Below, one piece after another: positions 1 to 64,000 of a DNA stretch of 64,000 nt. The position numbers and the translations under genes were made by a program. Position 1 is the stretch's first letter, and the number at the start of each line of letters is the position of its first letter. The notes beneath the pieces were generated by a model that was given only the letters and a program-made list of their open reading frames with translations, was not told the origin of the DNA and did not search any database. The stretch is taken from the NCBI RefSeq assembly GCF_026125785.1, contig NZ_JAHCKL010000001.1, positions 66,949 through 130,948 on the forward strand, read 5' to 3'. This stretch comes from Hydrogenophaga sp. GTDB lineage: Bacteria; Pseudomonadota; Gammaproteobacteria; Burkholderiales; Burkholderiaceae_C.

Positions 1-543
1 CACCTGGGGCTGACGGAAGCCGGTATGGGCACCAAGGGTGCGGTCGCCTCCACGGCCGCGTTGTCTGTGCTGCTGCAGCAGGGCATTGGCGACACCATTC
101 GCGTATCGCTCACACCGCAGCCCGGAGAAGCGCGTACGCAGGAAGTGGTGGTGGCGCTGGAGATCCTTCAGGCACTGGGCCTGCGCGCTTTTGTGCCCTC
201 GGTCACGGCCTGTCCCGGGTGCGGTCGCACCACCAGCACCACCTTCCAGGAGTTGGCCAAGCAGATTGACGACTACCTGCGTGCCTCCATGCCGGTCTGG
301 CGCTCGCGCTACCCCGGCGTAGAGGGCCTGAAGGTCGCGGTGATGGGCTGTATCGTCAACGGTCCCGGCGAAAGCAAACATGCCGACATCGGCATCAGCC
401 TGCCAGGCACGGGCGAGGCGCCGGCCGCACCTGTCTTCATCGATGGCCAGAAAGCCATGACGCTGCGTGGCGCAGACATCGCGCGCGACTTCCAGGGCAT
501 CGTCGAGAACTACATCGAGCAGAGGTTTGGCACCGGGCGTTGA
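1..543 (+). CDS. ispG: IspG (GcpE), C-terminal part
   Basis: The reading frame is already open at base 1, so the 5' end lies outside the window and only about 180 C-terminal residues are present. The first residues ([13 protein letters not shown]) and the cluster region CPGCGRT with the later [11 protein letters not shown] are the hallmark of 4-hydroxy-3-methylbut-2-enyl diphosphate synthase. The three cysteines and the following glutamate ligate its [4Fe-4S] cluster. The enzyme catalyses the penultimate step of the MEP isoprenoid pathway in the cytosol. It is followed 57 bases later by hisS, the normal beta-proteobacterial order. Family assignment is secure; the internal ATG at 25 is not the start. 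Confidence 0.96.
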
Positions 544-600
544 GCGTTCAACGCACGACTTCCTCGCTCACCTCACAACGCTCAACCCCGAATCCCAGAA

Positions 601-1893
601 ATGACAGAACGACTGAGTGCCGTCAAAGGCATGAACGACATCACGCCTCCCGTGTCTGCGCACTGGGAGTGGCTTGAGGACACGCTGCGCGGCCTGATGC
701 GCCGCTACGGCTACCGCAACCTGCGAACACCCATCGTGGAACCCACGGCGCTGTTTGTGCGCGGGCTCGGCGAGGTGACCGACATCGTGGAGAAGGAGAT
801 GTACTCCTTCGAGGACCGCCTCAACGGCGAGCAGCTGACGCTGCGTCCTGAGAACACCGCCGGCGTGGTGCGCGCCGCGCTCGAGCACTCGCTGCTGTAC
901 GACGGTGGCAAGCGGCTCTATTACATGGGACCGATGTTTCGCCATGAGCGTCCTCAACGTGGCCGCTACCGGCAGTTCCACCAGTTCGGCGCAGAAGCCC
1001 TGGGCTTTGCCGGGCCGGACGTGGATGCCGAGTTGATCGTGCTGGCCTGCGACCTCTGGGCCGAGCTGGGCCTCACCGGCATCGAACTCGAAATCAACAG
1101 CCTGGGTCAGCCCGCTGAGCGGCTGGCGCACCGCCAGGCGCTCATCACCTACCTGGAGGGCCACGCAGACCTGCTGGACGAGGATGCCCGCCGCCGGCTG
1201 CACAGCAACCCGCTGCGCATCCTGGATACCAAGAACCCTGCCATGCAGGATCTGGTGAATGCCGCGCCGCGTCTCATGGACCACCTGGGCGCCGAGTCGT
1301 TGGCGCACTTCGAGCGCCTACGGAGTCTGCTCGACGCCCACGGGATCGCCTATCGCATCAATCCGCGGCTGGTGCGTGGCATGGACTACTACAACCTGTC
1401 GGTGTTCGAATTCGTCACCACGCAACTCGGCTCGCAGGGCACGGTGTGCGCGGGCGGTCGCTACGATGGCCTGTTCGAGCAGATGGGCGGCAAGCCCGCA
1501 CCTGCCGTGGGCTGGGCGCTGGGTATGGAGCGTATCCTGGAGCTGCTCAAGGAGCAGGGGCGCTTGCCTGAGGTCCCGGTTCCAGATGCCTACGCGGTGG
1601 TTCCCGATGAAGCCCGCGTGGCCGAGGTCATGCCGGTGCTCCGGCAGCTTCGCCTGCAAGGGGTGAGCGTGCAGATGCACGCGGCCGGCCCCGAGGGCAT
1701 GGGCAGCATGAAGTCCCAGTTCAAGAAGGCAGACGCCAGCGGCGCTCGCTACGCGCTCATCTTCGGCGAACAGGAGATGCGCGAAGGGACCGTGGCTCTC
1801 AAGCCGCTGCGTGGGCCACGTGGCGAGTCCGATGGCGGGCAGAGCTTGCTCAGGATCGACTCGGTTGCCGACTGGGGCTCGCGCCTGCGCTGA
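601..1893 (+). CDS. hisS: Histidyl-tRNA synthetase
   Basis: The product has 430 residues, the normal length for bacterial HisRS. Class II motif 2 is visible at about residues 113-128 ([16 protein letters not shown]). The histidine-specific [15 protein letters not shown] and GGRYDGL segments follow, and motif 3 ([10 protein letters not shown]) comes near residue 305. The C-terminal 90 residues form the anticodon-binding domain. It charges tRNA-His with histidine. The ATG at 601 aligns with the usual N-terminus ([11 protein letters not shown]). A diverged paralogue, HisZ, lies 7.5 kb downstream in the same block. Confidence 0.98.
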
Positions 1894-1975
1894 TACCCGC
1901 ACCCGGTCTCGCCGGGATGCCCGCCTACAATCCCCCGTTGCGCCTTGGCGCACGAACCGGAGCTGAACACCCATC

Positions 1976-2641
1976 ATGGCCAAACACCTCGACCTTGAAG
2001 AGCAGGAACAGCTCGATCAGATCAAACACTTCTGGAACCGTTACGGCAACCTGATCAGTTGGGTGCTGATCGTGGTGCTGGGCGGCTTTGCCGCCTGGAA
2101 CGGCTGGAACTGGTGGCAGCGCAACCAGGCCGTGAAGGCGGCAGCGCTGTACGACGAAATCGAGCGCGCGGTGATCGCCAAGGACCAGCCACGCATCGAG
2201 CGCGCGCTGGCGGACATGCAGTCCGGCTTTGGCAGCACGCTCTATGCCAGTCAAGCCGCGTTGCTGGCTGGCAAGTCGCTGTTCGAGGCGGGCCAGGCCG
2301 ACAAAGCCCGTGCCGCGCTGAGCTGGGCGGTGGAGAAATCCTCCGACCCCTCGTACCAAGCCGTGGCGCGGCTGCGCCTGGCAGGCCTGGATATCGAGGC
2401 CCAGGCCTTTGACCAGGCGCTCAAGACGCTGGAGGCCCCGGTGCCGAAGTCGTTCGAACCGCTGGTGGCCGATCGGCGCGGCGACGTGTACCTGGCCCAA
2501 GGCAAGGCCGACGAGGCCCGCACCCAGTACCAGACGGCCTGGCGCACGCTGAGCGACCGCGCCGAATACCGCCGCCTGGTGGAAGTGAAACTTGCCGCGC
2601 TGGGCGTCAACACCGCCAGCCTGGCGCCAGCCAAACCTTGA
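1976..2641 (+). CDS. yfgM: YfgM-type TPR membrane protein
   Basis: The 221-residue protein has a short charged cytoplasmic N-terminus, one transmembrane segment at about residues 25-42 (rich in Ile, Val, Leu and Trp) and a periplasmic helical-repeat region of TPR type. This is the layout of YfgM/DUF2133 proteins, which in E. coli associate with SecYEG and PpiD as periplasmic chaperones. It sits between hisS and bamB as in most beta- and gamma-proteobacteria. Its stop codon overlaps the TTG start assigned to bamB, so the two are translationally close. Confidence 0.93.
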   Translation: MAKHLDLEEQEQLDQIKHFWNRYGNLISWVLIVVLGGFAAWNGWNWWQRNQAVKAAALYDEIERAVIAKDQPRIERALADMQSGFGSTLYASQAALLAGKSLFEAGQADKARAALSWAVEKSSDPSYQAVARLRLAGLDIEAQAFDQALKTLEAPVPKSFEPLVADRRGDVYLAQGKADEARTQYQTAWRTLSDRAEYRRLVEVKLAALGVNTASLAPAKP

Positions 2642-3807
2642 CAGCCATGCCGATCCGCCCGACGTCCTTCCGTTCTCTCCTTGCCGGGCACCGTGCGCTG
2701 GTCGCGCTGGGCCTGGTTTGCGCGACGCTGCTTACCACGGCCTGTTCCTCCGGGCCCGACAAGCCCAAGCCGGCAGAACTCCAGCCCGTGGCCGCGCTCA
2801 TGGGCACGCGCCTGATCTGGACTGCGCAGGTTGGTGCAAGCCACGCGGAGCTGGTGCCCGCCGCGGTGGCCGGACGCGTGTTCGCGGCCGGATCCGCGGG
2901 CACGGTGGCGGTCCTTGATGCGGGCACGGGCCAGGACATCTGGCGCGTGGACCTCAAGACCCGCATCGCCGCCGGCGTGGGTACGGATGGGGACACCGTG
3001 GCCGTGGTCACCCAGGCCAACGAACTCGTGGCCATGGCCGGTGGCCGCGAGTTGTGGCGGGTGCGGCTGCCGGCGCGCACCTTTACGGCGCCGCTGGTGG
3101 CGGGCAAGCGGGTTTTCGTCCTCACCGCAGACCGGACGGTGACCGCTTTCGACGGCTCCAACGGTGCCCGTCTGTGGACGCAGACCCGGACCACCGAGCC
3201 CCTGGTGCTGAGCCAGGGCGGGGTGTTGATGGCCGTGGGTGACATGCTGGTGGCGGGTCTCTCAGGGCGTCTGGTCGGCATGAATCCGCTCAACGGCGTG
3301 GTGCGCTGGGAAGCCCCCATTGCCACCTCGCGCGGCACCAACGAGGTCGAGCGCCTCGTGGACATTGTCGGTCCCGCCAGCCGGATCGGTGCAAGTGTCT
3401 GCGTGCGGGCCTACGTTGCCGCCGTGGGCTGCGTGGACACCAGCCGCGGCACGCTGAGCTGGACCCGCGCCGCCCAGGGCGTGGTGGGCGTCCATGGCGA
3501 CGACAGACTGGTGTTCGGGGTGGAATCCAACGGGCGTTTCCAGGCTTGGCAGCGCTCCAGCGGTGAACCGGCCTGGAACACCGACCGGCTGTTGCACCGT
3601 GAACCGAGTGCGCCGCTGGCGCTGGGCCGCGTGGTGGCCGTCGGTGACGCGACCGGGCTGGTGCATCTGATTTCCCGCGAAGATGGCAGCGAGATGACAC
3701 GTCTGAGCACCGACGGCTCGGCCATTCTTGCGGCGCCGGTTCTGGCGACCGACGCCCTGGTCGTGCAGACCCGCAACGGTGGCGTCTTCGCCTGGCGGCC
3801 ACAGTGA
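2638..3807 (+). CDS. bamB: Outer-membrane assembly lipoprotein BamB
   Basis: The protein carries a lipoprotein signal (hydrophobic segment then LLTTACSS, the acylated Cys being in TTAC) followed by about 340 residues of PQQ-like beta-propeller repeats, for example [16 protein letters not shown] and [13 protein letters not shown]. BamB is an accessory lipoprotein of the BAM complex that inserts beta-barrel proteins in the outer membrane. The open frame begins at a TTG (2638) overlapping the yfgM stop; an ATG three codons in (2647) is equally possible and gives MPIRPTSF. Its own stop overlaps the GTG start of der. Confidence 0.95.
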
Positions 3808-5138
3808 AACCTGTCATTGCCCTCGTGGGCCGGCCCAATGTGGGCAAGTCCACCTTGTTCAACCGCCTGACCGGTTCGCGCGATGCCATCGTGGCCGACT
3901 TCGCCGGCCTCACGCGAGACCGCCACTACGGCAATGGTCGTCTGGGGCGGCGCGAGTTCATCGTCATCGACACCGGCGGCTTCGAACCGGATGCCTCCGA
4001 GGGCATCTACCGCGAGATGGCGAAGCAGACACGCCAGGCCGTGGCCGAAGCCGACGTGGTGGTGTTCGTGGTGGATGCCCGCGCCGGCCTGAGCGCCCAG
4101 GACCACGACATCGCGCAGTACCTGCGTCGGCTGGGCAAGCCCACCGTTCTGGTGGCCAACAAGGCCGAGGGCATGACCCAGGGCCTGCAACTGGTGGAGT
4201 TCTTCGAACTCGGTCTGGGGGAGGTGCTGCCAGTCTCTGGTGCGCACGGCCAGGGCGTGCGCACCATGCTGGAGACCGCACTGGAGCGCATCCCCGGGCT
4301 GCCTCCAGAAGACGAGGATGAGCCCGATGCCGAAACCGGGGTGATTCGGCTCGCCGTGGCTGGCCGCCCCAACGTCGGCAAATCGACCCTGATCAACGTC
4401 TGGCTGGGGGAAGAGCGGCTGGTGGCCTTTGATCTGCCGGGCACCACCCGCGATGCCATTTCCGTCCCGTTCGAGCGCGCGGGCCAGAAGTTCGAACTCA
4501 TCGACACCGCCGGCCTGCGGCGCAAGGGGAAAGTGTTCGAGGCCATCGAGAAGTTCTCGGTGGTCAAGACCCTGCAGGCGATCGAGAGCGCCCACGTGGT
4601 GTTGCTGTTGCTCGATGCCACCCAGGGCGTGACCGATCAGGATGCCCACATCGCCGGGTACATCCTGGAGAGCGGCCGGGCCGTGGTGCTGGCCATCAAC
4701 AAGTGGGACGCGGTCGATGCCTACCAGCGCGAGCAGATCGAGCGGCAAATTGAGAACCGCCTAGCCTTTCTCAAGTTCGCGCCCTTGCACCTCATCTCGG
4801 CCAAGAAGCGGCAGGGCCTGGGGCCCGTATGGAAGTCCATAGCCCAGGCCCATGCGGCGGCCATGCGCAAGATGCCCACGCCGGTGCTCACGCGACTGCT
4901 TCAGGAAGCCACCGCCTTCCAGGCTCCTTCGCGTGGCGGCATGTTCCGTCCCAAGATGCGCTATGCCCACCAGGGCGGCATGAACCCACCGGTGATCGTC
5001 ATCCACGGCAACTCCCTGGAGCATGTGCCCGATGCCTACCGCCGTTTCCTGGAGGGGCGCTTCCGCAAGGCCTTTGATCTGGTGGGAACTCCGCTGCGCA
5101 TCGAGTTCCGGACCTCCGCCAATCCCTTCAAGGAATAG
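3804..5138 (+). CDS. der: Ribosome biogenesis GTPase Der (EngA)
   Basis: The 444-residue protein has two tandem GTPase domains. Each has the P-loop GRPNVGKST (residues about 9-17 and 187-195) and a DTGG/DTAG switch, followed by a C-terminal KH-like domain. The first domain's NKxD motif reads NKAE, a variant I believe is common in beta-proteobacterial Der; the second is NKWD. Der is essential for maturation of the 50S subunit. The GTG start at 3804 overlaps the bamB stop, implying translational coupling. Confidence 0.97.
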
Positions 5139-5211
5139 GAATTTCAGGTTACAGGTTGTGCGGTGCCTGTGCTGTGGTATGGTCCATTCCTCATTAACTT
5201 TCGTTGAACAC

Positions 5212-5215
5212 GGAG
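5212..5215 (+). promoter_or_regulatory. Shine-Dalgarno GGAG of hfq
   Basis: GGAG lies six bases before GTG 5222. It supports that GTG rather than the in-frame TTG at 5204, which would add six residues (MNTEHI) absent from Hfq proteins. Confidence 0.7.
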
Positions 5216-5221
5216 CATATC

Positions 5222-5470
5222 GTGAGCAATAACAAAGGCCAGCTCTTGCAAGACCCTTTCCTGAACCAGCTCCGCCGGGAACATGTGCCCGTGTCGATCT
5301 ATCTGGTCAACGGCATCAAGTTGCAGGGTCAGATCGAGTCCTTCGACCAGTACGTCGTGCTGCTGCGCAACACGGTTACGCAGATGGTCTACAAGCACGC
5401 CATTTCCACCATCGTCCCTGGCCGTCCCGTGCAGTTCTCTGCCGTGAACCAGGACGATGCAGGTTCCTGA
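5222..5470 (+). CDS. hfq: RNA chaperone Hfq
   Basis: This 82-residue Sm-like protein begins [19 protein letters not shown]. The Sm1 strand region ([22 protein letters not shown]) is followed by the Sm2 signature [10 protein letters not shown]. Hfq forms hexameric rings that pair small RNAs with mRNAs. The C-terminal tail after the Sm core is short, as in other beta-proteobacteria. It lies between der and hflX, the common arrangement that also exists as hfq-hflX in E. coli. The GTG start is chosen from its ribosome binding site and family alignment. Confidence 0.97.
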
Positions 5471-5490
5471 CCAGGGCCTGAACCACCCCC

Positions 5491-5516
5491 GGCCCGGGCA
5501 GCCCGTCTGCCGGGCC
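5491..5516 (+). other. Hairpin in the hfq-hflX gap
   Basis: GGCCCGGGCAG and CTGCCGGGCC pair across a 5-base loop with one bulged base, 21 bases after the hfq stop. No T-run follows, so it is not a textbook terminator. It could be an attenuating or mRNA-stabilising structure that sets the hfq:hflX ratio. Confidence 0.4.
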
Positions 5517-5548
5517 CGCAGTGTCCCGGGCACTGCCAACGCACCGAT

Positions 5549-6733
<1,185 letters not shown>

Positions 6734-6779
6734 TTGGGCACAATGTGCGTGTTTTGTATCGAAAAAGAGTTGCCTACCC

Positions 6780-8192
6780 ATGGATGTGAATCTGCACCCT
6801 CCCTCATCTGGCGCCCAGGCGGTGCCTCAGCGCAACCGCCGCAAAGGCTGGCGCGGCTGGCTGGGCGCGTTCAATCTCAACGACCCGCGCTGGGGGCGCG
6901 GTGACGAGACCCCCCGCGACGATGGGCCGCGCGATACGCAGGAACCCGGACGAGACGACGACGCCCGCAACGGCCAGCGCCCTTCTCGTGGGCAAGGCCC
7001 GAACCAGGGTCCCCCGGACCTGGACGAACTCTGGCGCGACCTCAACCGCAAGCTCGGCGGCCTCATGGGCAACAAGGGAGGCGGCAACCGTGGCGGCGGG
7101 CTGGGTGGCGGCAATGGCTCCGGCGGTGGCGGCGGCTTCAATCCCACGCCCAAGACAACAGGTATCGGTGTCGGTCTGATTGGTGGCGTGGCCTTGCTGA
7201 TCTGGCTGGGCACCGGGTTCTTCATCGTGCAGGAAGGCCAGCAGGCCGTGATCACGCAGTTCGGCAAGTACCACAGCACCGTGGGTGCGGGCTTCAACTG
7301 GCGCCTGCCGTACCCCGTGCAGCGGCACGAGACGGTGTTCGTGACCCAACTCCGTTCGGTCGACGTGGGCCGTGACAACATCGTGCCCGCCACCGGGTTG
7401 CGCGAGTCGTCGATGCTGACCGAGGATGAGAACATCGTCGACATCAAGTTCGTGGTCCAGTACCGCCTGAGCGATGCGCGCGCCTTCCTGTTCGAGAGCC
7501 GCGACCCGGATCTCGCGGTGCTCAAGGCCGCCGAGACCGCCGTGCGTGAGGTGGCCGGCAAGATGAAGATGGATGCGGTGCTGGCCGAGGAGCGCGACCA
7601 GATCGCGCCGCGCGTGCGTGCGCTGATGCAGACGATCCTGGACCGCTACAAGGTCGGCATCGAGGTGGTGGCGGTCAACCTCCAGCAGGGTGGCGTGCGT
7701 CCCCCTGAACAGGTGCAGGTGGCCTTCGACGACGTGCTGCGCGCAGGCCAGGAGCGCGAGCGGGCCAAGAACGAGGCCGAGGCCTACCGCAACGACGTGG
7801 TGCCGCGCGCGCGAGGCACGGCGTCGCGTCTGGTCGAGGAGGCCGAAGGTTACCGGGCCCGCATCTCGGCGCAGGCCGAGGGTGATGCGCAGCGCTTCCG
7901 CTCTGTGCTGACCGAGTACCAGAAGGCGCCCCAGGTCACGCGCGAGCGCATGTACGTGGACGCCATGCAGGAGATCTACAGCAATGTGACCAAGGTGCTG
8001 GTGGACTCCAAGTCGGGGTCCAACCTGCTGTACCTGCCGCTGGACAAGCTGATGCAGATGAGTGCCCAGGCCGGCCCGTCCGCGTCGACCACCGCGCCCA
8101 GCGCACCGACGCCCAGCACCAGCACCGTGCCCACGGTTCCCAGCCGCAGCACCGACAGCGGCGCGCGTTCGCGTGAACGCGACGTCCGATGA
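6780..8192 (+). CDS. hflK: FtsH modulator HflK
   Basis: The ATG at 6780 (MDVNLHPP) gives 470 residues. A basic, glycine-rich N-terminus (GGNRGGGLGGG...) is followed by a transmembrane helix near residues 128-148. A SPFH/band-7 domain, a long charged coiled region (residues ~310-380) and a Ser/Thr/Pro-rich tail come next. HflK pairs with HflC in the inner membrane and caps the FtsH protease. The frame is open 20 codons further upstream to a non-ATG start, but that region reads as intergenic sequence after the hflX stop. Confidence 0.96.
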   Translation: MDVNLHPPSSGAQAVPQRNRRKGWRGWLGAFNLNDPRWGRGDETPRDDGPRDTQEPGRDDDARNGQRPSRGQGPNQGPPDLDELWRDLNRKLGGLMGNKGGGNRGGGLGGGNGSGGGGGFNPTPKTTGIGVGLIGGVALLIWLGTGFFIVQEGQQAVITQFGKYHSTVGAGFNWRLPYPVQRHETVFVTQLRSVDVGRDNIVPATGLRESSMLTEDENIVDIKFVVQYRLSDARAFLFESRDPDLAVLKAAETAVREVAGKMKMDAVLAEERDQIAPRVRALMQTILDRYKVGIEVVAVNLQQGGVRPPEQVQVAFDDVLRAGQERERAKNEAEAYRNDVVPRARGTASRLVEEAEGYRARISAQAEGDAQRFRSVLTEYQKAPQVTRERMYVDAMQEIYSNVTKVLVDSKSGSNLLYLPLDKLMQMSAQAGPSASTTAPSAPTPSTSTVPTVPSRSTDSGARSRERDVR

Positions 8193-8222
8193 CCCGGTGG
8201 CACTGATCCGAGGAATTTGCAC

Positions 8223-9119
8223 ATGAACAAACTGGGTTTCATCATCACCTCCTTGATCGTGGCACTGGCCGTGGCCAGTTCCATGCTCTTCGTCGTCGAC
8301 CAGCGCCAGTTCGGCGTGGTCTACCAACTTGGCCAGATCAAGCAGGTCGTCACCGAGCCGGGTCTCAACTTCAAGTTGCCGCCGCCTTTCCAGAACGTGT
8401 CGTACATCGACAAGCGCCTGCTCACACTGGAAAGCCAGGACACCGACCCCACTCTGACGGCGGAAAAGCAGCGTGTCGTGATCGACTGGTACGTGCGCTG
8501 GCGCATCAGCGACCCGCAGGCCTACATCCGCAACGTCGGCACCAACGAGCGTGCGGGCGCGCTGCAGCTCAACCGCGTGGTGCGCAACGCGTTCCAGCAG
8601 GAAGTCAACAAGCGCACGCTGCGTGAATTGCTGTCCGCGCGGCGCGACGAGCTGATGCGCGACGTGCAGCGCGAGGTCACCGGTGCCATCCAGAATGCCA
8701 ACCAGCCCTGGGGCATGGAGGTGGTGGATGTGCGGATCAACCGCGTCGACTACGCCGAGTCCATCGTGTCGTCGGTTTACCAGCGCATGGAGGCCGAGCG
8801 CAAGCGCGTGGCCAATGAGTTGCGCTCCACCGGCTTTGCCGAAGGTGAGGCCATCCGCGCCGACGCCGAGCGCCAGCGCGAGGTGATTGTCTCCGAGGCC
8901 TACCGCGAGGCGCAGCGCATCAAGGGTGAGGGCGATGCCAAGGCGGCAGCTTCCTTTGCCGATGCGTTCGGGCGCGATCCCGCCTTTGCCCAGTTCTACC
9001 GCAGCCTGGAGGCCTACAAGGCCAGCTTCGCGGGCAAGGGTGACGTGCTGGTGGTCGATCCCTCGTCCGACTTCTTCAAAGCGCTGCGCAGCAGCAACGT
9101 CTCGTCCGGCAACCGCTGA
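8223..9119 (+). CDS. hflC: FtsH modulator HflC
   Basis: ATG 8223 gives 298 residues: an N-terminal transmembrane anchor (residues ~5-25), a band-7 domain starting FVVDQRQFGVVYQLG, and a coiled region with the typical EGEAIRADAERQREVIV. HflC forms the HflKC microdomain around FtsH. It lies 30 bases after hflK in the same operon. An upstream TTG (8217) would add only two residues and is less likely. Confidence 0.96.
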   Translation: MNKLGFIITSLIVALAVASSMLFVVDQRQFGVVYQLGQIKQVVTEPGLNFKLPPPFQNVSYIDKRLLTLESQDTDPTLTAEKQRVVIDWYVRWRISDPQAYIRNVGTNERAGALQLNRVVRNAFQQEVNKRTLRELLSARRDELMRDVQREVTGAIQNANQPWGMEVVDVRINRVDYAESIVSSVYQRMEAERKRVANELRSTGFAEGEAIRADAERQREVIVSEAYREAQRIKGEGDAKAAASFADAFGRDPAFAQFYRSLEAYKASFAGKGDVLVVDPSSDFFKALRSSNVSSGNR

Positions 9120-9164
9120 CGCGCCCGGACGGCGACGGCCGGCCCGGCGCTGGAGCTTCCTCCC

Positions 9165-9350
9165 ATGCTTGAAACGCTCTGGCCGGCGCTGGCCCTGGTC
9201 TTGGTCGTGGAAGGCCTGTTGCCCTTGCTGGCGCCGCGCCTGTGGCGGCGCATGTTCACCGAGATGCTGAGTCTGCGAGACGGCCAGTTGCGCTTCTTCG
9301 GTCTGATGAGCGTGATCGGCGGCGTGCTGCTCTGGTGGCTGCTGGTCTGA
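9165..9350 (+). CDS. DUF2065 (YjeT-like) small membrane protein
   Basis: This 61-residue protein has two hydrophobic segments (residues ~5-25 and 40-60) separated by LWRRMFTEMLSLRDGQLRFFGL. It matches the DUF2065/YjeT family, which regularly follows hflC and whose function is not established. The second helix ends VIGGVLLWWLLV at the C-terminus. Confidence 0.88.
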   Translation: MLETLWPALALVLVVEGLLPLLAPRLWRRMFTEMLSLRDGQLRFFGLMSVIGGVLLWWLLV

Positions 9351-9374
9351 AACGGGCCCCTGTACTGGGGCCGG

Positions 9375-9380
9375 TAAAAT
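9375..9380 (+). promoter_or_regulatory. Possible -10 element (TAAAAT) before hisZ
   Basis: A TAAAAT hexamer in the context CCGGTAAAATCGCG lies 30 bases upstream of hisZ, just after a GGCCCC/GGGGCC hairpin that follows the DUF2065 gene. The same CCGGTAAAATCG string stands before the YgiQ gene at 50797. No convincing -35 is seen, so this is a weak call. Confidence 0.35.
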
Positions 9381-9409
9381 CGCGTTTTTAACAGCTCCTG
9401 AAAAATCCC

Positions 9410-11991
<2,582 letters not shown>

Positions 11992-12054
11992 ACCGGATTC
12001 GGACCACGCCTGCTTCGTGCAAAATCCGCTTCACGCCCCCCACCCGGAGTCTGC

Positions 12055-12579
12055 ATGCTGACCGAAGACGGCAAACATCTCTACGTCTCGTACGACGAGT
12101 ACCACAACCTGATCGAGAAGCTCGCGCTCAAGGTCTACCAGTCGAAGTGGGAGTTCGACACCATCCTCTGCCTGGCGCGCGGCGGCATGCGGCCTGGTGA
12201 CATCCTCTCCCGCATCTTCGACAAGCCGCTGGCCATCATGTCCACCAGTTCCTACCGCGCCAATGCGGGTACCGAGCAGGGCAACCTGGACATCGCGCGC
12301 TACATCACCACCCCCAAGGGCGAGATCGCCGGTCGCGTCCTGCTGGTGGACGATCTGGCCGACTCCGGCCACACGCTCAAGGCCGTGATCGACCTGTTGA
12401 AGAACAACTACCCCCCCATCACCGAGCTGCGCAGCGCGGTGATCTGGACCAAGCAGCTTTCCACCTTCACGCCGGACTATTCGGTGGAGTTCCTGCCGAC
12501 CAATCCCTGGATCCACCAGCCCTTCGAGGGCTATGACAGCATGCGTCCCGCGCAATTGCTGGAGAAGTGGAAGCTCTGA
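12055..12579 (+). CDS. Phosphoribosyltransferase domain protein
   Basis: The 174-residue protein has the type I PRTase fold. Residues about 98-110 read VLLVDDLADSGHT, the PRPP-binding loop, preceded by CLARGGMRPGDILS. It resembles the hypoxanthine/xanthine-guanine PRTase-like proteins that commonly follow purA in Burkholderiales, suggesting purine base salvage. The exact base specificity cannot be read from sequence, so no gene symbol is given. Confidence 0.9.
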   Translation: MLTEDGKHLYVSYDEYHNLIEKLALKVYQSKWEFDTILCLARGGMRPGDILSRIFDKPLAIMSTSSYRANAGTEQGNLDIARYITTPKGEIAGRVLLVDDLADSGHTLKAVIDLLKNNYPPITELRSAVIWTKQLSTFTPDYSVEFLPTNPWIHQPFEGYDSMRPAQLLEKWKL

Positions 12580-12585
12580 AGCCGC

Positions 12586-13782
12586 ATGACCGACGACGAC
12601 CTGTCCACCCGGCTGATCCACCATGCCTACCGCCCTCCGGGTGGTTTCGAGGCGGTGGCGCCGGGCGTGTACAAGGCGTCCACCGTCATCTTTCCTGACG
12701 TTCACGCGCTGCGCACGTACGACTGGAAAGACAAGAGCGGCTACACCTACGGCCTGCACGGCACGCCGACGACCTTCACGCTCGAACAGCGTATTGCCAC
12801 CCTGGAGGGTGGTGAGCACTGCCTGCTGGCGCCCAGTGGCCTGGCGGTGATCTCGCTGGTCGACATGGCCTTGCTGCGCAGCGGCGACGAGGTCCTGCTG
12901 CCCGACAACGTCTATGGCCCGAGCAAGACCTTCGCGGAGGTCGAGCTGGTGGCCTGGGGCATCACACCCCGTTTCTACGACCCCATGGATCCGCAGGACC
13001 TGGCGGCCAAGATCGGCCCGGCCACGCGGCTGGTCTGGCTGGAGGCGGCCGGGTCCGTCACGCTCGAATTCCCGGACGTTCCAGCCCTCGTGGCGCGCGT
13101 GCGCGAGGCCAATGCTCAACGTCGCGGTGAGCACGCCATCGTCACCGCCATGGACAACACCTGGGGTGCAGGCATTGCCTTCAATGCCTTCGACCTGGGT
13201 GCGGACATTTCGGTCCATGCCTTGACCAAGTACCCCAGCGGCGGTGCCGACGTGCTCATGGGCTCGGTGGTCACCCGCGATCTCGCGCTGCACCGGAAAA
13301 TCCTGCTCACCCGCATGCGCCTGGGGCTGGGCGTGGGCTCCAACGACGCGGAGCTGGTGCTGCGCGGCCTTTCCAGCATGAGCCTGCGCTACCACGCCCA
13401 GGACGCCAGCACCCGGGAACTCGCGGCCTGGATGCAGGCGCAGCCGGACGTGCTGCGTGTGCTGCACCCGGCCTTGCCCGGTTCACCGGGCCACGATGCC
13501 TGGCGGCGCGATGCCCGTGGCGCGGCTTGCCTGTTCACGGCGGTGTTCGACGCCGCCATTCCCCGCGAACGCATCGACGCGTTCTGTGACCGCCTGCGCG
13601 TGTTCCGCCTGGGCTGGAGCTGGGCCGGACCGATCAGCCTGTGCGCGCCCTACGACCCGCGCTCCCTGCGGGGCCAACCCTGGCCTGGCGTGGGCGGTCT
13701 GGTACGCTTTGCCGTGGGCCTGGAAGCTGTGCAGGATCTGCGCGCCGATCTGGCGCAGGCTTTGGACGCGCTGCGGGCCTGA
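12586..13782 (+). CDS. metC: PLP-dependent cystathionine beta-lyase (MetC-type)
   Basis: The 398-residue protein belongs to the Cys/Met-metabolism PLP enzymes. The PLP-binding lysine is K215 in SVHALTKYPSGG. YGLHGTPT (residue ~55) and the C-terminal arginine region VRFAVGLE are also family features. MetC cleaves cystathionine to homocysteine, pyruvate and ammonia. It starts six bases after the PRTase gene stop. Other members (O-acylhomoserine sulfhydrylase) are similar, but length and the HHAYRPPGGFEAVAPGVYKAST start favour a cystathionine beta-lyase. Confidence 0.88.
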   Translation: MTDDDLSTRLIHHAYRPPGGFEAVAPGVYKASTVIFPDVHALRTYDWKDKSGYTYGLHGTPTTFTLEQRIATLEGGEHCLLAPSGLAVISLVDMALLRSGDEVLLPDNVYGPSKTFAEVELVAWGITPRFYDPMDPQDLAAKIGPATRLVWLEAAGSVTLEFPDVPALVARVREANAQRRGEHAIVTAMDNTWGAGIAFNAFDLGADISVHALTKYPSGGADVLMGSVVTRDLALHRKILLTRMRLGLGVGSNDAELVLRGLSSMSLRYHAQDASTRELAAWMQAQPDVLRVLHPALPGSPGHDAWRRDARGAACLFTAVFDAAIPRERIDAFCDRLRVFRLGWSWAGPISLCAPYDPRSLRGQPWPGVGGLVRFAVGLEAVQDLRADLAQALDALRA

Positions 13783-13813
13783 CCCCGTTTTCTTCAACGA
13801 CCGAAAGATCGAA

Positions 13814-14005
13814 TTGGCCACTCCCAACTACGGATACGAAAAGCGCCAGCGCGAGCTTGCCAAGAAGAAAAAGAAGGAAGAGAAGCTCAAGGCCAAGGCC
13901 GAGCGCCGCCACACCGAGGGGAACGAACAACCCGGTGGCGACGAGCAGGGCCCTGCCGATGATGCCGGAGCTCCGGCCGGTGACGGCGGCGGCGACGCGG
14001 ACTGA
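13814..14005 (+). CDS. Small Lys-rich conserved hypothetical protein
   Basis: A 63-residue frame starts at TTG 13814 with an AAAG-type purine stretch upstream. The N-terminal half (MATPNYGYEKRQRELAKKKKK) is a highly basic predicted helix; the C-terminal half is acidic and Gly/Asp-rich. I recognise the ATPNYGYEKRQ start from small proteins of Comamonadaceae, but no function is known to me. It stands alone between metC and the convergent LysR gene. The wider open frame upstream overlaps metC and is not used. Confidence 0.7.
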   Translation: MATPNYGYEKRQRELAKKKKKEEKLKAKAERRHTEGNEQPGGDEQGPADDAGAPAGDGGGDAD

Positions 14006-14011
14006 TGCGGT

Positions 14012-14926
14012 TCAGATCAGCCGCGCACTCGGCCCCATGATCTCCGCGATCACGCGGCGCAGCCACTGGTTGCCGGGGTCCAGGTGGTAGCGTTCGTGCC
14101 AGTGCAGCTTGACCAGGTAGCTGGGCAGCTTCACCGGATGCTCGAAGACCCTGATGTGGCCCGCGCGGGCCAGCAACTGGCCCACGGGGCGGTTGACGGT
14201 GGCCAGGAACTCGGAGTTGGCCACGATCGCGTCGATGCCCAGCAGATCGGGCACTTCCAGCGCGACCTGCCGTTTCACCTTGCGGGCGGCCAGCACTTCC
14301 TCTGCCCGCCGCAGGCCGGTGCCGCTGGCGGTCACCACCACATGGCGCTCGGCATCGTACGCGGCCAGTGAGAGCGTCTTGCGCACCCGGGGGTGGCGGC
14401 TGCTGGCGATGCAGACGAAGTCGCGCATCATCAGCCGCTGCTGGTAGACGCCCGCCGGCGGTTCGGGCACATAGCCCACGACCAGATCGACATCACCCGA
14501 CTCCAGGCCCTTGAGCGCGACATCGGTGATGCGCAGGATGGCCAGCGACACGTTGGGTGCATCCCGTTTGAGCCGTTCCAGCAGATGGGGGAGCACCACC
14601 GTCTGCGTGATGTCGGTCATGCAGACGCGGAAGTTGCGGTCCGATGCGGCCGGCTCGAAGGCTGGCCGCGTTCCCAGTGTCTGGTCGAGCAACTGCAACA
14701 CGCCGCGGATGGGCGTCACCAACTGCTGACCGTAAGGCGTGGGCTCCATGCCCGCCGAGGTGCGCACGAACAGCGGGTCGCCAAAATGCGCGCGCAGCTT
14801 GGCCAGTCCCAGGCTGATGCTGGGTTGGCTGATGCCCAGCTCATCGGCCGCGCGCGAGACGCTGCGGGTGCGGTAGACCTCGTGGAATACCTGCAGCAGG
14901 CGCATGTTGAGTTCGGTGGGTGACAT
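14012..14926 (-). CDS. LysR-family regulator of the P450 operon
   Basis: The 304-residue protein has an N-terminal winged helix-turn-helix at residues ~8-66 (SVSRAADELGISQPSISLGLAKLR) and a periplasmic-binding-like effector domain. It is transcribed away from the catabolic operon that begins at 15048, the classic LysR layout. It therefore most likely activates that operon in response to a substrate or CoA-ester intermediate. The sequence resembles LysR regulators of aromatic and terpenoid degradation, but the effector cannot be deduced. Confidence 0.92.
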   Translation of the reverse strand: MSPTELNMRLLQVFHEVYRTRSVSRAADELGISQPSISLGLAKLRAHFGDPLFVRTSAGMEPTPYGQQLVTPIRGVLQLLDQTLGTRPAFEPAASDRNFRVCMTDITQTVVLPHLLERLKRDAPNVSLAILRITDVALKGLESGDVDLVVGYVPEPPAGVYQQRLMMRDFVCIASSRHPRVRKTLSLAAYDAERHVVVTASGTGLRRAEEVLAARKVKRQVALEVPDLLGIDAIVANSEFLATVNRPVGQLLARAGHIRVFEHPVKLPSYLVKLHWHERYHLDPGNQWLRRVIAEIMGPSARLI

Positions 14927-14970
14927 GGCGATTTCCTGGGCGGGTGACCATTTTATTAAGAATTCTGATG

Positions 14971-14991
14971 GATGGTATTGGTATAGCCATC
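14971..14991. promoter_or_regulatory. Candidate LysR operator GATGG-N11-CCATC
   Basis: A perfect 5-bp inverted repeat with an 11-base spacer lies in the 121-base divergent intergenic region, 45 bases from the regulator start and 56 from the enoyl-CoA hydratase start. The spacing matches the T-N11-A rule of LysR sites. A separate AGAATTCT palindrome lies at 14959-14966. Confidence 0.5.
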
Positions 14992-15047
14992 TGGATCGAA
15001 TAGTCCTGTGAACCTACAGTCGCGGCCACGTCAAGGAGACAACAGAC

Positions 15048-15929
15048 ATGGCCAAGTGGATGCAATCGAACGACCATGTGTCGTTCTCGGTGGATGCGGG
15101 GGTCGCCACGGTGCGGCTGAACAGGCCCGAGCGGCGCAACGCGCTGTCCTTCGAGTTGCTCAAGGAGTACCGCAACGCCTTGCTGGAAGCGGACGACCTC
15201 AAGTCCGTGAGCGTGGTGGTGGTGGAAGGCGCTGGCAAGGACTTCTGCGCTGGCTACGACATGAAGGCCTCGTATGCGCGCTACGACGGCGAGTCCGCCG
15301 GCGGCGAAAACCCCTACCGCAGCGGCATCGCGTCCTACGACGACGACGCCTGGAAGCTCGAGCGCTACGGTGAAATGCTGCGCACGCCGTTCGATATTCA
15401 CAAGCCGGTGATCGCCAAGATCCACGGCAACTGCGTGGCCGGCGGTACCGATCTGGCGCTCTACTGCGACATGCTGATCGCCGCCGACGATGCACGCATC
15501 GGCTTTCCCGCCACGCGCGCCATGGGTTCGCCACCCAACCACATGTGGATCTACAACGTGGGCCCGCAATGGGCCAAGCGTTTCCTGCTGACCGGCGACG
15601 TCGTGCTGGGCAAGGACGCTGCCAAGCTGGGCCTGGTGCTCTCCAGCGCGCCGGCCGAGGAGCTGGATGCCGAGGTGGCCCGCCTGGCCAGCGGCATGGC
15701 TTCGCTGGACCCTGAACTGCTGGCCTGCAACAAGCGCATCGTGAATCTGGCGCTGGAGATCGGCGGCGCCACCGTGCTGCAGCGGCTCGCCGCAGAGATG
15801 GACGCCCGCGCCCATCTGACCCGCGCCAAGCGCGACTTCGATGCGGATGTGAAAGCGCTGGGCCTCAAGGGCGCATTCCAGAAGCGCGACAAGCCCTTCG
15901 GCACCGGCGTCGTCCGGCCGAGTTGGTGA
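15048..15929 (+). CDS. Enoyl-CoA hydratase/isomerase family protein
   Basis: The 293-residue crotonase has the oxyanion-hole segments EGAGKDFCAGYDMKAS (residues ~62-77) and HGNCVAGGTDLALYCDMLIAA (~125). The usual catalytic glutamates of mammalian hydratase are not clearly both present, so the exact reaction (hydration, isomerisation or hydrolysis) is open. It is the first gene of the LysR-controlled operon, with AAGGAG before its ATG. In this context it would hydrate an enoyl-CoA made by the two acyl-CoA dehydrogenases. Confidence 0.9.
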   Translation: MAKWMQSNDHVSFSVDAGVATVRLNRPERRNALSFELLKEYRNALLEADDLKSVSVVVVEGAGKDFCAGYDMKASYARYDGESAGGENPYRSGIASYDDDAWKLERYGEMLRTPFDIHKPVIAKIHGNCVAGGTDLALYCDMLIAADDARIGFPATRAMGSPPNHMWIYNVGPQWAKRFLLTGDVVLGKDAAKLGLVLSSAPAEELDAEVARLASGMASLDPELLACNKRIVNLALEIGGATVLQRLAAEMDARAHLTRAKRDFDADVKALGLKGAFQKRDKPFGTGVVRPSW

Positions 15930-15949
15930 TCCTTTCGAAAAACAGAACC

Positions 15950-17158
15950 ATGAACGACAGACATTCCGCCGCGCCCGGCGCGCTGGACGGCATCCGCGTG
16001 CTCGACCTCTCCCGTTTCATCGCGGGGCCTTACTGCGCCATGGTGCTCGGCGACATGGGCGCCGAAGTGCTCAAGATCGAGAAACCCGGTAGCGGCGACC
16101 CCGCGCGCGGCTACCAGCCGCAGATCGGTGGACGCAGCGCCTATTCGCTGATGTTCAACCGCAACAAGAAGGGGGTGGCGCTGGACCTGCGCAGCGAACA
16201 GGGCCTGGCGACCTTGCGCGCCCTGATCGAGAAGGCCGACGTGCTGGTGGAGAACTTCCGCCCCGGCACCATGGAGGAGATGGGTCTGGGCTGGGACGCC
16301 GTGCACCACCTCAACCCGCGCCTGGTCATGGTGCGCATCTCCGGATTTGGTCAGGATGGCCCTTGGGCGCATCTGCCGGCTTTCGACGGCATTGCGCAGG
16401 CCATGGGCGGCCTGATGGAACTCAACGGACCCGCGGACGGGCCACCCACCGTGTGCGGCACCTACCTGTGCGACTACGCATCGGGCATGTACGCCACCAT
16501 GGGCACGCTGGCCGCGTTGCGCGCGCGCGATGCGACCGGTCGGGGCCAGGTGGTGGATGTGGCGCTGCTGGACGCCGCCTCGTCCTTCCTGATGTCTGCG
16601 CTGCCGGAATACCACCGGCTTGGCCACGAGATGACCCGGCGCGGCAACCGCGACCGCTACTCGGCACCGACCAACGTCTACCGCGCCCGCGACGGTGCCT
16701 GGATCTACATCGTCTGCGGTGGCGCCGACTACTTCCCCCGCCTGCTGCGCGCCATGGGGCGCCCCGAACTGCAGCAGGACCCGCGCTTCGCCACCATCCA
16801 GTCGCGCCGGGATCACTGGGACGACAGCGAGGCCCTGGTGCGCGAATGGGCCGCCACGCTCGATGCCGAAAACGTGGTCGGCCTGCTGCGCGAGCACGAT
16901 GTGCCGTGCGGCAAGGTGGCGACCATTCCCGAAGTCGCCAACAACCCGCAACTGCACCACCGTGGCCAGATCGTGCGCATCGACGACCCCGTGTGCGGCG
17001 AGATCACCATGCAGGGCGTGACGATCCGGCTGTCTGAAACGCCGCTGACCATTCGCAGCCCCATGCCGGAAGTGGGGCAGCACACCGAAGAGGTGTTGCG
17101 CGCATGGCTGGACACCCAGCCGGGCGAGACGCCCGTCGCGCAGGGGGTGCTCGCATGA
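15950..17158 (+). CDS. Family III CoA-transferase (CaiB/BaiF)
   Basis: ATG 15950 gives 402 residues starting MNDRHSAAPGALDGIRVLDLSRFIAGPYCAM. Characteristic segments are GDMGAEVLKIEKPGSGDPAR, NRNKKGVALDL, LVENFRPGTMEEMG and the CDYASG region carrying the aspartate that forms the covalent intermediate. Such enzymes swap CoA between acids, here likely activating the carboxylic acid made by the downstream alcohol and aldehyde dehydrogenases. No acyl-CoA synthetase is present in the operon, so this is the only visible CoA-activation step. Its stop overlaps the next start (ATGA). Confidence 0.93.
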   Translation: MNDRHSAAPGALDGIRVLDLSRFIAGPYCAMVLGDMGAEVLKIEKPGSGDPARGYQPQIGGRSAYSLMFNRNKKGVALDLRSEQGLATLRALIEKADVLVENFRPGTMEEMGLGWDAVHHLNPRLVMVRISGFGQDGPWAHLPAFDGIAQAMGGLMELNGPADGPPTVCGTYLCDYASGMYATMGTLAALRARDATGRGQVVDVALLDAASSFLMSALPEYHRLGHEMTRRGNRDRYSAPTNVYRARDGAWIYIVCGGADYFPRLLRAMGRPELQQDPRFATIQSRRDHWDDSEALVREWAATLDAENVVGLLREHDVPCGKVATIPEVANNPQLHHRGQIVRIDDPVCGEITMQGVTIRLSETPLTIRSPMPEVGQHTEEVLRAWLDTQPGETPVAQGVLA

Positions 17159-18339
17159 ACCTGGACGACTTCAGGCTGGAGACGCGCGCCTGGCTCGAGG
17201 CCCATTGCCCACCCGAGATGCGCCAGCCGGTGGTGGACGATGAGCGTTGCTGGGGTGGCCGCAAGTGGGTGTTCCATTCCGAGGCGCAGCGTGTGTGGCT
17301 GCAGCGCATGGCCGAACGCGGCTGGGTCGCGCCGACCTGGCCGCGCGAATACGGGGGTGGCGGGCTCAGCCATGAAGAGGCCAAAGTGCTGCGCGAGGAA
17401 ATGGACGCGCTGCACTGTCGCCCGCCGATCGAGCGTGTCAGCCAGGGCCTGGGCCTGCTGGGACCGACCATCCTGAGGCTGGGCACGCCCGGCCAGAAGG
17501 CCGAGCACCTGCCCGGCATCGCGCGCGGCGAGATCCGCTGGTGCCAGGGCTATTCGGAGCCCAATGCCGGCTCCGACCTGGCGTCCATCCAGACCCGCGC
17601 CGTCGATGCGGGCGACCATTTCGTGGTCAACGGCCAGAAGATCTGGACCAGCCACGCCGACAAGTCCGACTGGATCTTCATGCTGGTGCGCACCGATGCG
17701 CATGCGCCCAAGCACCGGGGCATCAGCTTCCTGCTGGTGGACATGGCCACGCCGGGCATCCAGACGCGGCCCATCCAGTTGATCTCGGGCAAGTCGGCTT
17801 TTTGCGAGACCTTCTTCGACGACGTCATGGTGCCCAAGGAGAACCTGCTGGGCGAACTCAACCAGGGCTGGGAAGTTTCCCGCCTGCTGCTGGCCAACGA
17901 GCGCGGCTCGATCGCCGCCACGCGCAGCCTCGCCGCCGAACGTTCCCTGGGCCTGAGCGCCATGGACTGGGTGGGTGCCGGCGAGGGCGGCCGACTGTCC
18001 GACGCGGGCCTGCGCGAGGACATCGCGCGCTACGAGGTCGACATGCTGGCCTTCACGGCCGCCGCCGAACGCGCCGGTGACCTGGGTGCAGCCGGCCAGG
18101 CCGGCCCCGGCTGGCCGTCCATCCTCAAGCTGAGCTATGCGGAGTTGAACCAGAAGCGCCTGGAGCTGCTCATGGCGGCCGGCGGCACCGAACTGCTGGA
18201 GTGGGAGGGCGAGCGCACCCGGGATGGCGAGGAGTGCCGCGCCTGGCTGCGCAGCAAGGCCAACACCATCGAAGGCGGGTCCACCGAGATCCAGCTCAAC
18301 ATCATTGCCAAGCGCGTCCTGGACCTGCCAGGCGCCTGA
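17155..18339 (+). CDS. Acyl-CoA dehydrogenase, catalytic-type subunit
   Basis: ATG 17155 gives 394 residues of the FAD-dependent acyl-CoA dehydrogenase fold. It has the flavin-binding WCQGYSEPNAGSDLAS and WTSHADKSDW. A Glu stands at both positions where family members place the catalytic base: ANERGS in the middle domain and IEGGSTEIQ near the C-terminus. It is co-translated with the CoA-transferase before it and followed 14 bases later by a second, dissimilar acyl-CoA dehydrogenase. That pairing resembles heteromeric FadE enzymes of steroid or alicyclic acid degradation. Confidence 0.93.
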   Translation: MNLDDFRLETRAWLEAHCPPEMRQPVVDDERCWGGRKWVFHSEAQRVWLQRMAERGWVAPTWPREYGGGGLSHEEAKVLREEMDALHCRPPIERVSQGLGLLGPTILRLGTPGQKAEHLPGIARGEIRWCQGYSEPNAGSDLASIQTRAVDAGDHFVVNGQKIWTSHADKSDWIFMLVRTDAHAPKHRGISFLLVDMATPGIQTRPIQLISGKSAFCETFFDDVMVPKENLLGELNQGWEVSRLLLANERGSIAATRSLAAERSLGLSAMDWVGAGEGGRLSDAGLREDIARYEVDMLAFTAAAERAGDLGAAGQAGPGWPSILKLSYAELNQKRLELLMAAGGTELLEWEGERTRDGEECRAWLRSKANTIEGGSTEIQLNIIAKRVLDLPGA

Positions 18340-18353
18340 GGGAGAACAGACAG

Positions 18354-19493
18354 ATGCCACTCATGCTGGACGAGCAGCAGACCATGCTGCGGGAAAGCGT
18401 GCGCGACTTCCTCGCGCAGGAGGCGCCGGTATCGCACCTGCGCCAACTCCGTGACCAGCGCCACGCGGACGGCCTTTCGCTGCCGCTGTGGCGGCAGTTC
18501 GGCTACATGGGCTATGCGGGCACGCTGCTGCCCGAGTCGCAGGGCGGCCTCGCCCTGGGGCATGCCGATGCGGCCATCATCATGGAAGAACTGGGCCGTC
18601 ACCTGACGCCGTCACCGTTCTGGTCGACGGCGGTGCTCGGGGTCACCGCCCTGCGGGCGGGCAACCGTGAGGCACAGCAGCATGTGCACCTGCCCGGCAT
18701 GGGCACGGGCGAGACGGTGGCCGCGCTGGCGCTGGAAGAGCGCGCCAAGCACGACCCTGCCGGGGTGAGCCTGCAGGCGCGCCGCCAGGGGCACCACTTC
18801 CTGCTCGACGGCACCAAAACCTTCGTGGTCAATGGGCACATTGCCGACGTGCTGATCGTGGTGGCGCGCACCGGAGCGGCCACCAGCGGTACCGACGGGC
18901 TGACCCTGTTCCTGGTCGATCCCAAGGCCCCTGGCGTGCGCATCGAACGCAGCTGGATGGTGGACAGCCACAACGCGGCGCGTGTGCACTTCGAGCAGGT
19001 CAGCGTCGCCGAAGAAGCGGTGCTGGGCGAAGTCGACCAGGGCTGGCGCGTGCTGGAACCGGTGCTGCTGGCCGGCCGCGCGGCGGTGGCGGCCGAACTC
19101 GTGGGCCTGGGCGACGAGGTGTTCAACCGCACGCTGGGCTATCTGCGCGAGCGGGTGCAGTTCGGCCGGCGCATCGGTGAATTCCAGGCGTTGCAGCACC
19201 GCGCGGCCCGCGTGTACGCGCAACTCGAACTGGCGCGCGCAGCCGCCATGAAAGCGGCCTGGGCGCTGGATCAGCAGGACGCGCATCGGTCGCTGTGGGT
19301 GTCGGTGGCCAAGGCCAAGGCCGGCTGCGCCGCCACGCTGGCGGTGCAGGAGGCGGTGCAGATGCACGGCGGCATGGGCGTGACGGAGGAACTCGATATC
19401 GGCCTCTTCATGAAACGCGCCCGCGTGCTGGACGAAACCCTGGGCGACCACCGTTTCCATGCGCACCAGGTGGCGCTGCACCACGGTTACTGA
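18354..19493 (+). CDS. Acyl-CoA dehydrogenase, partner-type subunit
   Basis: ATG 18354, preceded by a GGGAGA ribosome binding site, gives 379 residues starting MPLMLDEQQTMLRESVRDFL. The fold is clear (RERVQFGRRIGEFQALQHRAA, QMHGGMGVTEE). Neither usual catalytic glutamate is present: the C-terminal region reads VLDETLGDHRFH and the middle-domain segment reads LLAGRAAVAAEL. This is what the non-catalytic, FAD-binding half of alpha2-beta2 acyl-CoA dehydrogenases looks like, so it probably works with the preceding gene product. Confidence 0.9.
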   Translation: MPLMLDEQQTMLRESVRDFLAQEAPVSHLRQLRDQRHADGLSLPLWRQFGYMGYAGTLLPESQGGLALGHADAAIIMEELGRHLTPSPFWSTAVLGVTALRAGNREAQQHVHLPGMGTGETVAALALEERAKHDPAGVSLQARRQGHHFLLDGTKTFVVNGHIADVLIVVARTGAATSGTDGLTLFLVDPKAPGVRIERSWMVDSHNAARVHFEQVSVAEEAVLGEVDQGWRVLEPVLLAGRAAVAAELVGLGDEVFNRTLGYLRERVQFGRRIGEFQALQHRAARVYAQLELARAAAMKAAWALDQQDAHRSLWVSVAKAKAGCAATLAVQEAVQMHGGMGVTEELDIGLFMKRARVLDETLGDHRFHAHQVALHHGY

Positions 19494-19503
19494 GGAGGCC
19501 AGA

Positions 19504-20625
19504 GTGACAAGCCCCCTGCAGATTCAGGCCGCGCTGCGCCGGGACACTGGCGGGCCGCTGGCCATCGAGACCGTGACGCTGGAGCCCCCGCGCGTCGGTG
19601 AGGTGCTGGTCCGTGTGGTGGCCACCGGCATCTGCCATACCGATGTGGCGGTGCGCGATGGCGAAATGCCCATGCCCGCGCCGGGCATTCTCGGACACGA
19701 AGGCGCGGGCGTCGTCGTGGCCGCTGGAGGCGACAGCGCATTCAAGGCAGGTGATCCGGTCATCATGTCCTTCGCGCACTGCGGACAGTGCCGCGCCTGC
19801 CTGCTCGGCAGGCCCTCGGACTGCACCCGTTTCTTCGCGCTCAACTTCAACGGGCATCGGCCCGACGGTTCGTGCTGCCATTCGCAGGCGGGCCAACGCA
19901 TCTTCGGTCACTTCTTCGGTCAATCCTCCTTCGCCACGCACGCCCTGGTGGATGAGCGCTACCTGGTGCCGGTACCGGCGGACCTGCCGCTGGAGAGCCT
20001 GGGGCCTTTGGGTTGCGGCATCCAGACCGGCGCGGGCGCGGTGCTGCAGTGGATGAAACCCGTCTGGGGCAGTTCGCTGGCGGTGTTCGGACTGGGCGCG
20101 GTTGGCATGTCCGCCCTGATGGCCGCGAAGCTCCAGGGCTGCGACCCGCTGATCGCCGTGGACGTCCAGCCGGCGCGCCTGGCGCTGGCCCTCGAGCTGG
20201 GCGCGACGCACGTGCTCGATGCGCGCAGCGGGGATGTCACGGAGCAGATCCGGGCGCTGACCGGCGGCCTGGGGGCCGACCATGTGGTCGAGGCGATAGG
20301 CAACCCCAAGCACGTCAATGGCTGCCTGGCCGCGGTGCGTTCGCGCGGCAGCGTCGCGCTGCTCGGCGCCCCGCGCGCGGGCGAGACGGTGGCGCTGGAT
20401 TCGATCACGCTGATGCGCGGCCTGACGATCAAGTCGGTGGTGGAAGGTGACGCGGTGCCGCGTGTCTTCATTCCCGAGCTGCTCCGCCTGCACCGCGCCG
20501 GGCGCTTCCCGTTCGAGAAACTGCTGCGCTTCTACGACTTTTCGCAGATCAACGAAGCCATCGACGCGATGAACCGCGGCGAAGTCATCAAGCCGGTGCT
20601 GCGCATGCCTGGAGGTGCGGCATGA
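19504..20625 (+). CDS. Zn-dependent aryl/allylic alcohol dehydrogenase
   Basis: GTG 19504 after GAGGCCAGA gives 373 residues of the medium-chain dehydrogenase family. The catalytic zinc ligands are in GICHTD and GHEGAG, with the third Cys in LGCGIQTG. The structural zinc site is C-x2-C-x2-C-x7-C (CGQCRACLLGRPSDC). GLGAVG binds NAD. It is closest in appearance to benzyl alcohol (XylB) and geraniol (GeoA) dehydrogenases. In this operon it would oxidise the alcohol made by the P450 to an aldehyde. Its stop overlaps the next ATG. Confidence 0.92.
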   Translation: MTSPLQIQAALRRDTGGPLAIETVTLEPPRVGEVLVRVVATGICHTDVAVRDGEMPMPAPGILGHEGAGVVVAAGGDSAFKAGDPVIMSFAHCGQCRACLLGRPSDCTRFFALNFNGHRPDGSCCHSQAGQRIFGHFFGQSSFATHALVDERYLVPVPADLPLESLGPLGCGIQTGAGAVLQWMKPVWGSSLAVFGLGAVGMSALMAAKLQGCDPLIAVDVQPARLALALELGATHVLDARSGDVTEQIRALTGGLGADHVVEAIGNPKHVNGCLAAVRSRGSVALLGAPRAGETVALDSITLMRGLTIKSVVEGDAVPRVFIPELLRLHRAGRFPFEKLLRFYDFSQINEAIDAMNRGEVIKPVLRMPGGAA

Positions 20626-21584
20626 GTGACCGCCTGTCCCTCAGAGTGGTGCGACGAGAGCCGCTGGCCGGACGCATCGTGGCCCTGACCTTGGCGAGTG
20701 CCGACGGCAACGCCCTGCCGCCTTTCGAGGCAGGGGCGCACATCGACGTCCTCACGCCTTCGGGCCACACGCGCCAGTATTCGTTGTGCAACGCACCGGA
20801 CACCGCTACGCAGGTGTATCGCATCGCGGTGCAGGAGGAGGCCGAGTCCCGCGGCGGCTCGCGGGCCATGTGCCGCGACGTGCGAGAGGGCGACCTGCTG
20901 GAGGTGGGTGCGCCGCGCAACCTCTTTCCGCTCGCGCCGGGTACGCGGCGTGCCATTCTTCTGGCCGGCGGCATAGGCATCACGCCCCTGCTGGCCATGG
21001 CCCATGCCTTGCACCAGGCCGGGATCGACTTCGTGCTGCACCACGCCTGCCGCAGCCGCCCAGCGGGCGCGTTCGTCGAAGAACTGCTCGCTGCATCTTT
21101 CGCGGAGCGTGTGCGCCTGCATTTTGACGATGAGGGTCCGGCGCTGGATCTCGCGGGCGTGCTTGCGGACCCCTGCGACGGGGACCATCTCTATGTATGC
21201 GGCCCGAGCGGCTTCATCCAGTGGGCGCTTGACACGGCGCGGCAACTGCACTGGCCGGATGGCCAGGTGCACCGGGAGTTCTTCGCGCCTGCGGAGCCCG
21301 CCGTTGTCGCCGCGGACGGGGCCTTCGAGGTCGAACTCGCGGTCAGCGGGAAAGTGCTGCAGGTGCCGGCCGACCGCAGCATCGCCTCGGTCCTTCTGGC
21401 GCACGGCGTGCCGCTGGCCATGTCCTGCGAGCAGGGGGTCTGCGGCACCTGCGTGACCACGCTGCTGGCTGGCGAGGCCGATCACCGCGACAGCTACCTC
21501 ACCGATGCCGATCGCGAACGCGGCGACACCATCCTGCCCTGCTGCTCGCGCGCGCGCAGTGCTCGGCTGGTGCTGGACCTCTAG
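20622..21584 (+). CDS. Phthalate dioxygenase reductase-type electron transfer protein
   Basis: The 320-residue protein has the three-domain PDR order. A flavin-binding barrel carries RQYSLCN (residues ~53-59), the flavin-phosphate motif. The NAD domain carries LLAGGIGITPLLAMA (~108). A C-terminal plant-type 2Fe-2S domain has ligands in CEQGVCGTC and a later Cys. Such proteins feed electrons from NADH to Rieske oxygenases. No Rieske gene is in this operon; a P450 follows after 26 bases, so it is the likely P450 redox partner. A separate ferredoxin gene is absent here. Confidence 0.93.
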   Translation: MSDRLSLRVVRREPLAGRIVALTLASADGNALPPFEAGAHIDVLTPSGHTRQYSLCNAPDTATQVYRIAVQEEAESRGGSRAMCRDVREGDLLEVGAPRNLFPLAPGTRRAILLAGGIGITPLLAMAHALHQAGIDFVLHHACRSRPAGAFVEELLAASFAERVRLHFDDEGPALDLAGVLADPCDGDHLYVCGPSGFIQWALDTARQLHWPDGQVHREFFAPAEPAVVAADGAFEVELAVSGKVLQVPADRSIASVLLAHGVPLAMSCEQGVCGTCVTTLLAGEADHRDSYLTDADRERGDTILPCCSRARSARLVLDL

Positions 21585-21610
21585 ACGACCCAACAACCAG
21601 GAAACCTGCC

Positions 21611-22864
21611 ATGAGCCTTGACAACTTCGACGACAACCTGGTGGCGAGCCACGCGATCTTCACGCAGGATCCGGCGGCGCAACAGGTGTTCGAGCCCCTG
21701 CGCCGCTCGGACCCGCTGCACTACACCGTGACCGACAGCCATCCGCCGTTCTGGGCCGTGACCACCCAGAAAGACATCATGGAAATCGGCCGGCGCAACG
21801 ACATGTTCCTCAACGCGCCGATGTCCTTTCTGCTGTCCAACGAGGAGCTGGCGCGCCGGCAGGCGGAAACCGGCGGCAAGGCCTATCTGCGCGCCCTCAC
21901 GCACATGGACGAGCCCGACCACAAGCTGTACCGCAGCGTCACCCAGAGCTGGTTCATGCCGGCCAATCTCAAGCGCCTGGAGGCGACCATCCAGCAAGTC
22001 GTCTCCAACCTGCTGGACCGCATGCAGGCCATGGACGGCGAGTGCGACTTCGCGGACGACATCGCGCCCTGGCTGCCGTTGCAGGTCATCATGGGGCTGC
22101 TGGGCATACCGCAGGAAGATCACGCCTACCTGCTCAAGCTCACCCAGCATCTGCTGGCCCCGCAGGATCCGGACCAGAAGCGCGAAAACGCCGCGACAGG
22201 CGTGTCGGTGATGGCCCAGGTGGTCGCCGACTACCAGACCTTCTTCCGCGAGGTGGTGGCGGACCGCCGCGCCCGCCCCACCGACGACCTGTCCTCGGTG
22301 ATCGCCAACATGCGCATTGGCGACCAGCCCGCGCCGGAGCTGGAGACCATCTCGTATTTCGTCACCCTGGCCACCGCCGGCCACGACACCACCTACGCCA
22401 CTCTGGCCGGAGGCCTGCTGGAGCTCACGCGCCACCCCGAGCAGTTCGAGCGTCTGCGCGCGGACCCCGCGCTGGCGGCCAGTGCCGCCGAGGAGATGTT
22501 CCGCTGGGTCAGCCCCATCAAGCATTTCGTGCGCACCGCCAATGCCGACGTCACGCTGCGCGACAAGCAGATACGGGCTGGCGACCGCCTGATGCTGTGC
22601 TACCCCTCTGCCAACCGCGATGAGGATGTGTTCGAGGACCCGGGTGCGTTTCGCATCGACCGCACGCCCAACCGCCACCTGGCCTTCGGCTCAGGCGTGC
22701 ACTCCTGCCTGGGGCAGCACCTGGCGCGCATGGAGGTGCGCACCTTTTTCCGCGAGTTCGTGCGCCGCGTCGAGCACATCGAACTCACCGGGCCGTTCGC
22801 GTACGTGGCCAGCAACCGCGCCTCGGGTCCGAAGCGCATGCCGGTGCGCTACCGCTTCTTCTGA
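21611..22864 (+). CDS. Cytochrome P450
   Basis: The 417-residue soluble class P450 has the I-helix AGHDTT (256-261) and ExxR in EEMFR (E295, R298). The haem-binding loop FGSGVHSCLG has Cys366 as the thiolate ligand. There is no membrane anchor and no fused reductase. It resembles bacterial CYPs of terpenoid catabolism (CYP108/CYP111-like) by eye. Downstream alcohol and aldehyde dehydrogenases and beta-oxidation genes suggest hydroxylation of a methyl or alicyclic carbon on a growth substrate. The substrate is unknown. Start ATG 21611 has an AGGAAA site. Confidence 0.94.
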   Translation: MSLDNFDDNLVASHAIFTQDPAAQQVFEPLRRSDPLHYTVTDSHPPFWAVTTQKDIMEIGRRNDMFLNAPMSFLLSNEELARRQAETGGKAYLRALTHMDEPDHKLYRSVTQSWFMPANLKRLEATIQQVVSNLLDRMQAMDGECDFADDIAPWLPLQVIMGLLGIPQEDHAYLLKLTQHLLAPQDPDQKRENAATGVSVMAQVVADYQTFFREVVADRRARPTDDLSSVIANMRIGDQPAPELETISYFVTLATAGHDTTYATLAGGLLELTRHPEQFERLRADPALAASAAEEMFRWVSPIKHFVRTANADVTLRDKQIRAGDRLMLCYPSANRDEDVFEDPGAFRIDRTPNRHLAFGSGVHSCLGQHLARMEVRTFFREFVRRVEHIELTGPFAYVASNRASGPKRMPVRYRFF

Positions 22865-22867
22865 AGG

Positions 22868-24346
22868 ATGTCCATGCAGACCAAGACGGACGCGAGCGGG
22901 GTGCGTTACCCCACGCTGGAATTGCTGATCGACGGCGAGTGGGTCGGTGCGCAGGGGCGCGAGACCGCGCCGGTGGTCAACCCCGCCACCGGGCAGGCTA
23001 TTGGCCGTGTGCCGCTGGCCAGTCCGGCGGACATCGACCGCGCCGTGCGCGCCGCGCAGCGCGCGTTCCTTTCCTGGCGCCGCGAGACCGCGATCACGCG
23101 GGCACGCCTGCTGGGCAAGGTGGCGGACGCGGTTCGCGCGCACACCGACGAGCTCGCGCGCATTCTGACCCTGGAGCAGGGCAAGACCCTGACCGAGTCG
23201 GTGGGTGAGATCACCGCCACCGCCGATACCTTCGAATGGATGGCCGAGGAAGGCAAGCGCGCCTACGGCCGCACCGTGCCTTCGCGCATTCCGGGCGCCG
23301 AGCAGATCGTCATGCTCGAACCGGTGGGCGTGGTGGCCGCGCTCTCGCCGTGGAACTACCCGGCGGCGCTGGGTGCGCGCAAGGTGGCCACCGCGCTGGC
23401 GGCCGGTTGCACCGTGGTGCTCAAGCCGGCCGAGGAGACGCCGGGCATCTGGGTCGCCCTGGCGCACCTTTGCTTCGAGGCTGGCCTGCCGCCGGGTACG
23501 CTGAACCTGCTCTACGGCCATCCGGCGGAGGTGTCCTCCCGACTGATCGCCGCGCCCGAGGTACGCAAGATCTCGTTCACCGGCTCGGTGCCGGTGGGCA
23601 TGCAACTGGCGCAGCAGGCCGCCGCGCTGCTCAAGAAGACGACGATGGAGCTGGGTGGGCATTCCCCCACCTTTGTCTGCGAGGACGCGCCCATCGAGCG
23701 CGTCGCGGAACTGGCGGTGGCTTCCAAGTTCCGCAACGCCGGTCAGATCTGTCATTCGCCCACGCGCTTCTTCGTGCACGAGCGGGTGTTCGACCGTTTC
23801 GCGGATGCCTTCGCTGAACGCGCCGCCAGCCTTCGCGTGGGCAATGGCCTTGCGCAAGGCGTGCAAATGGGGCCGCTGGCCAACCCGCGTCGCATGGCCG
23901 CCATGGCCGCTCTCTGTGAGGACGCGCGAAAGGTGGGGGCCGCCATCCTCACCGGCGGCGAACCGGTGGTGCAAGGGGAGGGCGGCAACTTCTGGCGCCC
24001 TACCGTCATCGCGCGGCCGCCGGCCGCGACACGCGCACTGCGCGAGGAGCCCTTCGGTCCCCTGGCGCTGATGGTGCCCTATGCCGATCTCGCCGACGCC
24101 GTGGAGCAGGCGAACGCGCTGGACTATGGCCTGGGGGCGTTCGCCTTCACGCCCTCGCTCGCACAGGCGCAGTTCCTGCAGGAGCACGTACGCGCCGGCT
24201 GTCTGAGCATCAACACCTTCGCCATCACGCCGCCGGAACTGCCTTTCGGCGGCATCAAGCACAGCGGCCTGGGGCGCGAGATGGGGTCCGAGGGGCTCCT
24301 GGACCATTTCGAGACCAAGGCCGTCATCCGGGTTGCGGCGCCTTGA
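22868..24346 (+). CDS. NAD(P)-dependent aldehyde dehydrogenase
   Basis: The 492-residue protein has the aldehyde dehydrogenase fold: PWNYPAALGARKVATALAAGCTVVLKPAE, FTGSVPVG for NAD, catalytic Glu in MELGGHSP and catalytic Cys in NAGQICHSPTRF. It begins three bases after the P450 stop. It would oxidise the aldehyde from the upstream alcohol dehydrogenase to a carboxylic acid, the substrate for CoA transfer. A start at the second Met (22874) is possible and changes only two residues. Confidence 0.93.
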   Translation: MSMQTKTDASGVRYPTLELLIDGEWVGAQGRETAPVVNPATGQAIGRVPLASPADIDRAVRAAQRAFLSWRRETAITRARLLGKVADAVRAHTDELARILTLEQGKTLTESVGEITATADTFEWMAEEGKRAYGRTVPSRIPGAEQIVMLEPVGVVAALSPWNYPAALGARKVATALAAGCTVVLKPAEETPGIWVALAHLCFEAGLPPGTLNLLYGHPAEVSSRLIAAPEVRKISFTGSVPVGMQLAQQAAALLKKTTMELGGHSPTFVCEDAPIERVAELAVASKFRNAGQICHSPTRFFVHERVFDRFADAFAERAASLRVGNGLAQGVQMGPLANPRRMAAMAALCEDARKVGAAILTGGEPVVQGEGGNFWRPTVIARPPAATRALREEPFGPLALMVPYADLADAVEQANALDYGLGAFAFTPSLAQAQFLQEHVRAGCLSINTFAITPPELPFGGIKHSGLGREMGSEGLLDHFETKAVIRVAAP

Positions 24347-24406
24347 GGTCGCGCGCCCATTCATTTTTTTCCGTTCACCACCAGCACCACACCAAGGAGA
24401 CTTTTC

Positions 24407-25387
24407 ATGAAGCGCAGACAGTTGATCGCATCCCTGGGCGCCGCCGGCGCCATCACCCTGCTGCCCTCGGGCGCATTCGCTCAGGAGGCCTTCCCCTCCA
24501 GCGTGATCCGCATCGTCGTGCCCATCGCGGCCGGCGGCGTGACCGACGCGATGGCCCGCACACTGGCCGACGAGATGAAGAAGCAGCTCACCGTGCCGGT
24601 GATCGTGGACAACAAGCCGGGCGGCAACTTCGGCATCGGGCTGCAGGCCGTGGCGTCGGCCAAGCCGGACGGCCACACCATCGGCTGGATCTTCGCCAGC
24701 GCCATGACCACGCTGCCCCACCTCTACAAAGGCCTGACCTACAAGCCGTCCGATTTCCAGCCGGTGGGCACCCTGGTCACGTCCCACTTCGTGCTGGCCG
24801 TGCCCAAGAGCTCGCCGTACAACAACCTGCGTGAATACGTCGAAGCGATGAAGAAACAGAAGTCGCCGGGCCTGCTGGCGGTCTCCGCCGTGGGCGGCGG
24901 GCCGCACCTGCTGATGGAAGGGGTCAGCGCCGCGTCCGGCTTCTCCTTGCAGCCCGTGGCCTATCGGGGCGAGGCGCCCGCGGTGCTGGAACTGGTGGCG
25001 GGCCAGGTGCCGGCCTTCGTGGGGGTGATGGCCAGCGTGGCCGAGCACTACAAGACGGGGTCCGTGAAGGTGCTGGCCATTTCCTCGGAGCAGCGCACCG
25101 CCGACCTGCCCGATGTGCCCACCTTCAAGGAACAGGGGTTCCCCTCGGGCGTGGTCACGTTCTGGCACGGCCTGTCGGTGCCGGCGGGCACGCCCCGTGC
25201 CGTGGTGGACAAGCTCAACGCCATCGTGCGGACCGCCGCGAACAGCCCGGCCTTCCAGGCGCGCCTGAAAGGCCAGGCGGACACCTACCTCGGCCTCTCC
25301 ACGCCGGAGCAGATGGACAACCTGATCCGGATCGAGTCGCAGCAGAACGAGCAACTGATCAAGGCGCGCAACATCCGCGTGGAGTGA
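24407..25387 (+). CDS. Bug-type (TctC) periplasmic binding protein
   Basis: The 326-residue protein has a Sec/Tat-like signal (MKRRQLIASLGAAGAITLLPSGAFAQE, cleaved near residue 26). A tripartite-tricarboxylate-receptor domain follows, starting FPSSVIRIVVPIAAGGVTDAMAR. Bug proteins bind carboxylates or other small metabolites in the periplasm. No TctA/TctB membrane genes accompany it, which is normal for Burkholderiales orphans. It is the last gene of the operon, preceded by AAGGAGAC, and may capture or sense the pathway substrate. Confidence 0.92.
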   Translation: MKRRQLIASLGAAGAITLLPSGAFAQEAFPSSVIRIVVPIAAGGVTDAMARTLADEMKKQLTVPVIVDNKPGGNFGIGLQAVASAKPDGHTIGWIFASAMTTLPHLYKGLTYKPSDFQPVGTLVTSHFVLAVPKSSPYNNLREYVEAMKKQKSPGLLAVSAVGGGPHLLMEGVSAASGFSLQPVAYRGEAPAVLELVAGQVPAFVGVMASVAEHYKTGSVKVLAISSEQRTADLPDVPTFKEQGFPSGVVTFWHGLSVPAGTPRAVVDKLNAIVRTAANSPAFQARLKGQADTYLGLSTPEQMDNLIRIESQQNEQLIKARNIRVE

Positions 25388-25397
25388 CGCCGCCAAT

Positions 25398-25420
25398 GCC
25401 AGCGGACCTCATTCGCTGGC
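25398..25420. terminator. Possible convergent-gene hairpin
   Basis: GCCAGCG pairs with CGCTGGC across nine bases between the convergent Bug and mnmH genes, partly inside the mnmH 3' end. There is no T-run, so it is at best a weak bidirectional terminator. Confidence 0.3.
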
Positions 25421-26467
25421 GATGAGCGCCCTGGCCGCATCGGCCAGGGCCTGTGGCGAGCGGTCGCGCAGTTCGCAGGGCAGGGCGCTGGCGGACTGGC
25501 TGAAGTGGCGCGCGGTCGATTGCGCGTACATCGGGTCGTAGTGCAACCGCAGCAGGTCTCGGACCACGGCTGGCGTCTGGCCTGCTTGCACCTGCGTCTG
25601 CCAGGCCGCCACCATGTCCTTGCCGCGCAGCATGGTCAGCGCCTGCAGCCGCTCGCAGAACGCCGCGGGGTCTCTGACGAAGAAGTCGTAGTCTTCCAGC
25701 AGCAGCGCCACGCGCTCCTCATCGTCCAGGTGAAGGGCGATGCAGGGACTGGCGTGCATGGCATCGACCAGCGCGTCCGGCACGCGCACCTTGCCGACCT
25801 TCTTGCTCTCGCTTTCCACGTAGACCGTGCGTCGCGGGTCCATGCCGCGCAGCGCCTGCCACACTTGCGAGTCGAAGCCTTTCTGGCTGGGCTGGCGCTG
25901 GCCCGGAATCTCGCCCAGCACCGAACTGCGGTGGCGTGCCAGGGCCTCCAGGTCCAGCACCTGCGCGCCCTGCGCGGCCAGTGCCTGCAGCAGGCGCGTC
26001 TTGCCGCTGCCGGTGGGGCCGCAGACGACGCGAAACCGCAGCCCTTGCACCAGCGCCGGCAGGGACTCGACGACCATGGCGCGCCAGGCCTTGTAGCCGC
26101 CTTCGATGAGGGTGACGTGAAAACCGATGGCGCCCAGGATGGTGGCCAATGCGCCGCTGCGCTGGCCACCGCGCCAGCAGTACACCAGCGGCCGCCATTC
26201 GCGCGGCTTGTCCAGCACCTCGCGCTCCACATGCCGGGCGATGTTGCGCGCGGCCAGTGCCGCGCCGCGCTTGCGGGCTTCGAAAGGACTGACCTGGCGG
26301 TACAGGGTGCCCACCGCGATGCGCTCGGCGTTGTCCAGCGTCGGCCAGTTGACCGCGCCGGGCAGGTGGTCCTCGGCGAACTCGTCCTCGGACCGGGCGT
26401 CGATGACGGTGTCGAAGCTGGCCAGCCGGTCTGGCGCGAGTGTGGCGCTCAGGGTGTGGACCGGCAT
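25409..26467 (-). CDS. mnmH: tRNA 2-selenouridine synthase (SelU/MnmH)
   Basis: The 352-residue protein joins an N-terminal rhodanese domain with the catalytic Cys in YCWRGGQRSG (residue ~94) to a P-loop domain (CGPTGSGKTRLLQAL, ~149-163). It converts 2-thiouridine at the tRNA wobble position to 2-selenouridine via a geranylated intermediate, using selenophosphate. selD is not in the window. The ATG 26467 is two bases from the stop of the adjacent esterase gene, so the two may be co-transcribed. Confidence 0.93.
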   Translation of the reverse strand: MPVHTLSATLAPDRLASFDTVIDARSEDEFAEDHLPGAVNWPTLDNAERIAVGTLYRQVSPFEARKRGAALAARNIARHVEREVLDKPREWRPLVYCWRGGQRSGALATILGAIGFHVTLIEGGYKAWRAMVVESLPALVQGLRFRVVCGPTGSGKTRLLQALAAQGAQVLDLEALARHRSSVLGEIPGQRQPSQKGFDSQVWQALRGMDPRRTVYVESESKKVGKVRVPDALVDAMHASPCIALHLDDEERVALLLEDYDFFVRDPAAFCERLQALTMLRGKDMVAAWQTQVQAGQTPAVVRDLLRLHYDPMYAQSTARHFSQSASALPCELRDRSPQALADAARALIASE

Positions 26468-26469
26468 GG

Positions 26470-27111
26470 TCAGCGCGGCAGCAGCTTGCGCAGTTCGGGC
26501 CAGACGTTGTCGCGCATGGTGGGTTGGGCGTCTTCGTTGGGGTGGATGCGGTCGGCCTGGAACAGGGCCTGGGCATCCTTGGTGTCGGCCACGCCATGCA
26601 GGAAGAACGGCACCAGCGCGGTCTGCTCGGACTTGGCCACCGAGGCAAACACCTCGCGGAACTCGCGCGCGTAGCGCGCGCCGTAGTTGGGCGGCATCTC
26701 CATGCCCAGCAGCAGCACCTTGGCACCGGCCTCGCGCGAGGCCTTGGCCATGGCGGCCAGGTTCTCGCGCGTCATCGACAGCGGCAGTCCGCGCAGCGCG
26801 TCGTTGCCGCCGAGTTCGAGCACCACCACCGCCGGCTTGTGCTGTTGCAGCAGCGCGGGCAGGCGGGAGCGGCCGCCCGAGGTGGTGTCGCCGCTGATGC
26901 TGGCGTTGACCACACGGGCCTGAACTTTTTCCTTCTTCAGGCGCTCTTCCAGCAGGGCCACCCAGCCGGTGCCGCGTTTGAGGCCGTACTCCGCGCTCAG
27001 CGAGTCGCCGACCACCAGCACCAGCGGAGCCGCCTTGGCGGGTGCCTGGGCGAATGCCGTGCCGGCCAGCAGGGCGCCCAGGCCCAGCACGTTAAAGTGA
27101 CGTCGTTTCAA
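26470..27111 (-). CDS. tesA: Periplasmic SGNH arylesterase (TesA-like)
   Basis: The SGNH-hydrolase blocks are visible: GDSLSAEYG (catalytic Ser), the Gly in SISGDTTSGG, GGNDALRG, and the C-terminal DRIHPNEDAQ (catalytic Asp and His). An N-terminal signal peptide (KRRHFNVLGLGALLAGTAFA) sends it to the periplasm. I chose TTG 27111 because GGAAGGA lies about 12 bases upstream. An ATG at 27129 would add six residues, and its CAT shares bases with the ATG of the divergent ABC gene. It acts as an arylesterase/thioesterase/lysophospholipase in E. coli. Confidence 0.9.
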   Translation of the reverse strand: MKRRHFNVLGLGALLAGTAFAQAPAKAAPLVLVVGDSLSAEYGLKRGTGWVALLEERLKKEKVQARVVNASISGDTTSGGRSRLPALLQQHKPAVVVLELGGNDALRGLPLSMTRENLAAMAKASREAGAKVLLLGMEMPPNYGARYAREFREVFASVAKSEQTALVPFFLHGVADTKDAQALFQADRIHPNEDAQPTMRDNVWPELRKLLPR

Positions 27112-27127
27112 CTCGAGAAGTCCTTCC

Positions 27128-27796
27128 ATGTCCGATGTGATGATTGCGGTCCAGCATGTGTTCAAGACGGTGACCGACTCCACCGGTTCGTTGACCATTT
27201 TGCGCGATATCGATTTCACCCTGGCCAAAGGGGAAACCGCCGCCATCGTGGGGGCTTCGGGTTCGGGCAAGAGCACGCTGCTGTCCATCGTCGCGGGTTT
27301 GGACACGCCCAGCAGCGGAACGGTTCACATCGACGGGGTGGACCTGTTCGCGATGGACGAGGACCAGCGCGCGGCCTTGCGGGCAAAAAAGGTGGGCTTC
27401 GTGTTCCAGAGCTTCCAGTTGCTGGGCAATCTGACGGCGCTGGAGAACGTGATGCTGCCGCTGGAGCTGGCCGGCCGGCGCGATGCGCGCGCCGCCGCCA
27501 CGCACATGCTGCAGCGCGTGGGCCTGGGCGAGCGCCTATCCAGCTATCCCAAGGTGCTCTCCGGCGGCGAGCAGCAGCGCGTGGCGCTGGCGCGGGCCTT
27601 CGTGGTGCAGCCGGCGGTGCTGCTGGCCGACGAACCCACCGGCAGCCTGGACTTTGCCACCGGCGCCAAGATCATGGAGCTGATGTTCGAGCTCAATCGC
27701 GAGCAAGGAACCACCCTGGTGCTGGTCACGCACGACCTCGGCATCGCCGAGCGTTGTGAGCGGCGCATCACCATCGTCGCAGGCCAGGTGGCCTAA
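27128..27796 (+). CDS. ybbA: YbbA-like ABC transporter ATPase
   Basis: The 222-residue ATPase has Walker A GASGSGKST (residues ~42-50), signature LSGGEQQRVALARA, Walker B VLLADEP and an H-loop THD. It belongs to the LolD/MacB/YbbA group and is divergent from tesA, as ybbA is in E. coli. The partner permease (ybbP) is missing next to it; a thioredoxin gene on the other strand follows, overlapping by four bases. The permease may be encoded elsewhere. Confidence 0.92.
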   Translation: MSDVMIAVQHVFKTVTDSTGSLTILRDIDFTLAKGETAAIVGASGSGKSTLLSIVAGLDTPSSGTVHIDGVDLFAMDEDQRAALRAKKVGFVFQSFQLLGNLTALENVMLPLELAGRRDARAAATHMLQRVGLGERLSSYPKVLSGGEQQRVALARAFVVQPAVLLADEPTGSLDFATGAKIMELMFELNREQGTTLVLVTHDLGIAERCERRITIVAGQVA

Positions 27797-28134
27797 GGTC
27801 GGCGCAGGCGCTCCCAGAGTTCATCCACCCCCTCGGGCAGGCCGCTGCTGGCCTGCGGCTGGCGCGACAGCGTGTCCAGCAGCCGGCCCAGCAGTTCGGC
27901 GCGCGGCAGGACCGGGCCGAAGAACAGCACCTGCGCACCGCGCGCCACCAGCAGCGAGGGCAAGGTCTCCACATCCAGTTCGCCCAGCAGTGCGGCCTCG
28001 TCCTCGATGTCGAGCCAGCGCCAGCGCCAGGCCGGGTTGGCGGCGGCCAGGGTGTCCATCACCGGACGCCAGTCGCGGCAGGTACCGCACCACTGTGCGC
28101 ACAGGCAGACGATGGTGAGCTCAGCGTCGCCCAA
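27793..28134 (-). CDS. Thioredoxin-family protein
   Basis: The 113-residue protein starts with the strand AELTIVCLCAQWCGTCRDW, carrying a WCGTC redox motif. The cis-proline region is VETLPSLLVA. It ends with a short charged tail. TTG 28134 is chosen because it limits the overlap with the upstream cytochrome gene to 14 bases and leaves a G-rich ribosome site. A TTG at 28161 would add nine residues. It sits at the end of the cytochrome c operon and could act in thiol redox or haem attachment; it has no signal peptide. Confidence 0.82.
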   Translation of the reverse strand: MGDAELTIVCLCAQWCGTCRDWRPVMDTLAAANPAWRWRWLDIEDEAALLGELDVETLPSLLVARGAQVLFFGPVLPRAELLGRLLDTLSRQPQASSGLPEGVDELWERLRRP

Positions 28135-29416
28135 GCGAGCCCCGCAGTTGCTGCACGTCAAGCGCGCTCACCGGCGCCGCCTGGTTGCCCCATTGCGTGC
28201 GCACGAAGGTCAGCACGTCGGCCAGGTCCTGGTCGTTGAGTTCCAGCACGAAGGGCGGCATGCCGAAGGGCCGCGGGTGGCCGGCCGTGGCCGGACCGAA
28301 GCCGCCGTTGAGCACGGTCTGCAGGGCGTTCGTGGGCGAGTCCTGCAGCACCGCACGGTTGCCCGCCAGGGGCGGATACACCGCCACGCCTTCGCCCTGT
28401 TGGCCATGGCACTGTGCGCAGTACTGCTCGTAGCGCTGGCCGCCCGCGCGCAGTGAGCGCTCCTGGGGCGCCTCGGAGGCCGGGCGCGGCGGGGCTGGGG
28501 TGATGGGCAGTTGCCGCAGGTAGGAGGCCATGGCGCGCAGGTCCTGCTCGGACCAGTGTTGCGTGCTGTGTTGTACCACTTCGGCCATCGGGCCGGTGGC
28601 GATGGCCTGGCCGGTGCGGCCGGTCCGGAACAGCGCCACGACGTCTTCGGCAGACCAGGTCTGTACGCCGGCCTGCGCCGGGTCGAGCAGCGAAGGGGCG
28701 TACCAGTTCTGGGCCGGAATCGGTCCACCGGCCAGGCTGAGCATGTCGCGGTGGCCGCTCAGGGCGTTGCGTGGCACATGGCAGGCGCTGCAATGCCCCA
28801 GGCCGTTGACCAGGTAGGCACCGCGCCGGATCTCGTCGTCCGCCCTGGCATCCCGGGCACTGGCCTGCTCGTCTGCGGGCTGGAAGTACAACAGCCGCCA
28901 GGCGCGCAGCGCCAGTTGCGTGCCGTAGGGCCAGCGCAGTGCGTGCGGCGGTGCCGCGGCGTCCACTGGCGGCAGGCTTTGCAAGTAGGCAAAGAGGGCG
29001 TCGCTGTCCTCGCGAGCGATCTGCGTGGTGTTGTTGATCGGGAACACCGGGTTGAGCCAGCGACCGTCGCGCGACTGCCCGTGGTGGAGCGCGCGCCAGA
29101 AGTCGTCGGCCTTCCAGCCGGCCAGGCCGCCGGCACCGGGAGTGAGGTTGCTCCCGTAGACGAGGCCATAGGGCGTGGTGATGGCGCGGCCACCCGCGTA
29201 GGGTGTGCCGCCGCGGGCCGTATGACAGCCCTGGCAATTGCCTTGCAGCGCCAGGTAGCGTCCGCGTTGCAGCGTGTGGGCATCGGGCGGCGCCTGGGTG
29301 GCGGTGGAGACGATCGCAATGGGTGCCGCGGGCCTGGCCAGCACCACCAGTGCGAGCGCCAGAGCCATGATCAGAAGGCCGAGCGCGCCCAGCCCCCAAC
29401 GCAAGGCCCGGCTCAT
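28121..29416 (-). CDS. Tri-haem cytochrome c, membrane anchored
   Basis: ATG 29416 gives 431 residues with one N-terminal hydrophobic helix (LRWGLGALGLLIMALALALVVLA) that acts as an anchor or uncleaved signal. Three CxxCH haem sites follow: CQGCH, CSACH and CAQCH, spaced about 150 residues apart. This is the layout of the cytochrome subunit of membrane alcohol/gluconate dehydrogenases (AdhB-like). No partner flavoprotein or quinoprotein is adjacent; the upstream gene is another cytochrome, with an ATGA overlap between them. Confidence 0.9.
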   Translation of the reverse strand: MSRALRWGLGALGLLIMALALALVVLARPAAPIAIVSTATQAPPDAHTLQRGRYLALQGNCQGCHTARGGTPYAGGRAITTPYGLVYGSNLTPGAGGLAGWKADDFWRALHHGQSRDGRWLNPVFPINNTTQIAREDSDALFAYLQSLPPVDAAAPPHALRWPYGTQLALRAWRLLYFQPADEQASARDARADDEIRRGAYLVNGLGHCSACHVPRNALSGHRDMLSLAGGPIPAQNWYAPSLLDPAQAGVQTWSAEDVVALFRTGRTGQAIATGPMAEVVQHSTQHWSEQDLRAMASYLRQLPITPAPPRPASEAPQERSLRAGGQRYEQYCAQCHGQQGEGVAVYPPLAGNRAVLQDSPTNALQTVLNGGFGPATAGHPRPFGMPPFVLELNDQDLADVLTFVRTQWGNQAAPVSALDVQQLRGSLGRR

Positions 29417-30147
29417 GGCCGGCCTCCCGGTGGCAGCGCGCTGCCGCAACGCATGGGCAGCGGGTCCCGTCCCGCGGCGGGCACGGCCTTGACCTGTGCC
29501 GGCAGGGGCTGGCTGGCGAGCCAGCCGCTCACGGCGGCCACGTCTTCTGGTGCCAGGCGCTGCGCCACGTCGGCCATGCAATCGGGCGCGTGGGCCTTGC
29601 GCAGCCCGGTGCGCCAGGCGCCGAGCTGGGCGTTGAGGTAGTCGCGCGGAAGCCCCAGCAGGCCGGGCGTGGCCGGCAGCACGCCGGTGAGCGCCGCACC
29701 GTGGCAGCTTGCGCAGGCCGGCACCTGCCGCCCGGGGTCGCCGCGCAGAACCAGCTGTTCGCCACGCTGGCGCTCGGCAGCCGTCAGCTTGACCGGGGCC
29801 GGCGGCGGGTAGGGCACGTTCAGTGCGGCGAAGTGTTCGGCAATCTCCAGCAGATAGGTATCGCTCAAGGGGTCGACCATCTGCGTCATCAGGCGGTAGC
29901 TGCGCTGGCCGTCGCGGAAGTTGAGCAACTGGTTGTAGAGGTACCCGGCGGGTTTGCCCGCGATGCGGGGGTAGTAGCCATCGGGTGCGGCGCGCCCCTG
30001 CGGACCATGGCAGGCGGTGCAGGCGAGCATGCGCTGCGCCATGGAGTCTTCAAAGGGCGGGGCGGCGCTGCCGGCACCCGCCGCAAGGGTACAGGCCAGG
30101 GCGAGGAAGAGCGCGCGCCAGCCCGGGGAACGGACGTGGGTGTTCAT
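29413..30147 (-). CDS. Di-haem cytochrome c4-like protein
   Basis: ATG 30147 gives 244 residues with a signal peptide ending near GSAAPP and two CxxCH sites, CTACH and CASCH. Each lies in a class I cytochrome c domain with downstream Met-ligand regions (YPRIAGKPAGYLYNQLLNFRDGQR is typical of c4/FixP-like folds). It is probably a periplasmic electron carrier working with the tri-haem protein encoded next. The longer frame to 30174 adds nine residues before the signal and is less likely. Confidence 0.9.
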   Translation of the reverse strand: MNTHVRSPGWRALFLALACTLAAGAGSAAPPFEDSMAQRMLACTACHGPQGRAAPDGYYPRIAGKPAGYLYNQLLNFRDGQRSYRLMTQMVDPLSDTYLLEIAEHFAALNVPYPPPAPVKLTAAERQRGEQLVLRGDPGRQVPACASCHGAALTGVLPATPGLLGLPRDYLNAQLGAWRTGLRKAHAPDCMADVAQRLAPEDVAAVSGWLASQPLPAQVKAVPAAGRDPLPMRCGSALPPGGRP

Positions 30148-30170
30148 GGTGTCCCGATGATCGCAAGGAT

Positions 30171-30220
30171 GCATCTGATGCGCAATGTTCAGATATATTG
30201 AAAAACAACCGTATCAGATG
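30171..30220. promoter_or_regulatory. Inverted CATCTGAT / ATCAGATG sites before the MocR gene
   Basis: In the 83-base divergent region the perfect palindrome GCATCTGATGC (30171-30181) contains CATCTGAT. Its complement ATCAGATG recurs at 30213-30220, a few bases before the MocR start. Paired short repeats in divergent promoters are typical of MocR binding, so this is a plausible autoregulatory site also covering the cytochrome promoter. Confidence 0.4.
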
Positions 30221-30230
30221 ATGGAAAACC

Positions 30231-31655
30231 ATGAGCGAGACCACACTGAACCGCTACCAGCAACTGGCCGAGGACATCGCCGACGGCATCCGGGCCGGCG
30301 CGCTGCGTCCGGGAGAGCGCCTGCCCTCGGTGCGCCAGACCTGTGCGCAGCGTGGGGTGAGCCCGTCCACGGTGTTCCAGGCCTACGCACGGCTGGAGTC
30401 CCAGGGGCTGGTGGAGGCGCGCCCACGCTCCGGCTACTACGTGCGTGCGACCCGGCGCGCGCCCAGGGCGGAGCCCCAGGCCGCACCGCCTCGCGACGAG
30501 GCCACGCCGGTGGCGGTGAGCGAACTGGTGTTCGATTTGCTGGAGTCCACGCGCGATGGGGACGTGGTGCCGCTGGGATCGGCTTTTCCCGCCGCCCACC
30601 TGTTTCCGTTCGACACCCTGGCGCGCTGCGGTGCGCGCGCGATGCGCCGGTTGGCGCCCGCCCGCATCACCGGCGCGCTGACGGCCGGGGACGAAGGGCT
30701 GCGCCATGGCCTGCGCCGGCGTTACGCGCTGCAAGGCATTGCGCTGGCCGAGAACGAACTGATCGTCACCCACGGCGCGATGGAGGCGCTGAACCTGTGC
30801 CTGCAGGCGGTCACCCAGCCGGGCGATCTCGTGGTGGTGGAGTCGCCCACCTTCTACGCCGCGCTGCATGCGTTGGAGCGCCTGCACCTGCGGGCGGTGG
30901 AGGTGGCCACGGATCCCCGCGATGGCGTGGACCTTGATGCGCTGGCCGGGCTGCTCAGCCGCCAACGCGTGGCGGCGTGCTGGTTCATGCCCAGTTTCCA
31001 GAACCCGCTGGGTGCCCTGATGCCGCCGCTGCGCAAGCAAGCGCTGGTGGAGCTGCTGGCGCGGCACCGTGTACCGCTGATCGAGGACGACGTCTACGGC
31101 GAGCTGCACGATGGCGCGCGCCGCCCGCCACCGGCCAAGGCCTTCGACCGGGAAGGCGGCGTTCTGCACTGTTCGTCGTTCTCCAAATGCCTGGCGCCCG
31201 GTTACCGCGTGGGCTGGGCGGCGGCGGGACGGTACGCTCCCGCGGTGACGCGGCTGAAGATGATGAGTTCGTTGGCCACCGCGCTGCCGCCCCAACTGGC
31301 GTTGGCGGACTACCTGGACCACGGGGGCTACGACCGCCATCTGCGCCGCCTGCGCGAGGCGCTCGCGGCGCAGCGCCAGCGCGCCCTGCGGCTGGTGGAG
31401 CGCTGCTTTCCCCCCGGTACGCGCGTCACGCGGCCACAGGGCGGTTACTTCCTCTGGCTGGAGTTGCCGAAGGGCGTGGACGCACTCGCCCTGCATCAGC
31501 GTGCGATGGCCGAAGGCATCAGCACCGCGCCCGGGGCGCTGTTTTCCGCCGACCGCCGTTTCACCCACCACCTGCGCCTCAACGTCGGCCACCCCGGCGA
31601 CCGCCGCTTCGATGCGGCGCTGCGCCGCCTGGGTGAGCTGGCGCACGCGGGCTAG
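30231..31655 (+). CDS. MocR-family regulator (GntR HTH + aminotransferase)
   Basis: The 474-residue protein has a GntR winged helix at residues ~8-75 (LRPGERLPSVRQTCAQRGVSPSTVFQAYARLE). It is joined to a class I aminotransferase-like domain with the PLP lysine in SSFSKCLAPGYRVGW (about residue 323). MocR proteins sense amino acids, PLP or related metabolites. It is divergent from the cytochrome/thioredoxin operon, which may be its target. Confidence 0.93.
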   Translation: MSETTLNRYQQLAEDIADGIRAGALRPGERLPSVRQTCAQRGVSPSTVFQAYARLESQGLVEARPRSGYYVRATRRAPRAEPQAAPPRDEATPVAVSELVFDLLESTRDGDVVPLGSAFPAAHLFPFDTLARCGARAMRRLAPARITGALTAGDEGLRHGLRRRYALQGIALAENELIVTHGAMEALNLCLQAVTQPGDLVVVESPTFYAALHALERLHLRAVEVATDPRDGVDLDALAGLLSRQRVAACWFMPSFQNPLGALMPPLRKQALVELLARHRVPLIEDDVYGELHDGARRPPPAKAFDREGGVLHCSSFSKCLAPGYRVGWAAAGRYAPAVTRLKMMSSLATALPPQLALADYLDHGGYDRHLRRLREALAAQRQRALRLVERCFPPGTRVTRPQGGYFLWLELPKGVDALALHQRAMAEGISTAPGALFSADRRFTHHLRLNVGHPGDRRFDAALRRLGELAHAG

Positions 31656-31658
31656 GGA

Positions 31659-31698
31659 CTGTCCACCCCATTCGCTCTTGGAGAAATAGGGTGAACAG
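31659..31698. terminator. Imperfect inverted repeat after the MocR gene
   Basis: CTGTCCACCC and GGGTGAACAG pair with one mismatch across a 20-base loop, three bases after the MocR stop. No T-run follows. It may terminate the MocR transcript weakly or mark the target side of the adjoining insertion. Confidence 0.3.
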
Positions 31699-31705
31699 GC
31701 CCTAA

Positions 31706-31718
31706 CAGGCTGTTGAAA
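31706..31718 (+). repeat. Left terminal inverted repeat
   Basis: CAGGCTGTTGAAA, identical in reverse complement to 33961-33973; flanked outside by CTAA. Confidence 0.7.
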
Positions 31719-31821
31719 TTCTCCTCGTAAACACGCTTCTTTGAGAGCGGTGAGTACACAACGCGGCTGGAGGATGTGCCGGTAGCGCGGGTTTGAAGTC
31801 AGCCCTTTAGACTTCAAGGCC

Positions 31822-32721
31822 ATGCACAACACTGTGGATGAGTTCGAGCGCCTCCGACCGCGCTTGTTTGCCATTGGCTACCGCATGCTCTCTTCGGTGC
31901 AGGAGGCAGAGGACTTAGTTCAGGACGCGTGGCTGCGGTGGTACGAGCACGGTGGGCAATCGCAGTCGAATGTGCGCAACATCGAAGCATGGTTGGTCAC
32001 CATGACGACCCGAATGGCTATTGATCGCCTTCGCGCTGCCCGCGTACGACGCGAGTCTTACCCCGGCTTCTGGTTGCCGGAACCGTTACCCGAGAACAGC
32101 CCCGCAACGCCCCAAGAGGTCAGTGAACTTGCTGACGACGTGTCAGTAGCCTTTCTTGTACTGCTTGACCGCCTCTCCCCGGATGCCCGTGCTGCGTTCT
32201 TGCTGCGCGAGGTATTCGATGCGGACTTCGAGCAGGTGGCGGAGGTGCTCGGCAAGTCTGAAGCCGCAGCCCGTCAAGTGGTGCATCGTGCTCGACGTGA
32301 ACTTGAAAAGGGCCGAGAAACATCGAGCGCTACCTACGGGCATACCGCGCGGCACGAGGAGCAACAACAGGTGCTGCGCAGTTTCGCGGAAGCACTGTCC
32401 CGTGGCGACTTCACGGCGTTGCAGGCGCTCTTCCATGAGAAAGCCGAGTTGCTGAGCGATGGCGGCGGGATAGTTCCCAGCTTCGGTCAAGTGATCTTGG
32501 GTGCCCATCGGCTGGCGGCCTTCTACTTCGCTTGGCATCGCAAGTATGGGAGCGCGATGAGGGTGGAGCTTGCGCGGCTCAACCACCAATGGGCGCTGCT
32601 GAGATACATCGATGGACGCCTTGAGTCGGCTCAGTCATTCGAGGTTGAGGACGGACGCATCCATCGGGTTCATGTTCAGCGCAACCCGCACAAGCTGACG
32701 CAACTACCCGAGCGAATTTAA
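31822..32721 (+). CDS. sigJ: ECF41-family RNA polymerase sigma factor (SigJ-like)
   Basis: The 299-residue protein has sigma region 2 (residues ~5-75, AEDLVQDAWLRWYEH) and the WLPEPL linker motif. Sigma region 4 follows (residues ~110-160, FEQVAEVLGKSEAAARQVVHRARREL). A C-terminal NTF2/SnoaL-like extension carries DGGG and NPHKL, the hallmark of ECF41, in which this domain controls activity instead of an anti-sigma factor. It is followed by a carboxymuconolactone decarboxylase gene, the classic ECF41 target. Base composition is lower in GC than neighbours, suggesting transfer. Confidence 0.93.
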   Translation: MHNTVDEFERLRPRLFAIGYRMLSSVQEAEDLVQDAWLRWYEHGGQSQSNVRNIEAWLVTMTTRMAIDRLRAARVRRESYPGFWLPEPLPENSPATPQEVSELADDVSVAFLVLLDRLSPDARAAFLLREVFDADFEQVAEVLGKSEAAARQVVHRARRELEKGRETSSATYGHTARHEEQQQVLRSFAEALSRGDFTALQALFHEKAELLSDGGGIVPSFGQVILGAHRLAAFYFAWHRKYGSAMRVELARLNHQWALLRYIDGRLESAQSFEVEDGRIHRVHVQRNPHKLTQLPERI

Positions 32722-32737
32722 GGCTGTCGTAGCAGCT

Positions 32738-32764
32738 TGTCACAACGCGGGTGCCTGAATCGTC
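32738..32764 (+). promoter_or_regulatory. ECF41-type promoter TGTCACA-N16-CGTC
   Basis: TGTCACA at 32738-32744 and CGTC at 32761-32764 are separated by exactly 16 bases and lie 60 bases upstream of the decarboxylase ATG. This equals the published ECF41 consensus as I recall it. It links the sigma factor to the downstream gene. Confidence 0.8.
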
Positions 32765-32824
32765 TTGAAGGTGATGTGCCGGTTGCCGCCGGTCGTCGCA
32801 TCTTCAACTCGAAAGGAAACCGTC

Positions 32825-33274
32825 ATGAACCGCGCAAACTGGTTTGCAGTGTCCCCGGATGGGGCTAAAGCCGTCGGAGGTCTGCATCACTACGTGCTTA
32901 ACAACACCAACCTGCCGAGCACCCTGATTCACCTTGTCTTCCTCCGCGTCTCGCAGATCAACGGCTGCGCCCATTGCATCGACATTCACACCCGAGACCT
33001 CATCAAAGAAGGCGTTTCGGTCGATAAGGCGGTTCTGGTACCCGTCTGGCACGAGGCGGAGTATTTGTTCTCAGACCAGGAGCGAGCGGCGTTGGCTTGG
33101 TCGGAGGAAGTCACCCTGGTAAGTGAGACACACGCTTCGGACGCCGCCTACGCAGCGGCAGCGGCCGCTTTCAACGAGAAGGACTTGGTCGATCTGACGC
33201 TCACCATCGCGGCAATGAACGCCATTAACCGCCTCGGTGTCAGCTTCCGGTTGAAGCCAAAGGCCCGAGCCTGA
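32825..33274 (+). CDS. Carboxymuconolactone decarboxylase (AhpD-like) protein
   Basis: ATG 32825, after GAAAGGAAACC, gives 149 residues. The segment INGCAHCIDIHTRDL holds the CxxC-x3-His motif of AhpD-like alkylhydroperoxidase proteins (C48, C51, H55). These are small redox-active helical proteins that reduce peroxides or act on carboxymuconolactone-like substrates. Position and promoter make it the likely target of the adjacent ECF41 sigma factor. The substrate is unknown for this whole sub-family. Confidence 0.92.
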   Translation: MNRANWFAVSPDGAKAVGGLHHYVLNNTNLPSTLIHLVFLRVSQINGCAHCIDIHTRDLIKEGVSVDKAVLVPVWHEAEYLFSDQERAALAWSEEVTLVSETHASDAAYAAAAAAFNEKDLVDLTLTIAAMNAINRLGVSFRLKPKARA

Positions 33275-33301
33275 GACGGACTGCTGCCGTAGCATGGGAG
33301 G

Positions 33302-33460
33302 ATGTGCTCCAACTACCGCGCGGTAACTGCTGCGGATCGCCTTCTGACCTTCTTCGGGGTCGAACGTGGTCAGGACGATCCGTCGACCGACGTGTTTCCC
33401 TCGGGCCTGGCACCGATGATCATGCTGGCCCCGAGGGCTCCAAAACGCCGGGCCATCTGA
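33302..33460 (+). pseudogene. SRAP/YedK gene, 5' fragment
   Basis: ATG 33302 opens MCSNYRAVTAADRLLTFFGVERGQ...VFPSGLAPMI, the N-terminus of SOS-response-associated peptidases (HMCES/YedK) including catalytic Cys2, which crosslinks to abasic sites. Homology stops after about 40 residues and the frame ends at residue 52; intact family members are about 200 residues. The break lies where transposase-like sequence begins, so an insertion or deletion removed the 3' end. Confidence 0.75.
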
Positions 33461-33485
33461 TGGCCCTTACGGACGCCATTGGACG

Positions 33486-33960
33486 GGCCAGCCGCGCAGC
33501 AATGACACCCATGCCAGCACGCCGGACCCTGATGCACGTTTGTTCAGGAAGAGTCACAACACGGCCAGCCATGCTGGCGTTTCAAGGGCACGTGCTGATG
33601 GAGAACCGCTCGGGCCTGGTGGTGGTGGCCGTGGTCACGCATGCCAATGGCATGGGCGAGCGCGCGGCGGCGTTGGCGATGGTGGAGACGGTGCCTGGGA
33701 AGCATCCCAAGACAGTGGCCGCCGACAAGGCGTATGACACGCGCGACTTCGTGCAAGGTTGTCGCCAGCAATCTCGTTCGAATGGCCCGAATGCCGGGCT
33801 TGGCGCTGCAGGAAGGGTCGCGATGAGGGCCGCAAAGGCCACTCAAGCGCAGCGCCGCGCTCTACCAAGCCACATTGCATCAGGTTCTCAGCGCGGCCGT
33901 CACCAAATCCAGACCCCCTGCCGCCTAATCTGCACATCGCAGGCGGCCTCCAGGGCCGGT
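33486..33960 (+). pseudogene. IS5-family transposase remnant, frameshifted
   Basis: Frame 3 from 33486 reads GQPRSNDTHASTPDPDARLFRKSHNTAS. From 33571 the match continues in frame 1 as MLAFQGHVLMENRSGLVVVAVVTHANGMGERAAAL...ADKAYDTRDFV. Both are conserved pieces of an IS5/DDE transposase catalytic region. At about 33766 it shifts again (NLVRMARMPGL). At least two frameshifts and the missing N-terminus make it inactive. It fills the 530-base stretch between the SRAP fragment and rlmB. Confidence 0.8.
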
Positions 33961-33973
33961 TTTCAACAGCCTG
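33961..33973 (-). repeat. Right terminal inverted repeat
   Basis: TTTCAACAGCCTG, the exact complement of 31706-31718, followed by CTAG. It lies only 19 bases before the rlmB start codon. Confidence 0.7.
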
Positions 33974-33992
33974 CTAGGCCGATAATCGCCAC

Positions 33993-34739
33993 ATGTCGTC
34001 TTCCCCCAAAGTGCTGTTCGGCTTCCATGCCGTGGGCGTGCGTCTGAAGACCGCGCCGCAATCCATCATCGAGATCTACCACGACCCTTCGCGGCGCGAT
34101 GCGCGCATGCGGCAGTTCCTGGACCGCGCGCGCGAGGCCAACGCCAGGCTGATCGAGGCCGACAGCCTGCGCATCACCAAGCTGGCGGGCAGCCATGGGC
34201 ACCAGGGCGTGGCCGCGCGCGTGCAGGCCATCGAACAGGCGCGCTCGCTTGACGACCTGCTGGAGCAACTGGAGGCGGCAGGCCAGGCGCCCTTGTTGCT
34301 GGTGCTGGACGGCATCACCGACCCGCACAACCTGGGCGCCTGCCTGCGCGTGGCCGATGGCGCGGGCGCACACGCCGTGATCGCGCCCAAGGACCATGCC
34401 GCCGGCATCAACGCCACGGTGGCCAAGGTGGCCAGCGGCGCGGCCGAGACCATGCCGTATTTCATGGTGACCAACCTCGCGCGCACGCTGGGCGAGCTCA
34501 AGGAGCGCCATATCTGGGTCATCGGCACCAGCGACGACGCGCCCAGGACGCTGTACCAGGTCGACCTCAAGGGCCCGGTGGCGCTGGTGCTGGGCGCTGA
34601 GGGCGCGGGTATGCGCCAGCTCACCCGCAAGACCTGCGACGAGCTCGTGAGCATTCCCATGCGGGGTGCGGTGGAGAGCCTCAACGTCTCGGTGGCCAGC
34701 GGCGTCTGCCTGTACGAGGCGTTGCGCCAGCGCGCCTGA
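33993..34739 (+). CDS. rlmB: 23S rRNA Gm2251 methyltransferase RlmB
   Basis: The 248-residue SpoU-family protein has an N-terminal substrate-binding domain starting KVLFGFHAVGVRLK. The C-terminal SPOUT knot carries DGITDPHNLGACLRVADGAG, LVLGAEGAGM and LNVSVASGVCLYEALR. It 2'-O-methylates G2251 in the ribosomal P loop. The ATG lies 19 bases after the right end of the inserted element, so the native promoter is probably lost or replaced by sequence of the insert. Confidence 0.93.
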   Translation: MSSSPKVLFGFHAVGVRLKTAPQSIIEIYHDPSRRDARMRQFLDRAREANARLIEADSLRITKLAGSHGHQGVAARVQAIEQARSLDDLLEQLEAAGQAPLLLVLDGITDPHNLGACLRVADGAGAHAVIAPKDHAAGINATVAKVASGAAETMPYFMVTNLARTLGELKERHIWVIGTSDDAPRTLYQVDLKGPVALVLGAEGAGMRQLTRKTCDELVSIPMRGAVESLNVSVASGVCLYEALRQRA

Positions 34740-34744
34740 AACCC

Positions 34745-35467
34745 ATGCGCGAGTTGGTGCGCCAGTGGGTTCTTGAGGCGCGCCATATTGCGGTGCTCAC
34801 CGGCGCGGGCATGAGCGCCGAGTCGGGTGTGCCCACCTTCCGGGACGCGCAGACCGGCCTGTGGGCGCGTTTCGATCCGCAGCAACTGGCCACGGAGGCC
34901 GCCTTCCGTGCCCACCCGCAGCGGGTGTGGGACTGGTACCAGCACCGGCGCGAGATGGTCGCCGCAGTGGAGCCAAACGCCGGCCACCATGCGCTGGCCG
35001 GCTTCGCAGCGCGCCATCCCGGGCGCCTGACGCTCATCACCCAGAACGTTGACGGCCTGCACCAGCGTGCCGGCCTCAGCGGGACGCTGGCCTTGCATGG
35101 CAGCCTCACAGAGGACCGCTGGCTCGATGCGCCGCGGGCCTGCTGCCGTCCCGAAACCGCTGTCGCGGGGCATCCACCACACTGCGGCACCTGTGGCAAC
35201 CTGCGCCGGCCGGCGGTGGTGTGGTTCGGTGAGCACCTGCCTCAGGCCGAGCTCGATGCGGCCGAACAGGCGGCGCGACGCTGCGACCTGATGCTGGTGG
35301 TGGGCACCTCGGGCGAGGTCTATCCGGCCGCAGGGCTGGCGTTCACGGCGCATCAGCAAGGCGCGCGCGTGGTCATCGTCAACCCCGCCGCGACACCCCT
35401 GGACGCGGTGGCCCAGGCCTGCCTGCGGGAACCCGCTGCAGTGTGCCTGCCGTGGCTGCTGGCCTGA
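34745..35467 (+). CDS. cobB: Sir2-family NAD-dependent deacylase
   Basis: The 240-residue sirtuin has the NAD-binding GAGMSAESGVPTFRD (residues ~20-34), QNVDGLHQRAG with the following catalytic His in LHGSL, and VVGTSGEVYPAAGL. The zinc module is unusual. The second pair is CGTC, but the first reads ACC with adjacent cysteines where C-x2-C is normal. It may bind zinc differently or not at all. It follows rlmB by five bases. Lysine deacetylation or desuccinylation is the family role. Confidence 0.9.
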   Translation: MRELVRQWVLEARHIAVLTGAGMSAESGVPTFRDAQTGLWARFDPQQLATEAAFRAHPQRVWDWYQHRREMVAAVEPNAGHHALAGFAARHPGRLTLITQNVDGLHQRAGLSGTLALHGSLTEDRWLDAPRACCRPETAVAGHPPHCGTCGNLRRPAVVWFGEHLPQAELDAAEQAARRCDLMLVVGTSGEVYPAAGLAFTAHQQGARVVIVNPAATPLDAVAQACLREPAAVCLPWLLA

Positions 35468-35534
35468 GCGCTGCGTACCCTGCCCACCGGTGTGGCGCAG
35501 GGGGTGGTGGTGGTGAACCTGTGCTCAGGCGACC

Positions 35535-36128
35535 TCAGACCCAGCCCAGCGCCCCCAGCAGCGCGCCCGCGCCGATCATCCACAGCAGGTGGATGCGCGT
35601 GCGCCACACCAGCAGCGTGGCGCAGACCGTGACCATCCACAAGGGCCAGTCGCGCGCAGGGTGTTCGTGCGAACCGGTGAGCAGCCAGCCGGTGGCGATC
35701 AACAGGGCGATCACGATGGGTGCCATGCCCGTCTTGAAGGCGCGCACCGCGCGCAGCTCGCGGTTGCGGTGCGCCCAGCGTGTGGCGGTGTAGGTCAGCA
35801 CCGAAGAGGGCAGCAGGATGGCCACCATGGTGACCAGCACGCCGAACAGGGCCAGTGCCCAGGCACTCCAGCCGGCCGCAGGCCCTCCGCCCGCGTTGAG
35901 GCCCACGTTCCAGCCCAGCAGGGCCACGAACAGGACGTTGGGCCCTGGGGCGGCCTGCGAAAGCGCGATCGATGAGGTGAACTGCGATTCGCTGAGCCAG
36001 CCGTTCTGGTAGACGAGGTAGCGGTGCATGTCCGGCGCGGTGGTGATGGCGCCGCCCACCGCCAGCAGGGAAAGCGAGGCGAAGTGGGTGAAGAGTTCGA
36101 GCCAGTTTGCAGCAGTGGGTGCCATCAT
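35535..36128 (-). CDS. Chromate transporter half (ChrA, second subunit)
   Basis: The 197-residue membrane protein contains one ChrA domain with about six hydrophobic segments and the motif SLLAVGGAITTAPDMHRYLV...SIALSQAAPGPN. Short-chain CHR proteins of this length work as a pair, with opposite topology. The partner lies three bases upstream in the same operon. Members export chromate by anion antiport, though many paralogues have unproven substrates. Confidence 0.9.
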   Translation of the reverse strand: MMAPTAANWLELFTHFASLSLLAVGGAITTAPDMHRYLVYQNGWLSESQFTSSIALSQAAPGPNVLFVALLGWNVGLNAGGGPAAGWSAWALALFGVLVTMVAILLPSSVLTYTATRWAHRNRELRAVRAFKTGMAPIVIALLIATGWLLTGSHEHPARDWPLWMVTVCATLLVWRTRIHLLWMIGAGALLGALGWV

Positions 36129-36131
36129 GGG

Positions 36132-36734
36132 TCACTCGCTTGCGCGCCGCGCGTCCAACTGGCCCAGTACGCGGTAGGCCCAGAGGCAGGCGCCGCCACC
36201 TATGCCCAGCAGCACCCAAAGCAGCGGCCAGCGCAGCAGGGCGATGGCGATGAAGGTGAGTACGGCCAGGCCTACGCACACCGGCAGGCCCATGGCGTTG
36301 CGGTCCAGTGCGGCGATGAGCTTGATGCCGGTGGCGGTGATCAGCCCCGCGGCCACGGCACCCATGCCGCGCAGCGCGTTCTGCGCCACCGCGCTGTCGG
36401 CCACGCTGCCGTAGAGCACCGCCATCAGCAAGACCACCGCCATCGGCGCGGCGAGCATGCCGCCCAGAGCGGCCAGCGCGCCGGGCAGGCCGAAGTAGCG
36501 GCCGCCGATCATCATGGAGAGGTTGACCACGTTGGGGCCGGGCATGATCTGCGCGACGGCCCAGTCTTCCACGAACTGTTCGCGCGTCATCCAGCGTTTT
36601 TTCTCCACCAGTTCGCGCTGCACCACCGCGAGCACGCCACCAAAGCCTTGCAGGGCCAGCCAGGTGAAAGAGAGAAAGAGGTCGGTCTTGGACCGGGGGT
36701 GCTGGAGTGGTTCTTCGGGTTCGGTGGCGGGCAT
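36132..36734 (-). CDS. Chromate transporter half (ChrA, first subunit)
   Basis: The 200-residue protein has one ChrA domain (FTWLALQGFGGVLAVVQRELVEKKRWM...AQIMPGPNVVNLSMMIGGRYFG) and about six transmembrane segments. It is paired with the next gene; both are needed for a functional short-chain system. No chrB-type regulator is seen; the nearest regulator is the MarR-GNAT gene on the same strand upstream. Confidence 0.9.
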   Translation of the reverse strand: MPATEPEEPLQHPRSKTDLFLSFTWLALQGFGGVLAVVQRELVEKKRWMTREQFVEDWAVAQIMPGPNVVNLSMMIGGRYFGLPGALAALGGMLAAPMAVVLLMAVLYGSVADSAVAQNALRGMGAVAAGLITATGIKLIAALDRNAMGLPVCVGLAVLTFIAIALLRWPLLWVLLGIGGGACLWAYRVLGQLDARRASE

Positions 36735-36756
36735 GGCCGCGATTATCCGCCGCCGT

Positions 36757-37701
36757 TCACAGGGTCAGCTCCCAGTTCTCGCCGACGAGGTCGTGGCCGT
36801 AGCCGTGGTAGGCCTCGCTGTGCACGAGCTGGAAGCCGCGCCGGGCGTAGATGGCGCGCGCGGCCAGCAGGTTGGCGTTGGTCCAGAGCACCATCTTGCG
36901 GTAGCCCTTGGCGCGGGCGAAGGCCAGGCATTCGTCCGTCAGGCGCGCGCCCAGGCCCAGGCCACGCGCGGCGGGGCTCAGTATGAGCAGGCGCAGTTGC
37001 GCCTCGGTCTCGCTCTTGCGCACCACGAAGACCGAGCCCACGCGCTCGCCGTCGAGTTCGGCGATCCAGCCGCGCTCCCAGGCCGGGTCGTGCGCCCGGA
37101 TCATGCCGGCCACGATTTCTGCCACCAGGGCCTCGAACTCGCTGTTCCAGCCGTATTCGCGGGCATAGATCTCGCCGTGCTGCTGCACCACCCAACCCAT
37201 GTCGCCCGGGCGCGGGTCGCGCAGCACGGCTGTGCGGGAGATGCCGCGCGCGCCGGGGTCCAGCAGCGCCTGTGCGCGTTCCAGCGCCGCCACGAGGGCA
37301 TGCCGCTCGTGCTCTGCCAGCGGCTGCAGCAGGCGGGCGGCTTCCTCCCGCGAGCGCTGCTGCAGCGGTTCGAACACCGCCCGCCCGGCCGGCGTGAGCG
37401 CCAGGGCGATCTGGCGCGCATCGGCCTGCGAACGCTCGCGCGACACCCAGCCGGCCGTGCCGAAGCGGCGCAGGATGCGGCTGAGGTAGCCGGCGTCCAG
37501 AGAGAGGCGGCGCGTGAGTTCGCTGGCCGTGCAGGGCGCGTGGTGGGCCAGTTCGTACAACACCCGCACGTCGGTCAGTGAGAAGTCGCTGCCCAGGTAC
37601 GGGTCCAGCAGGCCGGTGCGCTGGGTGTAGAAGCGGTTGAAGGCACGCAGGGCGCGCACCTGCAGAGGGTTCACTTCGGGCAGCGGGGTGGGGGGCGTCA
37701 T
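36757..37701 (-). CDS. MarR-GNAT fusion regulator/acetyltransferase
   Basis: The 314-residue protein fuses an N-terminal MarR winged helix (residues ~15-145, LTDVRVLYELAHHAPCTASELTRRLSLDAGYLSRILRRF) to a C-terminal GNAT domain (residues ~155-314). The acetyl-CoA-binding stretch is LSPAARGLGLGARLTDECLAFARAKG. Such fusions occur widely in bacteria; the acetyl acceptor is unknown. An operator-like palindrome stands just upstream. Confidence 0.92.
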   Translation of the reverse strand: MTPPTPLPEVNPLQVRALRAFNRFYTQRTGLLDPYLGSDFSLTDVRVLYELAHHAPCTASELTRRLSLDAGYLSRILRRFGTAGWVSRERSQADARQIALALTPAGRAVFEPLQQRSREEAARLLQPLAEHERHALVAALERAQALLDPGARGISRTAVLRDPRPGDMGWVVQQHGEIYAREYGWNSEFEALVAEIVAGMIRAHDPAWERGWIAELDGERVGSVFVVRKSETEAQLRLLILSPAARGLGLGARLTDECLAFARAKGYRKMVLWTNANLLAARAIYARRGFQLVHSEAYHGYGHDLVGENWELTL

Positions 37702-37720
37702 GCCCCGGATTGTGCCTATA

Positions 37721-37739
37721 TATTTGACTTTGGCAACTA
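37721..37739. promoter_or_regulatory. Operator-like palindrome before the MarR-GNAT gene
   Basis: TATTTGACTTTGGCAACTA is an imperfect 19-bp palindrome (six of nine pairs) lying 20 bases upstream of the start codon. MarR proteins usually bind such 16-20-bp AT-rich palindromes over their own promoters. Confidence 0.4.
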
Positions 37740-37771
37740 AAAATCAGGACCAAGTCATATGGATGCGGGCT

Positions 37772-38515
37772 TCAGACGCTCATCCCACCCGACACCTCGA
37801 TGACCGCACCGTTGACGTAGCTGGCCTCGTCGCTCGCCAGAAAGGCATAGACGTTGGCGATCTCCTCGGGCCGGCCCAGGCGGCGCAAGGGCACGCGGTG
37901 TTCCATTTCGGCGATCACCTTGTCCGGGATGGTGGAGAGGATGGGGGTGGTGATGAAGCCCGGCGCCACCGCATTGACCCGCACGCCTTTGGGCCCGAGC
38001 TCGCGGCTCCAGGTCTTGGTGAAACCGATCACGCCGAACTTGCTGGCGGCGTAGTTGGTCTGGCCGAAGTTGCCGTAGATGCCGACCACCGAAGAAGCGT
38101 TGAGAATCACGCCGCTGCCGCGCGACGTCATGTGGTCGGCCACGGCTTGCGCGCAATGGAAGACGCCGCGCAGGTTGACGTCGATCACGCGGTCGAACTG
38201 CTCCAGCGTCATCTTCTGCAGCCGCGCGTCCTGCGTGATGCCGGCGTTGTTCACCAGCACGTCGATGCGCCCCAGACGTTCCAGCACCTGTGCCACCACC
38301 GCGTCCACCATGGGCCGCTGCGTCACGTCCATCACGAAGCCCAGCGCCTGCGCACCCAGCGCCTGGCACTGCGCCACCGCCGCATCCACCCCGGCCTGCT
38401 TCACGTCGCAGACCACCACGGTGGCCCCTTCCTGCGCGAACTTCAGTGCCGTGGCCAGCCCGATGCCCTGCGCGGCGCCGGTGATGAGAGAGACCTTTCC
38501 GTCGAGTCGTTTCAT
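37772..38515 (-). CDS. Short-chain reductase (FabG/PhaB-like)
   Basis: ATG 38515 gives 247 residues: NAD(P)-binding GAAQGIG (residues ~12-18), NNAG, the catalytic Ser in NASSVVG and YAASK. The C-terminus [14 protein letters not shown] is typical of 3-oxoacyl-ACP/acetoacetyl-CoA reductases. It precedes nothing on its own strand for 70 bases but lies behind the FadB/J and thiolase genes, so a role in 3-hydroxyacyl-CoA metabolism is likely. Specificity cannot be fixed. Confidence 0.88.
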
Positions 38516-38615
38516 GGTGAGTTGAAGATGTGATTGCAAAAAGAGAATGGCGCTCCTATCCCAGCGCTACGGGCACGCCAGAGGGGAGAACCGCGCGGCA
38601 GCGCGGGGGCCGGCC

Positions 38616-40769
38616 TCACCACACCGGCTGGTGCATGCGGATGGCGTCCTTGTCGGCCTGGCTCAGCACGAAACCCTTGCCATAGGTGGCCGCAAGGCTG
38701 GCGCAGCGCTGCTCGAAGGCGTCGATGCCGGTGCCATAGATGAACTGCATGGCCCCCCCTGTCCAGGCCGGGAAGCCGATGCCGAAGATGGAGCCCACGT
38801 TGGCGTCGTGCACGCTCGTGAGCACGCCCTCGGCGAAGCAGCGCGCCGTCTCCACCGACTGGCGGTAGAGCAGTCGGTCCTTGACGTCCTGAAGGTCCCA
38901 GGCCAGCCTGGGTTTCTCGAAGCGCGCCTTGAGTTCGGGCCACAGGCGTTTGCGGCCGCCGGCGGGGTAGTCGTAGAAGCCGCCACCCCCAGCGCGTCCG
39001 GGACGGCGGAACTCCTTGACCATGCGTTCGACCAGGATTTCTCCGGGCGAGGCTTCGTAGGTCTTGCCCTCGCGCAGGAAGTCCGCGCGGGTCTGCTCCA
39101 GCACGTGCACCGAGAGCGAGAGCGCGGTCTCGTCGAGCACCGCCAGAGGCCCCACGGGCATGCCGATCTGCAGCGCGGCGTTTTCGATCACCGGCGCGGG
39201 GATGCCCTCCCACAGCATGGCCGCGCCCTCCATGACGTAGGTGCCGAAGGTGCGGCTGGTGTAGAAGCCGCGCGAGTCGTTCACCACGATCGGCAGCTTG
39301 CCCAGTGCCATCACGTAGTCGTAGGCGCGGGCGATGGTCTCGTCGTCGGTCTGCTTGCCGCGGATGATCTCCACCAGCTTCATCTTCTCCACAGGGCTGA
39401 AGAAATGGATGCCGACGAAGCGCTGCGGACGGGCGCTGGCTTGGGCGAGGCCCGAGATGGGCAGGGTGGAGGTGTTGCTGGCGAAGAAGCCGCCGGGCGC
39501 CAGCATGGGTTCCGCTTCCCGGGTGACGGTGGCCTTGAGTTCGCGGTTCTCGAACACGGCCTCGATGATCAGGTCGCAGCCCTTGAGGTCGGCGGCAAAC
39601 TCGGTGGCGGTGATGCGGTCGAGCAGGACCTTCTGCTCGACCGGAGTCATCTGGCCCTTTTCGACGCGCGGGTCGGTGATCTTCAGGCTGTACGCCTTGC
39701 CGCGCTGCGCGTTCTCCAGGCTCACGTCCTCCAGCACGGTGCTGATGCCGCGGCTGGCTTGCACATAGGCGATGCCCGCGCCCATCATGCCGGCGCCCAG
39801 CACGCCCACGCGCTTGGGCACATAGCGCTGTATGCCCTTGGGTCGGGAGTGGCCGCTGCGGATGGCGTTCATGTTGAAGAAGAACGTGTTGATCATGTTC
39901 TTCGCCACGGGACTGACGATGAGACCCGCCAGGTACCGGCTTTCGATGCGCAGCGCGGTGTCGTAGTCCACCAGCGCGCCTTCGACCATGGCCGCCAGGG
40001 CCGCCTCCGGCGCAGGATAGAGACCGCGTGTCTTCTGCTTGAGCATCGCGGGTGCGACGGCCAGCATGCCGGCGATCTTGGGGCTGGACGGCGTGCCGCC
40101 GGGCATGCGGTAGTCTTTCTGGTCCCAGGGGTGGCGTGGTCTGGGGTTGGCCGCGATCCAGGCCAGCGCGGCGGCGCGCAGCGCGCCTTGCACGTCGCCC
40201 TCCGCCGACACCAGCTCATGCACCAGGCCCAGCTCCAGGGCCTCGCGCGGATGGAACAGCTTGCCTTCCAGCAGGTAGGGCTGCGCGCCCATGATGCCGA
40301 GCAGGCGCGTCATCTTGGTGATGCCGGTGGCGCCCGGAATGAGCCCGAGCGTGATTTCCGGCAAGCCAAGCTGGATCTTGGGGTTGTCCACCGAGACGCG
40401 GTAGTGGCCCACCAGCGCCACCTCCCAGCCGCCCCCCAGGGCCGCGCCGTTGATGCAGCTCACCACCGGCACGCCCAGGGTCTCCAGGGTGCGGAAGTTC
40501 TTCTTGGTCTGTTCGATCTCGGCGAACACGCGGTGCACGTCGGTGGCCTTCAGGCGCATGGTGCCCTTGAGGTCCGCGCCCGCGAAGAAGGTGGACTTGG
40601 CCGATGCCAGAACGATGCCTTTGATGTCGGCGCAGTCCCGCATCACCTGGGCGGTGGCTTCGGTGAGGTCGGACTGCCAGTCCGCGCACATGGTGTTGAC
40701 GGGGGAGTCGGGCTCGTCGAAGGTGAGGGTGGCGATGCCGTCGGCGAGTTCGTAGCGGATGGTTTTCAT
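38616..40769 (-). CDS. FadB/FadJ-like 3-hydroxyacyl-CoA dehydrogenase/enoyl-CoA hydratase
   Basis: ATG 40769 gives 717 residues. The N-terminal crotonase domain (residues 1-~190) has SAKSTFFAGADLKG and GAALGGGWEVALVGHYRV. The dehydrogenase half begins near residue 312 with GVLGAGMMGAGIAYVQA and has HFFSPVEKMKLVEII. This bifunctional protein hydrates enoyl-CoA and oxidises the 3-hydroxyacyl-CoA in beta-oxidation. The thiolase gene upstream on the same strand completes the cycle. Confidence 0.94.
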   Translation of the reverse strand: MKTIRYELADGIATLTFDEPDSPVNTMCADWQSDLTEATAQVMRDCADIKGIVLASAKSTFFAGADLKGTMRLKATDVHRVFAEIEQTKKNFRTLETLGVPVVSCINGAALGGGWEVALVGHYRVSVDNPKIQLGLPEITLGLIPGATGITKMTRLLGIMGAQPYLLEGKLFHPREALELGLVHELVSAEGDVQGALRAAALAWIAANPRPRHPWDQKDYRMPGGTPSSPKIAGMLAVAPAMLKQKTRGLYPAPEAALAAMVEGALVDYDTALRIESRYLAGLIVSPVAKNMINTFFFNMNAIRSGHSRPKGIQRYVPKRVGVLGAGMMGAGIAYVQASRGISTVLEDVSLENAQRGKAYSLKITDPRVEKGQMTPVEQKVLLDRITATEFAADLKGCDLIIEAVFENRELKATVTREAEPMLAPGGFFASNTSTLPISGLAQASARPQRFVGIHFFSPVEKMKLVEIIRGKQTDDETIARAYDYVMALGKLPIVVNDSRGFYTSRTFGTYVMEGAAMLWEGIPAPVIENAALQIGMPVGPLAVLDETALSLSVHVLEQTRADFLREGKTYEASPGEILVERMVKEFRRPGRAGGGGFYDYPAGGRKRLWPELKARFEKPRLAWDLQDVKDRLLYRQSVETARCFAEGVLTSVHDANVGSIFGIGFPAWTGGAMQFIYGTGIDAFEQRCASLAATYGKGFVLSQADKDAIRMHQPVW

Positions 40770-40830
40770 GTGGCTTGGATTCCTGTCCTGGAGGTCACCG
40801 TGTGCCCCGAGCGCGGCCCGCCCTGGGCCT

Positions 40831-40886
40831 GCCGAAGGATCGAAGGGTAGGGCAGTGCATCGCGCGTGGGCTTCGACCGGCTCAGA
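40831..40886. repeat. Degenerate REP-like inverted pair
   Basis: The left arm (GGCCTGCCGAAGG) and right arm (GGGCTTCGACCGGCTCAG) echo the REP hairpin seen at 60126-60186. The right arm overlaps the stop codon of the thiolase gene. It may form an mRNA 3' structure between thiolase and the FadB/J gene. Confidence 0.45.
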
Positions 40887-42087
40887 CGCGTTCAACGATC
40901 GTCGCGATGCCCATGCCGCCACCCACGCAGAGCGTGGCCAGGCCATAGCGCAACTGCCTGCGGTGCAGTTCGTCCACCAGCGTGCCGAGGATCATTGCGC
41001 CGGTGGCGCCCAGCGGATGGCCCATGGCAATGGCACCGCCATTGACGTTGACCTTCTCGTGCGGCACGCCCATCTCGCGCATGAACTTCATGGGCACGGC
41101 GGCGAAGGCTTCGTTGACCTCGAACAGATCGATCTGGTGGATGGCGAGACCGGCCTTCTCCAGGGCCTTGCGCGTGGCCGGCATCGGGCCGGTGAGCATG
41201 ATGGTGGGGTCGGCGCCGCTGAGGGCAGCCGAGACGATGCGCGCACGCGGCGTGAGGCCGTGCGCGTGGCCCGCGGCCTCGCTGCCGATCAGCATCGCGG
41301 CGGCACCGTCCACGATGCCCGAGGAATTGCCCGCGTGGTGCACATGGTGGATGGTCTCGACCTGCGGGTAGCGCTGCATCGCGACGGCGTCAAAGCCCAT
41401 GCCGCCGAGCTGCTCGAAGGCGGGTTTGAGCGAACCCAGGCCTTCCAGCGTGGTCTGCGGCTTGATGAACTCGTCTTCCTCCAGGATGGTCTGGCCCAGC
41501 CAGTCGGTGACGGGGACCACCGAGCCTTTGAAGTACCCCGCCGCCCGCGCCGCGGCCGCGCGCTTCTGGGACTCCAGCGCATAGCGGTCGACGTCCTCGC
41601 GGCCAAAGCCTTCGAGGGTGGCTATCAGGTCTGCGCCAATGCCCTGCGGCACGAACAGCGTCTGGCTGTTGGTCTGCGGGTCCTGCGCCCAGGCGCCGCC
41701 GTCCGAGCCGATGGGCACGCGGCTCATGCTCTCCACGCCGCCGGCCACCACGAGGTCCTCCCAGCCGCTGCGCACCTTCATGGCCGCCATGTTCACCGCT
41801 TCCAGGCCGGAGGCGCAGAAGCGGTTGAGCTGCACGCCCGCGCAGCGCCAATCCCAGCCTGCCTTGAGCGCCGCCACCTTGGCGATCACCGAACCCTGCT
41901 CGCCGACCGGAGAGACCACGCCCATGACCACATCGTCCACCGCTGCGGTGTCGAAACCATTGCGCTGCTGCAGATGGGTGAGCACCCCGGCGAGCAGGTC
42001 GACCGGCTTGACCTCGTGCAGGCTGCCGTCTTTCTTGCCCTTGCCGCGTGGCGTGCGCACGGCGTCGTAGATGAAGGCTTCGCTCAT
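40882..42087 (-). CDS. Acetyl-CoA acyltransferase (thiolase)
   Basis: ATG 42087 gives 401 residues. The nucleophilic Cys is in [12 protein letters not shown] (residue ~90). The catalytic His is in [15 protein letters not shown] and the second Cys in LCVGGGMG near the C-terminus. It cleaves 3-ketoacyl-CoA to acetyl-CoA and a shortened acyl-CoA. It leads the minus-strand set thiolase-FadB/J-SDR and is divergent from an acyl-CoA dehydrogenase, so all four beta-oxidation activities are encoded together. Confidence 0.94.
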
Positions 42088-42131
42088 GGTGTCTCCAGGG
42101 AGAATGCGTTTGGCGCGGGCCAGTATAGACT

Positions 42132-42156
42132 TTTGCCAAGCAGATGCTTTGTCAAA
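42132..42156. promoter_or_regulatory. Quasi-palindrome between thiolase and acyl-CoA dehydrogenase
   Basis: TTTGCCAAGCAGATGC continues to TTTGTCAAA at 42148-42156. The outer arms (TTTG-x-CAA / TTG-x-CAAA) are inverted copies and AAGCA-GA-TGCTT forms an inner palindrome. It sits midway in the 102-base divergent region, where a fatty-acid-responsive repressor would be expected. No regulator gene is adjacent. Confidence 0.35.
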
Positions 42157-42189
42157 TTCCGCTGAGCCAGTCTGAAAGGTGACACCTCC

Positions 42190-43353
42190 ATGATCGAACG
42201 CACGCTTTTCAATCAGGACCACGAGACTTTCCGGGACAGCTTCCGGCGGTTCGTCGACAAAGAGATCGCGCCTCACCATGAGGCATGGGAAGAGCAGGGC
42301 TATGTGGACCGTGAAGTCTGGCGCAAGGCCGGGCGCAATGGTTTCCTGTGCATGACCATGCCCGAGGACCTGGGCGGCGCCGGAGCGGACAAGCGCTATT
42401 CGGTGGCGCAGATGGAAGAGATCGCGCGGGCGGGCGTCAGCGGCATTGGCTTTGGCTTGCACAGCGAGATCGTGGCGCCCTACATCCTGCACTACGGCAC
42501 CGAGGCCCAGAAGCGGAAGTACCTGCCGATGATGGCCAGCGGCGAGATGGTGGGCGCGATCGCGATGAGCGAGCCCGGTGCGGGCAGCGATCTGCAAGGC
42601 GTGAAGAGCACGGCCATCCGCCAGGCCGACGGCAGCTACCTGCTCAACGGCAGCAAGACCTTCATCACCAACGGCTGGCACGCCGACCTCGTGATCGTGG
42701 TGGCCAAGACCGACCCCGCGGCCGGGGCCAAGGGCACCAGCCTGCTGCTGGTGGAGCGCGGCATGCCCGGCTTCGACAAGGGCAAGCGCCTCAAGAAGCT
42801 GGGCATGAAGGCGCAGGACACCTCGGAGCTGTTTTTCAACAACGTGATGGTGCCAGCGGAGAACCTGCTGGGGGGCGCTGCCATGGAAGGCCGAGGCTTC
42901 ATCTGCCTCATGGAGCAACTGCCCTGGGAGCGCCTGCAGATCGCGGTAGGCGCGGTGGCCTCCGCGCAGGCGGCGATCGACTGGACGGTGCAATACACCC
43001 GGGAGCGCCAGGTGTTCGGACAGGCTGTGGCGGCCTTTCAGAACACGCGCTACACGTTGGCCGAGCTGCAGACCGAGGTGCAGATCGCGCGGGTGTTCGT
43101 GGACAAGTGCTGTGAGCTCATTGCCGAAGACCGGCTCGATACCGCCACCGCCAGCATGGCCAAGTACTGGTGCTCGGACCTGCAGTGCAAGGTGATGGAC
43201 GAATGCCTGCAACTGCACGGCGGCTACGGCTACATGTGGGAATACCCGATCACGCGTGCTTACGCCGACGCGCGCGTGCAGCGCATCTACGGCGGCACCA
43301 ACGAGATCATGAAAGAGGTGATCTCACGCGGCATGGGCCTGGGCGGGCGTTGA
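42190..43353 (+). CDS. Acyl-CoA dehydrogenase
   Basis: The 387-residue flavoprotein has the flavin/substrate signatures [25 protein letters not shown] and the C-terminal [11 protein letters not shown]. That last motif has Gly where medium-chain enzymes have the catalytic Glu. A Glu in [10 protein letters not shown] occupies the isovaleryl/long-chain position instead, so the enzyme should be active. It is divergent from the thiolase-FadB/J genes and likely supplies their enoyl-CoA. Confidence 0.93.
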
Positions 43354-43386
43354 GCAGCCAGGCAACGCCTGCCGCTGCCGCGTGAG

Positions 43387-44016
43387 TCAGAGCGCCAGGC
43401 GCAAAGCCAGCGGCACCCCTTCGGGCGCCTCGTAGTCCGCCAGCAGCCAGGCCCGCGCGGGGTCGCTGGCGGCGTCCTGCAGCAACTCGCGCAGGAAGCG
43501 GATGGAGGGCGCGTCCAATGCCGCGAAAGGCTGGTCGATCAGCGTCAGCGGCGTACCCGCCGCAAAGGCCGCCGTCAACCAGACCTTGCGCCGGCTGCCC
43601 GTGGACAACATGTACATGGGCTTGGCCAGATGAGGCTGCAGGCCAAAGCCCTCGACCAGTTCGTGCAAGGTATCGGCGTTGAACGCGGGGTAGTGATGGC
43701 CCAGGCTGTCCAGATACGCCCGCGCCGCGAGCGCATCGTGCGCCTCGGTCTGTGGGTCGATCCAGAACACGCGTTGCCGGTAGTCGGCATGCCGCCCATC
43801 CTGGCGAATCCCCTCCACCTCCAGCACGCCCGCAGACGGCTGAAGCGCACCCGCGATCAACGCCAGCAAAGTGCTTTTGCCACTGCCCTCGTCACCCTGC
43901 ACCAGGCTGACCCCGGGCGGCACATCGAAAGACAGCCCCTCGAACAAAGCCCGCCCCGGCCAACCGAACCGCAGGCCACGCACATGCAGGACAGGATCCA
44001 CCGGATCAACGTTCAC
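43387..44016 (-). CDS. ABC-type ATPase
   Basis: GTG 44016 gives 209 residues with Walker A GDEGSGKSTLLAL (residues ~35-42), a degenerate signature LSTGSRRKVWLTAAFA and Walker B LTLIDQP. The protein is short and CcmA-like, and Walker B has Gln-Pro instead of the usual Glu-Pro. This would weaken hydrolysis, so transport activity is uncertain. No permease is adjacent. The start is set by GGAGGA four bases before GTG; the frame is open to 44052. Confidence 0.83.
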   Translation of the reverse strand: MNVDPVDPVLHVRGLRFGWPGRALFEGLSFDVPPGVSLVQGDEGSGKSTLLALIAGALQPSAGVLEVEGIRQDGRHADYRQRVFWIDPQTEAHDALAARAYLDSLGHHYPAFNADTLHELVEGFGLQPHLAKPMYMLSTGSRRKVWLTAAFAAGTPLTLIDQPFAALDAPSIRFLRELLQDAASDPARAWLLADYEAPEGVPLALRLAL

Positions 44017-44020
44017 TGGG

Positions 44021-44026
44021 TCCTCC
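44021..44026 (-). promoter_or_regulatory. Shine-Dalgarno GGAGGA of the ABC ATPase gene
   Basis: On the minus strand GGAGGA is followed by CCCA and the GTG start at 44016. It decides between that GTG and the upstream ATG at 44052. Confidence 0.65.
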
Positions 44027-44100
44027 AAAACGAAAGGGAACGGGCGAGGCAAAGGCCAAGCCCCGACCGAAGCTCACGCCCCAGAGGCGACAAGGGTCCG

Positions 44101-44184
44101 GCTCCGCCGGCCCGAGCCGCCGCCCCCCTCCCAGCGCCGAAGGCGCGCCAGAGAGGGGGGAGCGCCGAAGGCGCGCGGGGGGAG
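44101..44184. repeat. Intergenic GC-rich hairpin with doubled GCGCCGAAGGCGCG
   Basis: GCGCCGAAGGCGCG occurs at 44134-44147 and 44162-44175, each itself a hairpin. They are framed by a C-run and G-runs that can pair (CCCCCCTC / GAGGGGGG). It lies between the convergently spaced ABC ATPase and GspB genes. I recognise the GCGCCGAAGGCGCGC module as a dispersed intergenic repeat of Comamonadaceae. Confidence 0.6.
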
Positions 44185-44190
44185 CCACCT

Positions 44191-44961
44191 TCAGTACCCG
44201 ATGGAATACCGCATGCCCCGGTGGTTCAACACCGCGCTGCGCGGGCCGATGGTCTCCAGGCTGAGGCCGGGTGCGATCTCCTGGCCTTCCTGTACGACTT
44301 TGCCGTTGACGATGAGCATGCGGATGGCCGCGTCCTTGGAGTAGGTGACGCCGCTGACGTTGACCGCGGGCAACTGGGCGCGCGCTTCGGCAGAGAGTTG
44401 TCCGAAGCCGGGTACCGGCGCGGCGTCACCTGGTGCGGTGGCGGACGGTGGCTGTTTGGCTGCCGTCGACATCGGTGCCGAGGCCGCTGGCGCTGGCGCG
44501 GCCGCAGTCGCTGCTGCCGTTGCCGTGGTCGAGGTGCTGGCAGGTGCGGGCGTTTTCGCCGCGGCTTTGGGTGGGGGCGCTGCCGCGGGCGGGGATGCGG
44601 GTGGTGCAAGGATGGGTTGCACCGGCTCCGAGGGTGTGGTGGCCGGGGCCGTCGCGATGGGCGCGGCTGGGGCTGGCTTGGGGGCGGGCGCTGTGGCGAC
44701 AGGTGGCGCGGCCTGGGGCGAGGCGGGCGGCGGTGGCTGCTGCCACCATCCCGAGGTCAGCAGCACCAGCACGAGCGCCAGCAGCAACAAGAGCAGAAGG
44801 CCGGCTGCGAGCCGGGCAGGTACCTTGGGATGGCTTCGCGCACGCCGGGGCGCGGGGGCTTCGTCGACCGGTGGAGGTGCGACCTGGCTGTGCAGACCCG
44901 GTACGTGGCCGCGTTCACGTTCGGCGTCGGCTCGCTGCAGGGCGTCGAGGATGTAGGACAT
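44191..44961 (-). CDS. gspB: GspB-like general secretion pathway protein
   Basis: ATG 44961 gives 256 residues beginning MSYILDALQRADAERERGHVPGLHSQ, the recognisable GspB N-terminus. One transmembrane helix lies at about residues 55-75. A long Ala/Pro-rich spacer (~residues 80-175) and a C-terminal GspB domain (LPAVNVSGVTYSKDAAIRMLIVNGKVV) follow. With GspA/ExeA it helps secretin assembly through the peptidoglycan. It starts 17 bases after the ExeA-like gene. Confidence 0.9.
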   Translation of the reverse strand: MSYILDALQRADAERERGHVPGLHSQVAPPPVDEAPAPRRARSHPKVPARLAAGLLLLLLLALVLVLLTSGWWQQPPPPASPQAAPPVATAPAPKPAPAAPIATAPATTPSEPVQPILAPPASPPAAAPPPKAAAKTPAPASTSTTATAAATAAAPAPAASAPMSTAAKQPPSATAPGDAAPVPGFGQLSAEARAQLPAVNVSGVTYSKDAAIRMLIVNGKVVQEGQEIAPGLSLETIGPRSAVLNHRGMRYSIGY

Positions 44962-44978
44962 GGTCGCGGGTCGGTAAC

Positions 44979-46697
44979 TCAAGAGCCGGGATGGGACAGG
45001 CGAGGCTCGTCCACCCCGCTGGCCAGGTTCACCTGCATGAAGGTGATGGGGCCGGCCAGCCCGGCGGCATCGATGCCGTTGGCGCGCTGGAAGGCCTGGA
45101 TGCGGGCGGTGAGGTTGTTGGCGGTGGCGGGCACCTTGCCGATGGCCTGCAGGCCGGCGATGCGGCTGCCCAGCCAATCGCCGGCCGCGCCGCTGCGGCC
45201 ATCCACCAGCCGGCCGGTCTGGCCGGGCGGCGTGCGCCAGAGGGTGGCGAAGTCGCCGCGCCAGATGTCGGCCAGTGCGCTGAGCGGCATCAGCCAGCGC
45301 TCGCCACGCGACTGCAGGGTGGCTGTCTCGCCGTTGAGCGCGGTCACCAGCACCAGGCCGCTGCCCTGGCCGGGCAGGCGCAGCGTGAGGATGCCGGGGC
45401 GATCAAGCTGGCGCATGCCGTGCAAGGTCATGCGGTCGGTGCGGTAGCACTGCAGGCCCTCGCGCTGCGCGCTGGCGCAGGGCGATTCACCTTCCAGTGC
45501 CTGTCCCCACAGCGGGCCCAGCTCGCGCCAGGCGGCGTTTTCGTTTGCGTGCAGTGCGCCCAACGGTGGCGGGCCGGGTGGCGGAGGACTTGCGGCCGCG
45601 CCATCGACGGGAGGCGGTGCCTCGGTCGACGAGGCCGTGGCCACGGGGGCACTGGCGGGCGCGGCAGGCGTCACGGCCGCAGGCACAGCCGCGGTCGGGC
45701 GTTCGGCCGCGGGTTGCGCGGCGACCGGGCGTGGCGTGTTGCGCTGCCAGAGCCAGAAGGCCGCGCCAGCCAGGACCGCGCCGGCCAGCAGCCCGGCACC
45801 CAACATGCCCAATGACGTCGCGCGCGCCTTGGCCTGCGCCGCTGCGCGCCGCCGCCGTTGGGGGGATGCTGGCGCATCGGTCTCGAACACCTCCTGCGCG
45901 GCCTTGTCGACCACGGCGCGTTCCACGCGGGCCTGGTGGGTGGCATAGGCGCCCAGCAGGGCGCGGTCGCACAGCAGGTTGATGCGGCGTGGTACGCCGC
46001 GCGTGAGCTCATGGATGCGCTGCAACGCCTGCGTGGAGAAGGGCAGAGGACCCCGCAGGCCAGCCACTTGCAAGCGGTGCTGGATGTACTGACGGGTCTC
46101 GGCCTCGTCGAGTGTGCCCAGGTGGAAACGGGCCACCACGCGCTGCGCGAGCTGTTCCAGTTCGGGGCGGGCCAGCACATTGCGCAACTCGGGCTGCCCG
46201 ATCAGGATGATTTGCAGGAGCTTGCGTTCGCTCGTCTCCAGGTTGGTCAGCAGGCGCAGTTGTTCCAGCACATGCGGCGTGAGGTTCTGTGCCTCGTCGA
46301 TGATGAGCACATTGCGCTCGCCGCGTGCATGGCTCTGCAGCAGGTAGTCGTTGAGAGGGTCGAGGTAGTCCTTGATGGTCGCAGGCCCGATGCCTTCGTG
46401 CCGCACCTCGACGTGAAACTCGCGGCATATCGTCTTGAGCAGATCGCCGACCGTGAGCTTGGGATTGAAGATGTACGCCACCCGGCACTGCTCTGGAATC
46501 TGCTCCAGAAAACAGCGACAGATGGTGGTTTTGCCAGCGCCGATCTCCCCGCTGAGCAGGACGAAGCCGCCCCCTCCGCGGATGCCGTAGAGCAGGTGCG
46601 CCAGGGCTTCGCGGTGGCGCTCGCTCATGAAGAGGTAGCGCGGGTCCGGCGCGATGGAAAACGGGTCCTGCTTCAACCCGAAGTATTCGGCGTACAT
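44979..46697 (-). CDS. gspA: ExeA/GspA-like AAA ATPase
   Basis: ATG 46697 gives 572 residues starting MYAEYFGLKQDPFSIAPDP. The AAA domain has Walker A GEIGAGKTT (residues ~50-58) and VLIIDEAQNL. A transmembrane helix at about residue 310 (LGMLGAGLLAGAVLAGAAFWLW) is followed by an Ala/Pro linker. A periplasmic part ends in a peptidoglycan-binding domain (NNLTARIQAFQRANGIDAAGLAG). It is the energy-coupled partner of GspB. No other type II secretion genes are in the window. Confidence 0.92.
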   Translation of the reverse strand: MYAEYFGLKQDPFSIAPDPRYLFMSERHREALAHLLYGIRGGGGFVLLSGEIGAGKTTICRCFLEQIPEQCRVAYIFNPKLTVGDLLKTICREFHVEVRHEGIGPATIKDYLDPLNDYLLQSHARGERNVLIIDEAQNLTPHVLEQLRLLTNLETSERKLLQIILIGQPELRNVLARPELEQLAQRVVARFHLGTLDEAETRQYIQHRLQVAGLRGPLPFSTQALQRIHELTRGVPRRINLLCDRALLGAYATHQARVERAVVDKAAQEVFETDAPASPQRRRRAAAQAKARATSLGMLGAGLLAGAVLAGAAFWLWQRNTPRPVAAQPAAERPTAAVPAAVTPAAPASAPVATASSTEAPPPVDGAAASPPPPGPPPLGALHANENAAWRELGPLWGQALEGESPCASAQREGLQCYRTDRMTLHGMRQLDRPGILTLRLPGQGSGLVLVTALNGETATLQSRGERWLMPLSALADIWRGDFATLWRTPPGQTGRLVDGRSGAAGDWLGSRIAGLQAIGKVPATANNLTARIQAFQRANGIDAAGLAGPITFMQVNLASGVDEPRLSHPGS

Positions 46698-46780
46698 GCC
46701 CCAGAGCATAACGGGGCCGTCTGGGCCGGGCAACGCCGCGCGGCCGCACGCGGCGGCCGGCGTTCAGAGTGGCGGCGGCC

Positions 46781-47362
46781 TCAGGCCGCCAGTGCCATCG
46801 CGTGCTGGTTGGCGGACTTGCCCGATGACGACGGGGCGGCGGAGGCGGAGCATTCGATGTCACCGGAGAGCTGGCCGCCTTCCTCGATCACCACCTTGCC
46901 GTAGCGGATCTTGCCCGTGACCTTGCCACTGGCGTGGATCACCAGTTTCTGGCGCACGGTCAGGTTGCCGTCGAAAGTGCCGCGGATCTCCGCGATGTCG
47001 ATTTCCGCTGAGCCTTTGAACGCACCCTGCTGGGCGATCTGGATCACGCGCGAATCCATGGTGGCCTCCACCAGGCCTTCGACGACCAGCGTGTCGCAGT
47101 CGGTGATTTCCACGCCCTTGAGCTTGATGTTGGGACCGACCGTGAGCTTGCTGCCGCCTTCGGGGGGCGTCGTGCCTGCGCTGGCGGGGGTGCCTGCATC
47201 CGGCAGGCTGAGGTCCACCTCGGGCTGTGTGGCCGCCGCGCTGGCTGCGGTCTGCTGTGCCGTGGACTGGCTGCTGCCGCTCTGGCCATAGCGAGGCGTG
47301 GCCATGCCTGAGCCCAGGGTCTTGGGTTGATCGATATCGCGCTTGCCAAAGTGCAGTGCCAT
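46781..47362 (-). CDS. Bactofilin family cytoskeletal protein
   Basis: ATG 47362 with AAGGAG upstream gives 193 residues. The C-terminal 110 residues form the DUF583/bactofilin beta-helix, starting LTVGPNIKLKGVEITDCDTLVVEGLVEA and repeating short G-rich turns. The N-terminal 75 residues are a disordered Ala/Ser/Gln-rich tail. Bactofilins polymerise without nucleotide and anchor envelope proteins; here the neighbour genes for GspA/GspB suggest an envelope role. Confidence 0.9.
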   Translation of the reverse strand: MALHFGKRDIDQPKTLGSGMATPRYGQSGSSQSTAQQTAASAAATQPEVDLSLPDAGTPASAGTTPPEGGSKLTVGPNIKLKGVEITDCDTLVVEGLVEATMDSRVIQIAQQGAFKGSAEIDIAEIRGTFDGNLTVRQKLVIHASGKVTGKIRYGKVVIEEGGQLSGDIECSASAAPSSSGKSANQHAMALAA

Positions 47363-47470
47363 GCCAGCTCCTTCTCTTATGGTGAATGAAGCGGTCATGC
47401 TAAGCGCCGGGCTCCTTACATTCAGGTCCGTCCCGTAAGAGGGGTTACGAGATGAACCGTACATGCGGTT

Positions 47471-48385
47471 TCATTTTTCCGAGGCGTTGCGCTTGCGGGC
47501 CTCCATCTCGCGCACCAGGGCCCGCGCCTCGTCGCCCTCGGGAATGGCGCGGCCGCTGTCGCGCCATTGCACCGCGTCCTTGAAACCCGCTTCCTGCGCA
47601 TGGCGCCGGAACCAGAGCCCTTCGGGGTTGTGGCGCGTGATGCCATCGAACAGCGTGGCCATGGTCTGCGTCTGCTCCAGGCCCATGGTGAGCAGCACCT
47701 GGTTGACCACCATCTTGTGCATGGCCAGGTGCGAGCGTGGCACGCCGGCGATGCGCTGCGCCAGCCGCAGGGTGGTGCTCTCCAATTGGTCGATGGGCAC
47801 GGCCTCATTGGCCAGCCCCCATTCGGCGGCGGTTCGGCCGTCGATCACGTCGCCCGTGAACATCAGTTGCTTGGCGCGCGTCGGTCCCAGGCGGAAGGTC
47901 CACATGGCGGTGGTGGGGCAGCCCCAGACCCGTGTGGGCATGTAGCCAATGCGCGCGTCCTCGGCCATCACCAGGAGGTCGCAACACAGCGCGATGTCGC
48001 TGCCGCCGGCCACCGCCGCACCATGCACCTTGGCGATGGTGGGCTTGGGGCTGCGCCACAAGGCCATGAAGTCCTCGGTGTTGCGCTTCATGAAGGCGTA
48101 GTCGACCATCGGGTCCCAGGGTTTGCGCTCCTGTTGGCAGGGGTGGTCGATCTCACCCTGCCCGAACTGCGAGAGGTCGTAGCCGCCGCAGAAGCCTTTG
48201 CCCGCGCCTTCGACCACGATCACGTGCACCTCGTCCTGGGCGTTGGCCCATTCCACCGCGGCGCGCAGTTCGCGCGGGGTTTCGTCGTTGATGGCGTTGA
48301 GGCGTTCGGGTCGGTTGAGCAGCAGGCGAGCGATGCGGGGGTGGGTGCTGTCCTGCTCGATGCGCAGGGTGCTGAAGCTGGGCAT
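47471..48385 (-). CDS. Enoyl-CoA hydratase family protein
   Basis: ATG 48385 gives 304 residues of the crotonase fold with [18 protein letters not shown] and [37 protein letters not shown]. The sequence resembles the group that acts on aromatic or branched substrates, but catalytic residues cannot be assigned with certainty. It is divergent from the FAD monooxygenase at 48539 across a 153-base region that holds operator-like repeats, so it probably belongs to the same regulon. Confidence 0.89.
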
Positions 48386-48481
48386 GTGGCGTCTCCTTGT
48401 GTGATTTCGATGATAGGGATGCGATCTGGCACAACGCGCCGCCAAGGCGACAGGTGCCGTCTCCGTGGGTTCGTCGAAATA

Positions 48482-48523
48482 GTTGCGTGCACAACAATTG
48501 GCGTATATAGTTGCGCGCACAAT
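48482..48523. promoter_or_regulatory. Twin operator-like repeats GTTGCGYGCACAA
   Basis: GTTGCGTGCACAAC (48482-48495) and GTTGCGCGCACAAT (48510-48523) are direct repeats of a partial palindrome, 28 bases start to start. They flank a TATATA that could be a -10 element. They end 15 bases before the monooxygenase start codon. The MarR regulator encoded at 50295 is the obvious candidate to bind them. Confidence 0.55.
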
Positions 48524-48538
48524 CAAATGCAAAAAGCC

Positions 48539-50113
48539 ATGAACAACGCACCATTGCCAGACGCAGTTCCCGTGCTCATCGCAGGGGGCGGCCCGGTGGG
48601 CCTCACGATGTCGGCACTTCTGTCTCGCTACGGTATTGCCAATCTGGTGATCGAGGCCGACGAAGGCTATTGCTCCGGCAGCCGCGCCATCTGCATGTCG
48701 CGGCGTTCACAGGAGATCCTCGGCTGGGTGGGCGCGGACCAGCCGCTGGTGGACAAGGGCCTGAGCTGGGTGGGCGGCCGCAGCCATTGGCGCGACACCG
48801 AAGTGCTGCACTTCCAGATGCCCAGCGAGCCCACGCAGCGCTTTGCGCCCATGGTCAACATCCAGCAGTTCTACGTGGAGGAATATGCCCACCAGGCCGC
48901 GCAGGCCCAGGGCGGTCTGGCCCAGGTGAACTGGCGCAGCCGCGTGAGCGCAGTCCGGCAGAACGCGCAGGGTGTGACGGTGGTTGTGCAGACGCCCGAT
49001 GGGGAGCGCACGGTTCGAGCGGACTGGCTGGTGGCGTGCGACGGTGGACGCAGCACGGTGCGCGAACAGCTGGGCCTGCAGCTCGAAGGCATGCAGTACG
49101 AGGGGCGGTACGTGATCGTGGACATCGAGCAGAAGACGCGGCGCGCGGTGGAGCGGCTGGCCTGGTTCGACCCGCCCTCCAACCCCGGCTCCACCATCCT
49201 GATGCACCGCCAGCCCGACGATGTCTGGCGCATCGACTACCAGATCCGCGACGACGAAGATCCCGAGGAGGCGGTCAAGCCGGAAAACGTGCTGCCACGG
49301 GTGCAGAGCCACCTCCGCATGATCGGCGAGGAAGAGCCCTGGAAGCCCTTGTGGATCTCGATCTACAACGCCAAATGCCTGACGCTGCCGGACTACCGCC
49401 ACGGCCGTGTGTTCTTCGCCGGGGACGCGGCCCACCTCGTGCCCATCTTTGGCGTGCGAGGCCTGAACTCCGGCCTGGACGATGCGGGCAACCTGGCCTG
49501 GAAGCTGGCGCGCGTGATCCAGGGCCGGGCGCCGGATGCCTTGCTGGACTCTTACTCGGTCGAGCGCGTGCACGCCACGCACGAGAACATTGCCTACGGT
49601 GCCAAGAGCACCGAGTTCATGGCACCGCCCAATTTCGCCTACCGCCTCCTGCGCGAGGCCACGCTGCGTCTCGCGGTGGATGACCCCGGCGTGCGCCCGC
49701 TCATCAATCCGCGCCAGTCCTCTGCCATCCGCTACGAAGGCTCACCCTTGAACGTGGCCGAAGCGTCGGCCTGGACGAACGACCAGGCCGCGCCGGGCGC
49801 ACCAGCGCCCGAGGCGTTGCTTCAGGGGCCGCAGGGCGCGTTTCACCTGAGCAGCCGCTTTGGGCAGCGTTTCGTGGTCCTGGCCTTTGGCGATGCGGCT
49901 GCGCTCGCGCCGCCGCGTCCGGATCTGGATCTGATCGCCATCACGCCGGCTGTGGATGCGCAAGGGCAGGCCTGGCAGCGCTACGGCTTGTCCCGTGCCG
50001 ATGCGACCGCCTGGGTGCTGGTGCGGCCGGATGGCTATGTGATGGGCCGGTGGCAAGGCCTGGATGCGGCGCCGCTGCGCGCTGCTTTGCAAGACAAGGG
50101 AGTGTTCGCATGA
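48539..50113 (+). CDS. MhpA-like FAD-dependent aromatic monooxygenase
   Basis: ATG 48539 gives 524 residues of the class A flavoprotein hydroxylase family. It has Rossmann GGGPVGL (residues ~17-23), the DG motif [14 protein letters not shown] (~169) and the GD motif [36 protein letters not shown] (~290), then a thioredoxin-like C-terminal domain. It resembles 3-(3-hydroxyphenyl)propionate hydroxylase and related phenol hydroxylases. The substrate is not determinable. An in-frame ATG at 48527 would add four residues. Its stop overlaps the next start. Confidence 0.93.
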
Positions 50114-50298
50114 CCGATGCCGATCTCGACCAGTGCTACAGCGCCGTCTGCGAGGCGCTCACCCGCGTGGGTGAGGCGCAGGCGCCGCTGTTCCTTTCCA
50201 TGCTGTGCCTGTCGCTCATTACCCGCCAGGACCGGGCCGATGGGGTGCTGCCGCTGATCGCGGACGCGCAGACCCGTTGCGGGCTGGGCGAACGATGA
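50110..50298 (+). CDS. Small conserved protein between monooxygenase and MarR genes
   Basis: A 62-residue frame begins ATG 50110 (overlapping the monooxygenase stop) and reads [37 protein letters not shown]. It is predicted all-helical with no signal. It resembles the DUF2783-type small proteins found beside FAD monooxygenases; I am only moderately sure of that family. Its stop overlaps the MarR start, so three genes are coupled by successive ATGA overlaps. Confidence 0.8.
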   Translation: MTDADLDQCYSAVCEALTRVGEAQAPLFLSMLCLSLITRQDRADGVLPLIADAQTRCGLGER

Positions 50299-50750
50299 GC
50301 GCCGACCTGCCGCTGCTGCAGGACTTCCTCACCTACCGCCTGCACAAGCTGAACAAACTGACCGACCGGCACAGCATCGACGCCTACGCCGGTGAACTCG
50401 GGCTGGGCGTGGGCGAGGCGCGCTGCCTGGCGGCCATCGGCCAGTTCGCGCCGCTGTCCGTCAACGACCTAGCTGCCCGTGCCAACCTGGACAAGGCCCA
50501 GGCCAGCCGGGCGGCGCAGATGCTGGTGGAGCGCGGCCTGGTGCTCAAGTCCGCCAGCGACGTCGACGCGCGCGGCGTGGTGCTCACGCCCACGCGCAGC
50601 GGCAAGCTGCTCTGGCGGCGTGTGATGAAACTCATCGAACGGCGCAACGCCGACATTTTTGGCTGCCTGTCCGACAGTGAGCAGAGACAGCTCGAAACAT
50701 TTTTTGACCGCCTGATCGAACACGCCCAGCGCAGGGAGGCTGGCGACTGA
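50295..50750 (+). CDS. MarR-family transcriptional regulator
   Basis: ATG 50295 gives 151 residues with the MarR winged helix at residues ~35-105 ([47 protein letters not shown], then [16 protein letters not shown]). It is the last gene of the monooxygenase transcript. It is most likely an autoregulatory repressor responding to the aromatic substrate through the repeats upstream of the monooxygenase. Confidence 0.92.
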
Positions 50751-50800
50751 AGCGGCGCTGGCGTCAAGGCCTTTGGGTGCGCAAAGGCGGGGTACCCCGG

Positions 50801-50806
50801 TAAAAT
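50801..50806 (+). promoter_or_regulatory. Possible -10 element (TAAAAT) before the YgiQ gene
   Basis: TAAAAT in the context CCGGTAAAATCG lies 45 bases upstream of ATG 50851, after a GCCTTTG/CAAAGGC hairpin (50769-50788). The same string precedes hisZ. No clear -35 is visible. Confidence 0.35.
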
Positions 50807-50850
50807 CGTCGGTTTTGCAGCCGCCCGGGCGCCGGGTCCGCGCCCTCCCC

Positions 50851-53214
50851 ATGAACGCCCCCATCGACGTCTCCTTCTTCGCGCGCGCCGCCAAGCCCAT
50901 CACCAGCTACCGGCCCTACTGGGCCCGGCGCTTTGGCGTGGCGCCGTTTCTGCCCATGAGCCGGGCGGAAATGGAGCAGCTTGGCTGGGACAGCTGCGAC
51001 ATCATCCTGGTGACGGGCGACGCCTATGTGGACCACCCCAGCTTCGGCATGGCGGTGATCGGGCGTGTGCTGGAAGCGCAGGGGTTCCGCGTCGGCATCA
51101 TCGCCCAGCCGGACTGGACCAGCGCCGAGGCCTTCCGTGCGCTGGGCCGGCCCAACCTGTTCTGGGGTGTGACGGCCGGCAACATGGACTCCATGATCAA
51201 CCGCTACACGGCCGATCGCAAGATCCGCAGCGACGACGCCTATACGCCGGGCGACGTGGGCGGCAAGCGGCCCGATCGAGCCGCCATCGTCTACAGCCAG
51301 CGCTGCCGGGAGGCATACAAGGATGTGCCCATCGTGCTGGGCGGCATCGAAGGCAGCCTGCGCCGCATTGCCCATTACGACTACTGGAGCGACAAGGTGC
51401 GCCGCTCCATCGTCGTGGACAGCAAATGCGACATCCTGCTCTATGGCAATGCCGAGCGTGCGCTGGTCGAGGTGGCGCACCGCCTGGCCGCGCGCGAGCC
51501 CGTGGAGCAGATCACCGATGTGCGCGGCACCGCCTTCGTGCGCCGACCCGGCGATCCGACGGCAGCGGACTGGGTGGAAATCGACTCCACCGAGGTGGAC
51601 ACGCCCGGCCGCGTGGAGCAGCACGTCAACCCTTACCTGACGACGAGCGAGCAGGCGCAATCGCAAGGCGCCTCATGCTCGAAAGAGGAGACCGCCGTTG
51701 GCGGGCTTGACGTTGGCGCGGCGGGGTCTTCGACGGACCCGGCCCGAACCGGCATGGGGGCCGCGATCCAGCCGCTGAAGTTCGTGCCCAACCCCGCAGT
51801 GCAGGGCAGGGGCCGGCTCAAGGTGCCACCGCGTGAGCGCACGGTGATCCGCCTGCCCAGCTACGAACAGGTGAAGAGCGACCCGGTGCTCTACGCCCAC
51901 GCCAACCGCGTGCTGCACCTGGAGACCAATCCCGGCAACGCGCGCGCGCTGGTGCAGGCGCATGGGGAGGGCGCCACCGCGCGCGACGTGTGGATCAATC
52001 CGCCCCCGATTCCGCTGACCACGGCCGAGATGGACCATGTGTTCGACCTGCCGTACGCGCGCAGCCCGCATCCCGCGTACGCGGACGAACACGGCCGCCA
52101 TGATGGTGCGACCAAGATCCCTGCCTGGGAGATGATCCGCTTCAGCGTGAACATCATGCGCGGCTGCTTTGGCGGCTGCACCTTCTGCTCCATCACCGAG
52201 CACGAGGGACGCATCATCCAGAGCCGCTCCGAGGAATCCATCATCAAGGAACTCGAGGACATCCGCGACAAGGTGGAGGGCTTCACCGGCGTGGTCTCCG
52301 ACCTGGGCGGGCCCACGGCCAACATGTACCGCCTGGGCTGCAAGTCGCCCGAGATCGAGGCCGCCTGCCGCAAGCCCAGCTGTGTGTACCCAGGCATCTG
52401 CGCCAACCTGCACACCGACCATGGACCGCTGGTCCGCATCTACCGCCGTGCCCGCGAACTGCGCGGCATCAAGAAGGTGCTGATCGGTTCCGGCCTGCGC
52501 TACGACCTGGCCGTCAAGAGCCCGGAGTACGTGAAGGAACTGGTGCAGCACCACGTGGGCGGGTACCTCAAGATCGCACCCGAGCACACCGAGAACGGTC
52601 CTCTGACCAAGATGATGAAGCCCGGCATGGGCAGCTACGAGCGCTTCCGCCAGATGTTCGAGAAGTACAGCGAGGAAGCGGGCAAGAAGCAGTACCTGAT
52701 TCCTTATTTCATTGCGGCGCACCCCGGCACCAGCGACGAAGACATGATGAATCTGGCGCTGTGGCTGAAGAAGAACGGCTTTCGCGCCGACCAGGTGCAG
52801 ACCTTCTACCCCAGCCCCATGGCCACGGCCACGGCCATGTACCACTCGGGCCTGAACCCGCTGCGTGGCATCCACCGCGACGAGCGCGGCGAGAAGGTGG
52901 ACATCGTGCGCGGCGAGAAGCGCCGCCGCCTGCACAAGGCCTTCCTGCGCTACCACGACCCGAACAACTGGCCGCTGCTGCGCGAAGCGCTCAAGGCCAT
53001 GGGCCGCGCCGATCTCATCGGCAACGGCAAGCACCACCTCATCCCCACGTTCCAGCCCCTCTCCGACGGGGGCTACCAGAGCGCGCGGCGCAAGAACAGC
53101 ACCCCGCCGAAGGGTCGCATGCTGACGCAGCACACCGGACTGCCGCCGCGCGCCACGGGCGGTGGCACCCGGCCAGGCTCGCCCGTGGGAGGCGGCAAGC
53201 GCAAGCCGCGCTGA
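50851..53214 (+). CDS. ygiQ: YgiQ-family radical SAM protein
   Basis: ATG 50851 gives 787 residues. The N-terminal cobalamin-binding-like domain starts [23 protein letters not shown]. The radical SAM domain has the cluster motif CFGGCTFC (residue ~435), and the C-terminal tail is basic. The molecular function of YgiQ is not established. A low-complexity segment at residues ~270-310 contains the translated remnant of a REP-like repeat (nucleotides 51727-51752). Confidence 0.91.
51727..51752 (+). repeat. REP-like arm inside ygiQ
   Basis: TCTTCGACGGACCC and GGCCCGAACCGG follow the pattern of the right arm of the REP at 60164-60186 (GCTTCGACAGGCTCAG, CCCGAACGG). It lies in the non-conserved segment of the protein and keeps the frame open. 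Confidence 0.45.
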
Positions 53215-53229
53215 GCACCGAACCCCAGG

Positions 53230-53925
53230 TCAGGCCGGCGGCGGGCTGCCCATGAACGCTGGCCAGAACAGCCAGGCCAGCAAGGCGGCGAAGTTCAGCG
53301 CCACCGTGACCCAGTAGACCAGCTGAAAAGGCATCTTGCGGGTCTTGTGCCGCAGGATCTGCTGGGCGAACCAGGCACCGGGCCAGCCACCCGCCAGCGC
53401 CAGCATGTGCAGACGGTCCTCGCGGATGCGCGGTGCTTCCTGGATGGCCGCGTGCTTGTCGCGCCAGTACACGTAGAAGGTGACCGCGTTCAGGATGAAC
53501 ACGCCGGTGAGGATGACCCAGGGAAAGCGCCCGAGGCCAATGCCGACCAGCCACAGCAGCAGCCAGAAGGCGATCAGGCCGACGCCGGTCCACAGTGGCA
53601 TCTGCTCACGCCGTTTCTCGCGTGCGGTGCGCGAGCGCTGCGCAGGCCGGCTGCGGGGCAGTATCTCGGCCTCGGGCGGTGGCGGCGGCACCTGGCTCTG
53701 AAGGTCCGAGGCGAACGCATTGCGCACCGGTTCGACCGAGAGCGCACGCGGCCCTTTGCCACCGACGTGGATCTCCTCGAAGCTCACCTCCATGCCTTCG
53801 GCGGGCGGGTTGTGGCCGCTGAAGTCCCGGGTGTGGAAAAAAATCTCGGCGGCCGTCTGCGGGCTGCGGATGAAGCCAAACGCACGCTCGCGGTCCCAGC
53901 GCACCACGGTTCCCTGTTTTCTCAT
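53230..53925 (-). CDS. Cold-shock domain + DUF1294 membrane protein
   Basis: ATG 53925 gives 231 residues: an N-terminal cold-shock OB domain ([31 protein letters not shown], residues ~4-65) and a variable basic linker. Three or four transmembrane segments of DUF1294 follow, from about residue 115, containing [13 protein letters not shown] and [20 protein letters not shown]. The fusion is common in beta-proteobacteria; its role, possibly RNA-linked membrane response, is unknown. Confidence 0.9.
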
Positions 53926-54026
53926 GGCGGTTCCAAAGATGAAGAGCCGGCTGGCTGCGATGTTAGCCCGAACCCGTCCGGGCCAAACCGTGGATGTGTG
54001 GGGTGAATGGGGCGCTACAGTGCGGC

Positions 54027-54338
54027 ATGAGCGATGAACCGCAGATCGAAATCCCGCCGTCCTTCGTGGCCTTGTACCTGGCACCCGGGCGGCAGAAAGC
54101 CAGCCTGCCGCGCGCCGAGTTGGGCGCGCGCTATGAACTGTGCGAGGACATGGCGCAGATGCTGACCGAGACCGCCCGCAACATGGTGTTCAGCCTGGGC
54201 ATCACCGAAGCCGACGTGCTGGAGCGCTGCCTGCAGGGCCTGCAGGCGCCGCCGGCCGTGGTCAGCGAGGCAGAGTCCACCTGGGTGGTCTGGCGCCTGG
54301 CCGAGCTGCTGGACTGGCCGCCGCCGACTCAGGCCTGA
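54027..54338 (+). CDS. Conserved hypothetical protein, 103 residues
   Basis: ATG 54027 gives 103 residues: IPPSFVALYLAPGRQKASLPRAELGARYELCEDMAQMLTETARNMVFSLGITEADVLERCLQG. I recognise it as a small cytosolic protein widespread in Burkholderiales, sometimes labelled 'ATPase with chaperone activity' without support: no nucleotide-binding motif is present. It overlaps the 3' end of the convergent MFS gene by ten bases. Confidence 0.82.
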   Translation: MSDEPQIEIPPSFVALYLAPGRQKASLPRAELGARYELCEDMAQMLTETARNMVFSLGITEADVLERCLQGLQAPPAVVSEAESTWVVWRLAELLDWPPPTQA

Positions 54339-55510
54339 TCGGTGCGCAACCACATCAGCGCCGCGACCGCGCTCAGCCCCAGGGCGCTGGAGAGCCACAG
54401 GGCGCCCGCGCCCCAGCGCTCGATGCAGGCGCCGAAGACCAGCGGCGCGAAGGCCTGCGCCACGCGCGAGGGGGCCACGATCAGGCCCTGCCGCCGGCCG
54501 TAGCCCTGCGGCCCGAACAGCGCCAGCGGCAGCGTGCCCTTGGCAATGGTGAGGATGCCGTTGCCCGCGCCGTGCAGGATGGCAAAGACGGGACCCGCCA
54601 CGGGGCCGAACAGCATCCAGCAGGCCACGCCCAGCGGGTGCCCCAGGGTGGCTGCCCGTGCCGCCAGCAGCGGATGCAGATGGCGCAGCAGGCCGAACTC
54701 CAGCAGGCGCCCGGCGACCTGCGCCGGCCCCACGAGGGCGCCGATGGCGACCGCGCCCGCCAGCGTGGCGCCGCTGGCCACCAGCAGTTGTGGCAGGTGC
54801 GCGGCCATGGCGGTGGAGACGAACCAGGTGGCCGCAAACACATAGGCCAGTACCCAGGCGGCGTGACGCGGTGGCTGCTTCGCGGGTGCGGCGCTGGTGG
54901 CGTCTGAGGCCGTTGGTAGCGGAGGAACTGCCTGCGGCAGCACCACCGGCGCGCGCGGGATCGAGAGATTCAGCGGCAGGCCCAGCAGCAGGTGCAGCGC
55001 GGCCCATGCCAGGCAGGCGCCGCGCCAGCCGAATTCGGCCTCCCACCAACCACTCAATGGCCAGCCCACGGTACTGGCCAGTCCCGCGATGAGCGTGATG
55101 CCGGTGATGGAGGCGCGCGCCTGCGGGCCACGCAGGCGCACCAGCGCGGCGAACGCACCCTCGTAGAGGCCCGCGCCCATGGCCACCCCCATCAGCAGCC
55201 AGCCCAGCAACAGGCCGGCCAGGCTCGCGGCCTGCGACAGCGTGGCCAGCCCCAGTGCGAACAGCAGGCTGGTCCCTGTGAGCACCGGCCGTCCGCCCCA
55301 GCGGTCGATGGCCTTGCCCGCGAACGGACCGACCGCGGCCGAGACGATCAGCGCCATGCTGAAGGCCATCCAGACCTGCGTGATGGGTAGGTTCAGGCCT
55401 TGTGCCATGGGTCTGGCCAGCAGGGCGGGGAGGTAGTACGAGGAGGCCCAGGCCAGCGTCTGCGCGCTGCCCAGGCGCAGGACGAGGGGCCAGTGTCTGC
55501 TCGCGCGCAT
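54329..55510 (-). CDS. MFS transporter
   Basis: The 393-residue protein has about 12 hydrophobic segments and the MFS loop motif GKAIDRWGGRPVLTG between helices 2 and 3. The starting stretch LRLGSAQTLAWASSYYLPALLARPMAQGLNLP is typical of small-molecule antiporters of the YbfB/oxalate-formate-like group. The substrate is unknown. It ends 29 bases before the NUDIX gene start region on the same strand. Confidence 0.89.
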   Translation of the reverse strand: MRASRHWPLVLRLGSAQTLAWASSYYLPALLARPMAQGLNLPITQVWMAFSMALIVSAAVGPFAGKAIDRWGGRPVLTGTSLLFALGLATLSQAASLAGLLLGWLLMGVAMGAGLYEGAFAALVRLRGPQARASITGITLIAGLASTVGWPLSGWWEAEFGWRGACLAWAALHLLLGLPLNLSIPRAPVVLPQAVPPLPTASDATSAAPAKQPPRHAAWVLAYVFAATWFVSTAMAAHLPQLLVASGATLAGAVAIGALVGPAQVAGRLLEFGLLRHLHPLLAARAATLGHPLGVACWMLFGPVAGPVFAILHGAGNGILTIAKGTLPLALFGPQGYGRRQGLIVAPSRVAQAFAPLVFGACIERWGAGALWLSSALGLSAVAALMWLRTDQA

Positions 55511-55538
55511 GCTCGGGTTCTGCGCGGTGGCGCGTGTC

Positions 55539-56093
55539 TCAGGTGATGTCGAAGGCGTGGAAGCCGAAGCGGCCCTGTCGCAGGTCGGCGAAGTAGTGCT
55601 CCAGGGTTTCCTTGACGGTGCGGAAGGCGATGTCGTCCCAGGGGATCTCGGACTCGGTGAACAGGCGGGCCTCGATGGTTTCGTGACCCGGATCGAAGCG
55701 GTCGCTCAGCAGGCGCGCGCGGTAGTAGATATGGACCTGTCCGACGCGGGCGACGTTCATGAGGGTGAAGATGTCGCCCAGCTCGAACTGCGCACCGGCT
55801 TCCTCGTCGGTCTCGCGTGCGGCGCCCTCGGCGGTGGTTTCGCCCAGTTCCATGAAGCCTGCCGGCAGCGTCCACTTGCCCCAGCGTGGCTCGATGTTGC
55901 GCTTGCACAGCAAGACGTACTGGCCCGCGTCACCCCAGGCGGGCACGGTGCCGACGACGTTGAGCGGGTTGTCGTAGTGCACCGTGTGGCAGACCGGGCA
56001 GACGGCTCGCGGCCGGGTGTCTCCGTCGTCGGGCAGGCGGAGGTCCACGGCGGCGCCGCAGTTGCGGCAGTGTTTGGCGGGCGTGCGCAGCAT
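55539..56093 (-). CDS. NUDIX hydrolase with zinc ribbon
   Basis: ATG 56093 gives 184 residues. An N-terminal zinc ribbon has CRNCG and CPVCH, and a complete NUDIX box (GFMELGETTAEGAARETDEEAG, G-x5-E-x7-RE-x2-EE-x-G) lies at about residues 85-107. The combination resembles NudC-like or ADP-ribose/NADH pyrophosphatases, but the NudC substrate motif is not evident. It acts on a nucleoside diphosphate derivative. Confidence 0.91.
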   Translation of the reverse strand: MLRTPAKHCRNCGAAVDLRLPDDGDTRPRAVCPVCHTVHYDNPLNVVGTVPAWGDAGQYVLLCKRNIEPRWGKWTLPAGFMELGETTAEGAARETDEEAGAQFELGDIFTLMNVARVGQVHIYYRARLLSDRFDPGHETIEARLFTESEIPWDDIAFRTVKETLEHYFADLRQGRFGFHAFDIT

Positions 56094-56120
56094 CGAACCA
56101 GCGTAGCGGCAGGGCGTGAC

Positions 56121-56149
56121 CAAAAAAATGCCGGGCCAGGGCCCGGCAT
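56121..56149 (-). terminator. Rho-independent terminator of the Rieske/TRAP operon
   Basis: On the minus strand ATGCCGGGCC and GGCCCGGCAT form a perfect 10-bp stem with a 2-base loop, followed by seven Ts. It lies 16 bases past the TRAP binding-protein stop. Confidence 0.9.
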
Positions 56150-56165
56150 GTTCGGTTCGAGGCGA

Positions 56166-57212
56166 TCAGGCCTTCTTGCCGTGCTTGGCGATCAGGGCCT
56201 TGGCGGTCTCCAGCAGTTCCTTGCCGTTGAAGCCGCGCTTGTCCATGTCCTGCACCCATTCCACCTCGACCAGGCGCGCCTTGCGCTTGAACTCCTGGGC
56301 CTCGGCCTGCGGGATGGTGTAGATGGTGTTGCCTTGCTTGACGGCAGCCTCGCGGCCGGGGCCGTCGCCGGCCTGCTGCACCTTGCCCAGCCAGCCGGAG
56401 GTCTCGATGCCGGAGTTCTTGTCGATGATGGCCTTCAGGTCCGGCGGCAGCGAGGCGTACTTGTTGCGGTTCATCGCCATCACGAAGGTGGTGGTGTAGA
56501 GCGCGCCGCCAGCGGGTTCGAACTCGCTGTGGAACTTGGTGAGTTCGTGCACCTTGACCGAGGGCACGACTTCCCAGGGGATCACGCAGCCGTCGATCAC
56601 GCCCTTGGACAGCGCGTCGGGGATCTGCGGCAGCGGCATGCCCACGGGCGTGGCGCCCAGATAGCCCAGCATCTTGGTGATCTGGCGGGTCGGGCCGCGC
56701 ACCTTGGAGCCACGCAGGTCCTCGGCCGTCTTGATCAGCTTGCTGCGCATGTGGAACATGCCGGGGCCGTGCACCTGCAGGGCAATGGGGTGCGTGTCCT
56801 TGAACTCGTCCTTGGCAACGGTCTGCACGTACTCCCAGTAGGCCTTGGAGGTCGCTTCGGCGTTGTTCATCATGAACGGCAGCTCGAACACCTCGATGCG
56901 CGGGAAGCGGCCGGGGGTGTTGCCCGGCAAGGTCCAGACGATGTCCACCACGCCGTCGCGCGCCTGGTCGTACAACTGGGCCGGGGAACCACCGAGCTGC
57001 ATGGCGGGGTAGCCTTCGAACTTGATGCGCCCGCCCGAGTCCTTCTCGACCTTGTCCATCCAGGCCTTGTGCATGTTGAGCCACACGTTGGACTGCGGAG
57101 CCATGAAGGTGTGGAACTTGAGCGTGACGCTTTGCTGGGCGAAGCCGGAGAGGGCGGGGGCGCCGAGCGCCACGGCGGCACCGGACTGGAGCAGGGTTCT
57201 GCGCTGGATCAT
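56166..57212 (-). CDS. TRAP transporter solute-binding protein (DctP-type)
   Basis: The 348-residue protein has a signal peptide (MIQRRTLLQSGAAVALGAPALSGFAQQ) and a DctP domain beginning VTLKFHTFMAPQSNVWLNMHKAWMDKVEKDSGGRIKFEGYP. It binds an organic anion in the periplasm for Na+-coupled uptake. The membrane subunits (DctQ/M) are not nearby. It is the last gene before a strong terminator and follows the FAH gene by 109 bases. AGGAGA precedes its start. Confidence 0.93.
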   Translation of the reverse strand: MIQRRTLLQSGAAVALGAPALSGFAQQSVTLKFHTFMAPQSNVWLNMHKAWMDKVEKDSGGRIKFEGYPAMQLGGSPAQLYDQARDGVVDIVWTLPGNTPGRFPRIEVFELPFMMNNAEATSKAYWEYVQTVAKDEFKDTHPIALQVHGPGMFHMRSKLIKTAEDLRGSKVRGPTRQITKMLGYLGATPVGMPLPQIPDALSKGVIDGCVIPWEVVPSVKVHELTKFHSEFEPAGGALYTTTFVMAMNRNKYASLPPDLKAIIDKNSGIETSGWLGKVQQAGDGPGREAAVKQGNTIYTIPQAEAQEFKRKARLVEVEWVQDMDKRGFNGKELLETAKALIAKHGKKA

Positions 57213-57321
57213 GATGAAAGTCTCCTGAGAGGGCTGAGAAAAAGTCGAGCGAGATTAGCTGTGCGACGGGGTATTTCCCAGAGGTCTAACCCTTGGTTGG
57301 TGCCTCGGCGCGTGAAGAAAG

Positions 57322-58020
57322 TCAGGCCACCTTCACCGTGATCGGCGTGAGGCCCTCGACGCCACCGTTCAAGGTGTCGCCCCGGACCACCGCGCCCACG
57401 CCTTCGGGGGTACCGGTGTAGATGAGATCGCCGGGCTGCAGTTCCCAGGCATGCGAGAGATGCTCGATCGTCTCGGCCACATTCCAGATCAGCTTGGCGA
57501 CGTTGCTGCGCTGGCGGTCGCTGCCATTGACCTGCAGCCAGATGGGCGCGTTGTGGATGTCACCGGCCTGTGCCGCCAGCGTGATGGGGCCGATGGGCGC
57601 GGACTTGTCGTAGGCCTTGCCGATGCACCAGGGACGACCCTGCTTCTTCATGTCGGTCTGCAGGTCTCGGCGCGTCATGTCCAGCCCGACGGCGTAGCCG
57701 TAGATGTGGCGGGCGGCGTCTGCGGCGCGGATGTCGCGCCCGCCGGTGCCGATGGCCACCACGAGTTCGATTTCGTGATGCAGGTTGGACGTGAGCGAAG
57801 GGTAGGGGATGGTCGCGGTCTGCCCCGCTTCGGCGACGACGATGGCATCGGCCGGCTTGAGAAAGAAGAAGGGCGGCTCACGGCCGGTGAAGCCCATTTC
57901 CTTGGCGTGGTCCTCGTAGTTGCGGCCCACGCAGTAGATGCGGTGCACGGGAAAGCGCTCGGGGCGGCCCAGCACGGGGACGCTGACAACGGGGGCAGGG
58001 GCGAATGCGTAGGTGGTCAT
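57322..58020 (-). CDS. Fumarylacetoacetate hydrolase family protein
   Basis: The 232-residue protein has the FAH C-terminal fold with [18 protein letters not shown], the metal-binding EIELVVAIG and [24 protein letters not shown], and the final [14 protein letters not shown]. It is closest in look to fumarylpyruvate/acylpyruvate hydrolases that cleave ring-fission products in gentisate-type pathways. It follows the ferredoxin gene by 45 bases, suggesting that the operon ends in C-C hydrolysis of a cleaved aromatic ring. Confidence 0.92.
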
Positions 58021-58065
58021 GGTGGCGGGGAGTGCAGGCGCTTGGGCCGGGGGAAGTCAGTGTAC

Positions 58066-58389
58066 TCAGTGTTGGGCGGCTGGCAGCCGCACGACCAGGC
58101 CGTCGTGCTCGGGCTTCAGCGCGATCTGGCAGGAGAGCCGGCTGCCCGCGGTGGGCGGCGTGGCGGCGAAGTCGAGCATGTCGGTCTCGTCGGCCACGGG
58201 CGGCGGCAGGCGCTCGGCCCATGGCGCCTCCACGATCACATGGCAGGTCGCGCAGGTCAGTGTGCCGCCGCAATCGGCGTCGATGCCGGCCACGTCGGCG
58301 TCCACCGCCGCCTTCATGAGGCTCTGGCCGGGCTCGGTCTGTATGTCCTGGGTGCCGCCGTCTTGGCGGATGAAGCGGATGGTGATCAT
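58066..58389 (-). CDS. Adrenodoxin-type 2Fe-2S ferredoxin
   Basis: The 107-residue protein has the ligand pattern C-x5-C-x2-C (DCGGTLTCATCHV, residues ~39-50) and a fourth Cys in LSCQI. It belongs to the putidaredoxin/adrenodoxin group that serves P450s or some Rieske oxygenases. It lies nine bases after the GS-like gene and is the likely electron donor of the Rieske oxygenase at the operon head. No ferredoxin reductase gene is in this operon. Confidence 0.93.
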   Translation of the reverse strand: MITIRFIRQDGGTQDIQTEPGQSLMKAAVDADVAGIDADCGGTLTCATCHVIVEAPWAERLPPPVADETDMLDFAATPPTAGSRLSCQIALKPEHDGLVVRLPAAQH

Positions 58390-58398
58390 GGTGGGGGG

Positions 58399-59874
58399 TC
58401 AGGTTCGGCTGAAGTACTCGCGGCGTTCGAAATCGACTTTGTCCTCGGCGGCGGCGTAGCGGTCGATTTCGTGTTGCTTGATGCGGCAGAAGTAGCGCAC
58501 GAAGTCCGCGCCCAGCCCCGCGCACAGGGCGTCGTCGCCCTGCAGCGCGGCCAGGCCCTCGGCCAGCGTGGCGGGGATTTTCTCGCCTTCGCCCGCGTAA
58601 GGCGCTTCGCAGGCGGGCGGTGGCGTCAGCGCCCCTGCCAGCCCATCCAGCCCCGCATGGATCTGCGCGGCCATGTAGAGGTAGGGGTTGGCCGCTGGCT
58701 CGCCCACGCGGTTCTCGATGCGTGTGGCGCTGTCGCCGGCCGCGCCCACCACGCGCAGCATCGCGCCCCGGTTGTCCTGGCCCCACAGCACCGCCTGGGG
58801 CGCGAGCGCGTTGGGCCGGAAGCGGGCGAAGCCGTTGATGGTGGGTGTGCACAGCACCGTCATGGCGCGCGCGTGCGCCAGCAGGCCGGCCAGCCAGTGC
58901 GCGCCGATGTCGGACAGTGTGTGCCGTGCGTCAGCGGGCGTGCTGCCCGGTGCAGGGGCCTCGCGCACGAAGGCGTTGCGACCGCTGGGCGTGTGCACCA
59001 GCGACTGGTGCAGGTGCCAGCCGCTGGACATGATGTGGGGAAACGGCGGGCGGCACATGAAGGTGGCGTGGTAGCCCGCGCGCCGCAGCGCCTGGCGCAC
59101 CGCGTTACGGAACAGCACCATCTGGTCGGCGGCGGTGAGCGCGTCGGTGGCGTCAAACACCGCCTCCACCTGGCTCGGGCCCAACTCGATCTCCAGCGAC
59201 TGCAGCGGCAGGCCCAGGGCCTGGGCGGTGCGCTGCACGATGCGCAGGGGCTCGTCCGCCAGGTCGGACATGGCCTCGGACTGCAGGTTGTAGCCGGGGT
59301 GGATCATCTCCACCGCGGGCGGCAGGCCAGGCCAGGCGGCGAGTTCGGGGTCCAGTTGCGGGCGGGTGTCGGTGATGCGGTAGATGTGAAACTCGACCTC
59401 CAGCCCGGTCTTCATGCCGTGGCCAGTCTGCGCCAGACGGGCCAGGGCATCCTGCAGCACACGGCGCGTGTCCAGCGGCACCGGAGCCCCATGGGCGAAC
59501 CAGGGCTGGCAGCGCAGCCAGCCGGTTCGCACCAGGCCGGGCAGGACGACGAAGCTGCATGGGTCGGGCAGCAGCACCAGATTGGCCGCGCCGGCAAAAC
59601 CTGGCAGGTCCGCCGCGGCGCCGGGTTCGAACACCTTCCAGGCCGTGCGGTCGGCGGTGTCCTTGAGCATCAGCGTGCCCACCATGCCCACGCCGTCGCG
59701 CAGCGCGCGGATGGCCGCTGCGGCGGTGAGGGTCTTGCCGCGCAGCAGACCATGCGTGTCGCACCAGCCAAAGCGCACCAGTTCGGTGCCACTGGCCTCG
59801 ATGTCCCGGGCCAGATCCAGGCAGGCCTGCTCGCGCACGGCGTCGTGCAGGCCGCAGCGTTCGGCAAAAGTCAT
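58399..59874 (-). CDS. Glutamine synthetase-like ligase (PuuA-type)
   Basis: The 491-residue protein keeps the GS active-site blocks: GLEVEFHIY (E-x-E), EIELGPSQVEAVF, SGWHLHQSL (ATP/metal His), the arginine-containing GQDNRGAMLRV and RIENRVGEPAANPYLYMAA. It differs from housekeeping GlnA in the N-terminus and lacks the adenylylation-site context. Such enzymes join glutamate to an amine (gamma-glutamylpolyamine, gamma-glutamylanilide) or ammonia. Its ATG overlaps the stop of the Rieske gene, so the two act together. Confidence 0.9.
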   Translation of the reverse strand: MTFAERCGLHDAVREQACLDLARDIEASGTELVRFGWCDTHGLLRGKTLTAAAAIRALRDGVGMVGTLMLKDTADRTAWKVFEPGAAADLPGFAGAANLVLLPDPCSFVVLPGLVRTGWLRCQPWFAHGAPVPLDTRRVLQDALARLAQTGHGMKTGLEVEFHIYRITDTRPQLDPELAAWPGLPPAVEMIHPGYNLQSEAMSDLADEPLRIVQRTAQALGLPLQSLEIELGPSQVEAVFDATDALTAADQMVLFRNAVRQALRRAGYHATFMCRPPFPHIMSSGWHLHQSLVHTPSGRNAFVREAPAPGSTPADARHTLSDIGAHWLAGLLAHARAMTVLCTPTINGFARFRPNALAPQAVLWGQDNRGAMLRVVGAAGDSATRIENRVGEPAANPYLYMAAQIHAGLDGLAGALTPPPACEAPYAGEGEKIPATLAEGLAALQGDDALCAGLGADFVRYFCRIKQHEIDRYAAAEDKVDFERREYFSRT

Positions 59875-61688
59875 CCAGACACCTCTGTCCTCCCGGCGCC
59901 CACTTCTGTCGGGCTTGAGCCCGGCTTCTTGGGGTCTGAGTCCGTCTCCGCGCTGGCCGGGGCAGTCTCCGCTCGGACGGCGTGCATCTCCGCTCGCCCT
60001 GAGTTCATCTCAGCTCGGACGGAGTTCATCTCCGCTCGCCCTGGGTTCTTCTCCGTTCGCCCTGAGTTCATCTCCGTTCGGACGGAGCTTATCTCCGCTC
60101 GGATGGAGCTCATCTCCGTTCGCCCTGAGCTTGTCGAAGGGTTGGCCTGGACCTGTGGAGGGGCTTCGACAGGCTCAGCCCGAACGGAGGGTACCTCAGC
60201 CCGAACGGGAGGAACCTCAGCCCGAACGGTGGGTGCCTCAGCCCGAACGGGGAATGCCTCAGCTCGGGCGGAGAGTGCCTCAGCCCGGGCGGGAGCTGGC
60301 TCAGTCTGAGTGGGAACCGACTCGGCCCGGGTGAGGGCGTCGCCACCGTACCAGGGCGCGCCCTCTCGCTTGCTGCGCACCGAGTCCTGCCACCAGGCGT
60401 GCCAGTCGCCGGCCGGGGCGATGCCGTCGACCGTGTCCGGTCCCCTTATGGCGTCGAACAGCCCGGGGTCGCCGATGCCGGGCGGCATGCCGCCGTTTTC
60501 CACTGTGTCGATGGCCTGCTGGAGCAGGCGGCGGTTGGCCATGATGACCTTGTCGGTGGTGCCCAGGTGCTCGCGCGTGCGGTCCTGGATGGCGCCCATG
60601 CTTTCGCAGGCCCATTGGTCGTGCACGTTGATGTCGTCCTCACCCATGCCCAGGTAGGTGCGGCTCTGCTGCTCCTCGGGGTTGAAGCCCCAGTGGTTGT
60701 GTTTGCCGGACTTGGGGATGTAGTCGGGCAGGGTCACGGCCTGCAGCCGCTGTTGGCGCATGGCCTCCTTGTCCACCGGGCCGTCGAAGCTGGTGAAGAA
60801 CGCATACCAGTAGTTGCGGGTGTCATCGACCGGCACGTGCATCTGCGTGATGGTCATGGTCTCTGACAAGGGAATCACGAAGGTCTGCGGGAACACCGCG
60901 TTGGTGACGCGCACATGGGTGAGCTCGTCGGTCATCGGCCGCAGCGCGGTGAGCTGCAGGCCATAGGCCTTGGCTTCGAAGGAGATCTGCGGCTGGCCGA
61001 ACTCGCGCATCACCCGGGTCATCGGCCAGCGCTCGCCACCGACCTCGCCCACGCTGGCGCCGCGAAACTGCTTGCCGTAGCTGTCGTCGAGCGAGGCGTC
61101 GTTGAAGAAGCGGTGCAGGTAGGAAGCGTGCGCCGGGTCGATGCCGACCTCGAACGACTGCAGCCAGTTGCAATGCCACAGGCCCTTGAACGCGAAGGTG
61201 TGCGTGGCCGGCGCGGTGAAACAATCCAGCGCTGGCAGAGGTGGCGGCACCGCGCCTTGCGGGCCGAACCAGCCAAACAGCACGCCCGAGCGCTCCTGCA
61301 GAGGGTAGCTGCGCTGGCGGATGCGGGTGCACAAGGTGCTGCCGGGAGGTTCGGCGGGTGTTTCGATGCACTGCCCCGTGGCGTCGAATTTCCAGCCATG
61401 GAAGGGACAGCGCAGGCCATCGCCCTCGTTGCGGCCGTACGCGAGGTCGGCGCCCCGGTGCGGGCAGTCGCGGTCCAGCAGGCCGTAGCCGCCCTGGGCA
61501 TCGCGGAACAGCACGAAGTCCTGGCCCAGCACACGCACCGGTTTGACCGGCCGCACCGCCATGCGCGGGTCCAGCGCAGGGTCGAATTCGTCGAGCAGGG
61601 CCACCGGCTGCCAATAGCGGCGCAGCAGCTCTCCGCCCGGGGTGCCTGGGCCGACCTGGGTCAGGCGCTGGTTGAGTTCGGCTTTCAT
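59871..61688 (-). CDS. Rieske oxygenase with repeat-built C-terminal tail
   Basis: ATG 61688 gives 605 residues. The Rieske 2Fe-2S ligands are C75-x-H77 and C94-x2-H97. The mononuclear iron site is H187, H192 (DPAHASYLH) and probably D357. The catalytic part resembles phthalate 4,5-dioxygenase-type alpha subunits and ends near residue 450. Residues 457-574 are 7-residue repeats of the form xxxVRAE, encoded by exact 21-bp repeats, and look non-catalytic. It heads the operon with the GS-like ligase and ferredoxin and faces the GntR gene. Confidence 0.92.
   Translation of the reverse strand: MKAELNQRLTQVGPGTPGGELLRRYWQPVALLDEFDPALDPRMAVRPVKPVRVLGQDFVLFRDAQGGYGLLDRDCPHRGADLAYGRNEGDGLRCPFHGWKFDATGQCIETPAEPPGSTLCTRIRQRSYPLQERSGVLFGWFGPQGAVPPPLPALDCFTAPATHTFAFKGLWHCNWLQSFEVGIDPAHASYLHRFFNDASLDDSYGKQFRGASVGEVGGERWPMTRVMREFGQPQISFEAKAYGLQLTALRPMTDELTHVRVTNAVFPQTFVIPLSETMTITQMHVPVDDTRNYWYAFFTSFDGPVDKEAMRQQRLQAVTLPDYIPKSGKHNHWGFNPEEQQSRTYLGMGEDDINVHDQWACESMGAIQDRTREHLGTTDKVIMANRRLLQQAIDTVENGGMPPGIGDPGLFDAIRGPDTVDGIAPAGDWHAWWQDSVRSKREGAPWYGGDALTRAESVPTQTEPAPARAEALSARAEAFPVRAEAPTVRAEVPPVRAEVPSVRAEPVEAPPQVQANPSTSSGRTEMSSIRAEISSVRTEMNSGRTEKNPGRAEMNSVRAEMNSGRAEMHAVRAETAPASAETDSDPKKPGSSPTEVGAGRTEVSG
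59967..60134 (-). repeat. Left array: eight 21-bp repeats
   Basis: Eight contiguous units of exactly 21 bp begin CTCCGCTCG or CTCCGTTCG (one CTCAGCTCG) on the plus strand, with alternating GGACGGAG and CCCTGAG middles. The last unit runs into the left REP arm. On the coding strand each encodes a RAE- or RTE-containing heptapeptide. Confidence 0.9.
60126..60186. repeat. Central REP-like hairpin
   Basis: CTGAGCTTGTCGAAGG and CTTCGACAGGCTCAG pair around a 23-base GC-rich loop. The motif (GTTCGCCCTGAGC.../...GGCTCAGCCCGAAC) is a dispersed REP family in Comamonadaceae and relatives. Confidence 0.8.
60174..60320 (-). repeat. Right array: seven 21-bp repeats
   Basis: Seven contiguous units of exactly 21 bp begin CTCAGCCCGAACGG, decaying to CTCAGCTCGGGCGG and CTCAGTCTGAGTGG away from the centre. 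Their orientation mirrors the left array around the central hairpin. Confidence 0.9.
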
Positions 61689-61742
61689 CGTGAGGCTCCA
61701 GGGTGGTTGCGCCGTGACCGGCAAAACGGTATCCCATTTTTT

Positions 61743-61763
61743 TGATTCAGTGTACATTCTGGC
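61743..61763. promoter_or_regulatory. Candidate GntR/FCD operator
   Basis: The 78-base divergent region contains GATTCAGTGTACATTCTGG with the central palindrome TGTACA (61751-61756), immediately before the regulator ATG. FCD-type GntR proteins bind short palindromes of this kind. Confidence 0.35.
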
Positions 61764-61766
61764 GGC

Positions 61767-62486
61767 ATGAGCTTGCAAGAAACCGTGTTGATGCAGTTGC
61801 GCGACCAGATCCTGAGCGGCGGCTTCGCTCCGGGTGAGCGGCTGGCTGAACAGCAGTTGGCCGAGCGGCTGGGCGCCTCGCGCACACCGGTGCGCGCCGC
61901 GCTGGTGACGCTGGAGCAGGAGGGGTTGGTCGAGGCCAACGAGACCGGCAAGTACCTGGTGCGCCAGTTCACGGCGCAGGAAGTGATCGATGCCATCGCC
62001 GTGCGTGGCCACCTGGAGGGCATGGCGGCGCGGCTGGTGGCCGAGCACGGGGTGTCGCGCCAGTTGCAGGGCCAGTTGCAGGCCTGCCTGGACGAGGGCG
62101 ACCGCCTGCTGGCGGACGACCCTCTGACCATGGAGAGCTACGCCGACTACGCTTTGATGAACGACCGCTTCCACGCGCTGCTGCTGGAGGCCAGTGGCAA
62201 CCGTGCCCTGCAGCGCGCGGTGGCGCTCAACGACAAGCTGCCGTTCGCGCCGGCCTCGGCCATGCTGCCGATGCAGGGGACGATGGCCCAGGACCGCGAC
62301 TGGATGATCTACGCCCACCGGCAGCACCACATGCTGTTCGACGCCCTGCGCCGTGGTGAAAGTGCGCGCGCCCAGGCCCTGGCGGTGGAGCACACCGAGG
62401 TGGCGCAGATGAACATGCGGCTGGCGCTGGAGCGCCGCGCGGAGTCCGAGCGTGTGCTGCCGGGTATCCGCCTGGTGGTGGGCTGA
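61767..62486 (+). CDS. GntR-family (FCD) regulator
   Basis: The 239-residue protein has the GntR winged helix at residues ~10-75 (GERLAEQQLAERLGASRTPVRAALVTLEQEGLV). An all-helical FCD ligand domain follows, with metal-binding-like D and H residues (NDRFHALLLEAS). It is divergent from the Rieske operon and most likely represses it until a carboxylic acid inducer binds. Confidence 0.93.
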   Translation: MSLQETVLMQLRDQILSGGFAPGERLAEQQLAERLGASRTPVRAALVTLEQEGLVEANETGKYLVRQFTAQEVIDAIAVRGHLEGMAARLVAEHGVSRQLQGQLQACLDEGDRLLADDPLTMESYADYALMNDRFHALLLEASGNRALQRAVALNDKLPFAPASAMLPMQGTMAQDRDWMIYAHRQHHMLFDALRRGESARAQALAVEHTEVAQMNMRLALERRAESERVLPGIRLVVG

Positions 62487-62528
62487 ACGCGCGGCGGACG
62501 CCCATCCCGGGGGGTGTATCGTGCGGGG

Positions 62529-64000
62529 ATGAGTCCCGAAACCGAACAGGACGCGTCCGGCCGCGCCACCTTGGCGCTGCGTCGCGTGGCCATCGACACC
62601 TACGGTGAGAACGTGGCCTACCTGCACCGCGACTGCGAGGTCTACCGCGCCGAAGGCTTTCAGGCGCTGGCCAAGGTGGAGGTGCGGGCCAATGGCCGGG
62701 CCATCCTGGCCACGCTCAACGTGGTGGACGACCCGGCCATCGTGCAGAACTGCGAGCTCGGGCTGTCTGAGGACGCGTTCGAACAGCTGGGCGTCGCCGA
62801 TGGCCACCCGGTGTCGGTGGCGCAGGCCGAACCGCCCGAGTCGATTCCGGCGCTGTTCCGCAAGGTGGGCGGCGAGCGCCTGGGGCGCGAGGACTTTGCC
62901 GCCATCGTGCGCGACATCGCTCAGCGGCGCTATTCCAAGATCGAGCTCACCGCCTTCGTGGTGGCCTGCAACCGAGGCGAACTGGACCGCGAGGAGGTGT
63001 ATTTCCTGACCGAGGCCATGGTGCAGAGCGGCCGCAGGCTGGACTGGCACGAGCCCCTGGTGGTGGACAAGCACTGCATCGGCGGCATTCCCGGCAACCG
63101 CACCTCCATGCTGGTGGTGCCCATCGTCTCGGCTTATGGCCTGGTGTTTCCCAAGACCTCCTCGCGCGCCATCACGTCCCCGGCGGGCACGGCCGACACC
63201 ATGGCGGTTCTGGCCAATGTGGAGCTGCCCTTCGAACAGCTCACCGGCATCGTGCGCGAGCACCGGGGCTGTCTGGCCTGGGGCGGCACGGCGGACCTGT
63301 CGCCGGCCGACGACGTGCTGATCGCCGTGGAGCGGCCGTTGTCCATCGACTCGCCGGGGCAGATGGTCGCCTCCATCCTCTCCAAGAAAATCGCCGCCGG
63401 TGCCACCCATCTGGTGCTGGACATCCCCATCGGCCCCACCGCCAAGGTGCGCTCCATGCCAGAGGCGCAGCGTCTGCGCCGCCTGTTCGAGTACGTGGCG
63501 CAGCGCATGAACCTCTCGCTGGACGTGGTCATCACCGACGGCCGGCAGCCCATCGGGCGCGGCGTGGGCCCGGTGCTGGAGGCGCGCGATGTGATGCAGG
63601 TGCTGGAGAACGATCCGCAGGCCTGCGACGACTTGCGGCAGAAGTCGCTGCGTCTGGCCGGCAGGCTCATCGAGTGCAGCCCCGATGTGCGCGGCGGCGA
63701 TGGCTACGGCATCGCGCGCGACATCCTCGAATCCGGCCGGGCGTTGACCCAGATGCGCGCCATCGTGCAGGCGCAGGGCGCGCGGGGTTTCGACCACCAC
63801 CACCCGCCGCTGGGCGCGCTGGTGCAGGAGGTGCGGGCGCCGGTGGCGGGTGTGGTCACCGGTATCGACAACCTTCAGATCGCGCAGGTGGCGCGCCTGG
63901 CCGGTGCGCCCAAGGTGCCGGGCGCTGGCGTCGACCTGCAGGTGCGGTTGGGCGAAACCGTGGCCGCGGGTGGGGTGCTCTACCGCGTTCATGCCAACTA
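62529..64000 (+). CDS. Archaeal-type thymidine/AMP phosphorylase, 3' truncated
   Basis: ATG 62529 opens a frame of 490 residues still open at the window edge. An N-terminal AMP-phosphorylase-type extension (residues 1-~95) is followed by the pyrimidine phosphorylase core. The core has [35 protein letters not shown] (phosphate/sugar site) and [24 protein letters not shown]. It is longer at the N-terminus than DeoA. Family members phosphorolyse AMP or pyrimidine nucleosides. The gene follows the GntR gene by 42 bases but its link to that regulon is unproven. Confidence 0.92.

Follow-up and report, generated by a model that had tools for sequence, protein, structure and literature searches.

Tandem copies of REPs have been described as whole REPINs or as REPs spaced at least 72 bp apart in the passages cited here of a study by Bertels and Rainey (2011, PMC3116915). 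A subsequent study of GTAG/CGTC REPs, as far as it is cited here, described copies lying inside genes, including uvrA, and repeat clusters of Thauera and R. conorii that encode 43–82 amino acids (Di Nocera et al. 2013, PMC3733652); the Rickettsia RPE elements, which that paper cites, also encode peptides. Bacterial tandem repeats with a constant unit length of 20–21 nt were reported separately and called enigmatic (Subirana and Messeguer 2021, PMC8161180), and BrickBuilt, a MITE of Porphyromonas gingivalis, was reported to contain an internal 23-nt minisatellite (PMC4596501). The locus described below brings these elements together, as tandem 21-bp units flank a REPIN inside an enzyme gene of Hydrogenophaga.

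The locus lies in a 64,000-nt stretch of genomic DNA from a Hydrogenophaga species, i.e., the window. The product of the gene in question matches both PF00355 (Rieske, E = 5.9e-18) and PF19301 (LigXa_C, E = 8.5e-22) in Pfam, i.e., it combines a Rieske 2Fe–2S domain with a LigXa_C-like catalytic domain. The conserved enzyme part stops at an APW motif (residue 446), after which the tail follows in the order YGGD, 8 heptads, the REPIN-encoded peptide VEAPPQVQANPSTSSGRTE, 11 heptads and VSG-stop (Table 1). The centre of this tail is encoded by a pair of short inverted REPs, which form a hairpin as in a REPIN. The calculated DNA fold of this hairpin (60114–60189) has an energy of −26.1 kcal/mol (z = −3.2), which none of 200 shuffled sequences equalled, whereas the folds of the single REPs are weak (−4.0 and −2.7 kcal/mol, z = −0.75 and −0.28) and no better than those of shuffled sequences. 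A search of Rfam gave no match at E values up to 0.1 within 59800–60500.

Table 1. Features of the Rieske locus in the window and of the REP arrays found inside other genes of the source genome
Feature	Coordinates	Strand	Basis or remark
Rieske / LigXa-type oxygenase gene, 605 aa	59871..61688	-	residues 1–446 conserved enzyme, 447–605 REP-derived tail
159-residue tail C-terminal to the conserved APW motif	59874..60350	-	orthologue comparison; coordinates by hand
8 heptads before the REPIN, ALTRAES to PSVRAEP, the last being the REP's own	60171..60338	-	coordinates by hand
11 heptads after the REPIN (7 clear, 4 degenerate), up to VSG-stop	59883..60113	-	coordinates by hand
REPIN hairpin, two inverted REPs with 24-nt loop	60114..60189	.	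fold; loop comparison
REP, GGG type, TTCGACAAGCTCAGGGCGAACG	60117..60138	-	pattern search of genome
REP, CCC type, TTCGACAGGCTCAGCCCGAACG	60165..60186	+	pattern search of genome
Left array, 8 half-site units 21 bp apart, away from the hairpin	59969..60129	-	downstream in gene
Right array, 7 half-site units 21 bp apart, away from the hairpin	60174..60313	+	upstream in gene
ATGA, Rieske stop overlapping the start of the glutamine-synthetase-family gene	59871..59874	-	
Glutamine-synthetase-family gene (Gln-synt_C), probably translationally coupled to the Rieske gene	58399..59874	-	Pfam
PurL array			between AIRS_C and PurM_N-like domain; open frame
Biotin carboxylase array			after the best CPSase_L_D2 stretch, before Biotin_carb_C; open frame
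UvrA-type protein array			open frame
Molybdopterin dehydrogenase array			between MoCoBD_1 and MoCoBD_2; open frame

The original prediction, which was made from the letters of the window, had described mirrored arrays of eight and seven 21-bp units that face away from a REP hairpin and form the end of the Rieske gene, and this description was confirmed at a threshold of at most 3 mismatches per half-site, with the REP's own half-site included in each count. The identity at a lag of 21 is 0.78 on the left and on the right, compared with 0.49 as the best value elsewhere in the window (outside 59700–60330), and in 2000 Markov resamples of each array the observed identity was never reached at any lag from 10 to 49. 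About 17 heptapeptides had been predicted; the arrays stand, and the heptad register continues past the clear units to give 8 + 11 heptads over a stretch of about 59871–60338, four of the 11 downstream heptads being too degenerate to count as units. The decay with distance from the hairpin is clear in the right array (0, 0, 0, 0, 2, 2 and 3 mismatches per unit going outward) but uneven in the left array (0, 3, 1, 0, 2, 3, 1 and 3). The opposite strand had also been called open, which holds for one plus-strand frame only, with two of the six frames free of stops.

How this tail arose can be approached through the same site in related species. The Rieske orthologues, with 74–89% identity, come from 29 further loci of a genus search and 80 loci of a named collection, the species of which overlap heavily, such that many species are present twice among the 110 orthologue rows and 53 distinct sequences entered the tree. 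A full REPIN is present in four of these 53 (the window, G029, G022 and G055), apparent remnants, called by peptide pattern, are present in four, and neither is found in 45. The tail measures 11–24 residues in those 45 sequences and 7–25 residues over all REP-free rows. Excluding the REP's own heptad, the numbers of heptads before and after the REPIN are 1/0 in G022, 2/1 in G029, 2/3 in G055 and 7/11 in the window, so that the lengths downstream differ by whole heptads. All four carriers finish with V(T/A/S)G-stop at ATGA, and this downstream end of the tail is the sole fixed anchor; the linker from APW to the first heptad varies in length.

The REPIN inserted in this gene carries a 24-nt loop that is shared by the four species, with a similarity of 0.75–0.92 among their Rieske loci, whereas 21 other loops of the source genome reach at most 0.62 and 23 other loops of G029 at most 0.71 when compared with the Rieske loop of the window or of G029. 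We read this pattern as one old REPIN insertion in the Rieske gene, followed by loss and by independent growth. In the Rieske gene tree, however, the carriers sit on several branches, species with the REPIN, with a remnant and without any REP are mixed, and the deep support is weak; with the carriers scattered in this way, loss or transfer must be assumed. The short tails of the REP-free orthologues and the three congeners with a REPIN and 0–3 extra heptads per side bear out the earlier proposal that the arrays expanded in frame from the REP, and the length of 159 residues, against 7–25 in REP-free orthologues, agrees with its view that a REP has probably created a new C-terminal tail. An equal tail in distant genera, which had been named as the case that would speak against this view, is absent from every row titled Limnohabitans or Polaromonas.

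The gene downstream offers a reason why the tail may have remained open. Over the 110 rows, the Rieske genes end in ATGA (92), GTGA (11), CTGA (4) or TTGA (3), and among the 18 rows examined in full, 16 allow the glutamine-synthetase-family gene to start 4 bases upstream of the end of the Rieske gene; the two exceptions are L034, with the start at −1, and L164, for which the frame was not found. All four REPIN-bearing species have GAGTG or GAGGTG, identified by eye, shortly upstream of the ATG of the next gene, which looks like a ribosome-binding site. The tail is presumably translated, and a frameshift or an early stop in it would cause translation to end before the ATGA overlap is reached. 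Translational coupling to the glutamine-synthetase-family gene probably holds the Rieske tail in frame, and we infer that the same coupling keeps its units at 21 bp.

The Rieske arrays are one case among many in the source genome (4.17 Mb, 46 contigs, 93.8% complete). The REP pattern TTCGACARGCTCAGNNCGAACG, with at most 2 mismatches allowed, matches 114 times in this genome (reversed control: 1) and 97 times in G029 (control: 0), i.e., the element has the many dispersed genomic copies typical of a REPIN. Among 109 distinct REP contexts examined in the source genome (identical contexts counted once), tandem structure at a lag identity of at least 0.65 lies outward of the GAACGG end in 33 and on the inner side in one; the original prediction had suggested looking for similar arrays beside other REPs, and they were found in this census, which took REPs whatever the spacing, whereas the loci L200–L209 had first been found via a 21-bp pattern. 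With looser cut-offs the outward and inward counts are 36 vs. 6 at 0.60 and 41 vs. 10 at 0.55, and the polarity is therefore less sharp. The inner side of a paired REP contains the loop and the partner, so the count was repeated leaving out REPs with an inner REP within 150 nt, which gave 17/44 outward and 1/44 inward at 0.65, and 20 and 3 at 0.60. The sign and binomial tests take REPs as independent, while some of the REPs sit in repeated clusters. In G029, which is assembled in 3 contigs, the corresponding values are 5/97 and 0/97, or 2/32 and 0/32 without inner partners, showing that the arrays are not an oddity of one draft genome.

Arrays with at least 3 units (34) were compared further. 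A full REP stands at the start of 31 of them, the spacing is constant in 21 and not constant in 13, and the mismatches to the REP core, counted over recognised units only, rise going outward in 29, fall in one and are flat in four; the mean identity also falls outward, but this value combines decay with the contribution of arrays that stop short of the position concerned. The array periods range from 14 to 24 bp, mainly 14 and 19–24, and 21 is the commonest; a spacing of 20 or 21 separates neighbouring units in 76 of 131 cases, a proportion that includes loci chosen by a 21-bp pattern. The units thus have the form of tandem 20–21-nt repeats with a short conserved core and a variable remainder. 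The spacer was rejected as a part of the REP, since the bases after GAACGG show a bias of at most 0.37 bit in G029 REPs without arrays, and by sequence comparison it is mostly local flank. Beyond these two genomes, 12 of 66 Hydrogenophaga genomes contain a 21-bp three-unit pattern (at most 2 mismatches), and an exact REP with an outward unit is present in 4 of 399 sampled genomes of the order, two of them outside the genus; these two, G388 and G090 (L312, L316, L320; L313, L317), have a few such REPs and belong to another genus of the family and to another family of the order. Two other arrangements were also observed. One REPIN (L020:1015–1154; G000 C42:45605) has two periods, a near-perfect 14-bp array on one side, with the unit ACCAGGGCGAACGG and 10 units including the REP's own, and a 21-bp array on the other. 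At L015, L016, L019, L221 and L023 (G000 C18, C23, C43), whole REPINs lie head to tail every ~125–265 bp, most of these REPINs having some flanking array.

The point at which the arrays begin was examined base by base in 38 arrays of two genomes, with positions given relative to CTCAG. At offsets −2 to +14, the first unit equals the REP in 29–38 of the 38 arrays per position, whereas further in, at offsets −3 to −9, the match is found in 4, 1, 10, 16, 1, 4 and 0 arrays, respectively; the arrays were picked by identity from CTCAG outward, so that only the negative offsets are independent of this choice. The inner boundary is therefore nearly fixed across arrays of differing period, and the outer boundary is variable; a few arrays begin 2 bases later (L014, L020). 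The two bases preceding CTCAG are repeated at the unit junction in 24 of the 38 arrays, compared with an expected proportion of 0.137 taken from flanks without arrays (p = 3e-12).

Six arrays lie in recognised genes, i.e., two in the Rieske gene and one each in genes for PurL, a biotin carboxylase, a UvrA-type protein and a molybdopterin dehydrogenase. All six have a period of 21, against 11 of the 27 other arrays (p = 0.011), and all six have a period that is a multiple of three, against 13 of 27 (p = 0.024); this frame test is small, as a single genome contributed all six arrays, which occupy five genes, and the assignment to genes relied on Pfam, open frames and codon usage. The L201 frame contains a second array (residues 152–171, before the first Pfam domain), which was counted outside genes. 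Another frame (L010:377–2050; G000 C1:147376) joins a GIY-YIG domain, a 21-bp REP array and MeaB without interruption, and its codon usage is coding-like on both sides of the array. It was not accepted as an in-gene case and was likewise counted outside genes, MeaB being without the GIY-YIG part in the matches of relatives; if it were counted in-gene, multiples of three would stand at 7/7 vs. 12/26 (p = 0.012).

The PurL site was compared in 16 relatives, none of which has an array of this REP. The loop is short in fourteen of them, contains one REP, read as PSTGSGR, in G029 and carries another kind of repetitive insert in G035, the nature of which was judged by eye; relative to G012, the source genome has about 43 additional residues in this loop. 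Depending on the genome, this loop (L208:1283–1348; relatives L343, L344) thus holds a REP array, a single REP peptide or another repeat, and may be a preferred site for repeats to insert in frame.

The best explanation of the Rieske arrays, in which we place nearly but not quite half of our confidence, is REPIN insertion followed by replication stalling and outward slippage. A REPIN would have entered the variable C-terminal linker of the Rieske gene before several Hydrogenophaga species diverged from their common ancestor. Replication would then stall repeatedly, on both sides, at about the same point in the REP (TTCGACA|RGCTCAG), owing to DNA structure or to a bound protein, and slip backwards onto a short matching sequence of the flank, initially over about 21 nt and in later rounds over one whole unit, so that the stretch is copied again. 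Every such event would put a new unit beside the REP and shift the older units outward, leading to mirrored arrays that decay outward. The same process would operate at this REP family across the genome with periods of 14–24 bp, and within a gene an added unit would persist only if the frame is kept, for which the Rieske gene would have an extra reason, as a frameshift would uncouple the translation of the next gene. Stalling with slippage to a two-base match would account for the fixed inner and variable outer boundary, the direction, the gradient and the mostly constant period, the last because later slips would use a whole unit. The paired hairpin is not a requirement, since 17 of the 33 arrays begin at REPs without an inner partner. 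Such REPs carry arrays as often as paired REPs or more often (17/44 vs. 16/65), which lowers the probability of a stall and raises that of a nick; together with the weak fold of the single REP, these partnerless starts mean that the cause of the stall could be a structure, a bound protein or a nick.

A nick is the main rival, i.e., a Y1 transposase or another REP-binding nuclease would cut site-specifically near RG/CTCAG and repair would recopy the adjacent 14–24 nt. The near-identical inner boundary over 38 arrays and the dispensable partner REP would suit an enzyme site, and a Y1_Tnp match (Pfam) is present in 57 of 66 Hydrogenophaga genomes, one in each of 55 and two in each of 2 (59 matches). 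However, none of the 30 Y1_Tnp loci inspected, out of these 59, has a REP of this type nearby (at most 3 mismatches, about 1.5 kb per side or less), while 29 of them have another repeat, similar to AAATGGGGTCAGA (at most 2 mismatches, no chance control), and a nick does not require the two-base match at the junction; we regard this rival as possible but rather doubtful. The search for a RAYT partner of this REP, which had been suggested together with the original prediction, was negative in all 30 inspected loci, and a RAYT was rejected as the driver of the arrays; the REPs may be mobilised by a distant or lost gene. Separately, most Hydrogenophaga genomes have one Y1 transposase gene, and AAATGGGGTCAGA-like repeats lie at 29 of the 30 loci inspected (L199, L227–L255), which may point to a RAYT-like partnership with a repeat family other than the present one. 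Turning to the tail itself, the roughly 19 heptads that are in frame and free of stops, with a recurrent R(A/T)E motif, could suggest a functional protein repeat under selection, with the resemblance to the REP being secondary. However, pN/pS between adjacent units of the Rieske arrays is 0.54–0.71, and for comparison, 21-bp arrays lying outside recognised genes supplied 36 frames without stops (frames within one array not being independent), in which it has a median of 0.82 and ranges from 0.15 to 2.45. No selection on the residues of the heptads is therefore demonstrated, similar units also occur outside genes and in unrelated proteins, and 45 of the 53 distinct orthologues have neither the REPIN nor a remnant, making this reading improbable. 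Insertion of REPs preferentially at one end of pre-existing 21-bp arrays might be considered because bacterial 20–21-nt tandem repeats have been described without mention of REPs in the part of PMC8161180 cited here. This order of events is still less probable, as 31 of 34 arrays start at a full REP, the unit cores are REP sequence with locus-specific spacers, the comparable relatives have no array of this REP at the PurL site (0/16) and the G022 REPIN has one extra unit only. The source genome is in 46 contigs, and an assembly artefact might thus be suspected, but the units are not identical and the 3-contig genome G029 has like arrays, one of them in its Rieske gene, which leaves this the least credible of the explanations.

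REPs, REPs inside genes and 20–21-nt satellites are each already known, although they are treated separately in the papers cited here, and a REP as the one-sided seed of such satellites was not found among published descriptions. A literature search, to which subscription journals were mostly inaccessible, found no paper containing the REP core strings and, in titles and abstracts, no description of satellites growing out of REPs. It is conceivable, although we consider it less probable than the mechanism proposed for the Rieske arrays, that REPs act as directional satellite nurseries which add units outward, singly and from a near-fixed point, that at least some of the unexplained bacterial 20–21-nt repeats originate from them, and that they provide a recurrent route to in-frame peptide segments in enzymes, including PurL. 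One known element looks like the seed of another, given the near-fixed start, the direction and the intermediate states at one site in relatives, and Hydrogenophaga thereby allows tests of how a class of bacterial satellite DNA originates. The arrays may also represent a way for enzymes, e.g., PurL, biotin carboxylase and the UvrA-type protein, to gain growing peptide inserts.

Compared with the known systems, the elements described here resemble the REPINs of PMC3116915, in the passages cited, in being short inverted doublets with a long hairpin, many copies and compensatory arms (GGG/CCC or CCC/GGG). They differ from the tandems described there in that the outer half of the REP with about 7 bp of flank is multiplied, in an outward direction, and in that a REP-linked RAYT was not found in the 30 inspected Y1_Tnp loci. 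As in the cited part of PMC3733652, REPs lie inside genes, those of the UvrA type included. The GTAG/CGTC signature was, however, not found in the 78 array-free REPs of G029 (46 and 32), which end in GAACGG and have neither tetranucleotide in the conserved part (by eye), and the clusters described in that part are repeats rather than satellites growing from one REP. The repeats of PMC8161180 share with the present arrays an equal unit length, a short conserved core, a variable and species-specific sequence and a mostly non-coding position, and in the text cited REPs are not mentioned and the strings "palindrom" and "hairpin" are absent. BrickBuilt, as described in the part of PMC4596501 cited, likewise ties a minisatellite of similar unit length, with repeats that strains have acquired or lost, to a small inverted-repeat element; however, its repeats lie inside the element, whereas those of Hydrogenophaga lie outside and consist of half the element with local flank.
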